From the NCBI RefSeq assembly GCF_000337175.1, contig NZ_AOIJ01000058.1, positions 1,745 to 65,744 on the forward strand: a DNA stretch of 64,000 bases, given 5' to 3'. How positions within the stretch are numbered: position 1 is the stretch's first letter; each line of letters starts with the position of its first letter. Positions 1-64,000 of the stretch are shown here, in pieces. Made by a program: the position numbers and the translations under genes. The DNA comes from Natrinema gari JCM 14663. GTDB lineage: Archaea; Halobacteriota; Halobacteria; Halobacteriales; Natrialbaceae. Under the pieces are notes generated by a model that ran no database searches, had not been told where the DNA came from, and saw only the letters and a list, made by a program, of their open reading frames with translations.

Positions 1-474
1 GGCTTGGACGATCGAGTGCGTAACGTTGACGAACTCGAGGTCGACCTTTCCGGAGTCGCCGATCGACATCGTCTCGCCGGCCTCCATCTTGACGAGTTCG
101 TTGTCGGTGTTGAATTTCCCTTCCTCCTCGAGTTCGCCTTTGACCAGTTCGATGGTGAACGGCGTCGCGACGATGGGTGCGTCGTACCGGTGTGCGAGTT
201 TGCTGATCGCACCGATGTGGTCCAAGTGGCCGTGGGTGGGGACGATCGCTTTGACGTCTCCTTCGAGGTCACTCATGACCCGGTCGTCGGGGATGGCACC
301 CATATCGATCAGGTCGAGACTGTGCATGCCTTCGGTTCGGATGTTGTCGTGAATGAGTACCTTCGAGAGGTTGAGCCCCATGTCGAAGATCACGATGTCG
401 TCACCGGCGCGAACAGCTGTCATCTGTCGGCCGACTTCCTCGTAGCCGCCAATTGTCGCAATTTCAATGTCCAT
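1..474 (-). CDS. rnj: Archaeal RNase J, N-terminal part
   Basis: The 158 visible residues open a metallo-beta-lactamase/beta-CASP ribonuclease. Archaeal RNase J is a 5'-3' exoribonuclease in RNA turnover and processing. The zinc-binding signature HGHLDH is at residues 81-86, and the preceding strands (GGYEEVGRQ near residue 9, DMG near 31) match the family. The start is the ATG complementing bases 472-474. The beta-CASP domain and C-terminus lie beyond the left edge, so this is a partial gene, not a truncation. No neighbour shares its strand closely enough to call an operon. Confidence 0.92.
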
Positions 475-1023
475 TGGTAGGGCCGATCATAGCAGTCCTG
501 TGGACAGTCGTGCAGCCGGAACGGCTGCTGGGAGTCGCATCCTGCAACGTGAGCCGGCTTCGATCGCATCCTCGGTGGGTCGAATCGACGGCTCAGTCCC
601 AACTGTGCCAGGGACAGCGCCTGTTTCGGTTAGTGAATCAACGACTCTCCCGACGTAAGTAGTTCTGGGTTTCACGGCGAGTTCGGGACAAGTGCGGTCT
701 CGAGGCGACTATCGCGAGTGGAAACAAGATCGATCGGGAGAGCGGACGAGCCGCGTCTCCATTTCGTACTGCCGTCGGGATGGCATAGACGGGTCTTTAT
801 CGGTGTCGTGAGTCGCCAAGTGTGAATCGGCGACACTGGGCAGTGGCCCAGGCCGTCTCGTCGACGACCGCTGTGGTGTTGCCAGACTGAGTTACTGTCT
901 GCCGGTTGGAGTCGGACTTGGGTTGGCGCGGGCGAAGCGTGGCTGTGCGACGGTGAGTAAGCCGCGAGCCCGTCGGATGTGTGAGTCCTATCGCATGCGT
1001 CTCCCAGCAGGGGTAAAACCGGA
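475..1023. other. Gene-poor gap upstream of the RNase J gene
   Basis: No convincing gene is seen. The longest open frames are basic, Arg/Ser/Thr-rich and lack the acidic composition of haloarchaeal proteins. The interval holds the RNase J promoter region. A small inverted repeat, GGGTAA/TTACCC at 1011-1029, overlaps the stop codon of the PadR-like gene. Confidence 0.6.
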
Positions 1024-1299
1024 TTACCCGTCGAGATACTGTTGTTCCCACTCCCGGCGCTGTTCGATGGTCTGTTGGCCGCGGTCACTGATCTCGTAGT
1101 AGTTGGTGCGACGGTCGAGTTGCCCCTTCTCGACGAAGTCTTTGTTGACGAGCGTGTCGAGATTGGGATACAATCGCCCGTGGTTGATTTCGCTGTTGTA
1201 ATACGTTTCGACCTCTCCCTTTACGTCCTGCCCCGACGGTTGATCGGCCCCTGCGATCACGTACAGCAGGTCGCGTTGAAACCCAGTCAGATCGTCCAT
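1024..1299 (-). CDS. PadR-family winged-helix transcriptional regulator
   Basis: A 91-residue protein made almost entirely of a PadR-type winged helix. It begins with a helix (LTGFQRDLLYVIAG), then the recognition region (NHGRLYPNLDTLV) and the typical C-terminal NYYEISDRG wing. Haloarchaea encode many such small regulators; the target here is unknown. The start is the ATG complementing 1297-1299. An upstream in-frame ATG would add 31 residues with no similarity to the family. A TATA-like stretch (ATAACAAATA on the coding strand, about 1332-1341) lies 33-42 bases upstream of the chosen start and supports it. Confidence 0.85.
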   Translation of the reverse strand: MDDLTGFQRDLLYVIAGADQPSGQDVKGEVETYYNSEINHGRLYPNLDTLVNKDFVEKGQLDRRTNYYEISDRGQQTIEQRREWEQQYLDG

Positions 1300-1750
1300 T
1301 TTGTATTCGGGTGGACGGACGGGAACCCGACTATTTGTTATCGATTTCGTATCAACCGGTTCGAGTACGTTCAACGGAGCTAACTGAGTCATTCGTGGTA
1401 CTGTCTGTCCTTTCGGCTCGTAACCACAGCTTACAGCCGGCCGTTTGATACCAATCTGGTGTCATAGCCGAAAATAGCCGACGCCGAAACGATCCACACG
1501 CTGATCGCGTCGCTGTCATACGAGTCGGTTTCCAGTGACGGTCAGTGGCTACGCCAGCAGCCGTCCGCTACTGGGTCCCTCCTGGTTGTTGTGATCCAGT
1601 GCTGGCGACCGTCAATCGAGTGGTACCCCTCAGCGGGATCGTGGGTTCGGGTCCAGCAGCGAGTCGGCGATAGCGTCCGCTGGTTGTCGAGTTGGATGCT
1701 GAAGAATGATATTCGAATGTGAAACCCGTTACCGAACGTAAAAAGCCGTA
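1300..1750. other. Gap between the PadR-like and cold-shock genes
   Basis: No gene is seen. The PadR-like promoter is at the left end. An imperfect palindrome, TGATACCA-ATC-TGGTGTCA, sits at 1446-1464 with one mismatch between arms. It could be an operator but is about 150 bases from the nearest start codon. Confidence 0.5.
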
Positions 1751-1945
1751 TTACAGGCGGGTGACGTTGGTGGCGCGGGGGCCCTTGGGGGCCTGTTCGA
1801 TATCGAATTCGATGTCTGTGCCTTCTTCGAGGTCCGGACCGCCAACGTCTTCCATGTGGAAGAAAACGTCATCGTCCGCGTCGTCCGTCTCAATGAAACC
1901 GTAGCCGCCTGTGTCGTTGAAGAAATCAACGTTTCCTTTCGCCAT
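1751..1945 (-). CDS. cspA: Cold-shock domain protein (CspA family)
   Basis: A 64-residue single-domain OB-fold protein that binds single-stranded RNA and DNA. It has both RNA-binding motifs: RNP1-like GGYGFIE (residues about 13-19) and RNP2-like DVFFHMED (about 26-33). The length equals a canonical CspA. It is monocistronic, with its own promoter containing a TATA-overlapping palindrome at 1973-1990. Several cold-shock proteins per genome are usual in haloarchaea, so the symbol is generic. Confidence 0.95.
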   Translation of the reverse strand: MAKGNVDFFNDTGGYGFIETDDADDDVFFHMEDVGGPDLEEGTDIEFDIEQAPKGPRATNVTRL

Positions 1946-1972
1946 TGCAATTCAATCGAGGCCGGGGACACG

Positions 1973-1990
1973 TATAACAGTTGTGTTATA
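1973..1990 (-). promoter_or_regulatory. Palindrome overlapping the cspA TATA element
   Basis: The perfect inverted repeat TATAAC-AGTTGT-GTTATA lies 28-45 bases upstream of the cold-shock start codon and contains TATA-like sequence in both arms. Its position fits a core promoter, and its symmetry could also suit a dimeric regulator. Confidence 0.55.
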
Positions 1991-2389
1991 GGTCGTGTGT
2001 CGAAACAAAAATAATTAGTGCCGAAAGACGACGATCGGACGCTATACGTCTCGGAAATCGGCACCTCGGTTTTCATTGCCTGCTGATGGATCGGCTCTCG
2101 AGAGGGTCATTGAGAGGTCGTCTCCGGGCTGGAGCGATCATCTGAGACGAGCTGGTGGTGTTGCTCGCTGACGGAAGGGGCCGACGAACGCAGTCGATCC
2201 GGCCCGATTCGGGCCGACCCGAACCGACTGTTCGTCCAGAGTCGGGTTCGAACTCACCGTGATCTGTTCGGCAGGCTTTCGATTGGGATGGTCGAACGGA
2301 CCCTTGAGCGGACTCGAATCCGATCCCGTCCATACTCGAGTACTCCGTGAATAGCACTGTTTAGGTGGGTTCGGTGGATACGCCGTCCT

Positions 2390-3115
2390 ATGAGGCAGAC
2401 ACAGACCCGTCACGGGCCGACGATCGCGCAGGTCGCGCTGATCGGCCTCTTCGTGACGGCGCTCGTGACCGCACAGTTGACCGCATCGAAGGTGCTCGCG
2501 TTCGAACTTCCCGTTGCGCTGCCGATCACGGGTGCGCAACTCGCGTTACCCGGGGCCGCGCTCGCGTACGCACTGACGTTCCTCGCGAGCGACTGTTATA
2601 CCGAACTCTACGGGTGTCGTGCGGGGCAGGTCGTCGTCAACGTCGGCTTCGTGCTGAACTTCGTCGTGCTTGCGCTCGTCTGGTCGACGATCGCCGCGCC
2701 GGCGGCCCCTACGAGTGTCGATCCCGGCGCGTTCGAGACGGCCCTGGGTGCGTCGACGAACATCGTCATTGGGAGCCTCCTCGCGTACGTCGTCAGCCAG
2801 AACTGGGACGTTATCGTTTTCCACCGCATTCGGGAGTCCACCGGCCCCGAGAAGCTCTGGCTCCGTAACATCGCCTCGACGGCGAGCAGTCAGGCGATCG
2901 ACACCGTCATCTTCGTCACGGTTGCGTTCGCCGTCGCACCCGCCGTCCTCGACGTCGGTGCAGTCCTCAAGCCTGACCTCTTGCTCTCGTTGATCGTCGG
3001 CCAGTACCTGCTGAAACTCGCGATCGCCCTTCTGGACACGCCGGTCGTCTACGCTATCGTCTCGCTCGTGCGCTCGCGCGAGGAGGGGTCGGCTGAAGAC
3101 GCCAGCACTGCCTAA
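2390..3115 (+). CDS. yhhQ: Queuosine/archaeosine precursor transporter (YhhQ/VUT family)
   Basis: A 241-residue integral membrane protein with about six hydrophobic segments. Family features include an early segment (LIGLFVTALVTAQLTASK), the SDCYTELYG motif near residue 67 and the QNWDVIVFHRI motif near residue 140. Bacterial members import 7-cyano- or 7-aminomethyl-7-deazaguanine for queuosine. In archaea the same precursor is used for archaeosine at tRNA position 15, so precursor uptake is the inferred role. The C-terminus is short and acidic. It is a stand-alone gene. Confidence 0.88.
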   Translation: MRQTQTRHGPTIAQVALIGLFVTALVTAQLTASKVLAFELPVALPITGAQLALPGAALAYALTFLASDCYTELYGCRAGQVVVNVGFVLNFVVLALVWSTIAAPAAPTSVDPGAFETALGASTNIVIGSLLAYVVSQNWDVIVFHRIRESTGPEKLWLRNIASTASSQAIDTVIFVTVAFAVAPAVLDVGAVLKPDLLLSLIVGQYLLKLAIALLDTPVVYAIVSLVRSREEGSAEDASTA

Positions 3116-3208
3116 TCGTCCACGGCTTGTAGCCGCTCTCCGCACAGCCGCTCTGGCGTTTTCGGTCCGAACGGGGAGCGTTTAGTAGCCCGCTCGAGAG
3201 GGGTACAT

Positions 3209-4306
3209 ATGGACGAACGCGTGCGCGAACACGCCGCCGTGCTGGTCGACTGGAGCGCTCGAGTCGAAGCGGGCGACGACGTGGTCCTCTCGGTGGGACC
3301 CGACGCCCACGAGCTGGCGGTCGCCGTCGCCGAGAAACTCGGCGAACGGGGGGCGAACCTCCTCGCGACCTACGGCTCGGGCGAGATCACCCGCGCCTAC
3401 CTGCGGGCACACGACGGCGACTTCGACGAGAACCCGGCCCACGAACTCGCCGTCGTCGAGAACGCCGACGTCTACCTCTCGCTGGGCGGGGGCCGGAACA
3501 CGAGCGCGACGGCCGACGTTCCCGGCGAGCAGCGCCGCGCCTACAACGAGGCGCGAACCGAGATTCGTGAGCGGCGATTGGGGACCCGCTGGGTCTCGAC
3601 GGTCCATCCGACGCGATCGCTCGCCCAGCAGGCGAACATGGCCTACGCGGAGTATCAGGACTTCGCCTACGAGGCGATCCTGCGGGACTGGGAGTCGCTG
3701 GCCGACGAGATGGCCCAGTTGAAGGAGGTCCTTGATGCCGGTTCCGAACTGCGGCTGGTCTCGAGGGGCACCGATCTCACCATGGACATCGAGGGGCGGA
3801 CGGCGGTCAACAGCGCGGCGTCGGTGGCGTACGACTCGCATAACCTCCCCAGCGGCGAGGTCTTCACCGCGCCCGACGCGACCGAGGGCGAGGTGACCTT
3901 CGATGTGCCGATGACGATCCGGGGCGAGCCCGTCCGGAACGTCCGCCTCGAGTTCGCCGACGGCGAGGTCGTCGACTACGACGCCGAGCAGGGCGAAGAC
4001 GTCATCGACGACATCCTCGAGACCGACGCGGGTGCACGTCGACTGGGCGAGGTCGGCATCGGAATGAATCGCGGGATCGACCGCTACACGGACAACATCC
4101 TCTTCGATGAGAAGATGGGCGAGACCGTCCATCTGGCGCTCGGGCGAGCCTACGACGCCTGTCTCCCCGACGGCGAGTCGGGCAACGAGTCGGCCGTCCA
4201 CGTCGATCTGATCACTGATGTCAGCGAGGAGTCCGTCCTCGAGGTCGACGGGGAGGTACTCCAGCGCAACGGCGTCTTCCGATTCGAGGACGGGTTCGAC
4301 GCGTAG
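3209..4306 (+). CDS. Family M29 aminopeptidase
   Basis: A 365-residue cytosolic metallopeptidase of the thermophilic aminopeptidase family (AmpS/PepS-like), which removes N-terminal residues using a dinuclear metal site. The family hallmarks are visible: the N-terminal domain beginning DERVREHAAVLVDWSARV, the central RGTDLTMDIEGR segment (about residues 186-197), the NLPSGEVFTAP stretch (about 213-223) and the C-terminal GIGMNRGI and HLALGRAYD motifs. The length is typical. The ATG at 3209 follows a spacer with no competing start. It may be co-transcribed with the DUF309 gene about 150 bases downstream, but this is not certain. Confidence 0.9.
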   Translation: MDERVREHAAVLVDWSARVEAGDDVVLSVGPDAHELAVAVAEKLGERGANLLATYGSGEITRAYLRAHDGDFDENPAHELAVVENADVYLSLGGGRNTSATADVPGEQRRAYNEARTEIRERRLGTRWVSTVHPTRSLAQQANMAYAEYQDFAYEAILRDWESLADEMAQLKEVLDAGSELRLVSRGTDLTMDIEGRTAVNSAASVAYDSHNLPSGEVFTAPDATEGEVTFDVPMTIRGEPVRNVRLEFADGEVVDYDAEQGEDVIDDILETDAGARRLGEVGIGMNRGIDRYTDNILFDEKMGETVHLALGRAYDACLPDGESGNESAVHVDLITDVSEESVLEVDGEVLQRNGVFRFEDGFDA

Positions 4307-4458
4307 TTCCGCCCGCAGCGGCCGTATCATATCGGAGTCGGAACCCCGTCGGTCGGCGGCGACCGGAGTATGCTCGTCTCGGCGTGGCTCCGATCGCGAC
4401 GGCCGCCGGGACCGCCGGCGGTCTCCGTTTCCGTCACGCTCTCGAGTCTCGAGCCCTA

Positions 4459-5082
4459 ATGATGGCTATGCGCGATCGGCTCCGGGCCGGCGTCGCCGTC
4501 TTCAACGACGGCCATTACCACGCCGCCCACGACGCTTGGGAGGAGCGCTGGCTCGATCTCAAGTCGGGGAGCGACGACGAGCGACTGCTCCACGGCCTGA
4601 TTCAGTACAGCGGCGCGGTCTATCACGCCCGCGAGGGGAACTGGGAGGGGGCCGTCGGGCTCGCGGCGAGCGGCGGCGGGTATCTCGCGGAGCTGCCGGC
4701 CGACTACCGCGAGCTCCGACTCGGGCCGGTCCGGTCGTTTCTCGCACGGCTCGCGGCCGATCCCGAGATCCTCGAACGCAGGGGGCCAGTTCAAATCGAA
4801 CACGAGGGCACGCTCCCGACGCTGTCGGCGCTCGGGTTCGAGCCGATGGCGATCGCCGCCGTCGTCCTCGCCGAGGCGTTCGGCTACGACGAGGAGCCGG
4901 TCGCCCGAGCGCGCACGTACGCACGCCAGGATCTCGAGGCCGGCGCGGACGACAGCACGTTCATTACGCTGCTGTTCGATTTCGTCCGCGAGGACGAGAA
5001 CCGCGGGATCATCTATCAGCGGCTCACCGATCACGTCGGCAGGCGGCGGGCGCGCGAGGAAGACGTGACGGGACTGTTCTGA
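4459..5082 (+). CDS. DUF309 family protein
   Basis: The family signature FNDGHYHAAHDAWEERW appears early, followed by LLHGLIQYSGAVYHA, both typical of DUF309 helical-bundle proteins of unknown function. Three in-frame ATGs cluster at 4459, 4462 and 4468. A GTG at 4384 would add 25 unconserved residues, so I chose 4459. The C-terminal half is acidic and ends a few dozen bases before the azf upstream region. The function is unknown; family members often sit near core metabolic genes. Confidence 0.8.
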   Translation: MMAMRDRLRAGVAVFNDGHYHAAHDAWEERWLDLKSGSDDERLLHGLIQYSGAVYHAREGNWEGAVGLAASGGGYLAELPADYRELRLGPVRSFLARLAADPEILERRGPVQIEHEGTLPTLSALGFEPMAIAAVVLAEAFGYDEEPVARARTYARQDLEAGADDSTFITLLFDFVREDENRGIIYQRLTDHVGRRRAREEDVTGLF

Positions 5083-5182
5083 ACGTGGTTTCTCGTCGGG
5101 CCGCGAGCGACGGGTGCCACGGGTGGCCGTCCGTCCGCCGAACCGCATGGTACTTATCGACGCTTTCCCTTCCACCGAACGA

Positions 5183-5956
5183 ATGGCACAGTCAGTCCTG
5201 CTTACGGGGGCTGCGGGGCGGGTCGGAGAGGCCATCCTCGGTGGCCTCGCTGACGACCACGAGTGGCGATTACTGGATCGGAATCCGCCGACTGACGACC
5301 AGCCGGGCGAGTTCGTCGTCGCGGACATCACCGACGACGATGCCGTCCGCGAGGCGATGGACGGGATCGATGTCGTGATCCATCTCGCGGGCGACCCGCG
5401 CCCCGAAGCGCCGTGGGATAGCGTGCTGACCAACAACATCGACGGCACGCAGACCGTTTTCGAGGCGGCCGTCGACGCGGGCGTCGAGCGCGTCGTCTTC
5501 GCCTCGTCGAACCACGCCGTCGGCAACTACGAGACCGACGCGCGCACGCCCGAGCTGTACCGCGAGCACGACGACTACCTGCTCGACGGCACCGAACTCC
5601 CCCGCCCGAGCAACCTCTATGGCGTCTCGAAGGCCGCCGGCGAGACCCTCGGTCGGTACTATCACGACGAACACGACCTCTCGGTCGCCTGCGTCCGCAT
5701 CGGCAACCTCACCGAGGGCCACCCGCCGATCGACTACGAGCGCGGACAAGCGATGTGGCTCTCCTACCGGGACTGTGCGCACCTGTTCGATCGCTGTATC
5801 CGCGCCGACTACGGGTACGAGATCGTTTACGGCATCTCCGACAACGACCGGAAGTACTACTCGATAGAGCGCGCCCGCGAGGCCCTGGGCTACGATCCGC
5901 AGGACAACTCCGCGTACTACGACGGCGAGGAGCGGGTCGCCGAACCGGACGCCTGA
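5183..5956 (+). CDS. azf: NAD-dependent glucose-6-phosphate dehydrogenase of the archaeal type (Azf)
   Basis: A 257-residue extended short-chain dehydrogenase. It has the Rossmann motif TGAAGRVG (about residues 8-15), DPRPEAPWDSVLTNNIDGT, and the catalytic YGVSK motif (Tyr and Lys about 150-154). The sequence closely resembles what I recall of the haloarchaeal 'archaeal zwischenferment', which opens the oxidative pentose phosphate pathway in Haloferax. Uronate dehydrogenases share the fold and are the main alternative. The start is the ATG at 5183; a GTG at 5114 would give an unconserved extension. An aldo-keto reductase gene follows on the same strand. Confidence 0.82.
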   Translation: MAQSVLLTGAAGRVGEAILGGLADDHEWRLLDRNPPTDDQPGEFVVADITDDDAVREAMDGIDVVIHLAGDPRPEAPWDSVLTNNIDGTQTVFEAAVDAGVERVVFASSNHAVGNYETDARTPELYREHDDYLLDGTELPRPSNLYGVSKAAGETLGRYYHDEHDLSVACVRIGNLTEGHPPIDYERGQAMWLSYRDCAHLFDRCIRADYGYEIVYGISDNDRKYYSIERAREALGYDPQDNSAYYDGEERVAEPDA

Positions 5957-6055
5957 TCGGTCGCGACCGGACCTCGGTCCCGCATTCTCCTCGAGAGCCG
6001 GCAACCGACTCGGACGAGCCACGACGTTTTGTCGCCGGCGGTCACACTCTCCGCC

Positions 6056-7027
6056 ATGGAGTACACCACGCTCGGATCGACTGGGATGACTGTCAGCCGA
6101 ATTTGCCTCGGCGGTATGAGTTTCGGGACCGGCCAGGAATGGATGCTCGATCCCGAGGAAAGCAAGGCGCTCATCGAGCGCGCGCTCGATCTCGGGATCA
6201 ACTTCTTCGACACTGCGAACGTCTACTCGACGGGCGAGTCCGAAGCGATCCTGGGCGAGGCTCTCGAGGGCTACGACCGCGACTCGTATGTCGTCGCAAC
6301 GAAGGTCTTTGGCGACATGAACCCCGACAACCCGAACGCGAGCGGGCTCTCCCGCAAAGCCATCGAGCAGGAACTCGAGGCGAGCCTCGACCGGTTGGGC
6401 ATGGACACGATCGATCTCTACCAGACCCACCGCTGGGACTACGACACACCGATCGACGAGACCCTGCGCGCGCTCGACGATGCGGTCCGTCGCGGACAGG
6501 TGCGGTACATCGGCACGTCGTCGATGTGGGCCCACCAGTTCGCGGAGGCGTTACACACCAGCGACGCGCTGGGTCTCGAGCGGTTCGTGACGATGCAAAA
6601 CCACTACAACCTCTTCTACCGCGAGGAAGAGCGGGAGATGTTACCGCTCTGCGAGCGGGAGGATATCGGGGTCATTCCGTGGTCGCCGTTGGCCCGCGGC
6701 GTCGCGACCCGGCCCCACGAGGAGATCGAGTCCACGACGCGCGGCCGAACTGACCAGTATCTCGAGCAGATGTCGTACCTGCAGGGCGGCGGCACGGAGA
6801 TCAACGAACGGATTCAGGAACTCGCCGCCGACAAGGGCGTCTCGATGGGGCAACTCTCCCTCGCATGGCTCCTCCACAAGGACTGGGTCGACGCCCCTAT
6901 CGTCGGGACGACCAGCGTCGAACACCTGGAGGACGCCGTCGAAGCCCTCGAGATCGACCTCTCGAGTTCCGACATGGAGTATCTCGAGGAACCATACGAG
7001 CCGCTGCCGGTCGCGGGCCACGAGTAA
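6056..7027 (+). CDS. Aldo/keto reductase (copy 1)
   Basis: A 323-residue NADPH-dependent (alpha/beta)8-barrel oxidoreductase. It shows the opening EYTTLGSTGMTVS, the GINFFDTANVYS segment with catalytic Asp and Tyr, DLYQTHRWDY, and the cofactor-binding tail GTTSVEHLEDAV. It is strikingly similar to the second copy at 39619-40599, including an almost identical last 50 residues and the shared ending EPYEPLPVAGHE. It sits downstream of azf, which suggests a redox or sugar role. The substrate cannot be read from sequence. Confidence 0.92.
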   Translation: MEYTTLGSTGMTVSRICLGGMSFGTGQEWMLDPEESKALIERALDLGINFFDTANVYSTGESEAILGEALEGYDRDSYVVATKVFGDMNPDNPNASGLSRKAIEQELEASLDRLGMDTIDLYQTHRWDYDTPIDETLRALDDAVRRGQVRYIGTSSMWAHQFAEALHTSDALGLERFVTMQNHYNLFYREEEREMLPLCEREDIGVIPWSPLARGVATRPHEEIESTTRGRTDQYLEQMSYLQGGGTEINERIQELAADKGVSMGQLSLAWLLHKDWVDAPIVGTTSVEHLEDAVEALEIDLSSSDMEYLEEPYEPLPVAGHE

Positions 7028-7212
7028 GGAGACCGACCCGGCTGTCCGTGCTACAACGGACCGGCCTCCGCGCGTACCGCTACGATCCGCTCGAGGTGGG
7101 CCGCGTTCGGCCCCGAGTCTCCGGTCGCTCGTCGTGAGTGAGCGGACGTCGGTACCGAGGCCTCCCGATTACCATCGCAACCCCCTTGCCCGACGCACTC
7201 GAGTGTCCGTCC

Positions 7213-7572
7213 ATGTCCACGGACACGACACCGACGGATGCCGAGGCCGCCTGTTTCGAGGCCGGCATCAAGTTCGGCTCGCTCTACCACCAGTTCGCCG
7301 GCACACCGGTCTCGCCCGACACCGCGCCGAGTCTCGCGGCGGCGATGGCGGACTCGATCGAGAACCAGCCCCACTGCCGCGAGGTCACTGTCGATGTCCG
7401 AACCGACGAACTCGAGGCTGCGCTCGCCGAGTCGACGGCCGACTACACCGAACTGACGGGCCGCTTTCTCGAGGTCGAGATCGTCGTCGACTATGAGGGC
7501 TGTGAGGTCGTCACCCGGATGGAAATGGAAGACGGCTATCCGCTGATGCGACTCGAGTCGGTCCGGGACTAA
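7213..7572 (+). CDS. mptD: Archaeal dihydroneopterin aldolase MptD
   Basis: A 119-residue protein of the archaeal MptD family (formerly DUF372), unrelated in sequence to bacterial FolB. It cleaves 7,8-dihydroneopterin to 6-hydroxymethyl-dihydropterin and glycolaldehyde in folate-type cofactor synthesis. The diagnostic FEAGIKFGSLYHQFAGTPVS is near residue 15, and the C-terminal YPLMRLE matches. The start is the ATG at 7213; an ATG at 7138 would add 25 unconserved residues. Confidence 0.85.
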   Translation: MSTDTTPTDAEAACFEAGIKFGSLYHQFAGTPVSPDTAPSLAAAMADSIENQPHCREVTVDVRTDELEAALAESTADYTELTGRFLEVEIVVDYEGCEVVTRMEMEDGYPLMRLESVRD

Positions 7573-7907
7573 CCGCGTGCGACGGTCGAACGGGGCTAAC
7601 CCGGCTTGTCGCTCTTTTGGTATCGGCAGCGAACGATCGACGCCGATCGGACCACACTCTACAGCGCCCCGTGTGGACCGCCAGGAGGTCCCGTTCTAAG
7701 CGGTCATCCGGGTCCCAGCCGGCGTTCGAGCATACAGTCGCCCGACGCTGTACCGGTCGGTCCGATGGCGGCGAACTCATGGGGAACGCGTCGGCGACGT
7801 TCCTTTCGAAATCCGACTCCCGTTCGGCCGATATCGATCCGCTCTCGTCCGATTTCACTTTCACTTTCGGGCTATCTTTTAACCATGGTGCCCGCAAAGA
7901 CGATGAC
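7573..7907. other. Gap upstream of the DUF5790-like gene
   Basis: No gene is supported. A TATA-like CTATCTTTTAAC near 7872-7883 lies about 25-36 bases upstream of the next start codon and probably drives it. Confidence 0.5.
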
Positions 7908-8372
7908 ATGAGCCAAGCTACGCTCGGCGACGACGAGGAACTGTTCGGCGAAGCGGCCAACGAGATGCGCGAGGACGTCGAAACCTCGCTCGAAGCGGCC
8001 TGGGCGGCACTGCCCGACGCCGACGATATCTGGGAGACCGACGCCGACAACGTGCTGGGAGTGCTCAACGGACTCAACTCGGCGCTCGAGGTCGGCGACG
8101 CCGAGGAGCACCTCCGCGATGCGAAGAAGTGGTTCACCATGGGACAACGCGCCGACGCCTTCGACGACGCCGCCGATCTCGAGTCGGAGATCGAAGCCCT
8201 CGAAGCGGCTATTACGGATATTTCCGCGGCCGGCGAACAGGTCGGCGAACTCACGTCGACGGTTCCGGCCCTCCGCGGAACGCTGCAGGACGCCGGTCCC
8301 GCGGCTCCCGACGATGAGGAAGCCGACGCCGACACGGAGGCTGACGCTGACGCGGACGAAGACGAGGAGTAA
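7908..8372 (+). CDS. Haloarchaeal DUF5790-like acidic protein
   Basis: A 154-residue, extremely acidic, mostly helical protein conserved in haloarchaea. I recognise the opening SQATLGDDEELFGEAANEMREDV and the DAKKWFTMGQRADAFDD segment as a DUF5790-type family. The last 20 or so residues are almost only Asp, Glu and Ala and are probably disordered. There is no catalytic motif and the function is unknown. The ATG at 7908 follows a TATA-like element by about 30 bases, consistent with a near-leaderless transcript, and is preferred over a 97-residue basic extension. Confidence 0.82.
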   Translation: MSQATLGDDEELFGEAANEMREDVETSLEAAWAALPDADDIWETDADNVLGVLNGLNSALEVGDAEEHLRDAKKWFTMGQRADAFDDAADLESEIEALEAAITDISAAGEQVGELTSTVPALRGTLQDAGPAAPDDEEADADTEADADADEDEE

Positions 8373-8414
8373 CTGCTTTCCCACCGCCGACGGACCGCTC
8401 GCCCGTCCCGCCTT

Positions 8415-9152
8415 CTATCGGCGCTCGGGCCGCGAGACATCGCGCTCGGCCACCGCCTCGAGCAGCCGAGCCAGCGCATCCGTCGCTAACTCGACCAGTT
8501 CCTCACCCCGCTTGGCGTCACCGTCGGTCGGATCGCCGACGACACCGTTTTCGGTAAACTCCGCCGCGTCGTAGGCCATGTTGACGTAACTCGTCCAGTC
8601 GCCCCAGCCGTCGGCCCCGCCTGCTCGAGCCGCCTCGATCCGGTCCTCGCGGATCAGTTCCGGCTCGAGGTGTCGCAGGAGCCCGGTCTCGAGGGGGCCG
8701 CCGTGGCCCATCTCGTCGCTGTGCTCGCCGACGGCCGCGAACCAGGTGAAGGGGACGACGTACGCGTCGCCGGCTCGCGTGAGTCGGCCGCCCACCTCAC
8801 GGAGTGCATCGACGTTGCCGCCGTGGCCGTTGACGAGGACGACCCGATCGAACCCGTGGTGAGCGAGGCTGTCGACGGCCTCGCCGACGTAGTCGCGAAA
8901 CGTGTCCTCGGAGACCCACATCGTTCCGGGGAACTGCCGGTGCTCCTCGGCGATCCCGACCGGAATCGCCGGCGCACGCGCGACCTCGCGGTCGACCCGC
9001 TCGATCCCGGCGTCGGCGATCGCCTCGGCGGTCAGCACGTCCGTCCCGAGAGGCGCGTGGGGACCGTGTTGTTCCGTGCTACCGATGGGGACGACCGCAA
9101 GGTCGGTCTCGAGGTCCCGAACGTCCGTCCACGTCGCCGTTGTGAGGTCCAT
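8415..9152 (-). CDS. arfB: Creatininase-family amidohydrolase, ArfB-like
   Basis: A 245-residue metal-dependent amidohydrolase. It shows the metal-ligand motifs IGSTEQHGPHAPLGTD (residues about 23-38), EEHRQFPGTMW, VNGHGGN and the glutamate-containing GGPLETGLL. Archaeal members include ArfB, which deformylates the formamidopyrimidine intermediate early in riboflavin and F420 synthesis. That assignment is family-level; creatininase-like enzymes of other specificity are possible. The start is the ATG complementing 9150-9152, with 70 unconserved residues upstream excluded. It is divergent from the PAP2 gene. Confidence 0.72.
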   Translation of the reverse strand: MDLTTATWTDVRDLETDLAVVPIGSTEQHGPHAPLGTDVLTAEAIADAGIERVDREVARAPAIPVGIAEEHRQFPGTMWVSEDTFRDYVGEAVDSLAHHGFDRVVLVNGHGGNVDALREVGGRLTRAGDAYVVPFTWFAAVGEHSDEMGHGGPLETGLLRHLEPELIREDRIEAARAGGADGWGDWTSYVNMAYDAAEFTENGVVGDPTDGDAKRGEELVELATDALARLLEAVAERDVSRPERR

Positions 9153-9282
9153 ACCGGGTATGTCGACCGTATCGGCATGAAACCCGCGGTGGCCGACATG
9201 CCCCAGTCTCGGCCCGCCGGGACGGTGGACCCTGCATGTTCCCGCCCGATCGTTATCCACGCTACCGTCGAAGAGGGGCCGT

Positions 9283-10311
9283 ATGAATCGCGGCGCTGCC
9301 CTTCTCGAGTCGGTTCGCGACATCGTCCCGCAGTGGGGGGTAGCCGTTGCTGCGGCCGTCACTCGACTCGGCGACGGCCTGCTGTTGCTCGCGCTCGGTA
9401 TCGGCGCGTCGTGGGCGATCGCGTGGCGACGGACGGGTCATCGCGGCCGGCAGTTCGGGGCCGGTCGTCCCTTTCGACGGGCGGACGGGCCCTGGTTCCT
9501 CGCCGTTATCATCGGTGGCCTGGCGACGATGACGACGCTGAAACACCTCTTTTCCTTGCCGCGCCCCGAACCCGCCACGGTCGAACCGACCGTCTTCCAG
9601 TCGCCGGTCCGCTCGGTGTCCCGCTCGAGTGCGAGCGCCGACGGCTACGGGTTCCCGAGCGGCCACGCGGTCGGGGCGACCGTCACCTACGGGCTGTTCG
9701 CGATGGTGTTCGAGGCGGGGACGCGACGCCTCCGTCTCGCGGGCGCCGGTGTGATCGTCGCCGCCGTCTGTCTCACACGGCTCGTGCTCGGTGTCCACTA
9801 CCCGCTCGATGTCGTCGCAGGCGTCGCCGTCGGGTGTTGCTATCTCGCCGGCGTGCGGTGGCTCCTCGAACGGTCTCCGTTCGATCGAACGACAACTGCG
9901 TTCGCACTCGCACTGGGACTCGCCGGCGCGGCGATGGTCGCCAGCGGTCGTGCGGACAGTGCCGTCGCGTACGCGGCGCTTGCGGCCGGCGCGCTCGCGG
10001 GCTGGACCCTCGAGCAGTCGACACGACCGCTTGGATCGACAGCCGTCGACCGACGCCGCAGAGAGCCGGCGGCGCTGCTGGGCGCGGTCGTTTTCCTCGC
10101 CGTCGTCGGCACGGTCGGCGTCTCGAGCGGGCCGTCGAACCTGGTCGTCCCGGCTGCCCTTCTCGGTCTCCTGTCGGTCCTGACGGCACTCGCCTTGTCG
10201 CGCTTGCGGCTGGCCGATCCAGCGCCGTGCCGATCGCGGCGGCGTCACGGCGAACGCAGGCCCAACCCGTTTGCGTTGCCGACGCCTTCCCGTACGTATG
10301 CCAGACGATAG
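9283..10311 (+). CDS. PAP2-superfamily membrane phosphatase
   Basis: A 342-residue polytopic membrane protein. The three acid-phosphatase motifs are present in order: KHLFSLPRP (residues about 87-95), YGFPSGHA (about 123-130) and TRLVLGVHYPLDV (about 166-178). These provide the phosphohistidine chemistry for lipid or isoprenoid phosphates. Further hydrophobic segments follow to about residue 310, then a basic tail. The last 14 bases overlap the start of the next gene, implying co-expression. Confidence 0.88.
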   Translation: MNRGAALLESVRDIVPQWGVAVAAAVTRLGDGLLLLALGIGASWAIAWRRTGHRGRQFGAGRPFRRADGPWFLAVIIGGLATMTTLKHLFSLPRPEPATVEPTVFQSPVRSVSRSSASADGYGFPSGHAVGATVTYGLFAMVFEAGTRRLRLAGAGVIVAAVCLTRLVLGVHYPLDVVAGVAVGCCYLAGVRWLLERSPFDRTTTAFALALGLAGAAMVASGRADSAVAYAALAAGALAGWTLEQSTRPLGSTAVDRRRREPAALLGAVVFLAVVGTVGVSSGPSNLVVPAALLGLLSVLTALALSRLRLADPAPCRSRRRHGERRPNPFALPTPSRTYARR

Positions 10312-10642
10312 CCGCGAACGCGGCGTCGAACTCGGTGAGCTACGGGAGACGCTGGAAGGCGAGGAGTATCCCATCGGCCACGACGAGTTGCTCGAGAAAC
10401 ACGGCGACGAAACGGTCGAGATGAGCGGCAATACCACGACGCTCGCGGACCTCATCGGGCCGCTGGGCGAAGACGAGTATCGGGATTATGGCGCGGTCGA
10501 GCAGGCGATCATGAACATGGTCGGCGACGAGGCGATCGGCCGGAAGAACTACAGCGACCGCACGCCGCCCGCGGCGGGCGAACGGCGGCAGGACGAGGGT
10601 CGACCGGGACAGGACGACCAAGGGGAGCAGGAATCGTTCTAG
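10298..10642 (+). CDS. Small haloarchaeal protein, DUF5789/DUF2795-like
   Basis: A 114-residue acidic protein whose first 80 residues resemble small haloarchaeal DUF5789-type proteins (LRETLEGEEYPIGHDELLEKHGDETVE). The C-terminal third is a Gln/Glu/Asp/Arg-rich tail, probably disordered. It overlaps the 3' end of the PAP2 gene by 14 bases. There is no catalytic signature; the family name is from memory and less certain than the coding call. Confidence 0.7.
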   Translation: MPDDSRERGVELGELRETLEGEEYPIGHDELLEKHGDETVEMSGNTTTLADLIGPLGEDEYRDYGAVEQAIMNMVGDEAIGRKNYSDRTPPAAGERRQDEGRPGQDDQGEQESF

Positions 10643-10687
10643 ACCGCTGGCCGGAGACGTCAACCGTGGCGTCGACCGCGGCTCCCG

Positions 10688-12685
<1,998 letters not shown>

Positions 12686-12717
12686 TGGCCGTGCTCAGTG
12701 GTCGCCGGCAATAAGGA

Positions 12718-13362
12718 TTATCGACGCACCGACCCACGCTCGGCGGCGACCGCTACCGGCGCGATCGGCTCGCGGTCTGACATTGTGACGGCCTGCGTGA
12801 GCGTCTCGGAGCCGCTCCCGATGATACCGTCCCCGTTCTCGAGGTCAATGACGACCTCGTCCCCGACTTCGATGCCGGTCTCGTTCGCGTAGCCGCGTGG
12901 CACTTCCAGGACCCACTTTCCACGCCCGGCGTATCGAAGGTCTTCCCCGTCCTCGTCGGGGCCAGGCGCGCGGGCGTGGTGGATCGTCGTGATCTCGCGA
13001 TCCGCGTCGATAAAGACGATGTCGATATCGAACTCCATCCCGCGCATCACGTAGGCCAGTTCCTGTTCCTCGTCGTGGACGAACAACATGCCATTACCCG
13101 GCTCGAGGGAGTCGTGGTCGCTCAGCCCGGTGTACCGCTCGGCACCGGAGTCCGCGACCGCCACGTCAACGACGGCTTTGGGGGTGCGGTTACCGTCACC
13201 GTCCGCGGTCGACTTCTCGTCGACCCCGCCATCGAAGACGCGGACCGCACCTTCGTCAGGACCCCACGGAGCCGAGACGAGCCCCACCTGAACGAGGAGC
13301 AGCCCGACGAGAGAAAGACCGGCGACCACGAGTAGGCCCCGCAATACGTACTCGACTGCCAT
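12718..13362 (-). CDS. DUF192 family exported or membrane-anchored protein
   Basis: A 214-residue protein with an N-terminal hydrophobic segment (about residues 6-28), then a DUF192 domain. Recognisable are RYTGLSDHDSLEPGNGMLFVHDEE, the YVMRGMEFDIDIVFID core and GKWVLEVPRGYAN. DUF192 proteins are small beta-rich extracytoplasmic proteins of unclear role. The start is the ATG complementing 13360-13362. It lies downstream of the ABC exporter reading in the same direction, about 30 bases apart at the intergenic junction, so joint transcription is possible. Confidence 0.85.
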   Translation of the reverse strand: MAVEYVLRGLLVVAGLSLVGLLLVQVGLVSAPWGPDEGAVRVFDGGVDEKSTADGDGNRTPKAVVDVAVADSGAERYTGLSDHDSLEPGNGMLFVHDEEQELAYVMRGMEFDIDIVFIDADREITTIHHARAPGPDEDGEDLRYAGRGKWVLEVPRGYANETGIEVGDEVVIDLENGDGIIGSGSETLTQAVTMSDREPIAPVAVAAERGSVRR

Positions 13363-13424
13363 GCAGATGTCCTGCACGACGAGAGAGTAAAGGTTATTCG
13401 GACGGACCCACTCGTTGCGGATGC

Positions 13425-13498
13425 GGGCTCGTGGTCTAGCTGGTCATGACGCGGCCTTTACAAGGCCGAGGTCGGTGGTTCGAACCCGCCCGAGCCCA
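13425..13498 (+). tRNA. tRNA-Val (anticodon UAC)
   Basis: A 74-base cloverleaf with acceptor stem GGGCTCG/CGAGCCC, anticodon stem CGGCC/GGCCG with loop TTTACAA (anticodon TAC), T-loop GGTTCGAACCC and discriminator A. CCA is not encoded. A hairpin follows immediately, and the last 23 bases are repeated about 120 bases downstream. Confidence 0.95.
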
Positions 13499-13500
13499 CT

Positions 13501-13535
13501 ATTGCTGTCGCGAACAATTCGTGAGCGACAGCAAT
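13501..13535 (+). terminator. Hairpin immediately after tRNA-Val
   Basis: An 11-bp perfect inverted repeat, ATTGCTGTCGC/GCGACAGCAAT, with a 13-base loop begins three bases after the tRNA. It may aid 3' processing or termination, or be part of the duplicated unit: a related hairpin at 13623-13649 follows the second copy of the tRNA end. Confidence 0.5.
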
Positions 13536-13594
13536 GGAACGCGAGCGGCGGTTCGAACTACGGAACGAGCGAGCGTTGGCGAGCGAAGTTCAGA

Positions 13595-13617
13595 TGGTTC
13601 GAACCCGCCCGAGCCCA
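13595..13617 (+). repeat. Duplicated 3' end of tRNA-Val (att-like scar)
   Basis: Bases 13595-13617 repeat exactly the last 23 bases of tRNA-Val (13476-13498), from the T-arm to the discriminator base. A hairpin similar to the one after the real tRNA follows. This is the usual footprint of site-specific integration at a tRNA gene, with nothing left between the copies but about 100 bases. Confidence 0.7.
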
Positions 13618-13854
13618 TATCTCTGCCACGAGCGATTCGTGAGCGGCAGCACTCCGTCGGGAGCGGCGGGTATAATCTCAGTTGCGGGTCGACCGCGTCA
13701 CCTCGCTCAGTTTCGACCGCCCTCGAGCGGTGGCGCTATCCGGGGTCGTTCGAACCGGCAGGATATCGTCGTCCCATTCCGACGACCGAACACAGTCGTT
13801 CCCTCGAGTCGGCCCACTCCGTTTCCCTCTCGGTCCGAATCCCACCCGGACCGG

Positions 13855-14301
13855 TCACTGCTTGAGCCGTGCGACGTTTTCGCGGATCTGGCCGAGAAGC
13901 CCCTCACCCGATCCAGTCTGGAGCGCGGCGTGCAGCGTCGAATTTTCCGGTTCGTCCTCGACGACGATCCGGAGGTACGGCTCGAGCTGTTCGAAGTTGT
14001 CCGCGAGGACGACGGTATGGTTGTCCTCGTCGTGGTCGACGACGCCGGCGTCGTCCAGTTTCGGGACATGGCACTGGACCGACGAGACGTAGACGCTCTT
14101 GTATTCGTTCTTCGCGACTTCGTCGGGGGGCACGTCGTGTTCCCACCCTGCGACCGTCTCCGCCAGCGTCGAAAGTTCGATCGGTTCTTCGTGTCCGCGC
14201 AACGCATAGAGGAGGTAGCGACGGCGGCGGTTCGCCAACAGCTCGAGGATGGTATCGGCGTCGAGTTCTCGGGCCTCCTGACTCGAGGTAAGGGCTGCCA
14301 T
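13855..14301 (-). CDS. DUF7344-type winged-helix regulator
   Basis: A 148-residue protein with the haloarchaeal pattern ILELLANRRRRYLLYAL (about residues 18-34), followed by a winged helix and the strongly conserved VSSVQCHVPKLDDAGVVDHD segment (about 72-91). Many haloarchaeal paralogues of this DUF7344 class are presumed transcription regulators. The target is unknown; it sits alone between two tRNA genes. The start is the ATG complementing 14299-14301. Confidence 0.82.
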   Translation of the reverse strand: MAALTSSQEARELDADTILELLANRRRRYLLYALRGHEEPIELSTLAETVAGWEHDVPPDEVAKNEYKSVYVSSVQCHVPKLDDAGVVDHDEDNHTVVLADNFEQLEPYLRIVVEDEPENSTLHAALQTGSGEGLLGQIRENVARLKQ

Positions 14302-14489
14302 AACACGATATTACCCCCCAGTGCTGAAAAGGGTGTCTTGAATATCCGAAATTCCAACAGACGGCGGGTAATCACGCATAGAGGTCCCGTATCGTCCACA
14401 TTACTCGGTTTTCAGATACTTACGTTGATCGTCGGATCGGCGTCGAGTCTCCTGTAAGTGGCGTGGAACACCGATCGCGATTCGAAATC

Positions 14490-14500
14490 CTTTTTTATAC
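14490..14500 (+). promoter_or_regulatory. TATA box of tRNA-Phe
   Basis: The T/A run TTTTTTATACC lies about 22-32 bases upstream of the tRNA-Phe 5' end, the expected spacing for an archaeal promoter with transcription starting just before the mature end. Confidence 0.65.
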
Positions 14501-14521
14501 CCTGGACGGAGAATGGAGTAG

Positions 14522-14595
14522 GCCGCCTTAGCTCAGACTGGGAGAGCACTCGACTGAAGATCGAGCTGTCCCCGGTTCAAATCCGGGAGGCGGCA
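14522..14595 (+). tRNA. tRNA-Phe (anticodon GAA), integration site
   Basis: A 74-base tRNA with acceptor stem GCCGCCT/AGGCGGC, anticodon stem CTCGA/TCGAG and loop CTGAAGA (anticodon GAA), T-loop GGTTCAAATCC and discriminator A. Its 3' half, from the anticodon-stem end, is repeated exactly at 33129-33162. The integrated element therefore left an intact tRNA at the left junction. Confidence 0.96.
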
Positions 14596-14596
14596 T
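14563..14596 (+). repeat. attL: 34-bp repeat in the tRNA-Phe 3' end
   Basis: Identical over 34 bases to 33129-33162. It covers the variable region, T-arm, 3' acceptor strand and one base beyond. Identity stops abruptly on both sides, marking the common att core. Confidence 0.93.
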
Positions 14597-14852
14597 ACTT
14601 TTGCGGTTCGTTGCGTATTGACCGTATAGCAGTGGATTTCGGCAGTGTTGCCCCCGCGATTTCCGGAGAGATTTGAACCGGCTCACGAACGCACCCTTCG
14701 CCGTCGGGCGTTTCATTACATTGTACGTTCCGAGGCACCTTCATTCCTTCCCCTATTCGGGAACGAATTGTGTGGTGCCGTCGGCTACGCGCGTCGTTTT
14801 CGGGGGATTCAGATTCAGAGGGAATGAGTCAACAGGTAGGTGTTGCGCCCGC

Positions 14853-15434
14853 TCACCGGAGGTGTTCGAGAATCTGTAGGATACGGAATCCGAGTTCACC
14901 GTAGTCCTTCTCGGTCTGCCCCGCCCGCTCGCGCAGTGCCTCTATGCGCTCGGTGTACTCCTCGTTGATTACGAGTTCGAGTTTGGCACCGTTTTTGTCT
15001 TCAAATTCGTCAGCCATGTCATAGAGGCCGGTCAGTAGGTACTTTTCGTCACGGTTCCCGCGAACGACAGGCGACCAGAATTGGAAAACGAAGGAGTCGT
15101 CGTCGGCGTCGAAGAGGTCGGTGACGTACTCTTTGTCCGAGTTGAATTTCCGCCACAAGCGCTCGAGGGTGTGCTGGTAGTCTTCGTTCCCGTACTCGGC
15201 CCATCGGTCGGTATCGGGCGTCCCCGAGTAGTGAAGCCCGTCGATGTGGGTCACGACCTCGCAGGTGTAGACGACTCGTTCACCTCGTTCGGTGTTGTCT
15301 ACCCCTATCACGTCGATTTCGAGTTGGTTGCCTTGCTTTTGCGACCGCTGGTTATACATCACCAACTCGCACCCTTCTACGAGTCGAAGATACGAGCCGA
15401 CGAGAAGTTCGCCTGATTCGGGCTGTTCAGTCAT
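14853..15434 (-). CDS. Hypothetical protein with PD-(D/E)XK-like core
   Basis: A 193-residue protein. The region LVMYNQRSQKQGNQLEIDVIG (about residues 24-44) followed by VVYTCEVVTHIDGLHYSG resembles the strand order of PD-(D/E)XK nuclease folds such as the YraN or archaeal resolvase type. There Asp and a later Glu lie on adjacent strands. The usual Glu-x-Lys is Glu-Val-Val here, so activity is doubtful. The remainder is helical and acidic. It is the first gene inside attL and may form a unit with the 55-residue gene just upstream (15441-15608). Confidence 0.55.
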   Translation of the reverse strand: MTEQPESGELLVGSYLRLVEGCELVMYNQRSQKQGNQLEIDVIGVDNTERGERVVYTCEVVTHIDGLHYSGTPDTDRWAEYGNEDYQHTLERLWRKFNSDKEYVTDLFDADDDSFVFQFWSPVVRGNRDEKYLLTGLYDMADEFEDKNGAKLELVINEEYTERIEALRERAGQTEKDYGELGFRILQILEHLR

Positions 15435-15440
15435 GCTGGC

Positions 15441-15608
15441 TTATGAGCCGTCGTCAGGCACGCTTCGAACGATAGCAAAATCTTCGTGAGGATGTTCGGT
15501 ATCAAGTTCAATCAACTTCTTAATAGCCTCTTCGTGAGACACATCCTGCGCTTCCACTCGGTACTTGTTCGGTAGAATGCGAACAACGGTGAGGGTGTCA
15601 TCAGCCAT
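15441..15608 (-). CDS. Small hypothetical protein, 55 aa
   Basis: An acidic 55-residue open frame beginning MADDTLTVVRILPNKYRVEA, ending six bases before the next gene (14853-15434) on the same strand, which suggests a two-gene unit. The KYRVEAQDVSHEEAIKKLIELD segment predicts a short beta-beta-alpha fold. No family is recognised. Confidence 0.6.
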   Translation of the reverse strand: MADDTLTVVRILPNKYRVEAQDVSHEEAIKKLIELDTEHPHEDFAIVRSVPDDGS

Positions 15609-15746
15609 ACTATGTCAAGCTGAACATTAGATGAATGCCAAATATATCTATCGCAAAGAAGGCAGTTTCCGGTATTCATACAGAGAATACGTCGATAGTA
15701 GTCATAGAAGATGAAGATTTTCCCGACTGGTATGTGAATAGCGGTA

Positions 15747-16154
15747 ATGATGAACCCTCACGCCCTTGAACAAGTCCTTCGACGGAAGTCGATACCGCGT
15801 GGTCAAATCACCCTGCTGAAAGAACTATACGAGCGGGAGAAAGACGAGTGGGTTTCGAGTAGTGAACTTATCGACCGGATTCGGTGGGGGAACGAAGAGC
15901 GGTTCCCCGGAGTGTTAGGAGCATTCGCCAACCGAATCAACGCGACAGCCGAAATCACGGGCAACCCCGGTTCGAGTGCGTTTTTCGAGCGGGAGAAGAT
16001 TGACGGCCAAACGCACTATCGACTACGGTCAGAAGCACGCGAGGCGATTGAAGAGGTGCAAGTCCTTCTTGACACCTTCGACCAGCACTCAATGTCGGAG
16101 TTGCTCGAACCGGAAACGGAAATCGAGGCTGAACGGCTTGAGAGCGAGGCCTAA
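15747..16154 (+). CDS. Hypothetical, possibly winged-helix protein
   Basis: A 135-residue protein with a central helix-rich part (RGQITLLKELYEREKDEWVSSSELIDRIRWG) and a strand pair (ERFPGVLGAFANRINA, HYRLRSEAREAIEE). Together these suggest a winged-helix DNA-binding fold of the kind common on haloarchaeal elements. Two ATGs (15747, 15750) are adjacent. It is convergent with the DUF2892 gene. The assignment is weak beyond being a real acidic protein. Confidence 0.6.
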   Translation: MMNPHALEQVLRRKSIPRGQITLLKELYEREKDEWVSSSELIDRIRWGNEERFPGVLGAFANRINATAEITGNPGSSAFFEREKIDGQTHYRLRSEAREAIEEVQVLLDTFDQHSMSELLEPETEIEAERLESEA

Positions 16155-16186
16155 CCCCTCTCTTTCCACTCGAAGAAAGCCAATCG

Positions 16187-16396
16187 TTACTCGTCGGTCG
16201 TGTCAATACCGAGCGTCTTATTCAGCCCACAGAAACAGGTTGTCGCGTTAAATCCGAACCCGACCGCCCCAACGAGAGCAAGCAGACTGGTCTTGCGTTT
16301 CCCTTTTCGGAGTGTGTTTACTGCTACGAGAGTCAGCACAACGGCGAGTAGTGCGCGGACGAGTCTGTCACGGCCACCAACATTTTGTTCAACCAT
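16187..16396 (-). CDS. DUF2892 small membrane protein
   Basis: A 69-residue protein of DUF2892 type. The N-terminal NVGGRDRLVRALLAVVL, a second hydrophobic segment and the Cys-containing C-terminal CFCGLNKTLGIDT follow the family layout (NxGxxDRxxR ... C...GxxT). Members are two-helix membrane proteins of unknown role, sometimes fused to rhodanese domains. Nothing in the neighbourhood gives a specific function. Confidence 0.8.
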   Translation of the reverse strand: MVEQNVGGRDRLVRALLAVVLTLVAVNTLRKGKRKTSLLALVGAVGFGFNATTCFCGLNKTLGIDTTDE

Positions 16397-16438
16397 ATCT
16401 GAATAATAGGTCGCCTCGGGCTTGTATCTTCCCGAGAA

Positions 16439-16912
16439 TCAGAACCCGCTCGAGACTTCGATTTCGTACTCTTCGATACGGCTCGCGTCTTGGCCGGTGA
16501 ACATACAGTCGAACTCCCACTCACGACCAGCCGCAAGGTCGCTCACGTTGTCGAGTCCTTCACCTATCTGCGTCCCTTCCGAGTCAAGGAACGTCGCGGT
16601 CGCCTCGACGTAGCCGATTGCACTGTCAGTGTTGTTGACGGCAGTTCCACGAACACCCGAAGAGAACTCTTCGCTGTAGAACTCGTGGTCGAGAATCTCT
16701 ACGTCCGACTGGTTATCGTCACCGCTGTCTCCGCTATTGGTGTCGCCGCCGTTGTTGTCTCCGTTATTGTTTCCGGAGTCGCTGGTATCGCTGTCACCGC
16801 TGTTTCCGTTGGCGTTTCCTTCGTCTGAATCACTCTCGTCGCTGGTACACCCTGCGAGTCCGAGGGCGGTAGCGGTCGCACCTATGCTTGCCAGATACTT
16901 CCGTCGGAACAT
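16439..16912 (-). CDS. Secreted lipoprotein with low-complexity linker
   Basis: A 157-residue exported protein. The N-terminus RRKYLASIGATATALGLAGCTS carries a twin-arginine-like start and a lipobox ending LAGC (Cys about residue 22), as usual for haloarchaeal lipoproteins. Residues about 25-70 are an Asp/Gly/Asn/Ser-rich linker. The C-terminal part (VEILDHEFYSEEFSSGVRG ... AIGYVEATATFLDSEGTQIG) resembles an FxLYD-type beta-sandwich. TATA-like TTATAA at about 16940 fits a leaderless transcript. It is divergent from the HTH gene at 17025, with an operator-like palindrome between. Confidence 0.8.
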   Translation of the reverse strand: MFRRKYLASIGATATALGLAGCTSDESDSDEGNANGNSGDSDTSDSGNNNGDNNGGDTNSGDSGDDNQSDVEILDHEFYSEEFSSGVRGTAVNNTDSAIGYVEATATFLDSEGTQIGEGLDNVSDLAAGREWEFDCMFTGQDASRIEEYEIEVSSGF

Positions 16913-16955
16913 TTCATTTCAACACAAAACAGAGAGTCCTTATAATTGTTGCTGT

Positions 16956-16974
16956 AGTTAACGCTATGTTAACT
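16956..16974. promoter_or_regulatory. Operator-like palindrome between divergent genes
   Basis: The perfect inverted repeat AGTTAAC-GCTAT-GTTAACT lies in the divergent promoter region, 44-62 bases upstream of the lipoprotein start and about 50 bases before the HTH start. It is a natural candidate for the binding site of the adjacent PhiH1-repressor-like protein. Confidence 0.55.
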
Positions 16975-17024
16975 GAACCATACTATTCGTGATATGTAAC
17001 GACAAGTGGCGCGAGTTTTCGACA

Positions 17025-17294
17025 ATGAGAAAATCGGCGGATTGGATGAGTATCGCGGACGAACGGATTCTTGAGGCGCTTCAGGAGAAAGAATCAGGCA
17101 CGCCGACAAGTCTGTCACAAGACGAATACGTCCGATTCAGCCGTACGCATCTACACCAGAGGATGAAAAAATTAGAACGCCATGGATTGATTCGTTTTCT
17201 CGGGAATGGGGTGTACGTCCTTACCAACGAAGGCCAACTGTACCTTGATGGTGAACTCGACGCGGCGGAACTCGAACCGGACGACGAAGACTGA
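17025..17294 (+). CDS. PhiH1-repressor-like winged-helix regulator
   Basis: An 89-residue protein with the haloarchaeal virus-repressor pattern: SADWMSIADERILEAL (about residues 4-19), then HLHQRMKKLERHGLIRFLGNGVYVLTNEG as recognition helix and wing, and an acidic tail. Such proteins regulate element or viral genes. The start is the ATG at 17025; a GTG at 16989 would add 12 residues. It probably binds the palindrome at 16956-16974 and controls itself and the divergent lipoprotein gene. Confidence 0.8.
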   Translation: MRKSADWMSIADERILEALQEKESGTPTSLSQDEYVRFSRTHLHQRMKKLERHGLIRFLGNGVYVLTNEGQLYLDGELDAAELEPDDED

Positions 17295-17307
17295 ACCTGC
17301 TCTTTCC

Positions 17308-17517
17308 CTAAAACGGAACGAGAAGGTTTCTATCGCGCCCTTCGATGATGGCAGCACCACCAGCGGGTCGAGAGAGTCGCATGAGTGTGTCGTGAACGCG
17401 TTCGTCGCGGAGCGAATGGCATTGAAGGTCGTTTCTGACGGTCGCTCTGCGGCGCTGTACGGCCATTTGAGTGGCTTCTAATTCCCACTGCGCATTGTAT
17501 ATAGAATTATGATTCAC
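17308..17517 (-). CDS. Possible small gene, 69 aa
   Basis: An open frame converging on the HTH gene. The translation has amphipathic helical character (WELEATQMAVQRRRATVRNDLQC) but is not acidic. A/T-rich sequence suitable for a promoter precedes it. It could equally be a chance frame in a 350-base gap that also holds the structured leader. Confidence 0.3.
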   Translation of the reverse strand: MNHNSIYNAQWELEATQMAVQRRRATVRNDLQCHSLRDERVHDTLMRLSRPAGGAAIIEGRDRNLLVPF

Positions 17518-17534
17518 TACAATTATAATGCCAC

Positions 17535-17635
17535 GGCACCTACTATATTGTACGGAGCCACTGTCTCTTCGGGGTAATCTCGCTATGAGAAAGCCCGGCG
17601 CTTGGGACGCCGGACAGTGGCTCTCTGAAGGTGCC
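17535..17635 (+). ncRNA. Structured leader RNA candidate upstream of the SWIM gene
   Basis: A nested set of inverted repeats folds this 101-base interval into a closed multibranch structure. P1 is GGCACCT/AGGTGCC (17535-17541 with 17629-17635). P2 is an 11-bp perfect helix, GAGCCACTGTC/GACAGTGGCTC (17555-17565 with 17613-17623). Inside P2 are two hairpins, TCTC-GCTAT-GAGA and CCGGCG-CTTGGGA-CGCCGG. A TATA-like TATATA lies near 17498. The structure ends eight bases before the ATG of the SWIM zinc-finger gene, so it would form in that gene's 5' leader. I do not recognise a known family. Confidence 0.55.
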
Positions 17636-17643
17636 AGAAAGCC

Positions 17644-18063
17644 ATGAGTACATCCACGCTCGACTTACTTGAGTACGACGACCAGATAGCCAAGAGGGCG
17701 CAGTGGGAAGCCTTCGAGTTCACCGCCCTCGGTGACGGCGACGTAGAAGTAGTGAACGACTCTCACGAAGAAGCCGACGACCACACCTACACGGTTCACG
17801 TCGAGGGCGGTATCCCGTCGGACTGTACGTGTCCGGCATGGGAGTACCAGCCCGGCGCGTGCAAGCACATGGTCGCCGTCGCCATTCGAGAGCCAGTCCT
17901 CGAAGCGGCCAGCCGGGAGCAGCCTGTCCGCGCTGACGGTGGTACTGCCACCCTCGACTCGTTCACTACCGAGGACACCGACGAAGGCAAGTGCTGGTGC
18001 GACGACTCGGACTTCCCGTGTTTCGGATGCTACAACGATGGTCGGCGCGACCTTCCGGGTTGA
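17644..18063 (+). CDS. SWIM zinc-finger protein
   Basis: A 139-residue protein with a SWIM-type zinc site, DCTCPAWEYQPGACKHMVAVAI (CxC...CxH, about residues 59-80). It is preceded by the usual beta-strand lead-in (HTYTVHVEGGIPSD). A second Cys-rich segment near the C-terminus (KCWCDDSDFPCFGCYNDG) may bind another metal. SWIM proteins are thought to bind DNA or proteins; small ones are frequent on haloarchaeal plasmids and elements. It is followed within six bases by another zinc-finger gene and then by a TATA-binding protein paralogue. Confidence 0.85.
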   Translation: MSTSTLDLLEYDDQIAKRAQWEAFEFTALGDGDVEVVNDSHEEADDHTYTVHVEGGIPSDCTCPAWEYQPGACKHMVAVAIREPVLEAASREQPVRADGGTATLDSFTTEDTDEGKCWCDDSDFPCFGCYNDGRRDLPG

Positions 18064-18069
18064 GGGCGA

Positions 18070-18345
18070 ATGACCCGACCGTCGCCTGCGGCGGCTCTCA
18101 ACGGCGTCGAGACAGGCCACATTTGCGACCAGTGCAACCGGGGAATCCGGACAGGCGACAAAGCCGTCGTCTACGCCACCTACTACGACGCCGATGGGTG
18201 GGTCGTCCGGCGCGTGTGGTGCGACGACTGTGGAAGTACGACCATCGGCTTACCGACCGATGGTGCCGACGAAGTCGTGGTCGAGGCCGTGTACTGGCAG
18301 GGACGACTCGTCGGTGTGACCACGGTAGACCGGAGTCGGCCTTGA
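18070..18345 (+). CDS. Small zinc-ribbon protein
   Basis: A 91-residue protein with two CxxC pairs, CDQCNRGIRTGDKAV and VWCDDCGS (about residues 19-55), framing a short beta-rich domain (VYATYYDADGWVVRR). This gives a zinc-ribbon-like fold. The C-terminal part is an acidic strand-rich tail. It starts six bases after the SWIM gene ends and is presumably co-transcribed. The role is unknown; a small regulator or nucleic-acid-binding adaptor is plausible. Confidence 0.7.
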   Translation: MTRPSPAAALNGVETGHICDQCNRGIRTGDKAVVYATYYDADGWVVRRVWCDDCGSTTIGLPTDGADEVVVEAVYWQGRLVGVTTVDRSRP

Positions 18346-18391
18346 CCAAGACCAACCGGACTTATACCCAACAGCCACCTTTCTCGGAATA

Positions 18392-18940
18392 GTGGTAGAG
18401 CCAACGGTCGTCAACGTCGTCGGGACAATCACCTATCAGCAAGAGATAGCGTTAGACGCGTTGGCGGACACATTCTCTCGCCGTGGTGAAATCACTGACG
18501 TAACCTACGAACCTGCCGAAAATCACTGGCTACAGACTCGGTTCGCGCCCGATGATACCTACGTCGCATTCTACCGAAGCGGTCGCTGTTCAATAGTAGG
18601 CGGTAATTCAGTCGAACACTTTCATGAGATAGCAGACCGGGTTAATACCCTCATGCGGGACATTCTACAGTTCGAGTACGAGCCGACCGTAGAAATCAGC
18701 AATATCGTCGCTACGGCGGATATTGGGTCATCAATCCCGTTGGAAGTCCTAACACTCGAACTTGGGATGGAACACACCGAATACGAACCCGAACAGTTCC
18801 CGGCGCTCATGTACCGAGAAGAGGATTATGTCATGTTGGTCTTTGCCAGCGGGAAACTGCTTTGCACCGGACTGACCGATGTGGTAGATGTGACCGACGC
18901 GATTGAACAGATGGAATCCCGACTACGGGCAGTCGTATAG
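18392..18940 (+). CDS. Divergent TATA-binding protein paralogue
   Basis: A 182-residue protein whose second half is an unmistakable TBP repeat: EISNIVATADIG (about residues 101-112), EYEPEQFPALMYRE (130-143) and VFASGKLLCTG (150-160), with both DNA-contacting Phe positions kept. The first half is a degenerate repeat (VVNVVGTI, YRSGRCSIVGG), so the two-repeat saddle is retained in length. TBP recruits TFB and RNA polymerase to promoters. Element-borne TBPs are known in haloarchaea, but this one is unusually divergent in repeat 1. The start is GTG at 18392, with TATA-like TTATACC about 30 bases upstream. Confidence 0.88.
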   Translation: MVEPTVVNVVGTITYQQEIALDALADTFSRRGEITDVTYEPAENHWLQTRFAPDDTYVAFYRSGRCSIVGGNSVEHFHEIADRVNTLMRDILQFEYEPTVEISNIVATADIGSSIPLEVLTLELGMEHTEYEPEQFPALMYREEDYVMLVFASGKLLCTGLTDVVDVTDAIEQMESRLRAVV

Positions 18941-19663
18941 TTACACGTCTTCTTCGCTAAACACCAACTTCGCGCTGTTCTGTTCTAACCACTCGGCCTT
19001 CTCCTTGTAGTCAGGGACGTGTTCTCCGACGAACTGCCAGAACTCTCGTCCGTGGTGCTGTTCGGTCAGGTGAGCGAGTTCGTGGACGACGAGGTAACCA
19101 ATAACGTCGGGCGGGGCCATAATGAGCCGCCAGTTCAGGCTAATCGTTCCACCAGTCGAACAACTACCCCACCGTGTGCGCTGGTTTCGGAGTTCAAGTT
19201 TTTCGTACTCGACACCCATGCGCTCGGCGTAGTGGTCGGTACGGTCGGTGAGATAGTCCCGCGCCCGGCTTCGGTAGAAATTTTCGAGAACTTGCTTGAC
19301 CGACGATTGCTCGACAGCACTCTTTCGGAGCCGAATCGAATCCTCGTCTACCTCGTGCTTTCGGCAGGATTCTATGACGAGTTCTCGGTCTTGTCCGAGG
19401 AACGGGAAGCACGCACCCGCCTCGAAAGTCCGGTCGGGGACTTGCTCGCGGTAGGAGTCGTACTTCCGTCGCTGGTCTACTACCCACGCCGCGTTCTCTT
19501 TCAGCAACCTCAATGGACGAACATCCTCGGACTCGGGAACCACGACCGTCACGCCGTGTATATCCACGTCGATACGTGGCTCATTGGCGTCGGCACTGTG
19601 GCGTACCTCGTACTCGATGGGGTTCCCCAACAGGTCGATTTCACGCGGTTGCGCTTTAGCCAT
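18941..19663 (-). CDS. YgjP/DUF45 metallopeptidase-like protein linked to type I RM
   Basis: A 240-residue protein of the YgjP-like (DUF45, M48-related) family. It has the zinc motif HELAHLTEQHHGREFW (Glu catalytic, third His downstream) and the RWGSCSTGGTISLNWRLI segment before it. Such genes recur at the ends of type I restriction operons in bacteria and archaea, with no established role; protein turnover of the system is one idea. The start ATG overlaps the last eight bases of hsdR (ATGGCTAA), implying coupled translation. An upstream ATG at 19672 is also in frame. Confidence 0.88.
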   Translation of the reverse strand: MAKAQPREIDLLGNPIEYEVRHSADANEPRIDVDIHGVTVVVPESEDVRPLRLLKENAAWVVDQRRKYDSYREQVPDRTFEAGACFPFLGQDRELVIESCRKHEVDEDSIRLRKSAVEQSSVKQVLENFYRSRARDYLTDRTDHYAERMGVEYEKLELRNQRTRWGSCSTGGTISLNWRLIMAPPDVIGYLVVHELAHLTEQHHGREFWQFVGEHVPDYKEKAEWLEQNSAKLVFSEEDV

Positions 19664-22631
19664 TGTTCGCAATGAGGTAGTTCCGAATCGCGTCTACGAA
19701 ATCGTCGTCGTCCTGAATCAAGTGTCCAAGGTCGTACTGCTTGACCAGCACATCCAGCAGGATTCGTTCGATTTCAGCGATGGTCTGCTGGTTCGTCTTC
19801 CACCCGTGGTAGCCACGGTCCACGCGGTCGCGGAATTGCGAGACGATTTCCCCGGCCACTTCTTCGGCCTGTTTTTCGGACTCGATAGTCTCGGTCGTTT
19901 CTTCGGTCAGGTGGGTGTAGATAGCGAACTCGGCGGCTTCCATCCCCTTCTCGTCGGCCTCGGCTTCCACGTCAAGAATCTCTTCCTCGACGGCCTTGAG
20001 GGCTTCAACGGCCTCGGGGTCGCCTATCTCGTCACCCTGCCAGCGTTCCACTATGTCCGTCACACGCTCGCTCAAGCGCTTGTAGCGCGGGTTCTGGTTC
20101 TCTCGAGGATGTAGGTGTTCGCGGGTCGCGTGGGCAATCTGTGAGGCCTTGACGCCGGGGTTATCCAGTCCTTCCACGTCTTCGAGGTATTCCTCACCGA
20201 GCTTGTACGTCGGGAAGTCCCGCTTGATTTCCCCGATTTCGACGTTCTCGCTGATTATCTCGCGGGTCTTCTCTTGCATGTCCTCTTCGGGGTCGTCGTC
20301 GCCGGACGTGGTTCGCTTGAACGCGACATGAACCCGACTCAACCACTTGTAATCATCTTCGATACCGCTCTCTATGAGCCGTTTGTCAGGCGCAACGGAC
20401 TCGTAGAGCGACTGTAGCCGTCGGAAGCCCTGTTTGAATTGGCGGCGTTCGGGATGGGTGCTGACGCGTTCTACGGCCTCATAAGCGGCTTCTTGGCTGT
20501 CGTTCTTCGGTATCCCCTCGAAGATTTCCATGACCGTTGCCAACTGGTCCTTCAGGTCCTCGAAGAGTTCGCTCTTGTCGCGGGCGGCGTAAGCCTTTGT
20601 CTCGTCGTCGTAGTCCAGCGCCTCGTCGATGTTCTCGAACACGCCTTGGAAGTCCACTATTTCGCCGTTCTCCTTACCCTCGGCAGGCCGGTTCGTCCGG
20701 GCGATTGCCTGCATGAGCGTGTGGTTCTTGAGATTCCGGTCGAGGTAGATGGTCTTCAGAATCGGGGCGTCGAAACCCGTCAACAGCATATTGTGGACGA
20801 CCAGCAGTTTCGGGTCCTCGTCTTCCTTGAACGACTTGATGATACTGTCGCGCTCGTCAGGGTCGGTATGGAACTGCTTAATCAGGTCTGGGTCGTCATT
20901 GGTGGTCGTGTAGAGAACTTCCACTTCGTCCTCGCCGCGACGGTCTATGAGTCGCTCGCCGTACATAGCGGCTGACCGGCGGCTCGGCGTGACGACCATC
21001 CCCTTCCAGCCGTTCGGGGAAACGTGGTCGTCGTAATGCTGGTCGATTTCCTCGACGGCCTTGTCTACGCGAGGTTCGATTTCTGCGAGCGTGGTCGTGT
21101 TGACCGCCTCGCGGATGAACTCGCGCTTCTCGTCTTTGGTGAGGCCTCGAAACTCGTGGTCGAACTCTTCGTCCAGCCCGGCCTCATCAATCTTCCATTC
21201 CATCTCGTGCCGGAGCGTGAAGTAGACGGGCAGAATCAGACCGTCCTCGATACCTTCCTTGACCGTGTACTGGTGTAGGTACCGTTCGCCAGTTCGGTAG
21301 TCTTCACCGTCGGGCGAGAACTCGCGGAAGGTGTTTCGAGCCTTCTGTGTCTCGCCTTCCCTGACGGGTGTGCCGGTGAAGCCGAAGTGGTAGCAGTCCG
21401 GAAGCGCGTTGTCGAGGCGACTACCAAGGTCGGCTTCCATGAACCGGTGAGCCTCGTCGCTCATGACGATTACCTCGTCGTTGCCCTGCGCGTCTGGCTC
21501 TACGTCCTGAAACTTCTGAATGGTCGTAAGGACGAGTTCGCTCTGGCCTTCTTCTATGAGTTCTTCGAGGTGGTCGATACCCGTGGCTTCGGTCCACCGT
21601 TCGAGGGAGAGGTTCGCCAATTGGTCCCGCATTTGGGAGTTCAGTTTGTCTGTGTCTACGATAATGAAGACCTGCGGGTTGTCGGCCATGTCGCGGGACA
21701 GCAGGTTCTCGGCGGCGTAGAGCATGGTGAAGGACTTGCCCGACCCTTGGGTGTGCCAAATGAGGCCAGTCTTGTCCTCGCCCTCGTCCACGCGGTCGAG
21801 AATTGCGTTCACGGCGTAGTACTGCATGTACCGAGGGACGATTTTCGTGTCACCGCCCGCTCGGCGCTCGAAGAAGACGAAGTTCTTCAGCAGGTCGAGA
21901 AGGGAGCCGGGATTGCACAGCGCCTTCACCGCCTGCCGTATTTCGTTGTCGTCGGCGTACTCGTCGGGGGCGTCGTTCCACGGTTCGTAGAACTCGCGTG
22001 GTACGCCGACCGCGCCGTAGCGTAGTTCCATCGTGTCGGCGGCGACGTTGAACAGGCTGGGGATGAACAGCCGGGGAACGTCGTCTTCGTAGGCCAGCAG
22101 GTCGCTCACGGCGTCGTGCCAGTCGTTATCCTGCGCTCGGCTCTTCAGTTCCATCGTCACGAGCGGAATCCCGTTGACGAAGAGATTCACGTCCGGGCGA
22201 ATTGTCGTCTCGCGCGATACCGAGAACTGATTCACGGCGTGGAAGGTGTTGTTCTCGGGATTCTCGTAGTCTATCAGGTCTACGTAGACGGTCTTCGTCA
22301 CCCCGTCCGGGCGTTGGACGGAGAATGTCTTGCCCTTCGTCAGCAGTTGGTAGAACGCTCGGTTGCCGTCTATCAGGTTCTCGCTGTCGAGGTCACGCTT
22401 CAGCGACGAAATGAATTTCTCAACGTTTTCCTTGGTCACCTCCTTGTTGAGCGCTATGACCTGTTCGGCCAGCAAGTCCCAATAGACGATTTCGTGGCTC
22501 TGCCGGTCATACGTGGCGTCGAGGGCGCTCGCACCACGGTCGCCGTCTTGCCCGTAGGTGTCCCATCCGACGGTGTTGAGCCACGATAGAAGCGAGTGTT
22601 CAACGCCCTCTTCGGATGGGTGGTTAGCCAT
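19656..22631 (-). CDS. hsdR: Type I restriction enzyme, endonuclease/translocase subunit HsdR
   Basis: A 991-residue protein of normal HsdR length. The N-terminal PD-(D/E)XK nuclease is seen as RPDVNLFVNGIPLVTMELKSR (about residues 158-178, with Asp and Glu-x-Lys). A superfamily 2 translocase follows: Walker A HTQGSGKS (about 290) and motif II MSDEAHRF, with motif III-like FGFTGTPV downstream. Motif VI appears as QAIARTNRPAEGKENG. A helical C-terminal part contacts HsdM/HsdS. It should translocate DNA and cut distant unmethylated sites. It overlaps hsdS and the peptidase gene by eight bases each, both times with the sequence ATGGCTAA. Confidence 0.96.
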   Translation of the reverse strand: MANHPSEEGVEHSLLSWLNTVGWDTYGQDGDRGASALDATYDRQSHEIVYWDLLAEQVIALNKEVTKENVEKFISSLKRDLDSENLIDGNRAFYQLLTKGKTFSVQRPDGVTKTVYVDLIDYENPENNTFHAVNQFSVSRETTIRPDVNLFVNGIPLVTMELKSRAQDNDWHDAVSDLLAYEDDVPRLFIPSLFNVAADTMELRYGAVGVPREFYEPWNDAPDEYADDNEIRQAVKALCNPGSLLDLLKNFVFFERRAGGDTKIVPRYMQYYAVNAILDRVDEGEDKTGLIWHTQGSGKSFTMLYAAENLLSRDMADNPQVFIIVDTDKLNSQMRDQLANLSLERWTEATGIDHLEELIEEGQSELVLTTIQKFQDVEPDAQGNDEVIVMSDEAHRFMEADLGSRLDNALPDCYHFGFTGTPVREGETQKARNTFREFSPDGEDYRTGERYLHQYTVKEGIEDGLILPVYFTLRHEMEWKIDEAGLDEEFDHEFRGLTKDEKREFIREAVNTTTLAEIEPRVDKAVEEIDQHYDDHVSPNGWKGMVVTPSRRSAAMYGERLIDRRGEDEVEVLYTTTNDDPDLIKQFHTDPDERDSIIKSFKEDEDPKLLVVHNMLLTGFDAPILKTIYLDRNLKNHTLMQAIARTNRPAEGKENGEIVDFQGVFENIDEALDYDDETKAYAARDKSELFEDLKDQLATVMEIFEGIPKNDSQEAAYEAVERVSTHPERRQFKQGFRRLQSLYESVAPDKRLIESGIEDDYKWLSRVHVAFKRTTSGDDDPEEDMQEKTREIISENVEIGEIKRDFPTYKLGEEYLEDVEGLDNPGVKASQIAHATREHLHPRENQNPRYKRLSERVTDIVERWQGDEIGDPEAVEALKAVEEEILDVEAEADEKGMEAAEFAIYTHLTEETTETIESEKQAEEVAGEIVSQFRDRVDRGYHGWKTNQQTIAEIERILLDVLVKQYDLGHLIQDDDDFVDAIRNYLIANNG

Positions 22632-23991
22632 GCTGTGCGATTTCCTCCGGTACCTCTATGTTCGTATCGGTCGTTCGGACTGTTCCCGACAGCAGGTCTT
22701 GCATAAGGCCCTGCTTGAAGCGTTGAAGACGTTGTAGGTAGTCGCGCTCGTTTCGAAGTGCCTCGGAGTGCTGGTCAATTATCTCGACAATTTGGGCTTG
22801 TTCTTCTTCCGAAGGGAGGTGAACGGGTACTTCTCGAAGGTCTTCCAGATTAATTCCCTGAACAGCCTGTCCGATAGTGTTCCTCTCGAAGTAGTTATTC
22901 GGTGTTTCCGTCTCGAAAAAGTACCGAATGAAACGAGGATTGGCCTCTGTGACTCGGATACGGGCAGTGTCCTGCGTAATATTTCCTCCGTCCAATCGTT
23001 CTGGAACGAAGGCCATTCTACCGACCGTTCCCCGGATAGTGAATAACAAGTCACCCTCCCTCAACTCGGCACGCTTGAAGTCCTCGTGTATCTCTTGGGA
23101 CGTGTGGAGGATGTCGCCCTGCTTTACTTCTCCATCGTGAATGTCTTTCACCTTCACAACAGGGACACCATCTGGCTGATGGTCGCCGGGCTTCAAAATT
23201 CCGTAGACGATAGGGGCGTCTTCAGGGACGAGTTGGCTCAAGGGAACAATATTCCAACTCTCGGGAATTTCTCCGTACTTTGTCTCACGGTACGATTCAG
23301 AGCTGCCGTCGGAATTACGTAGTTCTCCGTCTTCATCTAACCCGTATCGGAATAGGTCTTGCATTAGTCCTTTCCTCACCCGAGTCGCCTGTTCTGTGAT
23401 TTCCTCGGTCGTCTGAATCGCTTGGTCTACGTTTTGGAGTACGGTAGCGATTTTTCGCTGTTCAAATTTCGGAGGTACAGGTAGTGGATACTGTTCAAGC
23501 ACATTTGTCTGAATACTTTCAACGGTTGTTCCAGTCTTCTTGCAACTTCCTCGTATATCTTCAGAAAGTCCCGATATTGATTGAAAAAAATACTCTGCGT
23601 TGACCTGCTCCCTGTCCGGGTCAAGGGCCTTCAAATCCTGATTGATGGTTGTTTGATTATCGACTATTGCAACGGGTAAGGTATGCCGTAGAACACCACT
23701 CCGAACGACCATGAGAGTCGTGCCGGGAGGGTATATTTTGGACGTTGACGCCTCTGCCCCCTTCTTCGTCATCTTGTCTTCAGTGTCATTTAGTCGTGGG
23801 GAGTCGAAGTCTTTCGGCGATGTCCACAGGATTTCTCCCCCCTCCCAGTATTCGTCGTTGCTCTTTTTTGGAGTGCTTCCACCCCCAATCTCGCATAAGT
23901 CAATGAGACTTTTTTCAGCCCATTCCGCCGTCTCCTTGTTTCCCTGTTCTCTTGAGTCTGCGAAATCATCTAACTTTGCTTCTTCACTCAT
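22624..23991 (-). CDS. hsdS: Type I restriction enzyme specificity subunit HsdS
   Basis: A 455-residue specificity subunit with two target-recognition domains. The first opens with LIDLCEIGGGSTPKKSNDEYWEGGEILWTSPKD-type sequence and ends in the conserved LPVPPKFEQRKIATVLQNVDQ spacer helix. The second begins GEIPESWNIVPLSQL and ends EEQAQIVEIIDQHSEALRNE. Each recognises half of a bipartite site; the sequence cannot be predicted here. It overlaps hsdM by eight bases (ATGAGTGA) and hsdR by eight (ATGGCTAA). TRDs vary rapidly, so this gene sets the specificity carried by the element. Confidence 0.95.
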   Translation of the reverse strand: MSEEAKLDDFADSREQGNKETAEWAEKSLIDLCEIGGGSTPKKSNDEYWEGGEILWTSPKDFDSPRLNDTEDKMTKKGAEASTSKIYPPGTTLMVVRSGVLRHTLPVAIVDNQTTINQDLKALDPDREQVNAEYFFQSISGLSEDIRGSCKKTGTTVESIQTNVLEQYPLPVPPKFEQRKIATVLQNVDQAIQTTEEITEQATRVRKGLMQDLFRYGLDEDGELRNSDGSSESYRETKYGEIPESWNIVPLSQLVPEDAPIVYGILKPGDHQPDGVPVVKVKDIHDGEVKQGDILHTSQEIHEDFKRAELREGDLLFTIRGTVGRMAFVPERLDGGNITQDTARIRVTEANPRFIRYFFETETPNNYFERNTIGQAVQGINLEDLREVPVHLPSEEEQAQIVEIIDQHSEALRNERDYLQRLQRFKQGLMQDLLSGTVRTTDTNIEVPEEIAQHG

Positions 23992-25495
23992 AATTCAGCG
24001 CCTCCATGTGGCTATCCATCCGCGCTTCAATTTCGTCGCGCTCGGCCTGCAACTCGCGTAGTTTCCCGAGTTCTTCCTGAACGTCAATCTCTTCCTCCGG
24101 CTCGGTCGTATCGACGTAGAGCGCGATGTTCAGGTTGTAATCGTTTTCCCGAATCTCGCCCAGTTTGACTGTTCGGCTGACTCTCTCTTCGGTCGTCCAG
24201 TTGCGGAAGTTCTCGACAATGTGGTCAAGACCTTCCTCCGTCAGTTCGTTTTGGTTTGACAGTTCGCGGTAGAAGTCTTCGTCTGCGGCGTGAACGAATT
24301 GAACCTCGTTCTTCCGCTCGGCTGGCTTGTCGGTGTTCAGCACGAGGATGGCCGACGGAATCGAGTTGTTCTGAAAGAGATTCTCGGGAAGCCCAACGAT
24401 TGCTTCCACAAGGTCGTCTTCGAGCATTGGCTCGCGGAATTTGCTCTCGTGCTTGCGGAACAGCACGCCGTGGGGTATGACGATTGCGGCCTTCCCACCC
24501 GAGTCGTCGCCTCGCTCGCGGTCTTTCAGTTGCTCGGCCATGTGCATGATGAAGGCGTAGTCACCCCGGTCGGCACGAGGTAGTTTGCCATTGTCTGCCC
24601 AATCGAAGCGACCATACGGGTCGTCCTGAAGGTCGCTCTTGGCCCAGTCTGCCGAGAACGGGAAGTTAGCCAGCACCCGGTCGAAGCGCGTGAGTTCATT
24701 GTCGCCCTCGTTGGTGAACGCCGGACTCGACAGCGAGTCTTCGCGCTCGATAGTGCCATTCAGGCCGTGAATCGAGAGGTTCATCTTCGCAATCGCGGCA
24801 ATGTCGGGATTGATTTCCTGCCCGGTGAAGGTCAGTTTCGAGGGGTCGCCACCCTGTTCCTCACGGTAGTACCGGGCAGCCTCAATGAGCATACCACCGG
24901 AGCCGACGGTCGGGTCGTGGAAGGTGTGGCCGTCCTCGAACTCGTCCACGAGACGAACGCAGAGGTTGACGATGTGGGGCGGGGGGAAGAACTGGCCACC
25001 GGATTTGCCTTCCTCTTCCGCAAAGTGGCGAACCAAGTCCATGTAGGCCTCTCCGAGCATGTCCGGCGGGATACTGTCTCGGTCGAGGTCGTACTTTGAG
25101 AGGTGTTCGACCAGTTTCCCGAGCCGGTCATCGTCCAGTGCGTCGGCGTCGATGTAGTCAGCCCGGAAGAGGCCCTGAAGTTCCGGGTTCTCTTCGGTGA
25201 GCGCGTCGAAGGCTTCGTTCAGTTCCTTGTCCACGTTGTCCGAGACGGAACGAAGGTCGTCCCACAGGTACCCCTCGGGTACGACCGGAATGTCGTACAG
25301 GTTCTCCCGGCGGGCGAAGTCCTCTCCGTACTCTTCGAGGTTCTGCTGGTACTGTTTTTCGAACTCGTCGCTTATAGATTTATAGTATACTAAAGGAAGA
25401 ATAAATTCTTTATAATCTGTTGGGTCTACAGCGTCACGAATAATGTCGGCACACTTGAAAAGATGTGAGTCCAGTTCTTCCAATGAGAGGGTCAT
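23984..25495 (-). CDS. hsdM: Type I restriction enzyme methylase subunit HsdM
   Basis: A 503-residue N6-adenine methyltransferase subunit. The N-terminal HsdM helical domain runs to about residue 140. SAM-binding motif I is FHDPTVGSGGMLIEAA (about 189-204). The catalytic motif IV reads NFPF rather than the commoner NPPF, a variant also seen in other type I HsdM proteins. The ending RDEIEARMDSHMEAL is the coiled-coil tail that meets HsdS. I prefer the ATG complementing 25493-25495; a GTG nine bases upstream is possible. A TATA-like AAATAACA about 25-33 bases further upstream probably drives the whole four-gene operon. Confidence 0.95.
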   Translation of the reverse strand: MTLSLEELDSHLFKCADIIRDAVDPTDYKEFILPLVYYKSISDEFEKQYQQNLEEYGEDFARRENLYDIPVVPEGYLWDDLRSVSDNVDKELNEAFDALTEENPELQGLFRADYIDADALDDDRLGKLVEHLSKYDLDRDSIPPDMLGEAYMDLVRHFAEEEGKSGGQFFPPPHIVNLCVRLVDEFEDGHTFHDPTVGSGGMLIEAARYYREEQGGDPSKLTFTGQEINPDIAAIAKMNLSIHGLNGTIEREDSLSSPAFTNEGDNELTRFDRVLANFPFSADWAKSDLQDDPYGRFDWADNGKLPRADRGDYAFIMHMAEQLKDRERGDDSGGKAAIVIPHGVLFRKHESKFREPMLEDDLVEAIVGLPENLFQNNSIPSAILVLNTDKPAERKNEVQFVHAADEDFYRELSNQNELTEEGLDHIVENFRNWTTEERVSRTVKLGEIRENDYNLNIALYVDTTEPEEEIDVQEELGKLRELQAERDEIEARMDSHMEALNYE

Positions 25496-25611
25496 ACGCG
25501 TCACATTTCATGCGAGCGTGTTATTTGCTCCGGTAAAGTTCGGAGACGACGAGCGCAAGGTTGTCGTAACAGACTCGCGTGTGTTCCGACTCGACTGGTG
25601 AGGCGCTCTAT

Positions 25612-26229
25612 TTATTCGTCGGAACTGGTGGGACTACGCAACTCATTTTTGATTTCTGCCATGGTGTACTGCTGAATTTCAAAGTCCGGTTTGTCCGTGG
25701 AATTGAATGGAATGCCCTCGTTCCTGAACGCGTCGGAAGGGGGCTGTTCAACCTCGGCCTCGACCGACTCAACAGCCTCTACGAAGTCCCACGGGAGGTA
25801 GTGAGTCCACGGGCCTTCATCTTCCAAGTCGCTCACGTCCGCGTCGTCAACGACGACGAACTGAAAGTCCTTGTCAGGGAACGCCTCTTGGTACACGTCC
25901 TGAACGAGACGTAGACCGTCCCGACGCCGGGGCTTCCAATAGTCCTCAAACTGGCTGTTCTTGTATTCGTACTCGCCGTTATCGAGGTAATCTTCCCACG
26001 CGTGTTCCGCCTCTCTGATACCCGGAATCTCGGCTTCGACCCGAAGGTGCTGATTCCCGGTGGCCCACACGGGAATGTCTGTACAGTGCCCCCACCACTG
26101 CACCCACCCGATAGGCACCGCTCGCTCGTCCGGGTGGGGGTTGACCGAGACAGTATAGTCCCGGTCGAAGCACAGAACTATCCGTTCAGTCGTTTCGTGG
26201 TTGCTCACTGGCGACCCCGTACATTTCAT
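25612..26229 (-). CDS. HAD-like hypothetical protein
   Basis: A 205-residue protein that starts with a strand and the motif LCFDRDYTVSVNP (about residues 17-29), resembling the DxDxT nucleophile motif of HAD-fold phosphohydrolases. VWATGNQHLR then lies where motif II would be. The C-terminal half contains FQFVVVDDADVSDLEDEG, which could supply the acidic motif IV. The catalytic assignment is tentative. Start: the ATG complementing 26227-26229; an alternative at 26373 would add 48 residues of unlike composition. It lies between the restriction operon and the nuclease-like/Panacea pair, all on one strand. Confidence 0.6.
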   Translation of the reverse strand: MKCTGSPVSNHETTERIVLCFDRDYTVSVNPHPDERAVPIGWVQWWGHCTDIPVWATGNQHLRVEAEIPGIREAEHAWEDYLDNGEYEYKNSQFEDYWKPRRRDGLRLVQDVYQEAFPDKDFQFVVVDDADVSDLEDEGPWTHYLPWDFVEAVESVEAEVEQPPSDAFRNEGIPFNSTDKPDFEIQQYTMAEIKNELRSPTSSDE

Positions 26230-26381
26230 AGGGTAGAAGGGAATTTCAGGATTCTGGGTGTCTTCACTTGACACTGACAAGTGCAAGTCGTGGAAGACTT
26301 GGTGTTCTGAAGCCGCCCCTGCTCGCGAACAGTTGGAGGAGAACGTGGCTATGCTCAATACCCGTGAACCCACGTATTCGG

Positions 26382-27647
26382 CTATGTCATGAACCGCTCT
26401 ACCTTCTCTCTACATTCGGAGAGTAGGCTTTCGTATAGGGAATCGAAGTTCTCTATGAACTCTTTGGACCCGTGGTGATTCAGGGCATTTGGGTCTAAAT
26501 CCGTCTGGCTTACATCATCAGGCCGGGAAACAACGTCTACAGAAATACCTAATTCGGTCAGATTCTCTTGTGCGTTCAACGTAGCAGAATCCTCGTGTAA
26601 GTCGTTCGGATAGGAACCGGTGGTCAGGTAGAGATACTGTATGTCGAGTTCCTCGTACCGGTTCTGCAGAGCATGAAATTGTAGTATGACGTTGTGCTTG
26701 TTCCGGAGCTTGGACGAACTGACTTCGTTTTCAGCAGTAGTTTCGATGACCACTATCTGCTGATTTTCGAAGTCGCTCAACACAATATCCAATTCCTGAC
26801 TCATCTCAACCGGACCCTCACACCGACAATTTAGCTTGATTTCATCGAAGTCAAAGTCTACGTGGAGTTGGAATGCGATGACCGCATTGAACAGAAATTC
26901 GCCCTCATTGTCTAATCCGAGAGAGTCCATCCGACCATCGTGACCAGCAATGAAATTGTCGTCAGTTTCAATCTCTGACGGCGGGTCTGACCCCGTTGCC
27001 AGTTCCAATACATCGTAGTCCTCAAACTCATCGGGGAAGGTGTAAGTGTAATCCGTAGGGATTCGGTGCAACAACCCACTCCCTCCTAATGCCCACAAGT
27101 AGTCGGGATTGTCACGGACCCTCTCTGCAAACCAAGAAGACATGTATTCTTGGCATGTGTCACAGGCGTCACCAGACGCTTCCTCCGCATAGTCAGCTGT
27201 ATTCGGAACCTCTATTCCCTCTATACCATTGTCAAAAGACAACTCAAGATTCGACTGACCAGCGTTGAATCCGAGAAATGACTTCGCCGGGCATACCCCA
27301 CAGTTCCCGAAAGCATGTCCAAGATATTTCAGGGGATATCGAACTTTCCCTCTTCCATAGGGAGTGACTGAATCGTCTGTACACCAAATTGAGGCTATCA
27401 GGTCCTCGTCCAAGATAACATAGGATAGGTCGCCTTGGTCACTCCACCCGTCGTAGTAGAACGAGAACAGACCTAACTGACCGATATCGTCAAAAACGGT
27501 TTGTTCTGCTATATGGTATTCTTCGGATTCCTGTTCTATTACCCCGTTTTCTTGCAGGAGAGCCGAAAATACCGATTGAAGTCGTTCCCCGTCCGCGTCC
27601 GGAACGAGAGTAAGCGAATCAGCTGTTAACCGCTCTCTGTTCGACAT
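26382..27647 (-). CDS. Hypothetical partner of the Panacea gene, with Cys clusters and PD-(D/E)XK-like segment
   Basis: A 421-residue acidic protein of no recognised family. Two Cys pairs, GNCGVCPAKSF (about residues 115-125) and CDTCQEYM (about 162-169), suggest a metal-binding knuckle. The segment QELDIVLSDFENQQIVVIETT (about 283-303) has the strand-Asp-strand-Glu pattern of PD-(D/E)XK nucleases, but Thr stands where the catalytic Lys is expected. The first 29 bases overlap the 3' end of the Panacea-domain gene, so the two are surely translated together. In Panacea systems the neighbour is usually the toxin, so a toxic effector role is inferred. Confidence 0.7.
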   Translation of the reverse strand: MSNRERLTADSLTLVPDADGERLQSVFSALLQENGVIEQESEEYHIAEQTVFDDIGQLGLFSFYYDGWSDQGDLSYVILDEDLIASIWCTDDSVTPYGRGKVRYPLKYLGHAFGNCGVCPAKSFLGFNAGQSNLELSFDNGIEGIEVPNTADYAEEASGDACDTCQEYMSSWFAERVRDNPDYLWALGGSGLLHRIPTDYTYTFPDEFEDYDVLELATGSDPPSEIETDDNFIAGHDGRMDSLGLDNEGEFLFNAVIAFQLHVDFDFDEIKLNCRCEGPVEMSQELDIVLSDFENQQIVVIETTAENEVSSSKLRNKHNVILQFHALQNRYEELDIQYLYLTTGSYPNDLHEDSATLNAQENLTELGISVDVVSRPDDVSQTDLDPNALNHHGSKEFIENFDSLYESLLSECREKVERFMT

Positions 27648-28098
27648 TCACGTTAGTATCCTGTAATAGTGGCGTGTATTTCTCTATACTGTCCAAATCA
27701 TCCAAGTCGTAAACAGTCTCAACCAATTGTTTCGTTTGAGTATCCTCGAACTCTCGGAGGACCTGCTTCAATATAGCTCGCTCTTCACGAGTTAGAGTTG
27801 AACCCTCGTAATCACTGTTAGCCTCGTAACGGTAGTATGTCCCGTTCGAAGAACGGCCAGATAGCTCCCTAATTTTGTCACCGTCCATTTCCTGCAATGT
27901 ATCTACTATGTCTTCCGAGTACGGGCCGTAGTGATACTTTATATAGTTGAGATTCGATATTTGTCTATCTCGGGCGATATATGACTCTCTATCGGCCAAG
28001 TAGAGAAGTTTCACCAGTTTGGTTCTGGTGAGTGCATTGCCCGAGAAATGACTCACGAGATATTCTATCATGTCGTTGAGTTTAGCCTTCCCGGGCAT
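27619..28098 (-). CDS. Panacea (SocA/DUF4065-like) antitoxin-domain protein
   Basis: A 159-residue protein with the Panacea-domain pattern: ALTRTKLVKLLYLADRESY (about residues 22-40) and NYIKYHYGPYSEDIVDTL (about 50-67). A helical C-terminal part (LTREERAILKQVLREF) follows. Panacea-domain proteins are promiscuous antitoxins paired with many unrelated toxins; SocA, a ClpXP adaptor for toxin destruction, has the same fold. The start is the ATG complementing 28096-28098. It overlaps the 421-residue partner by 29 bases, in the antitoxin-first order usual for such pairs. Confidence 0.82.
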   Translation of the reverse strand: MPGKAKLNDMIEYLVSHFSGNALTRTKLVKLLYLADRESYIARDRQISNLNYIKYHYGPYSEDIVDTLQEMDGDKIRELSGRSSNGTYYRYEANSDYEGSTLTREERAILKQVLREFEDTQTKQLVETVYDLDDLDSIEKYTPLLQDTNVNVEQRAVNS

Positions 28099-28785
28099 AG
28101 TTCTACTATGAAATCCAACCTTCTCCCTGAAATGCTTTGTTGTGTATTGCTACGAACCTACGACCTCGGAATTTTCACGGCGAAGAATAGGGTCCTACCG
28201 ACGAGGGGGTAGTGCGGACTGATGAGGCGGTGGACAGACTCTCCCCCATTCAGGGTTTTTAGAATAACTCTCCGAGCCTTCGCAGGCCTCGGATTCTGTG
28301 GCACCTGATACGCCACGCCCACGTAGCCGAATAGGTGCATGCCAGAGTAAGTCAGGCCGTTGGGATTCACTCGAGCCAAGTCTAACATACCTCGATGGTT
28401 GTTCGAACCCATCCCGAACAGTGCCGACCGAGTAGTGGTTAGGTTCTCGGGGAATTGCGTTGCCTCAAAACCGGTTCCATAGCCGCCGTGTAGAGCCTCA
28501 TACACAGCAGGACAGGTTTGTTTTCGCGTGTCCACTGCAATCCTACTGTGTCAACTCCACGCCGAACGAGCCGACTGACGTTTCTGCCAGACGTTTTTGA
28601 GAGGTATTCCCGTTCAACTCGTCTTCAGTCGTATAGACGAGTACCGATTGCCTCTTTCGGGGGTATCCCTACTCGACAGATTAGCACCTATCCGACCCAC
28701 CCACCTACCCTCGCCAAGCGGATAGGCTTTGGACAGTTCTTCAGTTCTGTCTGGCGTTCATTGCGGGGGAACTGTGAAAGGGAGA

Positions 28786-28920
28786 GTTCAACGACCAGTC
28801 CCCTTCTCACAGGCTCTTGCTCTTACGCTAAATGGGTTTTTCAGGCCCTTAAACCCTCGTCTGACTCCATGTAGATATGGAACTGTACTCAAAGGATGAG
28901 AAGGGGACTGGTCGTTGAAC
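28786..28920. repeat. 24-bp perfect inverted repeat with 87-bp spacer
   Basis: The arms at 28786-28809 and 28897-28920 are exact reverse complements. A further pair, CTAAATGGGTT (inside the spacer) and AACCCATTTAG (starting in the right arm), can form an alternative helix with the right arm. The arrangement resembles either a short MITE with terminal repeats or a replication/recombination site. I found no flanking target duplication. Confidence 0.7.
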
Positions 28921-29472
28921 CCATTTAGACCATAGAATCCAAAGGGAATAATACTGTCGGTAATATTCCGATTGAACAGGCTCATTCGGGCCTGCTGATA
29001 GGGATAATAGCAGAGCGCCGAGGCCGAACCGGTTTGTAACAGGTTGGGGTGTGGGACTCCTACTCGGTCGCTGTGAAATCGACACCGGGGGTGTTTTCAG
29101 AGAACCCACCGGGGCGTTTCCTTGTTCATTCCCTATATCGGGATGTGTAAGGGTCGGTTTGTTTGAAACAGGTCATCGGCTCTGCGAAACGCTTTCAGAG
29201 CGGTGATTTCTATATATATGCGGAAAACCGATTCCTCAATCGCTCTAATATTAGTTTAGAGAGTGTCAGAGAGAGAGGTGTAGAAGGGCGCTACGGGCCT
29301 GTGGGGCCGGTAGCCAGTGGGGCCACCCGGACCCGTAGCCCACCCTGATACACACTCGCTACAGCAGGCACAGGCACCAGCAGAGCGCTGTCAGACGCAA
29401 GGGGTCGGTGGGGGTACCCCGTAGGGCCGGGTGGACTGACGGGAGTGAGAGACAGGGGACCGCCGTGGGATT

Positions 29473-29510
29473 CCCGGTAACTGGCCCCGGTGGGGGCCGG
29501 TACAGCCGGG
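29473..29510. repeat. Strong nested hairpin in G-rich sequence
   Basis: The stem ACTGGCCCC/GGGGCCGGT (29480-29488 with 29493-29501, one wobble) is enclosed by CCCGG/CCGGG (29473-29477 with 29506-29510). A similar G-rich hairpin, GCTACGGG/CCCGTAGC, bounds 29290-29339, and GTGGGGCC occurs twice inside that one. Confidence 0.55.
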
Positions 29511-29888
29511 CGGGGGATGGGAGGTTCGAGCGGTGGCGAAATGTGTGAGCGGTCACGCTCTCTCCTCGAGAGTCCGTTTTCGCGCTGGTTGACCCGACCG
29601 ATTTTCACAGAGCCATGACGCGCTTCAGCGGTCACTGCTGGCCTCGAGCCGGTCGTGAGTGGTAGCCTCTGTGACGGGGGAAGTGGTCAGCGTCGGACTT
29701 CGAGGACAACAGCGGTGGACTGCGCGGCGAGAATGGACTGGTGACGGTCGTGGAGAGGGAAGGATTTCGGGGAAGCGATAGCCATGGCTCTTTTACCCTT
29801 TATTGTGTTCGCTATCGAGATTCTGGCCACCGGTAGTTCTACTTTCACCTTGGTAGTCGAACATTTATTTGGCAGTGAATATTCAGTT

Positions 29889-30284
29889 ATGAACATGGTA
29901 GCAGAAGCTCTTGAGTACGTATCGAACAACTTGGCTTCCGTAATGACCGGCCTGACTATGGCTGTGGTCGGAATCAGTGTCTACGAAGCACGGGATGGAT
30001 TCTTCCTGTTCAACGGTAAATTCCAAGGGAAGTACTCGGCGTTAGTGATATTCTCGGGGACGCTGTTTGGTGCTTCTCTCATCACGCCAAAGGTAAGCGA
30101 TTGGTGGGCGCAGTTACTTCCATATATCCCGCCGGGCCAGTTACTCGGTGTGGGGCTTGTCCTCGGTATGCTCGGGGTCAACAAAGCGGCGGAATGGAAC
30201 TTCTTCGACATTAAATCGCTTCCTGTCTACGGAGTCGGCGTGGTCCTCATAGCGAATCCTGAAGTCTTACACACCGTGGCGTAG
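29889..30284 (+). CDS. Small polytopic membrane protein
   Basis: A 131-residue protein with about four hydrophobic segments (around residues 13-28, 48-62, 80-98 and 113-125). Polar loops such as YEARDGFFLFNGKFQGKY lie between them. There are no charged transport or catalytic motifs and no family is recognised. I prefer the ATG at 29889 because a TATA-like ATTTATTT lies about 20 bases upstream. An in-frame ATG at 29784 would add a further hydrophobic stretch of 35 residues and cannot be excluded. Confidence 0.6.
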   Translation: MNMVAEALEYVSNNLASVMTGLTMAVVGISVYEARDGFFLFNGKFQGKYSALVIFSGTLFGASLITPKVSDWWAQLLPYIPPGQLLGVGLVLGMLGVNKAAEWNFFDIKSLPVYGVGVVLIANPEVLHTVA

Positions 30285-30303
30285 CGTCAGGAGAGTTCAC
30301 CGA

Positions 30304-30714
30304 CTACAGATGCTTGTTCAGGTGGTTTTTCATGAATTCACTTTTCCTTCCTCGGTCAGGGTCTTTTGCTTCTTGACGCCGTTCAACCCGCGCGGTTTCT
30401 GTGTTCTGGGCAAAGCAGTCTACACCAACTACATCGCCAGCGAGACGGCCTTCGTGAATGTCCCGCCGGACTTTGACCTTGACCGAAGGATTGTCGGCAA
30501 TGGGCTGAAATTCCGCTGGTACGTCCCTGATAGTAATATCAACAGGACAGTCCTCGGCTGGATGTTCCAAGAATAGATTTCCGTCCTTGCCGTGGGTGAG
30601 TTCACTCTGGGGAATACAATAGGATTCCCCCACACGAGCAAGACTGAACATCTTCCTCGTGAGTTTCCTTTGTAGCTCGGGATTCGATTTGACTCGTTCC
30701 ATGAGATTGGTCAT
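30304..30714 (-). CDS. Hypothetical protein, 136 aa
   Basis: A mixed-charge protein starting TNLMERVKSNPELQRKLTRKMFSLARVGESY. The middle (LFLEHPAEDCPVDITIRDVP) is beta-rich and the C-terminus is basic (RRQEAKDPDRGRKSEFMKNHLNKH), suggesting nucleic-acid contact. No family is recognised. A perfect palindrome, CCCGATATATCGGG, lies 71-84 bases upstream of its start and may regulate it. Confidence 0.6.
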   Translation of the reverse strand: MTNLMERVKSNPELQRKLTRKMFSLARVGESYCIPQSELTHGKDGNLFLEHPAEDCPVDITIRDVPAEFQPIADNPSVKVKVRRDIHEGRLAGDVVGVDCFAQNTETARVERRQEAKDPDRGRKSEFMKNHLNKHL

Positions 30715-30784
30715 GGTAAAAGAATACCCGCGCTACCAATTAACGATTTCCACGATACCTTGTCACCCTCCGACCAACCCCTTA

Positions 30785-30798
30785 CCCGATATATCGGG
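30785..30798. promoter_or_regulatory. 14-bp perfect palindrome upstream of 30714
   Basis: CCCGATATATCGGG sits between two genes of the same strand, before the start codon of the 136-aa gene. A related half (CCCTATATCGGGA) occurs at about 29139 in the structured tract. The neighbouring double-HTH protein is a candidate binder. Confidence 0.45.
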
Positions 30799-30809
30799 CC
30801 GACTATAGT

Positions 30810-31190
30810 CTACGCCTTCACCTGTTCCGTCTCTCCGAGTTCGTCCAAGCGACCATAGGTCACGTCGTCGGGTTCCTCGTCGGTCAGCCCGTATCGAGCG
30901 AGATGCTTCCGAACGGTTGTCGCGGAACAGTCGAAGTCGTTACGGGCCGCTATCTCGTTCGTTGACAGCCCTTGTTCGACGTACAGTCGGCGTAGGGTAT
31001 CCTCATGTCGCCATGGTCGAAGGACGCCGAGGCGTTCCATGTGGACGGTGACACGACTCTTCGAGACGCCAAACTCGTAAGCGATAGTACGAGGGGACAG
31101 TCCCCGCTCGTGGTAGGCCCACTGAAGGAACTCCCGGTCGCGCCAAGGTTCGGATTCAGGAACGCGCTCATCGGGAAGGCGGAAAGTCAT
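30810..31190 (-). CDS. HTH protein with two homeodomain-like units
   Basis: A 126-residue protein with two consecutive helix-turn-helix units: AYEFGVSKSRVTVHMERLGVL (about residues 37-57) and EIAARNDFDCSATTVRKHLARYGL (about 78-101). Each is preceded by a matching helix (FLQWAYHERGLSPRTI, LRRLYVEQGLSTNEI). Tandem units of this type occur on haloarchaeal plasmids and proviruses and probably recognise a two-part DNA site. It is a likely regulator of the element. The start is the ATG complementing 31188-31190. Confidence 0.8.
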   Translation of the reverse strand: MTFRLPDERVPESEPWRDREFLQWAYHERGLSPRTIAYEFGVSKSRVTVHMERLGVLRPWRHEDTLRRLYVEQGLSTNEIAARNDFDCSATTVRKHLARYGLTDEEPDDVTYGRLDELGETEQVKA

Positions 31191-31261
31191 GTGTCTGAAT
31201 ACGTTATTCGAGCCAGTAACTTTTGGGCAAGCGTTACTACCAGTATCAATGTAGAAGAGAC

Positions 31262-31426
31262 ATGACCGAGACTATCGAAATAGCGGAAGGGTTAGAAGTG
31301 GATGTAACGGATGAACGCGTTCACTTCCGAAAGCGAAGGGATACAGTAAATTTGAACGCAGACGAGTTTGAGGAAGTTGTCGAGGCTTATCTTCGTCAGC
31401 GTCGAAAATCAAGAGAGGAAGAATAG
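31262..31426 (+). CDS. Small hypothetical protein, 54 aa
   Basis: An acidic N-terminus (TETIEIAEGLEVDVTDERVHF) is followed by a helix with a basic end (VVEAYLRQRRKSREEE). The ATG at 31262 is preferred over one 39 bases upstream. The size and layout resemble small element-encoded regulators or antitoxins, but no family is recognised. It is divergent from the double-HTH gene. Confidence 0.6.
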   Translation: MTETIEIAEGLEVDVTDERVHFRKRRDTVNLNADEFEEVVEAYLRQRRKSREEE

Positions 31427-31430
31427 AATC

Positions 31431-31568
31431 TTATAGGTCGCCAATCAGGCGAGCCTGTGCGACCGCGAGGTTCTTTTCTTCGTCTGTCCCCGCACCGGCC
31501 ATGTCGATAATGTCGTCCTCGTCCTCGGGCAGTCGAACCTCGGGGTTTCTGTTCTCTTCGTCACTCAT
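31431..31568 (-). CDS. Small acidic hypothetical protein, 45 aa
   Basis: A very acidic 45-residue frame starting MSDEENRNPEVRLPEDEDD, with a helical C-terminus (EEKNLAVAQARLIGDL). The composition is right for a haloarchaeal protein. It is part of the minus-strand cluster leading away from the integrase. Function unknown. Confidence 0.55.
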   Translation of the reverse strand: MSDEENRNPEVRLPEDEDDIIDMAGAGTDEEKNLAVAQARLIGDL

Positions 31569-31627
31569 ACCCGTACTATCAGCCGCAATACGTGAACTTC
31601 TTTCGCTGGTTGGACGACTGATTACGG

Positions 31628-31849
31628 TCACGGTGGGCGCAGGTCGCGCCAGCGGAAGTCCTCTACGTCCCCATCTTTGAGTTCTACCCTGAACAGCAGT
31701 GAATCCCGCTCGTCACCCGTAGACTGACCGGCGTCGTCTTCGAGAACAGCGACGACCGTCCCGCGAATCCCGTGGTAGCGCTCGTGGTCAGGGTCAGTCT
31801 CGTCGGGAATGTCTACACGAACGCGGTCGCCCTCGGAGAACCGTTGCAT
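31628..31849 (-). CDS. Small SH3/KOW-like beta protein
   Basis: A 73-residue protein, beta-rich throughout: QRFSEGDRVRVDIPD, GIRGTVVAVLEDD, LLFRVELKDGDVEDFRWRDLRPP. The spacing of glycines and strands fits an SH3-like or KOW-type barrel. Such proteins accompany integrase genes on other haloarchaeal elements in my recollection. It lies two genes downstream of the integrase, on the same strand. Confidence 0.6.
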   Translation of the reverse strand: MQRFSEGDRVRVDIPDETDPDHERYHGIRGTVVAVLEDDAGQSTGDERDSLLFRVELKDGDVEDFRWRDLRPP

Positions 31850-31874
31850 ACCGTACAAGAGTGACGGGGGTGAG

Positions 31875-32027
31875 TTAGTCCTGTCTTCTCTCGGTCCACT
31901 CGCACCCACAGGACTCGCAAGTGTAGTGTTCCTTGGTGATGGTCGGCTCGTCCTTCTCGAACATCCATACGTCGCTGTCGTCGCCACAGCGCGGGCAGGT
32001 CGCGTCTACGCGGCGGGCAAGGGGCAT
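31875..32027 (-). CDS. Zinc-ribbon protein, 50 aa
   Basis: A 50-residue protein made of one zinc ribbon: CPRCGDDSDVWMFEKDE and TCESCGCEW supply two CxxC pairs (TFIIS-like spacing). The start is the ATG complementing 32025-32027, eight bases after the integrase stop codon, so it is likely co-transcribed with the integrase. It may be an accessory DNA-binding factor. Confidence 0.7.
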   Translation of the reverse strand: MPLARRVDATCPRCGDDSDVWMFEKDEPTITKEHYTCESCGCEWTERRQD

Positions 32028-32034
32028 AGGTCTA

Positions 32035-33054
32035 TCACACTCCTTCGAGGTAGCCACGACGTTGCTCTACCTTCTGTTCCTCACTCCGCTTGTCGTAGTG
32101 CTTGTCAAGTACGTCGGGTCCTACGTTCATGCGGTCGCTCACCACCTTTTCGGGCACATCCTTCGAGAGATGTTCAGTGATACTGCCACGCCGAATGTCG
32201 TGCGGTGAGACGTTGACCGGACACTTGCTGTAGCCGTTATAGTGCGTCCCCTCACAGGATTCCGGGTCGCGGTTCCGGGGACAGTCCGCACCGTAGTAGC
32301 AGGGCCGAGTAACCTTGTAGACGGTTTCCCGGACATTGCCCCGCGAGAGGCGACCGTACCGGCTCGTGACGAGCGGCTCCCGACCGTAGTCGTCCCGCGT
32401 GTCTGGTCGGTTGTGTTCTATGTAGCCGTCTATTGCACTACAGACGGTCCCGCTCAATGCGACGATTCGCTCGCCTTCTTTTCCGTTCTTGAGCGCGGTG
32501 CCGGTTTCAGGCCGGTGACGGATTTCGAGGGTTTCGCGCTCCGAATCGTAGTCTCCGAGGTCGAGCGAGTGGAACGCTCCGAGACGAATACCCGTATGCC
32601 ACAGGATTTCGAGAATAACGTGGCCTCGGGTGGCGTACTCGTACTGTCGGAGATATTCTAACACAGCCTCGGCTTGCTCGGCTGGCAGAATGCTCTCGGC
32701 CTGTTCGTCCTCCTTCGAGAGCGTGGGCATGATGATTTTCTCGTGTAGCCCCTGCAGTACGGCGTCGATAGACTCACACCAGCGGATGAAGACGCGAAGT
32801 GCGTCGAGGTTCCCTTCCAAGGTGACAGGCTTCAGGTCGCCGTCGTCACGACGCCACGTTCGGAACTCTTGGAGTTTCCGTCCGGTGAGGTCGTTCATGT
32901 TGTCTATGTCGGCTACCTCGTTACACCACCGAATGAAGTGCTTCAGCCGGTAGTGGTAGCCGTCGAGGGTCGATTGAGATACCTCGCGCTTGCGAGCATT
33001 GAGGTACATTTCCTTTGCGCGTTCCGGTGAGATGGGTTGGAGTTCCTGACTCAT
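32035..33054 (-). CDS. Tyrosine recombinase/integrase of the element
   Basis: A 339-residue integrase. The N-terminal SAM-like core-binding domain runs from about residue 10 to 105 (KREVSQSTLDGYHYRLKHF). In the catalytic domain I see the first Arg in WHTGIRLGAFHSLDL (about 159), the HxxR box in SPHDIRRGSIT, and the nucleophile Tyr in LDKHYDKRS near the C-terminus. The gene ends in an acidic RGYLEGV tail. The start is the ATG complementing 33052-33054. The frame stays open upstream through attR itself to an ATG at 33162, giving a spurious tRNA-derived peptide. It would catalyse tRNA-Phe integration and excision. Confidence 0.94.
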   Translation of the reverse strand: MSQELQPISPERAKEMYLNARKREVSQSTLDGYHYRLKHFIRWCNEVADIDNMNDLTGRKLQEFRTWRRDDGDLKPVTLEGNLDALRVFIRWCESIDAVLQGLHEKIIMPTLSKEDEQAESILPAEQAEAVLEYLRQYEYATRGHVILEILWHTGIRLGAFHSLDLGDYDSERETLEIRHRPETGTALKNGKEGERIVALSGTVCSAIDGYIEHNRPDTRDDYGREPLVTSRYGRLSRGNVRETVYKVTRPCYYGADCPRNRDPESCEGTHYNGYSKCPVNVSPHDIRRGSITEHLSKDVPEKVVSDRMNVGPDVLDKHYDKRSEEQKVEQRRGYLEGV

Positions 33055-33128
33055 TTCGACCACCGAAACGCCCCACCTGCGAGGGTGTGAGCCGACCCCG
33101 CTCAAGGCGGTGAAACCGCCGTACGGGA

Positions 33129-33162
33129 GAGCTGTCCCCGGTTCAAATCCGGGAGGCGGCAT
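33129..33162 (+). repeat. attR: second copy of the 34-bp tRNA-Phe 3' end
   Basis: Exact match to 14563-14596. Only the 3' part of the tRNA is present (no anticodon arm), so this is not a functional tRNA gene. It lies 75 bases from the integrase start codon. Confidence 0.93.
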
Positions 33163-33828
33163 GACTGTCTCGGTTTACATGCCGTAACCACGGCCCCCCT
33201 ACCCAGTGGTCTCTCTGCAGTCGTTCGCAAGGGGGTGAGCGCGGGTGCAACTGCTCGAGACCGCGCCCCACGAGTTCGCGGCGCACTTCCTCTTCGACGC
33301 GTACGGTCTCGATCCGTTTCGCGTGCGATCGACGGATTAAGGACTGGGACGGAAGCCAGCGTGCGGAGTTCGAATTCGCAGGCGAGTCATGGGAAGTGAC
33401 GCTCTCCTACCGGAACTCCGGCTTGAGCAACTGTTTTACTTCGCTCTAGCCAAGCCGGACCGTCCTATCGTCGCGGTTCTCGTATTTTGGAAGATTATAG
33501 TGTCCGGGTTGCGTGTATTCCGGACAAGAATCGCCGAGAATCTAGTTCTTTCGGTGGTCCCCAAGGGGGAAATCGGGTCGATTCTGTCCGACTCTCCCCC
33601 GAATTCGCGGACACCATCTCCAACTGGTCCTGGTGAACTTCTACTAATATCGAGTTGTGACACGATCCTATTGGCGGGTAGGCTGGAGTGACAAGTAATT
33701 TGTAGTCTGTCTCTCGGAGCATGAAAAGCTATATTTTTCTCCCTACTGAAGGGGATTATAATGTTCGGAGATTGGATCGATACTGAAGACTGTGCCAGGT
33801 ATATACTGTCTAAGGGGGTGAACTGGAT
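33163..33828. other. Low-information gap after attR
   Basis: No full gene is seen. A GTG-initiated fragment of 31 codons at 33245-33340 (beginning VQLLETAPHEFAAHFLFDAYG) reads like the end of a lost gene. From about 33700 the DNA becomes markedly A/T-rich, leading into the metallo-beta-lactamase cassette. A 23-codon frame at 33761-33832 overlaps the next gene by an ATGA and may be a leader peptide. Confidence 0.5.
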
Positions 33829-34146
33829 ATGAGTAATATTGGGGATCAAGATCACTATATAAAATTCACTAATATCGAGGATGGAATTGCAAGGTTCACC
33901 CTCTACAAGAATAAGAAGGCGATTCGTGGGTTCAACGAGCGCATTGAAAACGTTCCTGACGAGTACGACATAGGAGATTACTTCTCTACGCAAATTAACT
34001 CTGAGGGCCTTGATGAGACCGATTTAAACCTCGAGAATCTCAACTTCGATCCCGAATTAACCAAGAAAAAAAGAAAAGAGAATGAAGAGGTGATCGATGA
34101 GTTCAAACGGTTACAATCATCTGCTGAGAAAGAATTAAAAGAATGA
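33829..34146 (+). CDS. Hypothetical partner of the metallo-beta-lactamase gene
   Basis: A 105-residue protein. The first half is beta-rich (YIKFTNIEDGIARFTLYKNKKAIRGF) and the last 30 residues are a charged helix (KKKRKENEEVIDEFKRLQSSAEKELKE). It has more Lys, Asn and Ile and lower GC than chromosomal neighbours, indicating foreign origin. Its stop overlaps the next start (ATGA), so it is translationally coupled to the ComEC-like gene. Function unknown; perhaps an immunity, adaptor or localisation partner. Confidence 0.65.
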   Translation: MSNIGDQDHYIKFTNIEDGIARFTLYKNKKAIRGFNERIENVPDEYDIGDYFSTQINSEGLDETDLNLENLNFDPELTKKKRKENEEVIDEFKRLQSSAEKELKE

Positions 34147-35621
34147 GTGGGTGTCCTGCACAGAAGATTTTCTCACTCGATGTCGGCCAAGCAGATGCGA
34201 AACTCGTCGTCTCTTCCGATGGCACGAAGACGCTCATAGATGCAGATGAGTCGAAAGTGGTTGCTGAATTAGATCGGGTCTTTGAGGAAGAACTCTCGAT
34301 CGATAGCGATAAAGAAAAAACGATTGACCACTTTATCGCAACCCATCTTCATCAGGATCACATACTTGGCCTTTTCGACCTGAAGCAGTCCGGGTACAAA
34401 ATACATAGTGCTTCACAACCAAACTTAGCAAGATTTGAGGTGGGTGAAGAAAGGGGGCAGGTTGATCCGGATCTCTTTAGAAATTACATTGAAGCACTGT
34501 CTGAGCACGGCATTGCAGCAGACGATATTAACAACCTCAGCAGTGGGGATACTATCGAATCAGTCGCTGGCGAGATTCTATCACCACCAGCCAAATCAGG
34601 AACTGTTCCGTTTAAAAGCCCAAAGACAGAACGCGAGCGGAATTTAAAACCTGAAAAGGCAAACGAGAACGGCCTCGTCATTAAACTCGAGTCGGAGGCA
34701 GGAAAATCGACGCTTCTTATGGGCGATATGCAGGATAGTAGCGCCCACCACGGAGAAGACTGGCTCGTTAAACAGCATCGGGATGGCAACTTAGATCTAA
34801 ACGCAGATACACTGCATATCGGCCATCACGGTTCTGATAAAGCTACAAAAGATGGGTACGGCGACACAAACAAGGGGAGTTTCCTTAGCGCCGTTAATCC
34901 AGATCGGGTAGTTGTCTCCAGCGAGTTAGAGAGTGAATATTCACATCCCAGAGATGAGGTATTGGACCGGCTCGAAGAGCATGGAATAGATGTTTTCTGG
35001 ACGGGTGTCCACGGGACGATCAAACAGGAAGGTGACAAAGAAGCGGAAATAGAACAGATCCCTGAAATTGATGCCGCAACCCCTGCCGATATTTTGGCAC
35101 TGAAGTACTACGCGAAAGCCAATGACGTGACTCAAGAGGAGATCGCTGCTCTTGAAGAAGGCTCACTCTCTGCTGAGGAGCTTCCGCGAGACACGCCAGA
35201 ACTCGCGTTCAAATCCGATTATCTCGAGACTGCATCCAAAGCGTCTGAGACGATTCGACGCTACCCCAAAGATGCCGAGAGACTCACCCTCAATCGCTTC
35301 CCCAAAGCGATGAGCACCGAATACGTAAGCGTCGACGAACACGGAGCCGAATCAACTGTCGCAGACGGCAATGCGGATGATCTGTCGCCGGAGGCTCAAC
35401 AAGTGAGTCAACCAGTCGAAGCAGCCACTGAGGCGTCTCTAGCGGACATTCGAGAGCAGCGCCAGAAAGCGCTCCAGCGACTCACTGATACGTCCCCACA
35501 GTCGATGTCCCGGTCTTCACAAACGACATCTACAACATCGGACCAGTCTATTTCACACAGCCACACCGAAACGACGCAATCCGATCAAGCAGACGAATCT
35601 GATAAGCGACGTCGAAAATAA
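34143..35621 (+). CDS. ComEC/Rec2-like metallo-beta-lactamase protein
   Basis: A 492-residue soluble protein. The metal motif ATHLHQDHILG is at about residues 65-75, and GDMQDSSAHH plus LHIGHHGSDKAT with YSHPRDEV follow in the order of ComEC C-terminal nuclease-like domains. No membrane segments are present. Residues about 310-400 form an acidic helical module. The last 80 are a Ser/Thr/Gln-rich disordered tail ending in KRRRK. Stand-alone ComEC-like hydrolases occur in bacterial conflict-system cassettes with small partners. A defence or nuclease role is therefore inferred, not shown. Codon use is A/T-shifted relative to the flanks. Confidence 0.8.
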   Translation: MSGCPAQKIFSLDVGQADAKLVVSSDGTKTLIDADESKVVAELDRVFEEELSIDSDKEKTIDHFIATHLHQDHILGLFDLKQSGYKIHSASQPNLARFEVGEERGQVDPDLFRNYIEALSEHGIAADDINNLSSGDTIESVAGEILSPPAKSGTVPFKSPKTERERNLKPEKANENGLVIKLESEAGKSTLLMGDMQDSSAHHGEDWLVKQHRDGNLDLNADTLHIGHHGSDKATKDGYGDTNKGSFLSAVNPDRVVVSSELESEYSHPRDEVLDRLEEHGIDVFWTGVHGTIKQEGDKEAEIEQIPEIDAATPADILALKYYAKANDVTQEEIAALEEGSLSAEELPRDTPELAFKSDYLETASKASETIRRYPKDAERLTLNRFPKAMSTEYVSVDEHGAESTVADGNADDLSPEAQQVSQPVEAATEASLADIREQRQKALQRLTDTSPQSMSRSSQTTSTTSDQSISHSHTETTQSDQADESDKRRRK

Positions 35622-35631
35622 ATCAAGTCCC

Positions 35632-36414
35632 TTACCCGATCCGTGATTGAGCCAGCCGGTACGTCTGCTCAGAGATATCGAGTCTGTGTGAGTGTTTGTT
35701 ATGCAGATATTCGAGTAGCTGGCGTGCTTCCGGATCGTGATCGAACGCCTCTGGGTCGTGGAGCGCAGCTGTAAGCATGATTTCGTAGAACCGTTCACCG
35801 ACGCCGTCGTCATTCTGAAGAATGATCGCATCCAGTTTGTCCGTCCGGAATTGCACGTAGGGGTCAGCGAATCGGTCCGCTGGATATTCACATGGAATTG
35901 CCGTGATGGCCGTCGCCGCGGCGATCCCAACGTGGGCATCGGTTGTCTCCACCACTACTCGTTTGAGTACGTCAGCTATCGCCAGCGTTGAGGATTCGTC
36001 AAGCCCTTCTGCGTGAGCGAGCGCACGACAGCCATACACTTTCGCGAGTCGATCACCGTCGACGATTCTGGTGAGCAACAGATCCAGGTCATATTCCACG
36101 ATATCAGGCTTTGTCTCAGCAAAGACAGCGATCACCCGCATTGCATAGCCAGCAACGGTCCTACCGGACTCTACTCGTCGCGTGTCAGCCAGTAATGCTA
36201 CAAGTTCTGTGCTGTAGCGCTCAACTTGTTCAGGTCTTTTCGACGCAACCTCAGCGAAGAGTCCTAACGCCGAGACAGCTTCGGCTATGCTCCCATTCTC
36301 AATGTTCGTCCACCAGTCTTCGATTTCAGAGTGGTCTCTTCTTTGAGCCCCTGTCCAGCTTTGAAGCTGTGGACTTCGATTGTTCTTGTTCTCTCCTCCC
36401 GTACTATCGGTCAT
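35632..36414 (-). CDS. HEAT/ARM-repeat-like protein
   Basis: A 260-residue all-helical protein with repeating helix pairs: AVSALGLFAEVASKRPEQVERYS, AGYAMRVIAVFAETKPDIVEYD, YGCRALAHAEGLDESST, AAATAITAIP. These have the spacing of HEAT or ARM repeats, which form protein-binding superhelices. The N-terminal 25 residues are polar and probably disordered. It converges on the metallo-beta-lactamase gene with ten bases between the stop codons. HEAT-repeat proteins are common in haloarchaeal accessory regions; partner unknown. Confidence 0.72.
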   Translation of the reverse strand: MTDSTGGENKNNRSPQLQSWTGAQRRDHSEIEDWWTNIENGSIAEAVSALGLFAEVASKRPEQVERYSTELVALLADTRRVESGRTVAGYAMRVIAVFAETKPDIVEYDLDLLLTRIVDGDRLAKVYGCRALAHAEGLDESSTLAIADVLKRVVVETTDAHVGIAAATAITAIPCEYPADRFADPYVQFRTDKLDAIILQNDDGVGERFYEIMLTAALHDPEAFDHDPEARQLLEYLHNKHSHRLDISEQTYRLAQSRIG

Positions 36415-36506
36415 TAATACAGCAGATGGAACGAAAGTATGTAACTCTATTCAGAGTTCAAAGCGGGTGTCTAATGACGGCCGCAGTTCGCACAACGTCG
36501 GCGAAC

Positions 36507-36653
36507 TCACGCGCTTCCCGAAGCACCCCAGCATCCTCCGTCGACGAGTCGGACGAACTGCGTGATTCGCCCGAGGTCGTCGCTACTGATATCTTCGCTT
36601 TCCTCGAGCCGCTTTTGCAGCCGTTTGAGCTGACGGTCAGCATCGTGGGTCAT
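36507..36653 (-). pseudogene. Integrase-like N-terminal fragment
   Basis: A 48-codon frame beginning THDADRQLKRLQKRLEESED and continuing DDLGRITQFVRLVD resembles the N-terminal helices of haloarchaeal phage-type integrases. It then runs into unlike sequence (GGCWGASGSA) and a stop. In the neighbouring frame, coding-like helical sequence (EDAGVLREAREFADVVR) follows, so a frameshift is likely. It is placed beside the att remnant exactly where an element integrase is expected. The family call is tentative because only about 35 residues are informative. Confidence 0.45.
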
Positions 36654-36707
36654 CGTCTATTCAGAGGGTTATCGCATGAGCATGGAAACCACTCATGGAG
36701 ATCCTGC

Positions 36708-36815
36708 GGCGGCATTCTTCACCGATTCGTTACGGAGTGACCGTACAGCGGCTGATTTCAGTAGTGTTGATACCTCGAGCTTCGGAGAGATTTGACCCGG
36801 CTCACGAACGTCCCC
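36708..36815 (+). repeat. Repeat copy B (related to 14589-14696)
   Basis: A gapless alignment with 14589-14691 over 103 bases gives about 80% identity by eye. It includes identical starts (GGCGGCAT) and identical 12- and 15-base blocks such as CGGAGAGATTTGA and CGGCTCACGAACG. Copy A lies immediately after tRNA-Phe, inside the left end of the 18.6-kb element. Confidence 0.7.
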
Positions 36816-36920
36816 GTTGGGGGTTCGTTATTCACGAAAACACTGTGGACGAAGCCGCAGCACCGATTACCCGCGTGCCGATCCAGAATATTAACTGTAC
36901 GTGGTGCGTTCCGCTCCATA

Positions 36921-37598
36921 ATGACGGTTACTACTGAATTACGGCTCCGTTCGTCCTCGCTGCCGCTTGTGGAGCTCACTGCGTCACTGCAGCCCGACGA
37001 GATCGAGTGCGTACACGCGCTCTGTCTTCAGTCGGACGTTCGGATGTTTACCGTCCGGATCGATTCGACGGACGATGTCTCCGACGACGAACTCGCGGCG
37101 CTCGAGGAAGTCGTGGAGGTGACGGCGCTCGGACGCACGAACGGGAAACGGATCTACCAACTCACCGTCGAACTCGCGGACGCCATCTCGGACGCGTTCG
37201 ACCCCGACCGGTTCGACGGGGCACAACTGGAGCCGACGACCATCACGCCGGAGGGCTGGTACGAGAAGAAGGTGTTCAGAGACTACGAGACGTTCGCCGA
37301 GTTCCGAACGAGTTGTGAGGAGCACGGTATCCCCATCGAACTCGTCTCGATCACGTCTGAGGCCGCACCGGCTGCTGACTCGTCACAGCACGGATTAACT
37401 GACCGCCAACACGAGGCGCTCACGCTCGCGATCGCTCGCGGCTACTACGACAGCCCACGCCGAACCTCGACGGAGGCGCTTGCCGAAGAGTTGGGCATTT
37501 CACAACCCGCGTTCTCGACCCTGCTCCGTCGCGCGGAGCGGCAGGTTCTCACATCCGCACTCGACGCACGGAGACACGTCGAGACGGTCTCCGGCTAA
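36921..37598 (+). CDS. Bat-type HTH transcriptional regulator (copy 1)
   Basis: A 225-residue regulator. An N-terminal alpha/beta sensor-like domain (TELRLRSSSLPLVELT ... VRIDSTDDVSDDEL) is followed by the C-terminal bacterio-opsin-activator HTH: GLTDRQHEALTLAIARGYYDSPRR and ALAEELGISQPAFSTLLRRAE (about residues 157-205). It is a clear paralogue of the gene at 38810-39493. It precedes an SDR gene on the same strand, whose expression it may control. The start is the ATG at 36921. Confidence 0.9.
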   Translation: MTVTTELRLRSSSLPLVELTASLQPDEIECVHALCLQSDVRMFTVRIDSTDDVSDDELAALEEVVEVTALGRTNGKRIYQLTVELADAISDAFDPDRFDGAQLEPTTITPEGWYEKKVFRDYETFAEFRTSCEEHGIPIELVSITSEAAPAADSSQHGLTDRQHEALTLAIARGYYDSPRRTSTEALAEELGISQPAFSTLLRRAERQVLTSALDARRHVETVSG

Positions 37599-37837
37599 CA
37601 TCGCCTGCGCGTGTGGCCCGATGCGGCTGCTGACGATGGAACCGACCTCGAGTCGCTGATACGGGACTCGTCGGCGTGTCGAGATCGAATCGTCGACGGA
37701 CTTCGGGAGTCGCCGTTCGATGTACCGTTCCGGACGCGAGTACGCGCCCGAGAGTCCCGGGTTGATCCACAGATCTACTTAAACACCCTTTTCATATAAC
37801 AGCAGTCCCAAACCGGTCGCGACCCTCGAGTTAGGTG

Positions 37838-38602
37838 ATGACAACAGCATTCGGTTCTGAACTGGACGGGCAGGTCGCGATCGTTACGGGAGCGTCTTCG
37901 GGCATCGGCGAGGCAACGGCTACCGCGCTGGCATCGCGCGGTGCGAACGTCGTCCTTGCCGCCCGACGCGAGGACGCACTCGAGGATGTCGCCGCTCGGA
38001 TCGAGGACGAAGACGGGGAAGCGCTCGTCGTGCCGACCGATATCACGGACGACGACGACATCGATGAACTGGTCGAGACGACGACCGACGAATACGGTCG
38101 GATCGATATCCTCGTGAACAACGCGGGCTACATGCCGCTCGCACACATCGCGGATGCGGATCGGGAAACCCTCACGACGACCATCGACGTCAATCTCGAC
38201 GGGCTACTCACGCTCACCCACGCCGTCGTTCCCACGATGCTCGAGCAAGAACGCGGACACGTCGTGAATCTCTCTTCGGTTGCCGGACGGTTTGCGATGG
38301 AGAACAGTTCGCATTATATGGCGGCGAAAGCCGGCGTGGCCGGCTTCGGCCGAGCGCTGCGGCGCGATGTCGCCGAGGAGGGAATCCGCGTTTCGACTAT
38401 CGAACCGGGGGCAGTCGATACGGAGCTTACCGAGGACATCCCCGACGACGAGGTCAAGTCGTACGTCGAGGACTACAACCAATCGATGCGACAGCTCGAG
38501 CCCGCTGATATCGCTCGGACGATCGCGTTCGTCGTGACACAGCCAGCCCACGTCGACATCAACGAAGTCCTGATCCGGCCGACGGATCAGGTACAACCGT
38601 AG
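37838..38602 (+). CDS. Short-chain dehydrogenase/reductase
   Basis: A 254-residue classical SDR. It has the cofactor motif TGASSGIG (about residues 18-25), NNAGYMPL, catalytic Ser in NLSSVAG, and YMAAKAG with the catalytic Tyr and Lys. Arg residues after the second strand (AARRED) favour NADP(H). YdfG-like serine or hydroxy-acid dehydrogenases are similar; the substrate is unknown. The start is the ATG at 37838; a GTG three bases upstream is possible. CTTAAAC about 56-62 bases upstream is TATA-like. Confidence 0.92.
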   Translation: MTTAFGSELDGQVAIVTGASSGIGEATATALASRGANVVLAARREDALEDVAARIEDEDGEALVVPTDITDDDDIDELVETTTDEYGRIDILVNNAGYMPLAHIADADRETLTTTIDVNLDGLLTLTHAVVPTMLEQERGHVVNLSSVAGRFAMENSSHYMAAKAGVAGFGRALRRDVAEEGIRVSTIEPGAVDTELTEDIPDDEVKSYVEDYNQSMRQLEPADIARTIAFVVTQPAHVDINEVLIRPTDQVQP

Positions 38603-38809
38603 CGCACATCCGAGGGCAGCAAATCCGGCCAGCATCGGTATCGGACAGCGCCAGTGATGGTCGGTGTATGGGACGACGGCCGCCCCGGAGGTGCGCATCG
38701 TCTTGGAGACACGATACTCCTGACCGGAGTCGTAACCAGTTGTAGAACCGACAATCATGACGGGTATTATTCCCTCGAAACGCCCGCAAACGGAAGCCAC
38801 CCCCATCCG

Positions 38810-39493
38810 ATGACGATCACAACCGAGTTCCGTCTCACATCCCCCTCGCTTCCGCTCCTCGATGTCGCCGAATCGGTCCGGAGTAGGGAACTACAGTGCG
38901 TTCACGGGCTCCAACCCCGAGACGGCGTCCAGTTGTTCCTCGTCCGGATCGACAGCACGGACGATGTCTCCGAAACGAAACTCACAACGCTCGAGAACGT
39001 GAGAGCGGCGACGCTGGTCGGACACACGAGCGACGAAGCGATTTACAAGATCACCGTCGAACTCGAGGAGCGACTCACACGCCTCTTCGACCCCGAACGG
39101 TTCGATATCGCGCCGGTCGAACCGCCCACGATTTCGCCGAACGGCTGGTACGAGCACAAACTATGCAAGAGCTACGCGGAGTTCAACGACTTTCGAGCCT
39201 GCTGTCAGGAACGTGATATCGAACTCGAACTCGTTTCGGTCAGCCCCGATCCGGCCGCGATCGAGAACCCCCCGCAGCACGGGGTAACGGAACGCCAACA
39301 CGAGGCGCTCACGCTTGCGCTCGCTCGTGGCTACTACGACAGTCCGCGTCGAACGTCGACCGAAGACCTCGCCCACGAACTCGGCATCTCGCAGCCGTCG
39401 ATGTCGAGTCTCCTTCGCCGCGGTGAACGGCAACTCCTCTCTTCGGTACTCGACTCTCGGACGGAGGGTCGGATTCGTTCCAGTAGGGAGTGA
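38810..39493 (+). CDS. Bat-type HTH transcriptional regulator (copy 2)
   Basis: A 227-residue paralogue of the regulator at 36921. Same layout: N-terminal domain (TEFRLTSPSLPLLDVAESV, LVRIDSTDDVSETKL), WYEHKLCKSYAEFNDFR in the linker, and C-terminal HTH (GVTERQHEALTLALARGYYDSPRR, LAHELGISQPSMSSLLRRGE). It is followed by an aldo-keto reductase gene, mirroring the regulator-oxidoreductase pairing of copy 1. A tandem duplication with divergence is inferred. Confidence 0.9.
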   Translation: MTITTEFRLTSPSLPLLDVAESVRSRELQCVHGLQPRDGVQLFLVRIDSTDDVSETKLTTLENVRAATLVGHTSDEAIYKITVELEERLTRLFDPERFDIAPVEPPTISPNGWYEHKLCKSYAEFNDFRACCQERDIELELVSVSPDPAAIENPPQHGVTERQHEALTLALARGYYDSPRRTSTEDLAHELGISQPSMSSLLRRGERQLLSSVLDSRTEGRIRSSRE

Positions 39494-39618
39494 CGGTACT
39501 CGAGACGAACTCGACTTGCCCGTACTCCGCTCGGTGGGGTACTTAAACATGCTTTCTGAACAGCATTGAATCCATGCGAGACGACCCCCAACTATGGGGT
39601 GGGTAGCACCACTCAACC

Positions 39619-40599
39619 ATGGACTACACAACTCTTGGATCGACCGGGATGGAGGTCAGTTCGCTCTGTCTCGGGTGCATGAGTTTCGGATCGAGCGAGT
39701 GGCAACCGTGGGTCCTCGACGAGGAGGAGTCACGGGAGATCATCGAACGAGCGATCGACCTCGGTATCAACTTCTTTGACACCGCGAACGTCTACTCGTC
39801 GGGCAGGTCCGAGGAAATCCTCGGGAACGTTCTCGCGGAGTACGACCGTGACGAGCAGGTCGTCGCGACGAAAGCCTTCTTGCCGCCCACGGAGGACCCG
39901 CATCCGAACGCGACGGGACTCTCCCGGAAAACGATCGAACAGGAATTAGCGAACTCGCTCGATCGACTCGGCATGGAGACGGTCGATCTCTACCAGATTC
40001 ACCGCTGGGACTACGAGACGCCCATCGAGGAGACGCTGCGGGCGCTCGACGACGCCGTTCGCCGCGGGCAGACCCGCTATATCGGTGCCTCCTCGATGTG
40101 GACGTATCAGTTCGCGGAGGCGCTCCACACCAGCGACCGGCTCGACCTCGAGCGGTTCGCGACGATGCAGAACCACTACAACCTCGTCTACCGCGAGGAG
40201 GAGCGCGAGATGCTCCCGTTCGCAGAACAGAAGGGGATCGGCGTGATGCCGTGGTCGCCGCTCGCGGGCGGCTACCTCACCCGTCCCCACGACGAACTCG
40301 ATGCGACGACGCGCGGCGAGACGGACAAGTACATCGATCAACTCCCGTATCGGGATGGCGGCGGTCCCGTGGTCAACGAGCGCGTGGCAGAACTCGCCGA
40401 CGACCATGGTGTCACGATGGCACAGATCGCGCTCGCGTGGCTCCTCCATAAGGAGTGGGTCACGACCCCGATCGTCGGGACGACCAGCGTCGAACACCTC
40501 GAGGACGCCGTCGAGGCGCTGGAGATCAAGCTGTCGGACTCGGACATCGAATACCTCGAGGAACCCTACGAGCCGTTGCCGGTCGCCGGACACGAGTAA
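39619..40599 (+). CDS. Aldo/keto reductase (copy 2)
   Basis: A 326-residue NADPH-dependent barrel enzyme, closely similar along its length to the copy at 6056-7027. Shared features include DYTTLGSTGMEVS, GINFFDTANVYS, LYQIHRWDYETPIEETLRAL and the tail EPYEPLPVAGHE. Differences concentrate in a loop after FATKAF-type sequence (LPPTEDPHPNATG). CTTAAAC 70-80 bases upstream resembles the TATA of the SDR gene. It sits just downstream of Bat-type regulator copy 2, its likely controller. Confidence 0.92.
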   Translation: MDYTTLGSTGMEVSSLCLGCMSFGSSEWQPWVLDEEESREIIERAIDLGINFFDTANVYSSGRSEEILGNVLAEYDRDEQVVATKAFLPPTEDPHPNATGLSRKTIEQELANSLDRLGMETVDLYQIHRWDYETPIEETLRALDDAVRRGQTRYIGASSMWTYQFAEALHTSDRLDLERFATMQNHYNLVYREEEREMLPFAEQKGIGVMPWSPLAGGYLTRPHDELDATTRGETDKYIDQLPYRDGGGPVVNERVAELADDHGVTMAQIALAWLLHKEWVTTPIVGTTSVEHLEDAVEALEIKLSDSDIEYLEEPYEPLPVAGHE

Positions 40600-40749
40600 C
40601 TGCGCGCCGTGCGGGCGATCCCACGATCGGCTCGAGGGGGGAGGACCCGATGCCGTCACGGGCGTCGTTCGACGGGCGCTCGGTTCGGTAACCGGCATTC
40701 TAGCCGGGGAAGCCAACCTCTCAAGGGGGATGAGGCTGTCAATCCGTTC

Positions 40750-41610
40750 GTGAGCAGTACCTCGATCATAAACGAGAGCGACACGTTCGAGATCGGCGGT
40801 TCGACCGTTCATCGGCTGGGGTTCGGCGCGATGCGGATCACCGGCGAGGACATCATCGGTGCACCGGAGGACGAGGAGTCCGCACGCGAGGTCGTCCGGC
40901 ACGCGGTCGACTGCGGTGTCGACCTGATCGATACGGCGGACTCGTACGGTCCCGCAGTGAGCGAGCGCCTCATCGGCGAGGCGATCGGCGATCCCGACGA
41001 CGTACTGATCGCGACCAAGGCCGGCCTGCTGCGCAACAGCGAGGGCGAGTGGCTCGCGCACGGGGATCCGGACTACATCCGCAATCAGGTCCTCACGTCC
41101 CTCGACCGGCTTCGGACGGACACGATCGATCTCTATCAGTTCCACCGGCCGGACGACGACACGCCCTTCGAGGACTCCGTCGCGACCTTCGCGGAGCTCA
41201 AAGACGAGGGCTTCGTCGACGCGGTCGGCGTCAGTAACGTCTCCGCGGAACTCCTCGATCGGGCCCGCGAGCAGGTCGAGATCGAAACCGTCCAGAACCG
41301 GTACAACCTGAACGACCGCGGCAGCCGGGACGTGCTCGAGATCTGTGACGAGGCGGGGATCGGCTTCATCCCGTGGGCCCCGATCGACGGCGACGATCTA
41401 GCCGAACACGGCGACCTCCTCGACGAGATCGCCGCCACTCACGACGCGACGCGACGGCAGGTCGCGCTGGCCTGGCTCCTCGAGCGGGCCGCTGTCATGC
41501 TCCCGATTCCGGGCACGTCCGATCCCGCCCACCTCGAATCCAATCTCGCGGCCTCGCAACTCTCGCTCGGCGACGACGAGGTCCGCCGACTGACCGCGGC
41601 CGCCGACTGA
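40750..41610 (+). CDS. Aldo/keto reductase, second family type
   Basis: A 286-residue aldo-keto reductase of a shorter subtype. It shows VHRLGFGAMRITG, GVDLIDTADSYGPAVSE, LYQFHRPDDDTPFEDSV, VGVSNVSAELL and LPIPGTSDPAHLESN. It is only distantly related to the two long copies. There is no in-frame ATG at a sensible position; GTG at 40750 gives an N-terminus of usual length. It follows the 39619 gene by 150 bases on the same strand, so joint regulation is plausible. Confidence 0.88.
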   Translation: MSSTSIINESDTFEIGGSTVHRLGFGAMRITGEDIIGAPEDEESAREVVRHAVDCGVDLIDTADSYGPAVSERLIGEAIGDPDDVLIATKAGLLRNSEGEWLAHGDPDYIRNQVLTSLDRLRTDTIDLYQFHRPDDDTPFEDSVATFAELKDEGFVDAVGVSNVSAELLDRAREQVEIETVQNRYNLNDRGSRDVLEICDEAGIGFIPWAPIDGDDLAEHGDLLDEIAATHDATRRQVALAWLLERAAVMLPIPGTSDPAHLESNLAASQLSLGDDEVRRLTAAAD

Positions 41611-41646
41611 AGTCGGACGGTCGCCGGGCGTCGCTCGAGCGACCCG

Positions 41647-41830
41647 TCATCCCTCGAGCCGACCGGCGATGCACCAGGAGAGCGCCGTGAGTAGTACGAC
41701 CCCAGATCGCGGCGACGACGGCCCCGACGACGTCGTAGACGAGATCGACGATCGTGTCGTTGAGACCGTGCTGGGCGAGGACCGCGTCGAGTCCGACCCG
41801 CTGTCCGCTTCGGTCGATCCCGAACTCCAT
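41647..41830 (-). pseudogene. Frameshifted membrane-protein fragment
   Basis: One frame encodes EFGIDRSGQRVGLDAVLAQ then NDTIVDLVYDVVGAVVAAIW, typical of haloarchaeal VanZ/DUF2238-like membrane proteins. The hydrophobic end (VVLLTALSWCIAGRLEG and stop) lies in the next frame, joined at about 41702. Upstream, LAVGVAGN is in yet another frame. At least two indels break the gene, and its 5' part is not recognisable. The remaining DNA of this 437-base gap holds nothing else that I can support. Confidence 0.55.
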
Positions 41831-42047
41831 GAGTTCCCGGCGACGCCGACCGCCAGACGAACACGAGGCCCGGCTGTACGTCGGCAGATACCGTCCGGTC
41901 GCGTTCGATGCACTCGCCGACGACGATCACCTTCACTTCTGCTCCGGCGGTTCCCGTCGAACGGACCGGATCCCCGCAGGAACCACGCTGGAACCGCTCG
42001 CTCGTTCCGTCCCGAAGAGTGATATTTCACCCGCCGAACATTGTCGT

Positions 42048-42896
42048 ATGGTCGCACACGACGACCTCGAGCACGGACGGGTCCGCGTCAACGGCGTCAA
42101 ACTGCACTACGTGACCGCCGGCGACGGGCCGCCGCTGGTCTTGCTCCACGGCTGGCCACAGACCTGGTACGAGTGGCGGGACGTGATCCCACAACTCGCC
42201 GACGAGTACACCGTCATCGCACCCGACCTTCGCGGACTGGGTGACTCCGAAACCCCCGTTTCGGGGTACGACAAGGACACCGTCGCGACCGACGTTCGAG
42301 CGCTCCTCGACCACCTCGGACACGGCGACGACGCGATCGCGCTCGTCGGCCACGACTGGGGAATGCCGACCGCGTACGCCTACGCCGCCCAGTACCGCGA
42401 CCACGTCCGTGCACTCTGCGTGCTCGAGGCGGGACTGCCGGGGATCAACGCGGACGAGAAACGCCACCTGTGGCACACGCGCTTTCACAGCGTCCGCGAT
42501 CTCCCCGAACGGCTGGTCGCCGGCCGAGAGCGACTCTATCTCGATTGGTTCTACAGTGAGGGGGCATACGATCCCGCGGCGATCGACGACGCCGCCCGCG
42601 AGGAGTACGTCCGCTGTTACTCCCGGGCCGGCGGGCTGCGGGGTGGCTTCGAGTACTACCGCGCCTTCGATACCGACGCCGAGCACAACCGGAATCACGC
42701 TGACGCTCCCCTCGAGATGCCCGTACTCGCCCTCGGCGGCGCGGCGTCCTTCCGGGACCGTCCGATCAGGGACATGAACGCGGTCGCGACCGACGTTGAG
42801 GGAGAGATCGTCGACCGCGCCGGTCACTGGATTCCCGAGGAACGGCCGGCGTACTTCGTCGAGCGGCTGACCGACTTTCTCGCGGACGCGGCGTGA
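42048..42896 (+). CDS. Alpha/beta hydrolase, epoxide-hydrolase type
   Basis: A 282-residue alpha/beta hydrolase. HGWPQTWYEW (oxyanion HGxP, about residues 35-44) and GHDWG (nucleophile Asp, about 104-108) are the pattern of epoxide hydrolases and haloalkane dehalogenases, not of serine esterases. The catalytic His is in GHWIPEERP near the C-terminus, and lid-domain Tyr residues fit epoxide ring opening. The substrate is unknown. The start is the ATG at 42048. It follows the reductase cluster, suggesting a detoxification setting. Confidence 0.88.
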   Translation: MVAHDDLEHGRVRVNGVKLHYVTAGDGPPLVLLHGWPQTWYEWRDVIPQLADEYTVIAPDLRGLGDSETPVSGYDKDTVATDVRALLDHLGHGDDAIALVGHDWGMPTAYAYAAQYRDHVRALCVLEAGLPGINADEKRHLWHTRFHSVRDLPERLVAGRERLYLDWFYSEGAYDPAAIDDAAREEYVRCYSRAGGLRGGFEYYRAFDTDAEHNRNHADAPLEMPVLALGGAASFRDRPIRDMNAVATDVEGEIVDRAGHWIPEERPAYFVERLTDFLADAA

Positions 42897-42931
42897 ACGG
42901 CCGGGACACGAGCCGGTTTCTCGCCTCGGGT

Positions 42932-43285
42932 TCAGTACTGGTCTCGAACGCGGTCGATTTGACACCGGACACAGAGATCGTCGGCGAAACAGGCGATGTC
43001 GTCGTACGGGCACTCGTATTCGTCGACATCGACGGACAGGCGACGTTTTGCGCGCTCCCATTCGGTCTCCCAGTCGTCGATGTCCATCTCGGACGACGTG
43101 AAGACGACGGCACCGTCTCGATCCAGGATCTTCGCGGCGGTGACCGAGCGGTGGGTCTCTTTGACGACGGCGATCGCGTCCTCGTAGGACGGACACCGGA
43201 TCTCCTCTCGCCCCGCCTGGTCGTCCAAGAGACGGACGACGATGGAGCCGTCGTACTCTTCGGTCGGCTCCAATCCATTGGTCAT
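42932..43285 (-). CDS. Conserved haloarchaeal hypothetical protein with Cys cluster
   Basis: A 117-residue acidic protein. The N-terminal two-thirds is alpha/beta (SIVVRLLDDQAGREEIRCPSYEDAIAVVKE). The C-terminus has four Cys residues in CPYDDIACFADDLCVRC, likely a zinc site. The ATG complementing 43283-43285 is preferred over an upstream GTG. It converges on the epoxide-hydrolase-like gene. No function is recognised. Confidence 0.75.
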   Translation of the reverse strand: MTNGLEPTEEYDGSIVVRLLDDQAGREEIRCPSYEDAIAVVKETHRSVTAAKILDRDGAVVFTSSEMDIDDWETEWERAKRRLSVDVDEYECPYDDIACFADDLCVRCQIDRVRDQY

Positions 43286-43438
43286 GGCAGCCACTGTTGG
43301 AACGCCGCGACAAAAAGCTGCGCGTCAGCGCCCGGACTCGCGTCTCGTCTGCCTTGCCCGCTCACCGTATTGCTCGTCTCGCGTGGTTCGATCTCGCGTT
43401 CCGGCGTCTCCACTCTTCTCTTCGGTCGTCGTGAAAAA

Positions 43439-43511
43439 GTCCGGGTGCGAGAATCGAACCCGCGTCTCAGCCTCCACAAGGCTGAAGGATAACCACTACC
43501 CCAACCCGGAC
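43439..43511 (-). tRNA. tRNA-His (anticodon GUG)
   Basis: On the minus strand, anticodon stem CAGCC/GGCTG encloses loop TTGTGGA (anticodon GTG). The acceptor is TCCGGGT/ACCCGGA. The extra 5' G typical of tRNA-His is encoded (complement of 43511), opposite C73 (complement of 43439). No CCA is encoded. Confidence 0.94.
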
Positions 43512-43687
43512 ACGTGTACACGTTACCCTACAGCCGGTTGGACTAAAATACGTTACGACTCTCCGACGCGGTGTGGGTCTCCGTACCGCTCGGTTTCCGT
43601 CCCGTGACTGCGCGACGGTCACTCGAGACGGCTGCCTCGCTCATGACCGGGACGCTTTTCGGCGTACGGCGGGTAGCGCCCACAAGC

Positions 43688-44143
43688 GTGGCCATCACCG
43701 ACAAGATCTACATCAAGAACCACCGGCAGCTCAGCTCCCAACTCGAGACGAACATTCCCAAGGGAGCGTTCAAGGGCGCGACGCTCGACATGCTCTTTCA
43801 GGGCGACGGCCTCGAGAAGTTAGACGACGCGACTCGCGACCGGGTGCTCGATTTCACGCAGGACTTCCTCGACTGTGACTGCGACAACAACCCCTACTGT
43901 GGCTGTCCGGAGCGGAAGTTCATCCAGTACCTCCTCGAGTTGCGCGCCCAGGGGCTGGGGCCGGACGCGATCGTCGACGTGATGACCGACGACTACATGG
44001 TTTATGCCTATCCCGGCGACGTGCTCTCCTTCCTCGACAACGGCGTCCGCACGCTCGAGGCCGCGGAGGGGCTCGCTCGCGTCGAAGGCGCGGACGAGAA
44101 GTACGAGCAGATTCGGCAGGCGAAACGGGAACTCGAGCGATAG
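43688..44143 (+). CDS. DUF5814-like domain protein
   Basis: A 151-residue protein matching, from memory, the DUF5814 module that is also fused to haloarchaeal DEAD/DEAH helicases. Segments are KNHRQLSSQLETNIPKGAFKG, TLDMLFQG, FLDCDCDNNPYCGCPE with a Cys-rich metal-site-like cluster, and DDYMVYAYPGDVLSFLD. Here it stands alone without helicase motifs. The start is GTG at 43688, giving a second residue Ala. An upstream frame extension is basic and unlike the family. Confidence 0.75.
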   Translation: MAITDKIYIKNHRQLSSQLETNIPKGAFKGATLDMLFQGDGLEKLDDATRDRVLDFTQDFLDCDCDNNPYCGCPERKFIQYLLELRAQGLGPDAIVDVMTDDYMVYAYPGDVLSFLDNGVRTLEAAEGLARVEGADEKYEQIRQAKRELER

Positions 44144-44308
44144 GGCCGTCTCGAGGCGGCCGGGCGAGCTACTCGATACGTCTCCCGACCTCGACGATGC
44201 GACGCGTGAACCCCTCGAACGATTCGGCTGTGTAGAGCCAGGCCTTCGACCGTCCCTCTCTCCAGTGCCACTGCCCCGTTTCGGACCCGCGTCTCCGCTC
44301 TCCGTTCG

Positions 44309-44722
44309 CTACCGTAGCTGGTACGATCCGTCTTCGTCGTCTAACTCGTCGAGCAACAGCACTTCGTCTTCCTCGTCCTCGAGTCGGTCTTGGAGATCGT
44401 TGACGTAGCCCTTGTACTCGTCGAGCTGTTCCCGGAGGTGCTCGGCCTCGAGTTCGAGCCGTTCGTGTTCGCGGATGAAGCGCTTCGGGACTTCGACGGT
44501 CGGCGGGAACGAAATCTCCTCGTCGTCTCCTGCTCCGCCGGTGCGGGCCTCGAGTTCGGCCTCGGGGACGACTTCGACCTGGCCGTCGTGTTCGACGAGT
44601 CGGTCGACGTAATCCCGGAAGACGGCGGACAGCGAGATGTCACGTTCCTCGGCGATCGCCTGTAGCGCCTCGAACGCGTCCTCGTTGACCCGGAACGAGA
44701 TGGTCTTGTTCTTGTTCCCCAT
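44309..44722 (-). CDS. Ribbon-helix-helix protein with coiled-coil tail
   Basis: A 137-residue protein. Residues 1-45 (KNKTISFRVNEDAFEALQAIAEERDISLSAVFRDYVDRL) are a CopG-type ribbon-helix-helix DNA-binding domain. Residues about 75-125 form a charged coiled coil (EHERLELEAEHLREQLDEY, LQDRLEDEEDE). The start is the ATG complementing 44720-44722, directly before the basic strand that inserts in the DNA groove. It is a probable dimeric regulator or chromatin-type protein; targets unknown. Confidence 0.82.
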   Translation of the reverse strand: MGNKNKTISFRVNEDAFEALQAIAEERDISLSAVFRDYVDRLVEHDGQVEVVPEAELEARTGGAGDDEEISFPPTVEVPKRFIREHERLELEAEHLREQLDEYKGYVNDLQDRLEDEEDEVLLLDELDDEDGSYQLR

Positions 44723-44862
44723 CGATACCCCTAGTCGTCGGTCACGACACTTAACCATTTGTCAGACGACGGGAATGCGATCAGCGAGGGGCGGGCCGCG
44801 GCCGAACCGACTCCGCACCCTGACCCGGCAGGCTATCCATCTCGAGGCCTAATCGACTGCTA

Positions 44863-45825
44863 ATGCTGTCCGACACGCCAGGACTGCACCACGTGACGGG
44901 GATCGTCGGGGACCCACAGGACGCGATCGACTTCTACAGCGGCGTCCTCGGCGTCCGACTCGTCACGCAGACGGTCAACTTCGAGGACATCCTGCAGCAT
45001 CACCTCTACTTCGGCGACGCGAACGGGACGCCGGGGACGGTCCTCACGCACTTCCCGGACCCGCACGGCGATCCCGGCCGACCGGGCAAGCCCCAGATCA
45101 AATCGGTTTCCTTTGTCGTCCCGACCGATTCGCTTGTCTACTGGGAAACCCGACTCGCGGATCACGACGTCGCAGTCGAGGGCCCGCTCGAGCGATTCGA
45201 CGAGCGAGTACTGCGGTTCGAGGACCCCGCAGGCACTCGCGTCGAACTCGTCGCCGGCCCACCAGTGCCGACTGATATCGAGCTGTGGACCGCCGGCCCC
45301 GTCCCGACGGATCGCGCCATCTGCGCCCTTCACGGCGTTTCCACGCTGTCGGGCAACCCCTACGCGACCGCGGGAACGCTCGAGACGCTGGGGTTCGACC
45401 ACGACGGAGAGGACGGCGACCGGATCCGATATCGTGCGTCCGGATCGCGAGCGACCGTCGTCGACGTGCTCGACCGTGACGCCCGGTTCGGCCGCGAAGG
45501 GACGGGGACACTCCATCACGTCGCGGTCCGCGTCGAGCGCGAGGCCGACCTCCACGAGTGGCGGGAACTCTTCGACGACCGTGGCTACGACGTCTCCCGA
45601 GTCAAGGACCGGCACTTCTTCCACTCGCTGTACGTCCGCGATCCGGGTGGAATCCTCTTCGAACTGGCGACCCAGACCGGCGGCGTCGCGGCGAGCGACG
45701 GGGTGAACGAACCCGGCGAATCGCTGTTCCTCCCCGATTGGTTCGAACGAGACCGCGACCTAATCGAAAGCCAGCTCCCGGCGCTGACGGTTCCGACGGG
45801 CGTCGGTGGCGACGACACGCCATGA
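44863..45825 (+). CDS. VOC-family ring-cleaving dioxygenase (MhqO/glyoxalase type)
   Basis: A 320-residue protein of two vicinal-oxygen-chelate modules. LHHVTGIVGDPQDAIDFYSGVLG opens the first (metal His about residue 8). TLHHVAVRVE and ILFELATQ, in the second module, supply the second His and the Glu ligand. This two-module size matches MhqO/MhqA-like hydroquinone dioxygenases. The last bases overlap the start of the esterase gene (ATGA), the same dioxygenase-hydrolase arrangement found in bacterial mhq operons. The partner gene is interrupted. Confidence 0.88.
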   Translation: MLSDTPGLHHVTGIVGDPQDAIDFYSGVLGVRLVTQTVNFEDILQHHLYFGDANGTPGTVLTHFPDPHGDPGRPGKPQIKSVSFVVPTDSLVYWETRLADHDVAVEGPLERFDERVLRFEDPAGTRVELVAGPPVPTDIELWTAGPVPTDRAICALHGVSTLSGNPYATAGTLETLGFDHDGEDGDRIRYRASGSRATVVDVLDRDARFGREGTGTLHHVAVRVEREADLHEWRELFDDRGYDVSRVKDRHFFHSLYVRDPGGILFELATQTGGVAASDGVNEPGESLFLPDWFERDRDLIESQLPALTVPTGVGGDDTP

Positions 45826-46493
45826 CGGACCCGAATCGTCCGATGGATGCCGTCTCGGGACCCCATGCCGGCCGGCCGCTGCGCACCGCTGGTGCGCCTG
45901 CACTCGCCGCGGAGGCTGCACTCGTCTGTTGCCACGGCCGCGGCGCGACTGCACAGGGCGTCATCAACCTCATGGAACCGGTTACTCGACACGGCGTCGC
46001 CGTCCTCGCGCCCCACGCCGAACGAAGCCGCTGGTATCCGAAGCCGTCGACTGCACCGCGAGCTGACAACGAACCGTGGCTCACCTCGAGCGTCGACTGC
46101 GTCGCGGCCGCACTCGAGAAAGCCCGCGCCATCGACGTGCCACCCGAACGGACCGTCATCGCCGGGTTCTCCCAGGGTGCCTGCGTCGCCGCGGAGTTCG
46201 TTTGACGCAATCCAGCCCGCTACGGCGGACTCGCTGTCCTCTCGGGACTGCTCCCCGGATCGGATACGGAGCGCCGCTCGACCGCGATCGAGGGCCCGCT
46301 CGAGGGGACGCCGGTCCTCGTCGGCTACGGTGTAGCTGATCCCCTCGTCGCCCGCGATCGAGTCTCCGAGACGGCTCGTCTCTTCGAGCGAGCGAACGCT
46401 GCGGTCGACGAGCGGTGGTATCCCGAGACGGGCCACGAGGTCACCGACGACGAGTTCGATGCGATCGGTGAAATGCTCGGGGCCCTGCTATAG
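45822..46493 (+). pseudogene. Carboxylesterase/phospholipase interrupted by TGA
   Basis: The frame runs from ATG 45822 to TAG 46491-46493 (223 codons) with a single in-frame TGA at 46203-46205. Before it: CCHGRGATAQG and the nucleophile GFSQGACVAAEFV. After it: RNPARYGGLAVLSGLL, GYGVADPLV with the catalytic Asp, and TGHEVTDDE with the His. The triad is complete across the stop, so a nonsense mutation (or, less likely, readthrough) separates Ser from Asp and His. The reading frame is otherwise undamaged, indicating a recent event. Confidence 0.85.
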
Positions 46494-46558
46494 AGTCCGC
46501 GTCGCAGTCGCTTACGGTTCGAAAACAAAGCAAAACGAGAACAGCCGGTGGCCTACGG

Positions 46559-47203
46559 TCAGGCCGTCGCTTCCAGGTCGTCGTTCTCCGCGACGGTCTC
46601 GAGGCTCTCGAGTGCCTGAATCACGTCGTTGCGGTAGTTGACGACGGGAGAGTCGTATCGCTCGCGGGCCATTTCGGCGTACTCGTTGGTCGGTGCCGTC
46701 GAACCGCTTTCGGGCGCTTCCTGCTCGGCTTCCCAGGCTTCGAACGCCTCGATGCGATCGAGGGTTCGCTCGGCGGTTTCGACGACCCAGCGGTCGCGGG
46801 TCTCGTCGTCAACGACCGCGATGGACTCCGGTCGCAGGGAGACGTTGACGGTCCCGTCGTCGGTCTCGTAGGTGCGCGGTTTGCCGACGATGGAGACGTA
46901 TTCCGGCGGCTCCGTGTCACGGAGCACCGATGCGGCCTCGGGCTGGTACTGACCGGCGTAGACAAAGAACGTGCCCGTTGGATCGACGACGCGGCCGCGC
47001 CAGTACTCGCTGTCGTCGCCGACGTCCTCGGTTTCGGTGAGGGTCCCGACCACGAACACGCGGTTCGCGCGGTCGCCCGTCGGGAGCAAGGCGTAGTTGG
47101 GCGCTCGCTCGTCGTCGCTCTCTTTGAATGCGTACGTCGAATCGTTGAATTCGGAGGCGAAGACGCGGCGGGCGACTTCGCGCGTGAGTTCGGACTGGCT
47201 CAT
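46559..47203 (-). CDS. rpap3: RPA-associated protein (Rpap3-like)
   Basis: A 214-residue OB-fold-containing protein of the archaeal RPA-associated family (COG3390). FVVGTLTETEDVG, YWRGRVVDPTGTFFVYAGQY and YVSIVGKPRTYE are its conserved strands. In Haloferax such a gene is paired with rpa3 and the proteins interact in single-stranded DNA binding and repair. Its start codon lies two bases before the rpa3 stop region, so the two are coupled. The C-terminal 70 residues are helical and acidic. Confidence 0.87.
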   Translation of the reverse strand: MSQSELTREVARRVFASEFNDSTYAFKESDDERAPNYALLPTGDRANRVFVVGTLTETEDVGDDSEYWRGRVVDPTGTFFVYAGQYQPEAASVLRDTEPPEYVSIVGKPRTYETDDGTVNVSLRPESIAVVDDETRDRWVVETAERTLDRIEAFEAWEAEQEAPESGSTAPTNEYAEMARERYDSPVVNYRNDVIQALESLETVAENDDLEATA

Positions 47204-47204
47204 G

Positions 47205-48134
47205 TTACATCGACCTCGCTTTGATCAGCAGTTCCTCGGCATCCGCCGGCCCGTCGAGTTCCTCGACGTCGTCGGCCAGGACGTACCGGCCGAAGGTGGG
47301 CCCCTCGATGCGGTAGTACGTGCCGACGATATCCGCTCTGATCTCGTCGGCGACGACGGTCGTGTCGAGCGCGTCCATCGCCATGTCCTTGGCCTCTTCG
47401 AGGCTCAGTCCCGTCAGGTCCTCGGTGGCGTCCTTGTCGAAGATGACCTCGTGGGCGTCGATCCCGTCGTCGACGACGGCTTTGATGCGGAGGTCGAACT
47501 CGCCTTCGCCCTCCCCGTGTTCGTTACAGCGTCCGTTCTGCAGAACGCGGGTACAGTCTTCCTCCGGACAGCGCTTGATCAGCCCGCTGCCGCTTTGCAT
47601 GTCGACCAGTGCACCCTCGATTTCGCTGGTGTCGTTTCCGACCTCGAGATCCTCGTCGCGTTCCTCGATTACCGTCGTCGAGTTGAGTTTGACCGAATAT
47701 CGGCCCTGATACTCGTCGGTGACGACGTTGCGAAGTTCGTAGACGCCCCCTTCCTCGAGCGCGGGCAGCTCCGATTTGGCCCACTTCGTGAACTTGATCG
47801 TCCCCGTCGGATCACCCAGCAGGCCGACCTGTGCGACCGAGTCGCTGCGGGGGTCCCAGAGTTCGATGACCTTCGCGGTGAGGTCGATCCACTCCTCGGG
47901 TTCATCGACCTCCTCGATGGTGGCTGCCTCGCTGTCGCCGCTTGAGATGTCCTCGCGTTCGAGGCCGGCCTCCTCGAGGTAGTGGTTGGTGACGCTTCGC
48001 CGTGCCTCGTCCATCGGCACTTTGTACTCGTCGACGAGCGTGGTCAGGCGCTCTTCGACGTCCTCGACATCGACGTCGAGGTGGTCCGAAAACTGCTCGT
48101 GGATGTCGTCCGCGTGTTGTCGTACGTCGCTCAT
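47205..48134 (-). CDS. rpa3: Replication protein A, Rpa3 type
   Basis: A 309-residue single-stranded DNA-binding protein. The helical N-terminus (EQFSDHLDVDVEDVEERL) is followed by OB fold 1 (AKVIELWDPRSDSVAQVGLLGDPTGTIKFTKWAKS), then a zinc site (RCPEEDCTRVLQNGRCNEHGE, about residues 183-203) and a C-terminal OB-like part. Size and domain order match haloarchaeal Rpa3 rather than the larger Rpa1 or Rpa2. The start is the ATG complementing 48132-48134. A TATA box (TTTAAATA on the coding strand, about 48193-48200) precedes it. Confidence 0.88.
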   Translation of the reverse strand: MSDVRQHADDIHEQFSDHLDVDVEDVEERLTTLVDEYKVPMDEARRSVTNHYLEEAGLEREDISSGDSEAATIEEVDEPEEWIDLTAKVIELWDPRSDSVAQVGLLGDPTGTIKFTKWAKSELPALEEGGVYELRNVVTDEYQGRYSVKLNSTTVIEERDEDLEVGNDTSEIEGALVDMQSGSGLIKRCPEEDCTRVLQNGRCNEHGEGEGEFDLRIKAVVDDGIDAHEVIFDKDATEDLTGLSLEEAKDMAMDALDTTVVADEIRADIVGTYYRIEGPTFGRYVLADDVEELDGPADAEELLIKARSM

Positions 48135-48192
48135 TGTGTCTCGCCTCCTCTTTGGTTTCACTGGGAGGCATACGTCCGTTCGCGCCCGATAG

Positions 48193-48200
48193 TATTTAAA
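48193..48200 (-). promoter_or_regulatory. TATA box of the rpa3 operon
   Basis: TTTAAATA on the minus strand, about 60 bases upstream of the rpa3 start codon, implies a leader of roughly 35 bases. The remaining sequence up to 48451 shows no gene. Confidence 0.6.
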
Positions 48201-48451
48201 CTACCGCCACCGGAGCGAAAGTGAACGTCAGCGAAAGAAACCGCCAGACGGCGTCTCGGGGGCGTGTTCAGGATGCCGGTCGATATCCGTTGGCGCTCGC
48301 CGACCACGAGCGCGGTTTCGAGGGCGTCGCGATGCTCCGTCGAACGGCGTCGCCGTCGACCGGGTGATCTATCGTCGGTCCCACCGGCCGCCGTGTCGAT
48401 CGTCACCCACCGGCGACGGGCCTATGTGCCCTGCGGTCGAACGATGTGCCA

Positions 48452-48763
48452 ATGCCGGATCGGCGTCAGCTCGAGCGGCTCCTCCGCTCGACGCTTCAGG
48501 AGGCGGGCGAGCAGTTCGAGGAGCTCCGGAAATCGACCGACGAGCAACTCGAGGAGGCCCGTGATTCCTACGAGGTCGCAAAGAACGCTCGCGGGCTGCC
48601 GGCCGACGACGCGGGCCGGGCGAAGATCGTCTGTCGACGCTACGCCGAACAGCGGGCGGCGAAGCTCGACGCGGAGTATCGACCGGCCTGTTACGAGGCG
48701 GACCACCCCGACTGCGAGGGGTGTGCGGAGGACGTCCGCGCCGGCCGGATCGAAACCTGGTAA
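48452..48763 (+). CDS. Small haloarchaeal protein with Cys-containing C-terminus (DUF7091-like)
   Basis: A 103-residue protein: the helical N-terminal half (RRQLERLLRSTLQEAGEQFEEL) is followed by IVCRRYAEQRAA and a C-terminal segment CYEADHPDCEGCAEDVRAGRIETW that may bind zinc. I recall a haloarchaeal DUF7091-type family of this form. The ATG at 48452 is preferred over a GTG six bases earlier. It is on the opposite strand to the rpa3 operon. Confidence 0.7.
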   Translation: MPDRRQLERLLRSTLQEAGEQFEELRKSTDEQLEEARDSYEVAKNARGLPADDAGRAKIVCRRYAEQRAAKLDAEYRPACYEADHPDCEGCAEDVRAGRIETW

Positions 48764-48863
48764 CCCGGCACGGCCGGCCGCCGCTGTCTCTCGTCGCCGA
48801 ACTGCTACAGCGTCCGCGAGGTGGCCTCCACCGTCGCCCCGCTGCAAAAATCGATTCCGCGGG

Positions 48864-49073
48864 TTACCTCGAGCCCGAGAGCTCCGCCTCGGCGTTCCCG
48901 TTCGGGGGCCACACCGCCCAGAGCACGACCGCGAGGATGGCCGCGCCACCGAGAACGAGCGACTCGAGGACCGAGAGTTCGATCCCGAACCACGAGAGCG
49001 CCGTCCGGAACTCGACCACGAACGGGATGAGGACGGCGATGACGACTAGCAGTGCGCCCTTCGAGATGCGCAT
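48864..49073 (-). CDS. cbaC: Small membrane subunit after cbaA (CbaC-like)
   Basis: A 69-residue protein with two hydrophobic segments (about residues 7-24 and 38-57), directly following cbaA with one base between stop and start. The position and size match the small third subunit described for haloarchaeal cba-type oxidases. The symbol is inferred from synteny, not from sequence motifs. Confidence 0.6.
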   Translation of the reverse strand: MRISKGALLVVIAVLIPFVVEFRTALSWFGIELSVLESLVLGGAAILAVVLWAVWPPNGNAEAELSGSR

Positions 49074-50819
49074 CTACGGCATCACCTCGCGGACCGACTC
49101 GAGGACGAGTGCGGGATCGGTTTCGATGGCGAGTTGGAAGCCTCCGATGTCGGGACCGAACAGGCCGCCCGACTCGACGATGCTCGCGAGCGGCAGCGTG
49201 TAGCCGACGATCACGAGCACGACGGCGATCGCGGTCCAGAGCTTGAGGTTGTCGAGGACGGCCGGTGAATCCTCGGGACCCGAGAGCGTGCCGGCGTAGG
49301 TGTTTGCGGGAAGCGAGTCGCTATCGTCGTTGAACGAGGTCAGGACCATGTTCAGCAGGAACATGGCCAGCGCGACGGTCAGGAGCACTGCACCGAGTGC
49401 GACCTGAGCGTTGATCTCACCGACGGTCCCGACGGCCGGGTCGAAGTTGAAGCCCTGGTACTGCGGTTCGGCGGTTCTGCGGGGCATCCCGAACAGCCCG
49501 GCACGGTGCATCGCGTTCGACATGAACGTCATACCGACGAACCAGACAAGGACCTGTCCGAGTGCGAGCTGGCGACTCCACAGCTCCTTGCCGGTGACCT
49601 GTGGGATGAACCAGTAGGCGGCCGCCATGAACGTCAGGGCGACGGCGGTTCCGACAGTGAGGTGGAAGTGACCGACGACCCACCAGGAGTTGTGGACGAG
49701 GTAGTTGATGTTCATCCCGGCGTTGATCATGCCGGAGAAGCCGGCGGCGGCGAACATCAGGCCTGCAAGCGCCATCCCGGTAAACACCGGGTCACGCCAC
49801 GGGAGGGCCTTGAGCCAGCCGAGATAGCCCGTTCCGCCGCGCTGTCGTGCACCGTGTTCCATACTGGCAACGACGGTAAAGGCCGTCAGCAGGCTGGGCA
49901 ACAGCAGGAACATCGTGTTCGTCATTGCGATGAACTTGTACCCCTCCGCGATGCCGGGATCCAGATACTGGTGGTGGATCCCGACCGGCGTCGACAGCAG
50001 CAGGAAGAGGACGAAGACCACACGCGCAAGCGGGTCGCTGAACAGCTTGCCGCCGGAGAGTTTCGGCAGCATGATGTACCACATCATGTACGCCGGCATC
50101 AGCCAGAAGTAGACGACGGCGTGGCCGAAGTACCAGAACAGCGTTCTGGTCAACAGCGGATTGACGGAGTCGACGATCCCCAGCGACCACGGCAGCAGGA
50201 AGACGAGGATCGACAGCGCGACGCCGAGCGTACAGAGATACCAGAACAGCGTCGTCGTCAGCGCCATGAACGTCGGCAGCGGAATCCGCTCGTCGGGGTT
50301 CTCTTTCCGCCAGGCCCACCAGGTCCGGAACCAGTCAGCGCCGGCGAGCCACGAGCCGACGACGAACAGCACCAGTCCCACGTAGAACGCAGGATGGGCC
50401 TGCAACGGTGCGTAGAACGTAAAGAGGACGTCGGCGTACATCGGAATCGCGTCGACCACCCCGCCGAGGATCGAGACGCCGACCAGTATCGTTCCGACGA
50501 CCATCATGATGTACCAGGCCCAGGTAAAGCGGATATCGACGACGCCACGATCGAGGCTCGTCGTCACCGCCCAGGTGAAGATCCCCACGAGGAAGAAGAT
50601 CGTGAAGGTGATCGCCAATAGGATGCCGTGGGCGGTAAGGACGGTGTAGTAGTCCGCCGAATCGATGAATCGGAGGACGTCCGTCCGGTGGAGCGCCTGT
50701 ACGAGCCCGAGCAGGCCGCCGATCGCCAGCGCCATGAACGAGCTCCAGAAGGCCGCCTTGATTACCTTCGCCTCTGCCGGGAACTGATCGAGATAGGTCC
50801 GACTCGCAGTACTACTCAT
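49074..50819 (-). CDS. cbaA: Terminal oxidase subunit I, ba3/cba type
   Basis: A 581-residue haem-copper oxidase subunit I with about 13 membrane spans. Haem and copper ligand regions are visible: LTAHGILLAITFT (low-spin haem His), WYFGHAVVYFWLMPAYMMWYIMLPK (CuB His in the GHxVVY-type motif), STPVGIHHQYLDPGI (two His for CuB), and VGHFHLTVGTAVALTF (haem His pair). The pattern is B-type, as in Thermus ba3 and Natronomonas cba oxidases, and reduces oxygen at the membrane while conserving energy. The start is the ATG complementing 50817-50819, overlapping the end of cbaB. Confidence 0.95.
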   Translation of the reverse strand: MSSTASRTYLDQFPAEAKVIKAAFWSSFMALAIGGLLGLVQALHRTDVLRFIDSADYYTVLTAHGILLAITFTIFFLVGIFTWAVTTSLDRGVVDIRFTWAWYIMMVVGTILVGVSILGGVVDAIPMYADVLFTFYAPLQAHPAFYVGLVLFVVGSWLAGADWFRTWWAWRKENPDERIPLPTFMALTTTLFWYLCTLGVALSILVFLLPWSLGIVDSVNPLLTRTLFWYFGHAVVYFWLMPAYMMWYIMLPKLSGGKLFSDPLARVVFVLFLLLSTPVGIHHQYLDPGIAEGYKFIAMTNTMFLLLPSLLTAFTVVASMEHGARQRGGTGYLGWLKALPWRDPVFTGMALAGLMFAAAGFSGMINAGMNINYLVHNSWWVVGHFHLTVGTAVALTFMAAAYWFIPQVTGKELWSRQLALGQVLVWFVGMTFMSNAMHRAGLFGMPRRTAEPQYQGFNFDPAVGTVGEINAQVALGAVLLTVALAMFLLNMVLTSFNDDSDSLPANTYAGTLSGPEDSPAVLDNLKLWTAIAVVLVIVGYTLPLASIVESGGLFGPDIGGFQLAIETDPALVLESVREVMP

Positions 50820-51603
50820 TCGTGTCACCTCCATCCGTCTCGCTGACGACCGAAAGCGTCCCGCTTTCCTCGTGGTCGTCGACCGTGAGCGTCCAGTCGT
50901 GCTCGCCCGCTCCGAGCGCGTCAGTATCGACGTCGAACGTGAGCTCCGCGCTGCCTTCGCCGTCGATGGTCACGTCCCGTTCGTACTGTTGCTCACCGAT
51001 CTCGAGGGTCGCAGTCGTCTCGAGGCCGTCCTGCATCCCGTTGTTCACGGTGGCGTTGATCGTCGTCTCGTTGCCCGCCTCGACCTCGCGTGGCGCATCG
51101 GTCGAGAGTTCGGTCAGGTCGAACTCGTCCTCGGGGACGACTGTCAGCAGGCCTTCCATCGTGTGGTGGCCTTGCCCGCAGTATTCGTTACAGAGGATGC
51201 CGTACTCGCCCGGCTCGTCGAATTTGACGGTCATCTCCGAGATCTGGCCGGGAACGACCATCGTGTTGACGTTCGTTCCGACCACGGTGAAGCTGTGAGT
51301 CACGTCGCGGCTCGTCACGTAGAACGTCACTTCGCTGCCGGCCGGCACTTCGATTTCGCTCGGCGAGTACGACCACGCCTGAGCGACGACGTCGACTTCG
51401 TACTCGTTGCCGCCGAGGTGTTCGACGCCGGTCTCACCGAACCGCTCGTGATCGGAGATCTCGTTGGGATCGATCGACCCGGCGTCGTCGTCGATCATCG
51501 CGATACCGGGGCCGACCGCACCGTAGGTAATCGTCGCGATAAACCCGACGATCAATACCATGGCCGCGACCAGCCAGGCCTTTTCGTATTTGTGGATATT
51601 CAT
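50812..51603 (-). CDS. cbaB: Terminal oxidase subunit II with CuA site
   Basis: A 263-residue subunit II. One N-terminal membrane span (about residues 9-31) is followed by a cupredoxin domain. CuA ligands: His in TSRDVTHSFTV (about 110) and the CNEYCGQGHHTM box (about 143-154). Unusually, about 90 further residues form a beta-rich C-terminal module (APREVEAGNETTINATVNNG, AGEHDWTLTVDDHE), resembling a CARDB or Ig-like domain. It accepts electrons from a blue copper protein or cytochrome. It overlaps cbaA by eight bases and the upstream small gene by four. Confidence 0.93.
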   Translation of the reverse strand: MNIHKYEKAWLVAAMVLIVGFIATITYGAVGPGIAMIDDDAGSIDPNEISDHERFGETGVEHLGGNEYEVDVVAQAWSYSPSEIEVPAGSEVTFYVTSRDVTHSFTVVGTNVNTMVVPGQISEMTVKFDEPGEYGILCNEYCGQGHHTMEGLLTVVPEDEFDLTELSTDAPREVEAGNETTINATVNNGMQDGLETTATLEIGEQQYERDVTIDGEGSAELTFDVDTDALGAGEHDWTLTVDDHEESGTLSVVSETDGGDTNE

Positions 51604-51803
51604 GCCAGTCCCACCACCGTCAGGAGCGCCCCGACGACGGTCGGCCCGTTGCCGAGGAACTCGACGAAGTACATGAATAGCCACAGCAGTACCAGTATCA
51701 GGAAGTAGATCCCGATCAGGATCGCCGTCCCGACCGGATCGTACTCCTCGTGACCGATCTCTCGAACCTGATCGGTCTCTCTCTGTTCCGTTGCTGAAGC
51801 CAT
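51600..51803 (-). CDS. cbaD: Small membrane subunit upstream of cbaB (CbaD-like)
   Basis: A 67-residue protein with a polar N-terminus (TEQRETDQVREIGHEEYDPVG) and one hydrophobic helix (AILIGIYFLILVLLWLFMYFVEF), then a short second one. The layout resembles subunit IIa of ba3 oxidases. Its stop overlaps the cbaB start (ATGA). It heads the minus-strand oxidase operon, with the promoter in the 100-base divergent region to 51904. Confidence 0.7.
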   Translation of the reverse strand: MASATEQRETDQVREIGHEEYDPVGTAILIGIYFLILVLLWLFMYFVEFLGNGPTVVGALLTVVGLA

Positions 51804-51903
51804 ACGGAGTGGTAGGTGAGGGGGATGACTTACCACCGGCCGTGCTTCCCACTCCTTGGGAACGTCTCGTGGTTTTAACCCGTCTCCGTCCTCAGTGACG
51901 GGT

Positions 51904-52119
51904 ATGTTCGAGACCGCCACGCCGCGACAGGCGGCAGCTACCGGATTGCTCGCGTTCATCCCGGTGATCGTCTACGGAGTCACCCACTCGCTGTTCGCCA
52001 CTGGCGTTACTACTGTCAACCTCGTCATCATCTTCAGCTCGCTGTATATCGCCATGTCGCCGGTCGACGGCGGACACGGCCACGACCACGCCGGCGACGC
52101 AAGCGGTACCGCGAGCTGA
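51904..52119 (+). CDS. Cytochrome ba3 oxidase-associated small membrane protein
   Basis: A 71-residue protein with two hydrophobic segments (AATGLLAFIPVIVYGV and VNLVIIFSSLYIAMS) and a His/Asp/Gly-rich C-terminal tail (GGHGHDHAGDAS) that could bind copper. Proteins of this form are annotated as 'cytochrome-ba3 oxidase subunit' next to cba operons in haloarchaea. It is divergent from cbaD and followed by the SafE-like and copper ATPase genes. Confidence 0.7.
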   Translation: MFETATPRQAAATGLLAFIPVIVYGVTHSLFATGVTTVNLVIIFSSLYIAMSPVDGGHGHDHAGDASGTAS

Positions 52120-52131
52120 GTCCCGTTCCTC

Positions 52132-52980
52132 ATGCTTTCAGGGTCGCTTCTGTCGGACCCGGTCTCGCCTTCGCCTGCGGTCCCCCTTGAGAGCGCCGTT
52201 TCCCTGCGCTCGGGTGCCGAGCACGTCGACCTGCTCGTTCTCGTCGTCGTTGGACTCCTGGCTGGCGCACACTGTCTGGGGATGTGTGGCCCGCTGGTGA
52301 CGACCTACGCGGACCGGATCGGGTCCGCGAGCGACGCGCGTCGCGACGACACGTTGACCGCTTTCGAGGTGCGCCAGCACGCGTTGTTCAACCTCGGTCG
52401 AACGGCGAGCTACGCGGCCATCGGCGGCCTGTTCGGACTTCTGGGGGCGGTGACGATCGCCTCGAGCGAGGCCGTCGCAGCCATCGGCAATTCCGTCAGG
52501 GGCGCAACCGGTATTCTCGTCGGCATCGCGATCGTCGGGAGCGGCCTGTACTACCTTCGGGGGAAAACGGCCGTTCCCGGTCACGATCTGCCCGTCCTCG
52601 GCGCGCTGTTCCGACGGCTGTCGGGACTGCTCTCGAGCCGGATCGATCGGCTCGCCACGTCGCCGGGGATCGTTGGACTCGGGGCGGTCCACGGACTGAT
52701 GCCATGTCCGATCATCTATCCGGCCTACCTCTATGCGTTCGCACTGGGATCGCCGGCACGCGGGGCACTCTCGCTGGCCGCGCTCGGACTGGGAACGATC
52801 CCGACGCTGTTCCTCTATGGCACCCTGTTGACCACGATCGAGGCGGATACGCGCGTTCGGCTGCACCGCGGGCTGGGCGCGGCGTTCGTTCTCCTCGGCT
52901 ACATCCCGCTCTCGCACGGGCTCATGCTGTACGGCATCCACCTCCCACATCCGCCACTCCCGTTTGCACAACCGTTCTAA
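52132..52980 (+). CDS. TauE/SafE-like membrane protein linked to copper handling
   Basis: A 282-residue protein with about six membrane spans in two halves. The paired motifs GAHCLGMCGPLV (about residues 45-56) and HGLMPCPIIYPAY (about 188-200) each carry Cys residues in a membrane helix. This is the 'sulfite exporter TauE/SafE, DsbD-like' family found beside cytochrome oxidase assembly genes (CcoS/CcoI loci). The inferred role is copper or thiol transfer for oxidase maturation. It ends one base before the ATPase gene. Confidence 0.82.
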   Translation: MLSGSLLSDPVSPSPAVPLESAVSLRSGAEHVDLLVLVVVGLLAGAHCLGMCGPLVTTYADRIGSASDARRDDTLTAFEVRQHALFNLGRTASYAAIGGLFGLLGAVTIASSEAVAAIGNSVRGATGILVGIAIVGSGLYYLRGKTAVPGHDLPVLGALFRRLSGLLSSRIDRLATSPGIVGLGAVHGLMPCPIIYPAYLYAFALGSPARGALSLAALGLGTIPTLFLYGTLLTTIEADTRVRLHRGLGAAFVLLGYIPLSHGLMLYGIHLPHPPLPFAQPF

Positions 52981-52981
52981 C

Positions 52982-55426
52982 ATGGGGTACGAATCACGAC
53001 CGTCGACGGACCCGTCCGCACCGGAAGCCGGCCCCTCGAGCGCGCGTTCGACGCGGCCGGCCAGTGACACTGCGACCTGTGACCTCTGTGGCCTTCCGAC
53101 TCCCGCGGACCCGCATACCGAACCGGACGGCGACGGTACGTTCTGTTGTCAGGGGTGTCTCGAGGTCTCCCGAACGCTCGACCGGGTCGACGACGTGCCC
53201 GACGAGTCGGCCGTCAAATCGCGTCTGAACGAGTCGGAAGACGAGGACGGACTCGACGATCTCGACGGCGAAGACGCCTTCCTCGCCGTCGACGGGATGC
53301 ACTGTTCGACCTGCGAGGCCTTCCTCGAGACGACCGCGGAGCAACAGGCGGGCGTTCTCGGGGCGACGGCCAGTTACGCGACGGATACGATCCGGCTCGT
53401 CTACGATCCCGATCGGGTTTCGGCCGACGAACTGCCAGCGCTCGTCTCCGGCCACGGTTACACCGCGTCCGATCGCGGGGCCGCGGGCGAGGAGACGGGC
53501 TCCGACGACGGCCTCGCCCCGCTCTTGTTGGGTGGGTTCTTCGGGATGATGGTCATGGTGTGGTACGTCCTCTTCCTCTATCCCACCTACTTCGGCTATG
53601 AACCAGTCGCCGACTTCGGCGGCTACGCCGGCTCCTTCCTGGCGTCGAACATCTGGGTGTTCACCTCGTTCATCCTCTTTTATACCGGCTATCCCATCCT
53701 TCGCGGGGCGTACGTCAGTCTCCGCGCGGGCCGACCGAACATGGACCTGCTGGTCGCGACGGCCGCGGTGGGGTCGTACACCTTTAGCACGGTCGCGATG
53801 CTGCTCGGGCGCCACCTCTACTTCGATGTCACCGTCACGATCGTCCTCGTCGTCACCGCGGGTACCCGTTACGAGCAGGCGGTCAAGCGCCGCGCGACCG
53901 GTCTCCTCTCCGAACTGACCGAACGACAGGTCGACGACGCTCGCCTCGAGAGCGGCGAGACGGTGCCGCTCGAGGCGGTCGAGCCCGGTGACCGGCTTCT
54001 CGTCCGACCGGGCGAGCGCGTGCCCTTGGACGGCGAAATCGCCTCGGGAACCGCCGCGATCGATGAGTCGCTGGTGACCGGCGAGTCCCTGCCCGTCGAG
54101 AAAGCGCCGGGCGATTTCGTCCGCGGCGGGACGGTGGTCACGGACGCGCCGATCGTCCTCACGGTCGGCGACGAGGCCGAGAGCACGCTCGATCGGCTCG
54201 TTTCCCTGCTCTGGTCGATCCAGAGCGCCCGACCGGGCGTCCAGCGGCTCGCCGACAAACTCGCGACGGTCTTCGTCCCGCTGGTAATCGTCCTCGCCGT
54301 CGGCGCGGCGGTCGTCTCGCTCGCAATCGGCTGGAGCCCGTCGGACGCGTTGTTGCTCGGCCTCACCGTTGTGATCGTCTCCTGTCCGTGCGCGCTCGGG
54401 CTCGCGACACCGCTCGCAATCGCCGCGGGCGTTCAAGCCGCCGCGCAGCGCGGCGTCGTCGTCGCCACGGAGACGATCTTCGAGGACGCCCCGGCCGTCG
54501 ATGTCGTCGTCCTCGATAAGACGGGCACGCTCACGACCGGCACAATGACCGTCGAACGCGTCCACACTGCCGACGCGATCGCGCCGGAGGACTTGCTCCG
54601 ACGCGCCGGGACGCTCGAGGCGCTTTCCGAACACCCGATCGCCGCCGCCGTCGCCGACGCCGCACCGGGGTCCGCGACCGACGACGCCACTACCGGGGAC
54701 GCGGTCGGGGCATTCGAGCGGGCGGACCGCGGCGTCACCGGGCGCGTCGAGGGCGCGCACATCACGGTCGGCCATCCCGACTTCCTCCGCGAACGCGGGT
54801 TGGACATCCCCGACGCGCTCGAGTCACGCGTCGCCGACGCTCGCGAAGTCGGCCATGTTCCCGTCGCCGTCGGTTGGGATGGGCGGGTCCAGGGTGTGAT
54901 CGCCGTCGGCGACTCGCAGCGCGCGGAACTGGACGACGCCCTCGATGCCGTCGCCGCGGGTCGCGAGGTCGTCGTCCTCACTGGCGACGAGGGGCCGGCG
55001 GCGGAGAGGCTCCGCGAATTGGACGGCGTCGACGAGGTCTTCGCCGGCGTCCCGCCGGAGGCGAAGGCCGAAACCGTCGATCGGCTCCGGGGACGCGGGA
55101 CGGTCGCGATGGTCGGCGACGGGAGCAACGACGCGCCCGCGCTGGCTGCCGCCGACGTGGGGATCGCGATGGGCGGCGGGACGAAACTCGCGACCGACGC
55201 GGCCGACGCGGTGATCGTCGACGACGACCTCGAGGCCGTGGCCGAGACGTTCACCGTCGCGACGCGGACGCATCGACGGATCCGACAGAACCTCGGCTGG
55301 GCGTTCGCCTACAACGCGGTCGCGATTCCGCTTGCGGTCACCGGGCTGCTGAACCCGCTGTTTGCCGCCGTCGCGATGGCAGCGAGCAGCGCGCTCGTCG
55401 TCTGTAACTCGGCGCGATCGATCTAG
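52982..55426 (+). CDS. copA: Cu+-type P1B ATPase
   Basis: An 814-residue heavy-metal ATPase. An N-terminal Cys-rich module (CDLCGLPTP ... FCCQGCLEV, about residues 32-62) is of the PF12156 kind found in oxidase-associated CcoI/CtpA pumps. A GMHCSTC metal-binding domain follows. Core motifs: SCPCALGLATP (CPC in the membrane, monovalent copper class), phosphorylation site DKTGTLT, TGE in VTGESLP, HP in SEHPIAAA and GDGSNDAPA. Next to the oxidase operon, supply of copper to the enzyme is more likely than detoxification alone. The start is the ATG at 52982. Confidence 0.93.
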   Translation: MGYESRPSTDPSAPEAGPSSARSTRPASDTATCDLCGLPTPADPHTEPDGDGTFCCQGCLEVSRTLDRVDDVPDESAVKSRLNESEDEDGLDDLDGEDAFLAVDGMHCSTCEAFLETTAEQQAGVLGATASYATDTIRLVYDPDRVSADELPALVSGHGYTASDRGAAGEETGSDDGLAPLLLGGFFGMMVMVWYVLFLYPTYFGYEPVADFGGYAGSFLASNIWVFTSFILFYTGYPILRGAYVSLRAGRPNMDLLVATAAVGSYTFSTVAMLLGRHLYFDVTVTIVLVVTAGTRYEQAVKRRATGLLSELTERQVDDARLESGETVPLEAVEPGDRLLVRPGERVPLDGEIASGTAAIDESLVTGESLPVEKAPGDFVRGGTVVTDAPIVLTVGDEAESTLDRLVSLLWSIQSARPGVQRLADKLATVFVPLVIVLAVGAAVVSLAIGWSPSDALLLGLTVVIVSCPCALGLATPLAIAAGVQAAAQRGVVVATETIFEDAPAVDVVVLDKTGTLTTGTMTVERVHTADAIAPEDLLRRAGTLEALSEHPIAAAVADAAPGSATDDATTGDAVGAFERADRGVTGRVEGAHITVGHPDFLRERGLDIPDALESRVADAREVGHVPVAVGWDGRVQGVIAVGDSQRAELDDALDAVAAGREVVVLTGDEGPAAERLRELDGVDEVFAGVPPEAKAETVDRLRGRGTVAMVGDGSNDAPALAAADVGIAMGGGTKLATDAADAVIVDDDLEAVAETFTVATRTHRRIRQNLGWAFAYNAVAIPLAVTGLLNPLFAAVAMAASSALVVCNSARSI

Positions 55427-55447
55427 ACCGGACCGACGACGGAACGC

Positions 55448-55681
55448 TTACGCGTCGTCGTCGGCCGGGACGACCCGTTCGACCGCCCGGCGCTCCCCGT
55501 CCTCGTAGACGTAGGTCGTGCCGTCGTCCTCGTCGCGCGTCCGTCGATGGCTGCCGTCGCAGAACGGAAACGACGCCGAAAGCCCACACTGGCAGACCGC
55601 GATATCGCCCTTTTCGTCGTCGAGATCCGACGGATCGAGTTTCCGTGGTCCCGTCTCCTCGAGTTCGACGAGTCGTGTCAT
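55448..55681 (-). CDS. CDGSH iron-sulfur protein
   Basis: A 77-residue protein carrying one CDGSH motif, CQCGLSASFPFCDGSHRRT (about residues 30-48), which binds a 2Fe-2S cluster through three Cys and one His. The N-terminal strand (TRLVELEETGPRKLDPSDL) is typical of small prokaryotic single-motif proteins. The role is in redox or cluster handling. The start is the ATG complementing 55679-55681; upstream in-frame sequence is unconserved. It converges with copA. Confidence 0.9.
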   Translation of the reverse strand: MTRLVELEETGPRKLDPSDLDDEKGDIAVCQCGLSASFPFCDGSHRRTRDEDDGTTYVYEDGERRAVERVVPADDDA

Positions 55682-55878
55682 CGTCCGCTGTTCCGCCCGC
55701 CGACGCCAAAAGTGACCCGACGGTCTCGAGCACGGGGCCGTCGTGACTGCCTCCCTGGCGAGTGGCCGGTTTGGCCGTCCGCACTGCGACCCTGTCACGG
55801 GACCCGCTGCCGTGACCCATGCCTTTCGGGAACGACAAGGTTCTTAGTATCGGTCTCGGATATCGAAACGAGAACAGT

Positions 55879-56169
55879 ATGTCCTCCGCCGCGGCAATGC
55901 CGATTGCGATCGCGCTCGCGGTCGTCAAGACGCTCGTCCTCCTCGTCGGCGGCGTTATCACCTTCTTCGCGTACAAAGCGTACCGACGAACCCGCCAGCC
56001 GGCGCTTGGCTATCTCTCGCTTGGCTTTGGCCTCGTCACGCTCGGGCTGGTCCTCGCCGGAATGCTGTACGAAATCCTCCGCGTCCCGCTGATGACCGGC
56101 ATCTTGCTCGAGAGTCTACTCGTACTGGCCGGCTTCCTCGTTATCGCCCGCTCGCTTTACGTCACCTGA
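55879..56169 (+). CDS. Haloarchaeal small membrane protein (DUF7521-like)
   Basis: A 96-residue protein with three hydrophobic helices (about residues 7-29, 43-64, 72-92) and a basic first loop (YKAYRRTRQPALGYLSLGF). This is the pattern of an abundant haloarchaeal family, DUF7521 from memory. Such genes often flank HTH regulators; no regulator is adjacent here. The start is the ATG at 55879; an upstream ATG at 55819 adds an unconserved stretch. Confidence 0.75.
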   Translation: MSSAAAMPIAIALAVVKTLVLLVGGVITFFAYKAYRRTRQPALGYLSLGFGLVTLGLVLAGMLYEILRVPLMTGILLESLLVLAGFLVIARSLYVT

Positions 56170-56581
56170 ACTGCGTTCGATCCATCGAACGGACGGCTGC
56201 CGCCCCTCCCGGCCCACTTACTGTCAACTCGGAGCGAAGCGTTCGGTCCGAACAGCGAACCCATCAAATATTTTCAGAAATACTTCTATGTGTGATGCCG
56301 TGAAACAACCGCGGTACGGCAGGAGAGACGGCACTGAACCATGGAGCTCGACCTGCTGTCGTACCCCTCCCCTTTCCTCCCGTCCGCGACGACTCGTCCC
56401 ATCGGGGTTCCGGCCCGTCCGACCCGATCGACAGCGGCGACGCACTCCCGTGCCGATCACCCAGAGGTAAGTGAGTCCCGACTCGAGTAGGGGGTATGCA
56501 AGCCGATTCCGACTGCGCACTGGCAGCTGACGGTCCCGGCTCGAGTCGCCCGTTCCGATCCACGTGCCCGAGTGATCCGTC
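56170..56581. other. Gap before the FAD oxidoreductase gene
   Basis: No gene is supported. An A/T-rich patch (CATCAAATATTTTCAGAAATAC, about 56263-56284) is the only promoter-like feature but lies 300 bases from the next start. Open frames here are basic and look non-coding. Confidence 0.5.
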
Positions 56582-57766
56582 ATGAGCGGGGCCGACGATC
56601 CCGAACTGGCCGTCGGCACGGACGCGTTCGCGGACCGAGGCGCGGGTCTCGAGGTAGCCGTCGTCGGCGCGGGGGCCGTCGGCGCGACTGCGGCCTACGA
56701 TCTCGCGAGCGAGGGGGCGGACGTGACCCTCTACGACCGCGGGTCCGTCGCGAGCGACGCGACCGGGCGAGCGGCGGGGATCTGCTACGACGCCTTCGCG
56801 GACGGGCTCGACGCCGACATCGCGAACGACGCGCTCGAACGGTTCCGCGCCTTCTCGGGCGACGATACCTTCCCGTTCGTCGAGTGTCCCTACGTCTGGC
56901 TCGCCCGCGAGGGCGACGCAGACAGGGCCGATGCGATCCGTGAGCAGGTGCGTCGCATGCAGGCCAACGATGTCGTCGCCTTCGAAATGGACGGTGACGC
57001 GCTCGGGGAGCGCTTTTCGGCCCTGCGAACGGACGACATCGCAGTCGCGGGGGTTGCCGGCGGGGCGGGCTACACTGACCCGGCCCGGTATACGGCCTGC
57101 CTCGCGGCCGCGGCCACCGGTGCCGGCGCGACCCTCGAGACCGACACGCCGGTCGAGGTGCGGGCCGATCCTCCCCGCGTCGTCCGTCCGGACGGCGCGG
57201 TCCACGAGGCCGACGCTGTCCTGGTGGCCGCCGGGGCCCGAACGAAAGACCTGCTCGCGGACGCGGGACTCCCCATCGCGATGAAACCCTACCGCGTGCA
57301 GGCGCTCATCGCCGACGGTGACCTCGCGGAGCCGATGTGTTACGACGCGACCGGCGACTTCTACCTGCGGCCCCACCCCGACGGCTTCCTCGCCGGTGAC
57401 GGCACCGAGGAACGCGAGGCCGATCCCGACGCGTACGATCGCGATGCCGACCCGACGTTCGCGGCCGATCTCAGCGACCGGCTCACGCACCGCGTTCCGA
57501 CCGTTGCAGACAGCGACCTCGAGCGGGCGTGGGCCGGGCTCTGTACGGCGACGCCGGATCGTGATCCGCTGGTCGGAGCGCTCAAGGACGGGCTCTACGT
57601 CGCGACCGGGTTCCAGGGCCACGGGTTCATGCGCGCGCCGGCGATCGGCGAGCGGATCGCGGACGAAATACTCGGTGGGTCGGGGATCGACGCCTTCGAC
57701 CCGACCCGGTTCGACGGCGACGAGACGTTCGACGTCGTCGAGGGAATGACGCTCGATCGGGATTGA
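56582..57766 (+). CDS. FAD-dependent amino-acid-oxidase-type oxidoreductase
   Basis: A 394-residue DAO-fold flavoprotein. FAD-binding GxGxxG is seen in VAVVGAGAVGATAAYDLA (about residues 24-41), with the acidic ribose contact in VTLYDRG. VLVAAGARTKDL and the C-terminal VATGFQGHGFMRAPAIGERIADEI close the Rossmann fold. The family includes sarcosine, glycine and D-amino acid oxidases and soluble dehydrogenases; the substrate is not predictable. It converges on the Hsp20 gene with one base between stop codons. Confidence 0.9.
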   Translation: MSGADDPELAVGTDAFADRGAGLEVAVVGAGAVGATAAYDLASEGADVTLYDRGSVASDATGRAAGICYDAFADGLDADIANDALERFRAFSGDDTFPFVECPYVWLAREGDADRADAIREQVRRMQANDVVAFEMDGDALGERFSALRTDDIAVAGVAGGAGYTDPARYTACLAAAATGAGATLETDTPVEVRADPPRVVRPDGAVHEADAVLVAAGARTKDLLADAGLPIAMKPYRVQALIADGDLAEPMCYDATGDFYLRPHPDGFLAGDGTEEREADPDAYDRDADPTFAADLSDRLTHRVPTVADSDLERAWAGLCTATPDRDPLVGALKDGLYVATGFQGHGFMRAPAIGERIADEILGGSGIDAFDPTRFDGDETFDVVEGMTLDRD

Positions 57767-57767
57767 G

Positions 57768-58241
57768 TCAGTCGTCGATAGCGACCGGTTCCGTTTCGGT
57801 CTCCGAATCCCGTTTGCGGTCCGTTTCGGCCTCCGACTCGCCGCTCTCCGCGGTATCTCCGACCGACGGTCCCTTCGGCAGTTCGACGCTCACCGTTCCC
57901 GTTTCGCTGAGCCGCGCCGTGCCGGCATCCGGGTCGACGACGGCGTCGGGCGGGAGTTCCGCTTCACCGGTCAGCGACATTCCGCGACCGGGGAAGCGTC
58001 TCTCGTATCCCTCGTGGAACTGCCGGAACCGGTCGATGCGAATCTTGACAGTTCCGTCGAGGTAGCGGACCTGTACGTCGTCCGGTTCGGCTCCGGGTGC
58101 GTCGAAGACGACGCGATACGAGGTATCGTTCTCGAGGATGTCGACGGGAAGCGATCGGTGGTTCTGGACGCGGCCGTTCGCGCGACCGACCTGTCGGTAG
58201 AGCGTGTTTCTGACGGAGTTGCCGAGTTCGGTGAGGCTCAC
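57768..58241 (-). CDS. Hsp20/alpha-crystallin family protein
   Basis: A 157-residue small heat-shock-like protein. The central region is the alpha-crystallin fold (YRVVFDAPGAEPDDVQVRYLDGTVKIRID, about residues 42-70), with a later strand GTVSVELPKG corresponding to its conserved end. The C-terminal 30 residues are Ser/Glu/Asp-rich and disordered, without a clear IxI motif. It is an ATP-independent holdase by family. Confidence 0.82.
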   Translation of the reverse strand: MSLTELGNSVRNTLYRQVGRANGRVQNHRSLPVDILENDTSYRVVFDAPGAEPDDVQVRYLDGTVKIRIDRFRQFHEGYERRFPGRGMSLTGEAELPPDAVVDPDAGTARLSETGTVSVELPKGPSVGDTAESGESEAETDRKRDSETETEPVAIDD

Positions 58242-58447
58242 GGCGGCTCACCTCGGGCGGTATGGACGGCGCTGACGGCGGCCGCGGGGACCGAGAGAGA
58301 GGGCTGGGAGTTCATGGCAGACATGGCCGTGCGGACGGCTACGACAGCCGCGTTCATATCTCTTTCGTCAGGAACAAAAGAAAGGTCTGACGGGGGTATC
58401 CGGACTCGAGTCGCTCCCGTCGGGATAGGGTGCCGGACGGACACCGC

Positions 58448-58606
58448 TCAGAGTTCGACCCGCTCGAGACAGTCGGTCCCGCCACAGACCGGACACGACA
58501 GGTCCGAGACGTCGAAGTCGTCGGGGACATCGTAGGTGTAGTGGTTCTCGAAGATATCGAGAAAACAGTCCGAGGCGGTACAGACGATCTCTTCCGTCGG
58601 CGGCAT
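58448..58606 (-). CDS. Small zinc-finger protein, 52 aa (DUF7559-like)
   Basis: Starts PPTEEIVCTASDCFLDIFEN and ends with CPVCGGTDCLERVEL. Cys pairs at both ends can form one zinc site, and YTYDVPDD links them. It is a conserved haloarchaeal microprotein, DUF7559 by memory. Other such small zinc proteins are regulators in Haloferax. Confidence 0.75.
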   Translation of the reverse strand: MPPTEEIVCTASDCFLDIFENHYTYDVPDDFDVSDLSCPVCGGTDCLERVEL

Positions 58607-58778
58607 ATCGGCCCTTGCCGGGCCGAACTAATCAACATTGGCTTCACCCCCGGTGACTGCGGGCTTCGCGCCCGTTTCCGGAGGCTCGCGACTGCGCTGT
58701 GCCTGGCGCGATCGACCGTTCGAGGCGGACCGACGGCGTGTAGTCACCGTTTTATCACTCGAGGCGCTATCGGGAGCC

Positions 58779-60506
58779 ATGACTGACCCCGAGACGCTGT
58801 CGGTGACGATCGTCGACGGCTACGTCGACGAGCCCGCACACTTCGGGGTGCCGCCGTACATCTCGACGTACCCCCGGTACGCGGCCGGCGCGCTCGTCGA
58901 TGCGGGCGTTCCGCGCGATCAGATCACGTACCACACGATCGATAGGCTTCGCGACCAGCCCGACTACTGGCGGGACGTCGACGAGGCCGATCTCATGATC
59001 TACCTGGGCGGGATGACCGTTCCCGGGAAGTACGTCGGCGGCACGCCGGCTGAACCCGATGAGGTTCGCAAACTGGCCTGGACCGCCACCGGGACGAGCC
59101 TGATGGGCGGGCCGGTCAAGTTCGGCGTCGGCGAGGAAAACGCCGGCGCGACCGAGACCGAGCGCCAGGACCTGGACTTCGACTTCGTCGCCAAAGGCGA
59201 TGTCGAGGCTGCCGTCTATGACCTCGTCGACAGCGGTCTCGAGGGATTCAACAACCGAATGCGCGACCTCGACGAAGTGTCGCGGTGGGCCCAGGAGGGT
59301 GCGTTCATCGTCGAGCAGCATCCGAACCATCCGACACATCTCATCTGCGAACTCGAGACCTCGCGGGGCTGTGCGTATCGCTGTTCGTTCTGTACGGAAC
59401 CGCTGTACGGTAACCCCGAGTTCCGGCCGCCGCCGACGGTCGTCGGCGAGGTCGACGCCCTCTCGGACTACGGCGTCACACACTTCCGGATCGGCCGACA
59501 GGCCGATATCCTCGCCTACGGCGGCGACGGCGAGGCGCCCAACCCCGACGCCTTGCGCCAACTCTACAGCGGCATCCGCGAGGTCGCGCCCGACCTCGAG
59601 ACGCTCCACCTGGACAACATGAACCCCATCACGATCGTGAACTGGCCCGAGCGGAGCCGGGAGGGGATTCGGATCATCGCCGAACACAACACGCCCGGCG
59701 ACACGGCCGCGTTCGGCCTCGAGTCGGCCGATCCCGTCGTCCAGGAGGAGAACAACCTGAACGTCACCGCCGAGGAGTGTTTCGAGTCGGTCAGGATAGT
59801 CAACGAAGCGGCCGGGTGGCGGCCCGGCGAGGACCCCGCAGCCGCGCCCACTTTTGGCGACGGCGCGCCGCGCCGACTCCCCAAACTCCTTCCCGGGATC
59901 AACCTCCTGCACGGGCTCAAGGGCGAGCGCGAGGAGACCTACGAGCGCAACCGCGAGTTCCTCCAGCGGGTGTACGACGAGGGCTACATGCTCCGCCGGA
60001 TCAACATCCGGCAGGTGATGGCCTTCGACGGGACCGACATGAGCGATACAGGAGCCGAGATCGCAAACGACCACAAACAGCTGTTCAAACGCTACAAAAA
60101 GCGGGTCCGCGAGGAGATCGACAACCCCATGCTCGAGCGGGTCGCCCCACCCGGGACCGTCCTGCCGGATGTCCACCTCGAATATCAGCAGGACGGCACG
60201 ACCTTCGGCCGCCAGCTCGGGACCTATCCGCTGCTTGTCGGGGTGCCGGGCGAACGCGAACTGGGCCGGACGATCGATGTCGCGGTCGTCGACCACGGCT
60301 ACCGGTCGGTTACCGGCGTCCCCTACCCGCTCGATCTCAACGCGGCCTCGATGAACGAACTCACCGCCATCCCCGGCATCGGCGACAGCACCGCCGGCGA
60401 CATCGTCGTCAACCGTCCCTACGAGTCGATCGCCGATGCCGACCTCGGGACGGCGTTCGATCTCTCCCAGTTCGTTACGACCCGCTCGCTCGAGTCCGCG
60501 GACTGA
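58779..60506 (+). CDS. Radical SAM protein with C-terminal helix-hairpin-helix
   Basis: A 575-residue iron-sulfur enzyme. An N-terminal cobalamin-like alpha/beta region (SVTIVDGYVDEPAHFGVPPYISTYPR, to about residue 170) precedes the radical SAM core with CAYRCSFC (about 201-208). SAM-binding regions follow (FGLESADPVVQ). The C-terminus holds a helix-hairpin-helix, LNAASMNELTAIPGIGDSTAGDIV (about 525-548), suggesting nucleic-acid contact. Haloarchaeal and methanogen homologues exist; I do not know a proven reaction. The start is the ATG at 58779. Confidence 0.88.
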   Translation: MTDPETLSVTIVDGYVDEPAHFGVPPYISTYPRYAAGALVDAGVPRDQITYHTIDRLRDQPDYWRDVDEADLMIYLGGMTVPGKYVGGTPAEPDEVRKLAWTATGTSLMGGPVKFGVGEENAGATETERQDLDFDFVAKGDVEAAVYDLVDSGLEGFNNRMRDLDEVSRWAQEGAFIVEQHPNHPTHLICELETSRGCAYRCSFCTEPLYGNPEFRPPPTVVGEVDALSDYGVTHFRIGRQADILAYGGDGEAPNPDALRQLYSGIREVAPDLETLHLDNMNPITIVNWPERSREGIRIIAEHNTPGDTAAFGLESADPVVQEENNLNVTAEECFESVRIVNEAAGWRPGEDPAAAPTFGDGAPRRLPKLLPGINLLHGLKGEREETYERNREFLQRVYDEGYMLRRINIRQVMAFDGTDMSDTGAEIANDHKQLFKRYKKRVREEIDNPMLERVAPPGTVLPDVHLEYQQDGTTFGRQLGTYPLLVGVPGERELGRTIDVAVVDHGYRSVTGVPYPLDLNAASMNELTAIPGIGDSTAGDIVVNRPYESIADADLGTAFDLSQFVTTRSLESAD

Positions 60507-60606
60507 GCCGCACAGTCCCGTCGAACCGCGTCGCCTGCCAACCGACGACACGGTGTCGGTAGTTCTATTATGGAGGCGGATCTGAGGTGAACTCGAGGGT
60601 CTGCCT

Positions 60607-61020
60607 GTGGAAATATCTGAAAAGCTGCTGTGTCTGTTCAGTACGGACGTTTCGGAAGAGGAGGATCGTTACGTCATCGAGGTACCACGTCAGGAGGTCG
60701 AAACCGGCGACATCGACCCGGGCGAGGTCTATCGCGTCGCGCTCATCTCGCGCGAAGACGAGGGGACAAGCGACGACGATGGCTCCGCGACGACTGCGCC
60801 ACAGAGTGCACCGTCCGAGCCACAGCCGCCGGTCGACTCCGGCGAAACGCGCTACGTCGAGATCGAAGACATCGGCAAGCAGGGCGACGGGATCGCCCGC
60901 GTCGAGCGCGGCTACGTCATCATCGTTCCCGGGGCCGACGTCGGCGAGCGCGTCAAAATCGAAGTCAGCGAGGTCAAATCGAATTTCGCTGTCGGCGATA
61001 TCATCGAAGACACGTTCTAG
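60607..61020 (+). CDS. TRAM domain protein
   Basis: A 137-residue protein with an N-terminal haloarchaeal module (EISEKLLCLFSTDVSEEEDRYVIEVP), a Ser/Pro/Glu-rich linker (about residues 58-80) and a C-terminal TRAM domain: YVEIEDIGKQGDGIARVERGYVIIVPGA. TRAM is an RNA-binding beta-barrel; small archaeal TRAM proteins act as RNA chaperones or in tRNA modification. The start is GTG at 60607. A MITE-like element lies about 130 bases downstream. Confidence 0.9.
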   Translation: MEISEKLLCLFSTDVSEEEDRYVIEVPRQEVETGDIDPGEVYRVALISREDEGTSDDDGSATTAPQSAPSEPQPPVDSGETRYVEIEDIGKQGDGIARVERGYVIIVPGADVGERVKIEVSEVKSNFAVGDIIEDTF

Positions 61021-61152
61021 CGCGGCCTTTTTGCGTCCGGGTCGGCGACGCCGACCTCGCGCAACCTCTCGCCGAGAAGGGGTGGGTACGAGCACTGCTT
61101 CCGCTCGGCGATATCGGTTACTCCTACCCGTCCGAGCGTCGCTTCCGAACTG

Positions 61153-61238
61153 CTATAGTAGCAACTGAAAGTCATTGCACACCTGATCGCACGACAGCGT
61201 TACGATCAGTGTGTAAATCGTTTCAGTTGCTACTATAG
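61153..61238. mobile_element. MITE-like element, 86 bp
   Basis: Terminal inverted repeats of 18 bases (CTATAGTAGCAACTGAAA and its exact reverse complement) bound the interval. The inner sequence continues the symmetry imperfectly (TTGCACACCTGATCG against CGATCAGTGTGTAAA). There is no coding capacity. The ends resemble those of haloarchaeal insertion sequences. As a hairpin it could also end TRAM-gene transcription. I see no clear target-site duplication. Confidence 0.75.
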
Positions 61239-61273
61239 TTGGACAGCGTGGTCGCTGTCGTCAGGGTCAGCAC

Positions 61274-61948
61274 TCACTCAGGTTCCTCGAGCGGCGTCCC
61301 ATCGACCCGCTTTGCTCCTTCGGAATCGTGGACGACGATCTCGCCAGGGCCAGGGTCGGCGGGCGCGTACTCGTCTCTGACGGCGATGGCCTCCTCGAGT
61401 TCCCGCACGGCTCGTTCCTTCAGCGCTCGAGCCAGTGCTTCGGCGTCGTCCCGGGAGATATCACGGCCGAGTCCCTCGCACTCGTGGGCGCGGACGACGC
61501 CCGCCTCGTCAACGGCCTCGCCCATCGGCTGGCTGGTGCCCGCGAGCGCGACGCTGAAGGGGTAGGTTTGACAGATCAGCGGGCGATCGTCGTGGGCGGT
61601 ACAGGCTCCCGTCCCCGACTCGTCCTCTTCGTAGAAGGTACAGTCGCCGCAGCCGTCGGTCTGGAGCGCCCACTCGAAGGTCTCGCCCTCGAGCCCGTCC
61701 GCACCCGTCGAGAGCCCGTATGGCATGGGCCGCGCGACGTCACGCCAGTCGTAGTCGTCGTCCGTGTCGCGGTCCTCGAGCGCGCGTACTTCGTCGGGAA
61801 AGACGGTCGCCGTGTGCTCGTCCTCGGCGTCGGCCGTGCAGCAGGCTCCACAGCGAGTACACTCGAAGCCGATCGATTCGATCGCGTCCGCGAGGTCGGC
61901 AACGGACAATTGGCGGGCGGTTTCGAGTTCGGCGTCGAGCGATTGCAC
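61274..61948 (-). CDS. YkgJ-type cysteine-cluster protein
   Basis: A 224-residue protein with the CxxCxxCC-type metal cluster, CTRCGACC (about residues 30-37). GCGDCTFYEEDE, GACTAHDDRPLICQTYPFSV and a last Cys in HECEGLGR complete the set. These are UPF0153/YkgJ (zinc or iron-sulfur chelating) features. The biochemical role of the family is unsettled. The start is the ATG complementing 61946-61948. It reads in the same direction as the hydrolase gene just upstream, about 30 bases apart, and probably shares its transcript. Confidence 0.85.
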   Translation of the reverse strand: MQSLDAELETARQLSVADLADAIESIGFECTRCGACCTADAEDEHTATVFPDEVRALEDRDTDDDYDWRDVARPMPYGLSTGADGLEGETFEWALQTDGCGDCTFYEEDESGTGACTAHDDRPLICQTYPFSVALAGTSQPMGEAVDEAGVVRAHECEGLGRDISRDDAEALARALKERAVRELEEAIAVRDEYAPADPGPGEIVVHDSEGAKRVDGTPLEEPE

Positions 61949-61978
61949 GCTCGGGAGGAGGGGGGCGATGCGGAAAAG

Positions 61979-62821
61979 TCAGTCGCCCTCGGGCGGGGTC
62001 GCCCGGTCGCCGTCCCACGCGAGCCGGCCTTCGACGGCGAGTTTCTCGAGGTGGGTGCGGACTGTCGCCCGCGCGAGGTCGCGCACGCCGGAGAGATCCT
62101 TTTCGTACGCGCCGTCGAGGATTTCGCCGATCGTCTCGGTCCCGTCGGTGACGGCCTCGAGCACCCGTCGTTCGCGGTCGGCCCGGTGGGAGAGCAGTCG
62201 TTCAAGGGTCGCTCGAGGGGCGTCGATTTCGGGACCGTGGCCCGGATAGAGTGCGGGCGGGTCCCTCGCCCAGAGTCGACGCAGCGTCGTCACGTACGCG
62301 CGCATGTCCCCCTCGGGTGCGCCGACGACGACGCTCCCCTCGCGGACGGCACAGTCACCACATAGGATCGGACCGGTGCGGCCGGCCGCGATGGCGACGT
62401 GATCCGGCGCGTGGCCTGGGGCGTCGAGGAGTCGCACGTGCTCGTCGCCGAGCGGGATCGTCGTCCCCGGCGCGAACGTCCGATCGGGGTCCCGACCCGT
62501 CGCGTCTCGAAACCGATCGACGCGGCCGTCACGCGCCCAGACGGTCGCGCCGGTTTCGGCCGCGTAGGCGTCGACGGCACCGACGTGATCGGGATGGGTG
62601 TGGGTGACGAGGACGTGATCGACGGATCGCTTCCGGACCGCGCGGTCGAGGGCATCGGTGCGGGCTGCCGGATCGACGAGGATGGCCGATTCGGGGTCGG
62701 AGTCGCGACGGCCGCGGTCGTCGTTCGGCGACGAGTCCACCGTCTCCCGAATCAGGTAGGCGTTGGTCTCGCCGGTCGGCGCGCGCGTCGCAACCGGGAC
62801 GGGCCACCGAGTGACATCCAT
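61979..62821 (-). CDS. Metallo-beta-lactamase fold hydrolase with winged-helix C-terminus
   Basis: A 280-residue protein. THTHPDHVGA (about residues 74-83) is the metal motif. APGHAPDHVAI and LYPGHGPEI give the later His ligands, in the LACTB2/glyoxalase II order. The C-terminal 60 residues (LERLLSHRADRERRVLEAV, IGEILDGAYEKDLSG, ARATVRTHLEKL) form the winged-helix-like domain seen in LACTB2-type proteins. RNA or thioester substrates are both known in the family. The start is the ATG complementing 62819-62821. Confidence 0.88.
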   Translation of the reverse strand: MDVTRWPVPVATRAPTGETNAYLIRETVDSSPNDDRGRRDSDPESAILVDPAARTDALDRAVRKRSVDHVLVTHTHPDHVGAVDAYAAETGATVWARDGRVDRFRDATGRDPDRTFAPGTTIPLGDEHVRLLDAPGHAPDHVAIAAGRTGPILCGDCAVREGSVVVGAPEGDMRAYVTTLRRLWARDPPALYPGHGPEIDAPRATLERLLSHRADRERRVLEAVTDGTETIGEILDGAYEKDLSGVRDLARATVRTHLEKLAVEGRLAWDGDRATPPEGD

Positions 62822-62917
62822 GTTCGTCCAGTGCGGTCGAGCGGAAAAAGGCGTATCGACGGACGACCGGTGGACGGTTCCACCTCCCCCACGTGGTAGC
62901 AACCCGCGCCGAGCGAA

Positions 62918-63199
62918 TCAGTGGTTGAGGAAGTAGACCTGCTTGCGGGCGTCTCGGAAACTGTATCTAGAGCCGATGAGGTCGACATCCTCGAGTCGGT
63001 TGAGCGCGTAGCGAACGGTGCGGTCGGGAAGCAGCGATTCCTCGGCGAGTTGGCCCTGTGAGAGCGGCGACTCGGTCTCGAGGACTTTCGCGACGAGTTT
63101 GGCACTCGGTGGGAGATCACGGAGGCGGTCGCGGTATTCGTCCTCGGAAAGGGGTTCCTCGGCGGCAGCGCCACGGTTCTCGGCTGTACTCGTGCTCAT
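62918..63199 (-). CDS. Small MarR-like winged-helix regulator
   Basis: A 93-residue protein. After a 30-residue acidic leader comes a winged helix: PPSAKLVAKVLETESPLSQGQLAEESLLPDRTVRYALNRLEDVDLI (about residues 30-75), then a YSFRDARKQVYFL wing. This is a common haloarchaeal family. The start is the ATG complementing 63197-63199. The upstream A/T-rich region has three related TGGATA motifs, probably its own operator. Confidence 0.85.
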   Translation of the reverse strand: MSTSTAENRGAAAEEPLSEDEYRDRLRDLPPSAKLVAKVLETESPLSQGQLAEESLLPDRTVRYALNRLEDVDLIGSRYSFRDARKQVYFLNH

Positions 63200-63232
63200 A
63201 CCTACGTCAGCGGAATCGCCATTGGTAAAGCT

Positions 63233-63305
63233 TCCCTATATGTGGATACGAACAATGCAGTTTGTATAAGGCATATGGATACGATATTAATATGCTTATA
63301 TCCAC
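63233..63305. promoter_or_regulatory. Promoter/operator region of the small regulator
   Basis: An A/T-rich stretch with two direct copies of TGGATACGA (63243-63251 and 63276-63284) and an inverted TATATCCA near 63298. A GCATAT/ATATGC inverted repeat (63271-63276 with 63290-63295) overlaps them. CCTATATG at about 63233 is TATA-like for the minus-strand gene. Confidence 0.5.
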
Positions 63306-63422
63306 GCGCGTTTTCGGTGTCGATCGCTCCGTGAATGCGACGACGGCGGGCGACAAACCGGCCACCCTCGTCGGCGGACTCCAGTATCGTTTTATCCCAT
63401 CGCAACAGTAGATTCGCCCAGT

Positions 63423-64000
63423 GTGAAAGGACAGGAGTGGTACCAAGCCGACGACATCGCCGAGGAATACGACGACAAGCGGTTCTCCCAGGGCGGCCAA
63501 CTGATCGACCGCCGGGAGAAGAAGGCCGTCCTCGAGGCGATCATGCCGGTGGAGGACCGGAAGGTCCTCGAAATCGCCTGTGGTACCGGGCGATTTACCG
63601 TCATGCTGGCCCATCAGGGGGCCGACGTCGTCGGACTCGATATCTCGGCAGCGATGTTACAGCAGGGACGCCGGAAGGCCAAAAACGCCGACCTCGCGGG
63701 GACGATCGAGTTCCTCCGCGGTGACGCCGGGCGGCTGCCGTTTCCGGACGACCACTTCGATACCGTGGTCGCGATGCGGTTCTTCCATCTCGCGGACGAT
63801 CCCAAGGCGTTTTTGGAGGAAATGCGACGTGTCTCCCGCGATCAAATCGTCTTCGATACGTTCAATCGGTTTTCGACGCGCAGCGTCTACAACTGGGCGC
63901 TCCCGATGGGATCGCGGCTCTACTCGACGAGCGAGGTCGCGGTCCTCCTCGCGAAGACCGATCTCACCCTCGTCGATGTCGAGGACGACTTCCTCCTGCC
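63423..64000 (+). CDS. Class I SAM-dependent methyltransferase, N-terminal part
   Basis: The frame is open from GTG 63423 to the window edge (192 codons). Residues about 42-55 (KVLEIACGTGRFTV) are the SAM-binding motif I, VVGLDISAAMLQQGR motif II, and DTVVAMRFFHLADD motif IV-like, as in UbiE/Methyltransf_11 enzymes. The N-terminus KGQEWYQADDIAEEYDDKRFSQGG is typical of small-molecule methyltransferases. The substrate is unknown, and the 3' end lies outside the window. Confidence 0.87.
   Translation, partial: MKGQEWYQADDIAEEYDDKRFSQGGQLIDRREKKAVLEAIMPVEDRKVLEIACGTGRFTVMLAHQGADVVGLDISAAMLQQGRRKAKNADLAGTIEFLRGDAGRLPFPDDHFDTVVAMRFFHLADDPKAFLEEMRRVSRDQIVFDTFNRFSTRSVYNWALPMGSRLYSTSEVAVLLAKTDLTLVDVEDDFLL

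Follow-up and report, generated by a model that had tools for sequence, protein, structure and literature searches.

The SWIM zinc-finger gene that starts at 17644 of the window (the whole 64,000-nucleotide stretch of Natrinema gari DNA analyzed here) stands behind a segment that can fold into a multibranched structure, and it is followed by genes for a zinc-ribbon-like protein and a divergent TATA-binding protein (TBP). What does the structure do, and which of these genes belong with it? The sequence-only reading of this DNA had joined all of them into one cassette, in which the TBP would drive a private transcription programme from behind a structured leader.

Structure of the Leader

The 101-nt fold at 17535–17635 is present and lies beyond chance (minimum free energy −48.3 kcal/mol, z −4.32, 0/200 shuffles), and its 3′ end is 8 nt upstream of the SWIM ATG, just as had been described. 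The outer 7-bp stem drawn in the earlier fold, GGCACCT/AGGTGCC (17535–17541 with 17629–17635), did not survive comparison: it is not conserved in the close relatives L036–L038, in which its downstream arm is missing. This stem is probably outside the transcript, 5′ of the predicted start site, because it is located between that site and the TATA box. The parts of the leader are as follows.

17523–17529, + strand: TATA box TTATAAT of the leader promoter; predicted start site ~17548–17553
17554–17566, + strand: P1 5′ strand, GGAGCCACTGTCT; the R1 and R2 covariance models match at 17554–17647
17572–17596, + strand: P2 hairpin of the three-way junction, GGGT (17572–17575) with GCCC (17593–17596), from RNAfold and the covariance model
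17597–17611, + strand: P3 hairpin, GGCG, loop CTTGGGA, CGCC
17612–17624, + strand: P1 3′ strand, GGACAGTGGCTCT, which doubles as the source of the P4 5′ arm
17619–17643, + strand: P4, the alternative hairpin, GGCTCTCTG (17619–17627) with CAGAAAGCC (17635–17643), abutting the start codon

A divergent ORF at 17308–17517 was considered as the owner of the structure and rejected, as no conserved gene is found at that place. When the sequence upstream of 81 leaders is aligned, an A/T-rich TATA position is conserved at −32 to −28 from the start of the P1 model. With the usual archaeal spacing, a TATA box ~28–32 nt 5′ of P1 would place the start site within a few nucleotides of P1.

The core of the family is a three-way junction of P1 (~13 bp, variable in sequence), P2 (GGGC.../...GCCC, with a conserved GAAA ahead of the 3′ strand, a GAAA-type 3′ loop side also being noted for the window hairpin) and P3 (4–6 bp, with the loop consensus CU(U)GGAA). 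In an alignment of 100 sequences, which was fitted to the covariance model and so favors the structure of that model, 91.6% of the cells in 21 pairs are paired and both sides vary in 18 of the 21; covariation scores 0.546, as against 0.213 with shuffled partners and ≤0.09 with slid partners. Changes on both sides occur in all 13 pairs of P1 and in three of the four pairs of P3, where every cell is paired (100%). The top mutual-information pairs mostly belong to P1 and P3. A test that is less exposed to the fitting, permutation of the arms among 46 dissimilar copies, gives −22.9 kcal/mol for P1 with its own arms and −14.2 ± 0.6 with permuted arms (0/5000 permutations); for P4 the corresponding values are −10.7 and −7.3 ± 0.33 kcal/mol (0/5000).

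P4 is built from the same material as the junction. Its 5′ arm is the P1 3′ strand and its 3′ arm stops 0–1 nt before the ATG, which coincides with the end of the model in 95 of 100 copies. P4, counted when its energy reaches at least 4 kcal/mol, lies directly against the ATG in 94% of copies, compared with 14% when the 3′ arm is shuffled. In the minimum-energy fold, a mean of 6.0 of the 7.5 bases of the P4 5′ arm are paired with the P1 5′ strand, and the two states therefore exclude each other; in the window, the exclusion is between P4 and the distal half of P1. The computed energy gap between the two states averages 4.7 kcal/mol (range 0–17.5; 7.3 in the window), as calculated for 1 M NaCl and 37 °C rather than for molar KCl. 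Shine–Dalgarno (SD)-like 4-mers occur in 72% of copies (43% ± 5 after shuffling), mostly 5–11 nt upstream of the AUG in the P4 loop region, where the window has AGGTG (17629–17633). The leader thus has the conserved structured domain in the 5′ leader that characterizes a riboswitch, and the shared, covarying P1/P4 strand supplies what would be an expression platform, a predicted exclusive pairing beside the ribosome site. Judged by sequence and computed folding, the architecture is riboswitch-like, with two mutually exclusive folds at the start codon.

Distribution of the Leader

A DNA search with 17515–17650 finds hits in 12 of 392 genomes of the order, the query genome among them. Loci L036–L038, from other genera, are 93–97% identical over ~105 nt and lie directly 5′ of a different SWIM subfamily, and near-identical copies occur in different families. 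The same fold, in very different sequences, is found upstream of other genes. The first covariance model (R1) matches 65 of the 392 genomes and 34 of 95 genera, and the second (R2) yields 100 distinct copies from the order genomes and further loci. In a phylum-wide search of 393 genomes with R2, 24 matched, all of them in the same order and none outside it. The genome of the window itself holds five copies at E <0.1, the two weakest of which are plausible by fold; in one of these (L209), P4 is located at the ATG. Three or four copies share a single contig in some cases, most of them each standing in front of a separate gene (L151, L152). At L039 (genome G109, ~1501), an insertion with a transposase-like ORF interrupts the leader at the P2 strand. 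Rfam 15 has no match for the window leader or 16 further loci, even at permissive E-values, and a search of the literature limited to open-licence papers returned no description of the leader.

Genes at and around the Leader

The genes on either side of the window leader are as follows.

16989–17294, + strand: small winged-helix protein, 101 aa, 5′ of the leader; cluster wHTH101, with weak Pfam HTH matches
17644–18063, + strand: SWIM zinc-finger protein, 139 aa, C-terminal CxC...PCxxCY (PF04434, E 8e-9); first gene after the leader
17669–17680, + strand: conserved nucleotide box WWRA...CG (+26 to +37), inside the SWIM coding region
18070–18345, + strand: zinc-ribbon-like protein, 91 aa, probably second in the operon
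18392–18940, + strand: TBP paralogue with a degenerate first repeat; own TATA box TTATA at 18362–18366

The assignments of the first reading hold for the SWIM gene and for its neighbor. The latter belongs to a conserved CxxC...CxxC family, a cluster of 11 loci with no Pfam model above the cut-off, and members of the family follow a SWIM gene or a Cys-rich relative at L171, L174, L177, L179, L185 and L188. That reading had named its own test, whether the leader is conserved ahead of other SWIM genes, and the result is strongly positive. SWIM genes are not its only partners, however: they follow roughly half of the copies, and the rest precede other small ORFs, namely zinc-ribbon genes, Cys-rich peptides and short orphans.

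In at least 26 of 47 loci, the first gene encountered 5′ of the leader is a small winged-helix gene, usually divergent; the wHTH101 family itself is also found upstream of leaders in genomes G125, G217, G288 and G007. In intergenic DNA 5′ of leaders (L044, L045 and others), short CCTACNTAGG-like palindromes flank the TATA box and might serve the small winged-helix protein as operators. Genes commonly found nearby are those for integrases, type I restriction and replication. In the window, a YgjP-like metallopeptidase gene lies beside a complete type I restriction system (hsdR, hsdS, hsdM) at 18941–25504, and the same metallopeptidase and restriction neighbors are seen at leader loci in G035 and G217. 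An AT-richer island extends between tRNA-Phe and tRNA-Leu (14522–14595 and 32035–33161), with a tyrosine integrase adjoining tRNA-Leu.

The box inside the coding region follows nearly every leader (~95 leader-borne ORFs), whatever protein is encoded. Among these ORFs, 99% have A or T at position 27, 92% have A29 and 97% have CG at +36/+37; CG occurs at other codon boundaries in 0–37%, and at +36/+37 in only 1 of 22 SWIM genes without an adjoining leader. The box is retained even where the first ORF is very short or broken (L055, L126). Since codons 9, 10 and 13 encode unrelated amino acids, it is the nucleotides that are conserved. Pairing of the box with the leader was considered and rejected, as no leader column covaries with it. 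As a separate observation, the last 60 nt 5′ of leaderless SWIM genes of the KRAQYEAFEF type (L017–L034) carry a second recurrent element, a TATA-like TTTTAT followed by a GCCCC...GGGGTGCGGGGC-type hairpin.

Leaders in Viruses and Plasmids

Divergent versions of the leader are present in isolated viruses: BJ1 (5′ of gp07), Humcor1 and the DL viruses of Halorubrum lacusprofundi. These versions, identified by eye from fold, position and P4, have the junction and GCTGTC...GACAGC abutting the ATG; in whole-record searches the covariance model scores viral versions weakly (E ~0.05–0.5), and in BJ1 and Humcor1 it nominally matches other places. BJ1 and Humcor1 carry the full coding box. The operons of all three include a SWIM gene and face a small divergent gene, which in BJ1 is annotated as winged-helix. 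The annotated GTG start of BJ1 gp07 (L191, 3171) falls within the leader, and the conserved ATG lies downstream, after GACAGC (L191, 3222). BJ1 forms turbid plaques and has an integrase (PMC2194725); the BJ1 genome paper makes no mention of the leader.

A phage search with the second SWIM subfamily leads to BJ1 and its relatives, and one with the SWIM protein of the window gave no hits. Further IMG/VR contigs carry leader copies; some pattern hits in viral contigs L213–L215 were rejected as not being the leader. Among plasmids, inspection by eye shows a divergent version at the SWIM gene on Halalkalicoccus jeotgali plasmid 5, and no leader was found at the SWIM genes on the annotated plasmids of Haloferax lucentense and Halobaculum halophilum.

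Probable Translational Control and Its Alternatives

We consider it probable that the segment at ~17550–17643 belongs to a new family of structured haloarchaeal 5′ leaders, whose role is to control translation of the first operon gene in viruses and integrated elements. With the junction intact, the SD-like purines and the AUG would be mostly single-stranded and translation would start. With P1 opened or never formed, P4 would form at the AUG and translation would be blocked or reduced. This direction of control, in which the junction is on and P4 is off, is suggested by the accessibility of the AUG. Masking of SD and AUG is feasible in these cells, since synthetic riboswitches that act in this way work in Haloferax (PMC8241225). 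By energy, the junction is usually favored over P4 by several kcal/mol, and therefore either a trigger is required or P4 may be merely a protein-binding site. The trigger would most likely be an element or host protein, perhaps the SWIM or zinc-ribbon product as an autoregulator; a small ligand, or salt or temperature, is possible. The switch model leaves the box at +26 to +37 unaccounted for.

A plausible, though not a probable, alternative is an operator RNA that does no real switching, in which an element or host protein binds the junction, P4 or both and represses translation, an autoregulation comparable to that of ribosomal-protein leaders. The first genes of many copies encode small zinc-binding proteins, loop letters are conserved in P3 (CUUGGAA) and beside P2 (GAAA), and an element with several copies, each ahead of a separate gene, would have a regulon. 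The exact complementarity of the arm before the AUG to the shared P1 strand, however, exceeds what a binding hairpin needs.

We find it unlikely that the leader is a riboswitch for a small molecule or ion, or a salt or temperature sensor, that reports the state of the host to the virus or element. A compact three-way junction, conserved unpaired letters and an exclusive expression-platform hairpin at the AUG are what such a sensor would show, but the downstream genes are small zinc fingers and orphans, with no metabolic or transport genes seen, and no Rfam riboswitch is similar.

The private transcription programme, in which promoter selection by the divergent TBP is central, has little left to recommend it. 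The gene is indeed a TBP (PF00352, E 7e-33), and the degeneracy of its first repeat is confirmed (42.3 bits, against 73.1 in the second; 105 and 102 in the canonical TBP of the genome), with 26/92 and 39/90 identical residues in repeats 1 and 2, respectively. SWIM, zinc-ribbon and TBP genes run in the same direction within 1.4 kb, and two other genomes (G007, G172) have, close to leaders, a related TBP whose first repeat is altered. In this element-borne family (window 18392–18940; L185, 5617–6168; L190, 6172–6714), His or Tyr replaces the usual phenylalanines of repeat 1, and repeat 2 is normal. A TBP is present, however, at only 3 of 41 loci, it is on the opposite strand in the other two, and the window gene has its own TATA box, 26–30 nt before its GTG start, so that its transcript is probably leaderless. 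The TBP is thus a fellow passenger and not part of the leader unit, and because it is outside the conserved unit the programme is without support. The anatomy suggests control at the level of RNA or translation, beside a winged-helix regulator gene, rather than promoter selection by the TBP.

Least credible of all is a DNA-level element that merely looks structured (a recombination or replication site, a cruciform, an insertion-sequence end or a TnpB guide-RNA end): it would explain travel between elements, near-identical copies across families and multiple tandem copies, but paired positions of the leader copies hold 172 G-U and 32 A-C combinations, which argues for selection on plus-strand RNA and led us to reject a DNA cruciform or recombination site; the junction is fixed relative to a TATA box and an ATG; no transposase or tnpB was recognized among the gene clusters common to the loci; and an insertion-sequence end or transposon remnant, suggested by the 93–97% identical copies in other families, was dropped as a reading, since these copies, too, lead directly up to the ATG of SWIM genes.

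Translational control of the first gene accordingly remains our preferred reading. In a bolder form, which we offer only tentatively and regard as rather unlikely, the leader would be a natural ligand- or state-sensing class of RNA switch specific to haloarchaeal viruses and mobile elements, one that sets translation of early or accessory operons in a decision between dormancy and activity and whose recognition element extends into codons 9–13 of any gene that follows. A leader that is widespread, strongly covarying and switch-like, and that occurs in genetically tractable haloarchaea and their viruses, opens RNA-level control of archaeal virus and element operons to direct testing. The coding box, tied to the leader and independent of the encoded protein, is a separate puzzle.

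Relation to Known Systems

Several known systems resemble parts of this picture. In BJ1-type temperate haloarchaeal viruses (Graaviviridae), as here, the leader is 5′ of a SWIM-containing operon, and in those viruses a divergent winged-helix gene accompanies it; the island harboring the window copy is chromosomal, has a type I restriction system and is not a recognizable BJ1 provirus. The leader is not placed like the omega-RNA of an IS200/IS605 element, which marks an IS end or the 3′ terminus of tnpB: 95 of 100 leader copies end exactly at the ATG of another gene, and the closest gene on the 5′ side mostly encodes a small winged-helix protein. Archaeal ribosomal-protein leaders (S15 in Halobacteria, eL15; PMC7247131) are likewise structured cis-regulatory 5′ leaders in Halobacteria, but they precede ribosomal-protein genes, whereas the ORFs here are SWIM, zinc-ribbon, Cys-rich and orphan, and no Rfam match connects the two.

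A further likeness is to translational riboswitches such as the archaeal fluoride riboswitch, in which a strand of the closing stem of the junction is also shared with a hairpin at the start codon, giving two exclusive states. The leader differs from these in having no Rfam match and no metabolic genes downstream, and in its range, which within the genomes and viruses searched takes in only haloarchaea with their mobile elements and viruses. Since the leader would work like a translational switch, its kind is not new; the family, the carriers and the coding box are new as far as the searches of genomes, open-licence literature and Rfam 15 show.

Follow-up and report, generated by a model that had tools for sequence, protein, structure and literature searches.

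Upstream of a SWIM zinc-finger gene, the 64,000-nucleotide stretch of Natrinema gari JCM 14663 DNA analysed here (the window) carries a folded RNA leader. It is a member of a leader family not catalogued before, which stands at the head of early virus-type operons in salt-loving archaea. The family, two alternative pairings of the leader and its promoter and repressor context were all established computationally. Two competing closures beside the start codon suggest a control switch for virus genes. We consider it best read, with a probability of roughly 0.6, as a bistable 5' leader of early virus and provirus operons, controlling translation of the first gene on top of a transcriptional repressor.

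A folded element before a start codon

A preliminary description had proposed a candidate cis-regulatory RNA or small RNA at positions 17535-17635, made of an outer 7-bp helix (P1), a perfect 11-bp helix (P2) and two internal hairpins, next to a start codon and with a nesting improbable by chance. The region 17525-17645 folded with -49.8 kcal/mol against -36.8 ± 3.7 kcal/mol in shuffles (z = -3.5, 0/200 as good), and the transcript-sized piece 17553-17646 with -41.5 versus -30.8 kcal/mol (z = -3.3, 0/200 dinucleotide shuffles as good), in agreement with the claimed improbability. The predicted fold of 17553-17646 is a three-way junction of P2, P3 and P4. The P2 core joins GAGCCACTGTC (17555-17565) to GACAGTGGCTC (17613-17623) by 11 perfect pairs, or 13 when two G-U ends are included, and the two internal hairpins correspond to P3 and P4. 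The leader ends 3' at an AUG, the ATG at 17644 that opens the SWIM zinc-finger gene. The limits of the element were corrected to ~17553-17643, so that it reaches the AUG; P2 and both inner hairpins were retained, P1 was removed, and a competing helix that had been overlooked, P5 (17619-17627 with 17635-17643), was added. The features are listed below, R1 and R2 being the first and second covariance models of the family.

17025-17294, + strand: winged-helix regulator gene, relative of PhiH1-type repressors (PHROG 2440 transcriptional regulator, E 1e-31)
17523-17529, + strand: putative TATA box TTATAAT, from the family spacing of TATA-like hexamers
17535-17541, + strand: 5' arm of the formerly proposed P1 (partner absent in L002, L040 and L041; upstream of the probable transcript start)
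~17553-17643, + strand: structured leader RNA (R1 match 17546-17646, 63.8 bits; R2, 68.7 bits; fold z -3.3)
17554-17566, + strand: P2 5' strand (partner 17612-17624; upper P2 pairs all with both-side changes in homologues)
17572-17596, + strand: P3 hairpin (GGGU/GCCC, inner UCUC/GAGA)
17597-17611, + strand: P4 hairpin (GGCG-CUUGGGA-CGCC; 97.4% of cells paired)
17612-17624, + strand: P2 3' strand (its base, 17619-17624, common to P2 and P5)
17619-17627, + strand: P5 5' strand GGCUCUCUG (8/9 paired with 17635-17643; both-side changes in 9/9 model pairs; swap z -14.7)
17628-17634, + strand: P5 loop AAGGUGC, holding the Shine-Dalgarno (SD)-like AGGUG
17635-17643, + strand: P5 3' strand CAGAAAGCC, ending at the AUG
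17644-18063, + strand: first gene, SWIM zinc-finger protein, 139 aa (Pfam PF04434, E 8e-9)
17644-17680, + strand: conserved reading-frame start, first 12-13 codons (+29 A in 93/98, +36 C in 89/98, +37 G in 95/98)
18070-18345, + strand: second gene, 91 aa, zinc-ribbon-like (below Pfam cut-offs)
18392-18940, + strand: third gene, TATA-binding-protein homologue, 182 aa (Pfam PF00352, E 7e-33)

At the DNA level, P1 (17535-17541 with 17629-17635) forms an inverted repeat. The nearest full-length relatives (L002, L040 and L041) retain its 5' arm, GGCACCT, and have no AGGTGCC, the 3' arm. In 56 of 98 loci of the family, model position 1 (17546 in the window) is preceded at a distance of 23-25 nt by a TATA-like hexamer. 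Since TTATAAT at 17523-17529 fits this spacing, the window RNA would start near 17551-17554, downstream of the 5' strand of P1. With one arm missing from the relatives and the other upstream of the probable start, P1 is probably not part of the leader RNA, and its description as an RNA structure was abandoned. Homologues that keep the sequence and break the pairing, named beforehand as evidence against the element, were found for P1 only; the other helices keep their pairing.

The cis-regulatory half of the original proposal gained support from a covariance model and compensatory changes (see below). Each of the 98 loci inspected has the element ending at a start codon, which makes an independent small RNA less likely; this anchoring is only partly independent of the covariance model, which itself has a start-codon-like tail. 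No Rfam 15 family matched the region at gathering or permissive thresholds.

Family, covariation and alternative pairings

By blastn, the element was found in only 9 of the 391 genomes of the class, in most cases with a SWIM gene downstream; these genes fall into two or more protein families. Nucleotide BLAST alone misses most of the leader family. As MAFFT alignments put the 5' strand out of register, R1 was built from four divergent members with the structure set by hand. It matched at E ≤ 0.1 in 99/391 class genomes, the weakest of these matches being uncertain. After this search 80 further regions were added, and R2 matched at E ≤ 0.01 in 18 of 246 genomes of the phylum, all from the same order or closer, the total scanned beyond the order not being given. 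R2 found five matches in the window's own genome, the window copy included; the window sequence is its only full-length copy there. The other four lie at G000:C51:218567-218663, C31:29297-29396, C42:64789-64894 and C32:101125-101217, and the one on C51 (L088) has the same folded shape as the window leader.

Some individual loci deserve a separate mention. Three equal-score matches (E 0.049) occur in one genome (G410:C1:28305, 2740638 and 2769546), perhaps from a recently duplicated element. L042 (G138:C1:1982868-1982917) is a truncated copy that keeps the promoter and the 5' half of the leader, with other DNA in place of the 3' half, and its neighbouring ORF is transposase-like by eye. Several more distant SWIM genes (L020, L025, L031, L034 and L037) have a hairpin of another kind near their start, simple and GC-rich, e.g., CCCCTGAGGGGTGCGGGG, perhaps another leader type.

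In the alignment of 98 distinct sequences, 24 of the 25 pairs showed changes on both sides, 91.4% of cells were paired (70.7% in shuffles), and the covariation score was 0.507 versus 0.163, with 0/500 shuffles as high. These counts lean towards the structure, to which the alignment had been fitted; the sequences themselves were taken from the model search. Shifting the partner by 1-3 columns reduced pairing to 32-50% and destroyed the signal. When pairs were ranked by mutual information, the ten strongest all belonged to P2, P4 or P5. P2 is real and also covaries across homologues, and the compensatory changes that the preliminary description proposed to look for were obtained.

The same data bear on whether the element could be a transposon or inverted-repeat remnant, the refutation envisaged at the outset. 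The perfect 11-bp inverted repeat and the mobile context would be compatible with such an origin, but the genome holds no second full-length copy, relatives are anchored to start codons and compensatory changes preserve the pairing as the sequence drifts. We regard a remnant as highly improbable.

The middle strand, GGCUCUCUG, can pair either with the 5' end of the RNA (P2 base) or with the strand preceding the AUG (P5). The three strands were cut from each locus and the pairing energies of own and swapped partners were compared. Own partners were favoured both for the 5' and middle strands (P2 base, -8.25 vs. -6.07 kcal/mol, z = -11.5) and for the middle and 3' strands (P5, -8.16 vs. -5.24 kcal/mol, z = -14.7), whereas the 5' with 3' control gave no support (-1.68 vs. 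-1.83 kcal/mol, z = +1.6). This test does not remove relatedness between loci; the control nonetheless did not rise. As the P2 base was outside the model, its support is independent of the model fit. Computed energies had the middle strand mainly paired 5' in 73/98 loci and mainly 3' in 16/98. In the window they favour the P2 form, so that P5 would be a minor state there unless a trigger acts. The P5 loop contains an SD-like 4-mer in 51/98 loci, compared with 27.8 ± 3.9 in shuffles. The leader unites a conserved structure with a mutually exclusive expression platform, as riboswitches do.

A helix that seals the 5' end could instead stabilise the mRNA, shielding the early transcript from decay, with P5 as a secondary feature. 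The annotated start of virus phiH1 transcript T4 at the first base of such a helix, and the TATA distance that suggests the same elsewhere, would suit this explanation. It leaves P5 covariation and the fixed position of P5 at the AUG unexplained, however, and we consider it improbable.

Repressor, operon and proposed mechanism

The winged-helix regulator of the window shares 44% identity with the "PhiH1-like repressor" of virus HHPV4. Its ORF is also open from a GTG at 16989, and the start at 17025 was chosen because relatives begin MRKSADWMSIADER. By homology and position, it is a candidate repressor of the leader promoter. In the window group, ~230-250 nt of conserved-looking DNA with no obvious gene lie between the regulator gene and this promoter (17295-17522 in the window).

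Across the family, a divergent winged-helix ORF lies within 200 nt upstream in 67/98 loci and a same-strand one within 700 nt in 8/98 (the window form, ~250 nt upstream), the remaining 23/98 having no repressor ORF in either arrangement. These counts come from a winged-helix HMM built from upstream proteins hand-picked as HTH-like; 47 had been scanned with Pfam and PHROGs, and no rate is drawn from those 47. Repeats flank the TATA region, direct in 44/95 and inverted in 37/95 loci (p ≤ 0.05 vs. simple shuffles), often 34-36 nt apart. They differ between loci, and we read these locus-specific repeats as putative operators. An integrase is encoded within 10 kb of at least 19/79 leaders, about 1 being expected (65/99 genomes). 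Terminase was tried as a provirus marker and dropped, as it is present in only 8/65 genomes.

The first ORFs with at least 40 codons (89/98) were scanned with Pfam, the window protein standing in for the identical L061. A SWIM domain was found in 35/89, in more than one protein family, which would be compatible with the leader being an autoregulatory site for the adjacent SWIM protein. Most of the tested first ORFs lack a SWIM match at E ≤ 0.01, however, and several encode unrelated proteins, making autoregulation by SWIM proteins a quite improbable explanation. No SWIM proteins were found in IMG/VR or the phage records. Unrelated first genes mostly have a common start of ~12 codons, near-invariant at +29, +36 and +37 (98 loci); pairing of the leader with these conserved codons was not supported. 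In the window, the operon of the SWIM gene also includes the TATA-binding-protein homologue, as the third gene after the leader. Further along, 18941-25504 contains, by eye, a predicted metal-dependent peptidase and ORFs resembling a type I restriction-modification set (R, S and M).

Taken as a bistable leader, the element could work as follows. The winged-helix repressor would control transcription from the TATA box and, once it is off, the RNA would begin at or beside the first base of P2. The P2/P3/P4 junction would fold first, leaving the SD-like loop tail and the AUG free (ON). When GGCUCUCUG leaves the P2 base for CAGAAAGCC, immediately 5' of the AUG, the resulting P5 would block initiation of the first gene (OFF). 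We infer both the identity of the ON state and translation as the controlled step. The neighbouring regulator presumably acts on the leader promoter, and an antisense RNA, the product of the first gene or another factor could serve as trigger. Hiding of the SD-like motif may be irrelevant, because SD motifs in 5'-UTRs did not aid initiation in Haloferax volcanii, according to the available part of PMC3986360; blocking of the AUG would then carry the control.

The leader was not described in the literature searched, whose coverage excludes the original phiH papers of 1991-1994. We regard the RNA family as new, belonging to a general type already known, the bistable leader, and occurring in an unexpected place. 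A more tentative and rather speculative extension is an RNA switch between lysis and lysogeny, in which a locus-specific repressor and operator would act on the DNA and a bistable leader common to these operons would act on the RNA. If so, a shared signal from host or virus could set early-gene translation whatever the immunity type, and haloarchaea, whose mRNAs are mostly leaderless, would possess a widespread structured regulatory leader. Of the protein-coding transcripts of H. volcanii, 72% lack a leader, and the authors of that study concluded that haloarchaea do not typically use structured leaders for control (PMC4983044, available portion). A covarying leader that is present in a quarter of the sampled class genomes and linked to early virus-type operons stands out as an exception, with a clear design open to testing. 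It also offers a sequence tag for locating provirus immunity regions and a structural frame for the old phiH observations on T4/rep and T1/Tant.

Virus leaders and comparison with known systems

Comparable leaders were seen in several viruses. Virus BJ1 has two, one before ORF7, beside the divergent winged-helix ORF6, and one before the PadR-like ORF21, beside ORF20; its authors reported ORF20 as similar to the phiH1 repressor, in the part of their report available. Humcor1 and Halorubrum tailed viruses have the leader architecture with P5 directly 5' of the AUG. In the immunity region of phiH1, the early lytic transcript T4 has its annotated start (34556) at base 1 of a P2-like closing helix (fold z -7.7), and the immunity region of phiCh1 has the same T4-type three-way junction; in both T4 leaders, no AUG directly follows the P5-like pairing. 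A transcript start at the first base of the closing helix is annotated for phiH1 T4, and TATA spacing suggests it for the window family.

R2 found no match at E ≤ 5 for the phiH1 T4, Humcor1, Halorubrum tailed virus and first BJ1 leaders, and a weak one (E 0.22) for the second BJ1 leader. With most of these leaders beyond the reach of R2, their proposed kinship with the window family rests on position and predicted fold. No IMG/VR contig convincingly carries the leader. A DNA pattern scan gave 86 stretches, which were taken as chance; of the 80 put to R2, none reached E 0.9.

The leaders of BJ1, Humcor1 and the Halorubrum tailed viruses share with the family the P2/P3/P4 junction and a P5 (GCUGUC...GACAGC) placed directly before the AUG. 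They adjoin divergent ORFs, that of BJ1 being a winged-helix repressor, and differ in a sequence too diverged for R2, apart from the weak second BJ1 match. The T4 leader of phiH1 and its phiCh1 equivalent have the three-way junction in common with the family, which may also share the phiH1 transcript start at the first base of the closing helix. The back-to-back arrangement of T4 and repR is comparable to the repressor-adjacent leaders of the family; a review (PMC4284463, available part) likewise places T4 back to back with rep and states that its promoter is bound by Rep. The P4 of phiH1 type, CCGUG-CUGGUAU-CACGG, resembles the CUGGAA loop of the family, and the downstream strand can re-pair with GAAGGC in the manner of the family's shared strand. 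In contrast to the family, phiH1 T4 falls outside R2 at E ≤ 5, and both T4 leaders lack an AUG directly after the P5-like pairing.

The T1 leader of phiH1, by eye, is closed by its own first bases, as in the family, and repeats an AGAGC motif before the AUG. That of phiCh1 has, by eye, a similar closing and pre-AUG arrangement with changed bases; the minimum-energy fold of the piece used showed no closing helix, the piece having begun inside it. T1 differs from the family in its longer internal part and in its regulation by an antisense RNA. By analogy, the leader might exist to be paired by a counter-transcript made in the lysogen, as Tant pairs with T1, and pairing might lead to cleavage near the ribosome-binding site. 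The phiH1 record has Tant spanning the entire 151-nt T1 leader, T1 is cleaved after Tant binds (as reviewed in PMC4284463, in the portion available), and the T1 leader shares the closure by first bases and the AGAGC before the AUG. Two covarying helices that exclude one another are not needed for such targeting, however, and we judge it rather unlikely to be the main role of the leader.

Read as a bistable leader, the element differs from riboswitches in having no known ligand, in its absence from Rfam and in being tied to repressor and operator regions instead of a metabolic pathway. With riboswitches and other bistable leaders, it shares a conserved junction whose closing strand also serves the hairpin at the start codon.
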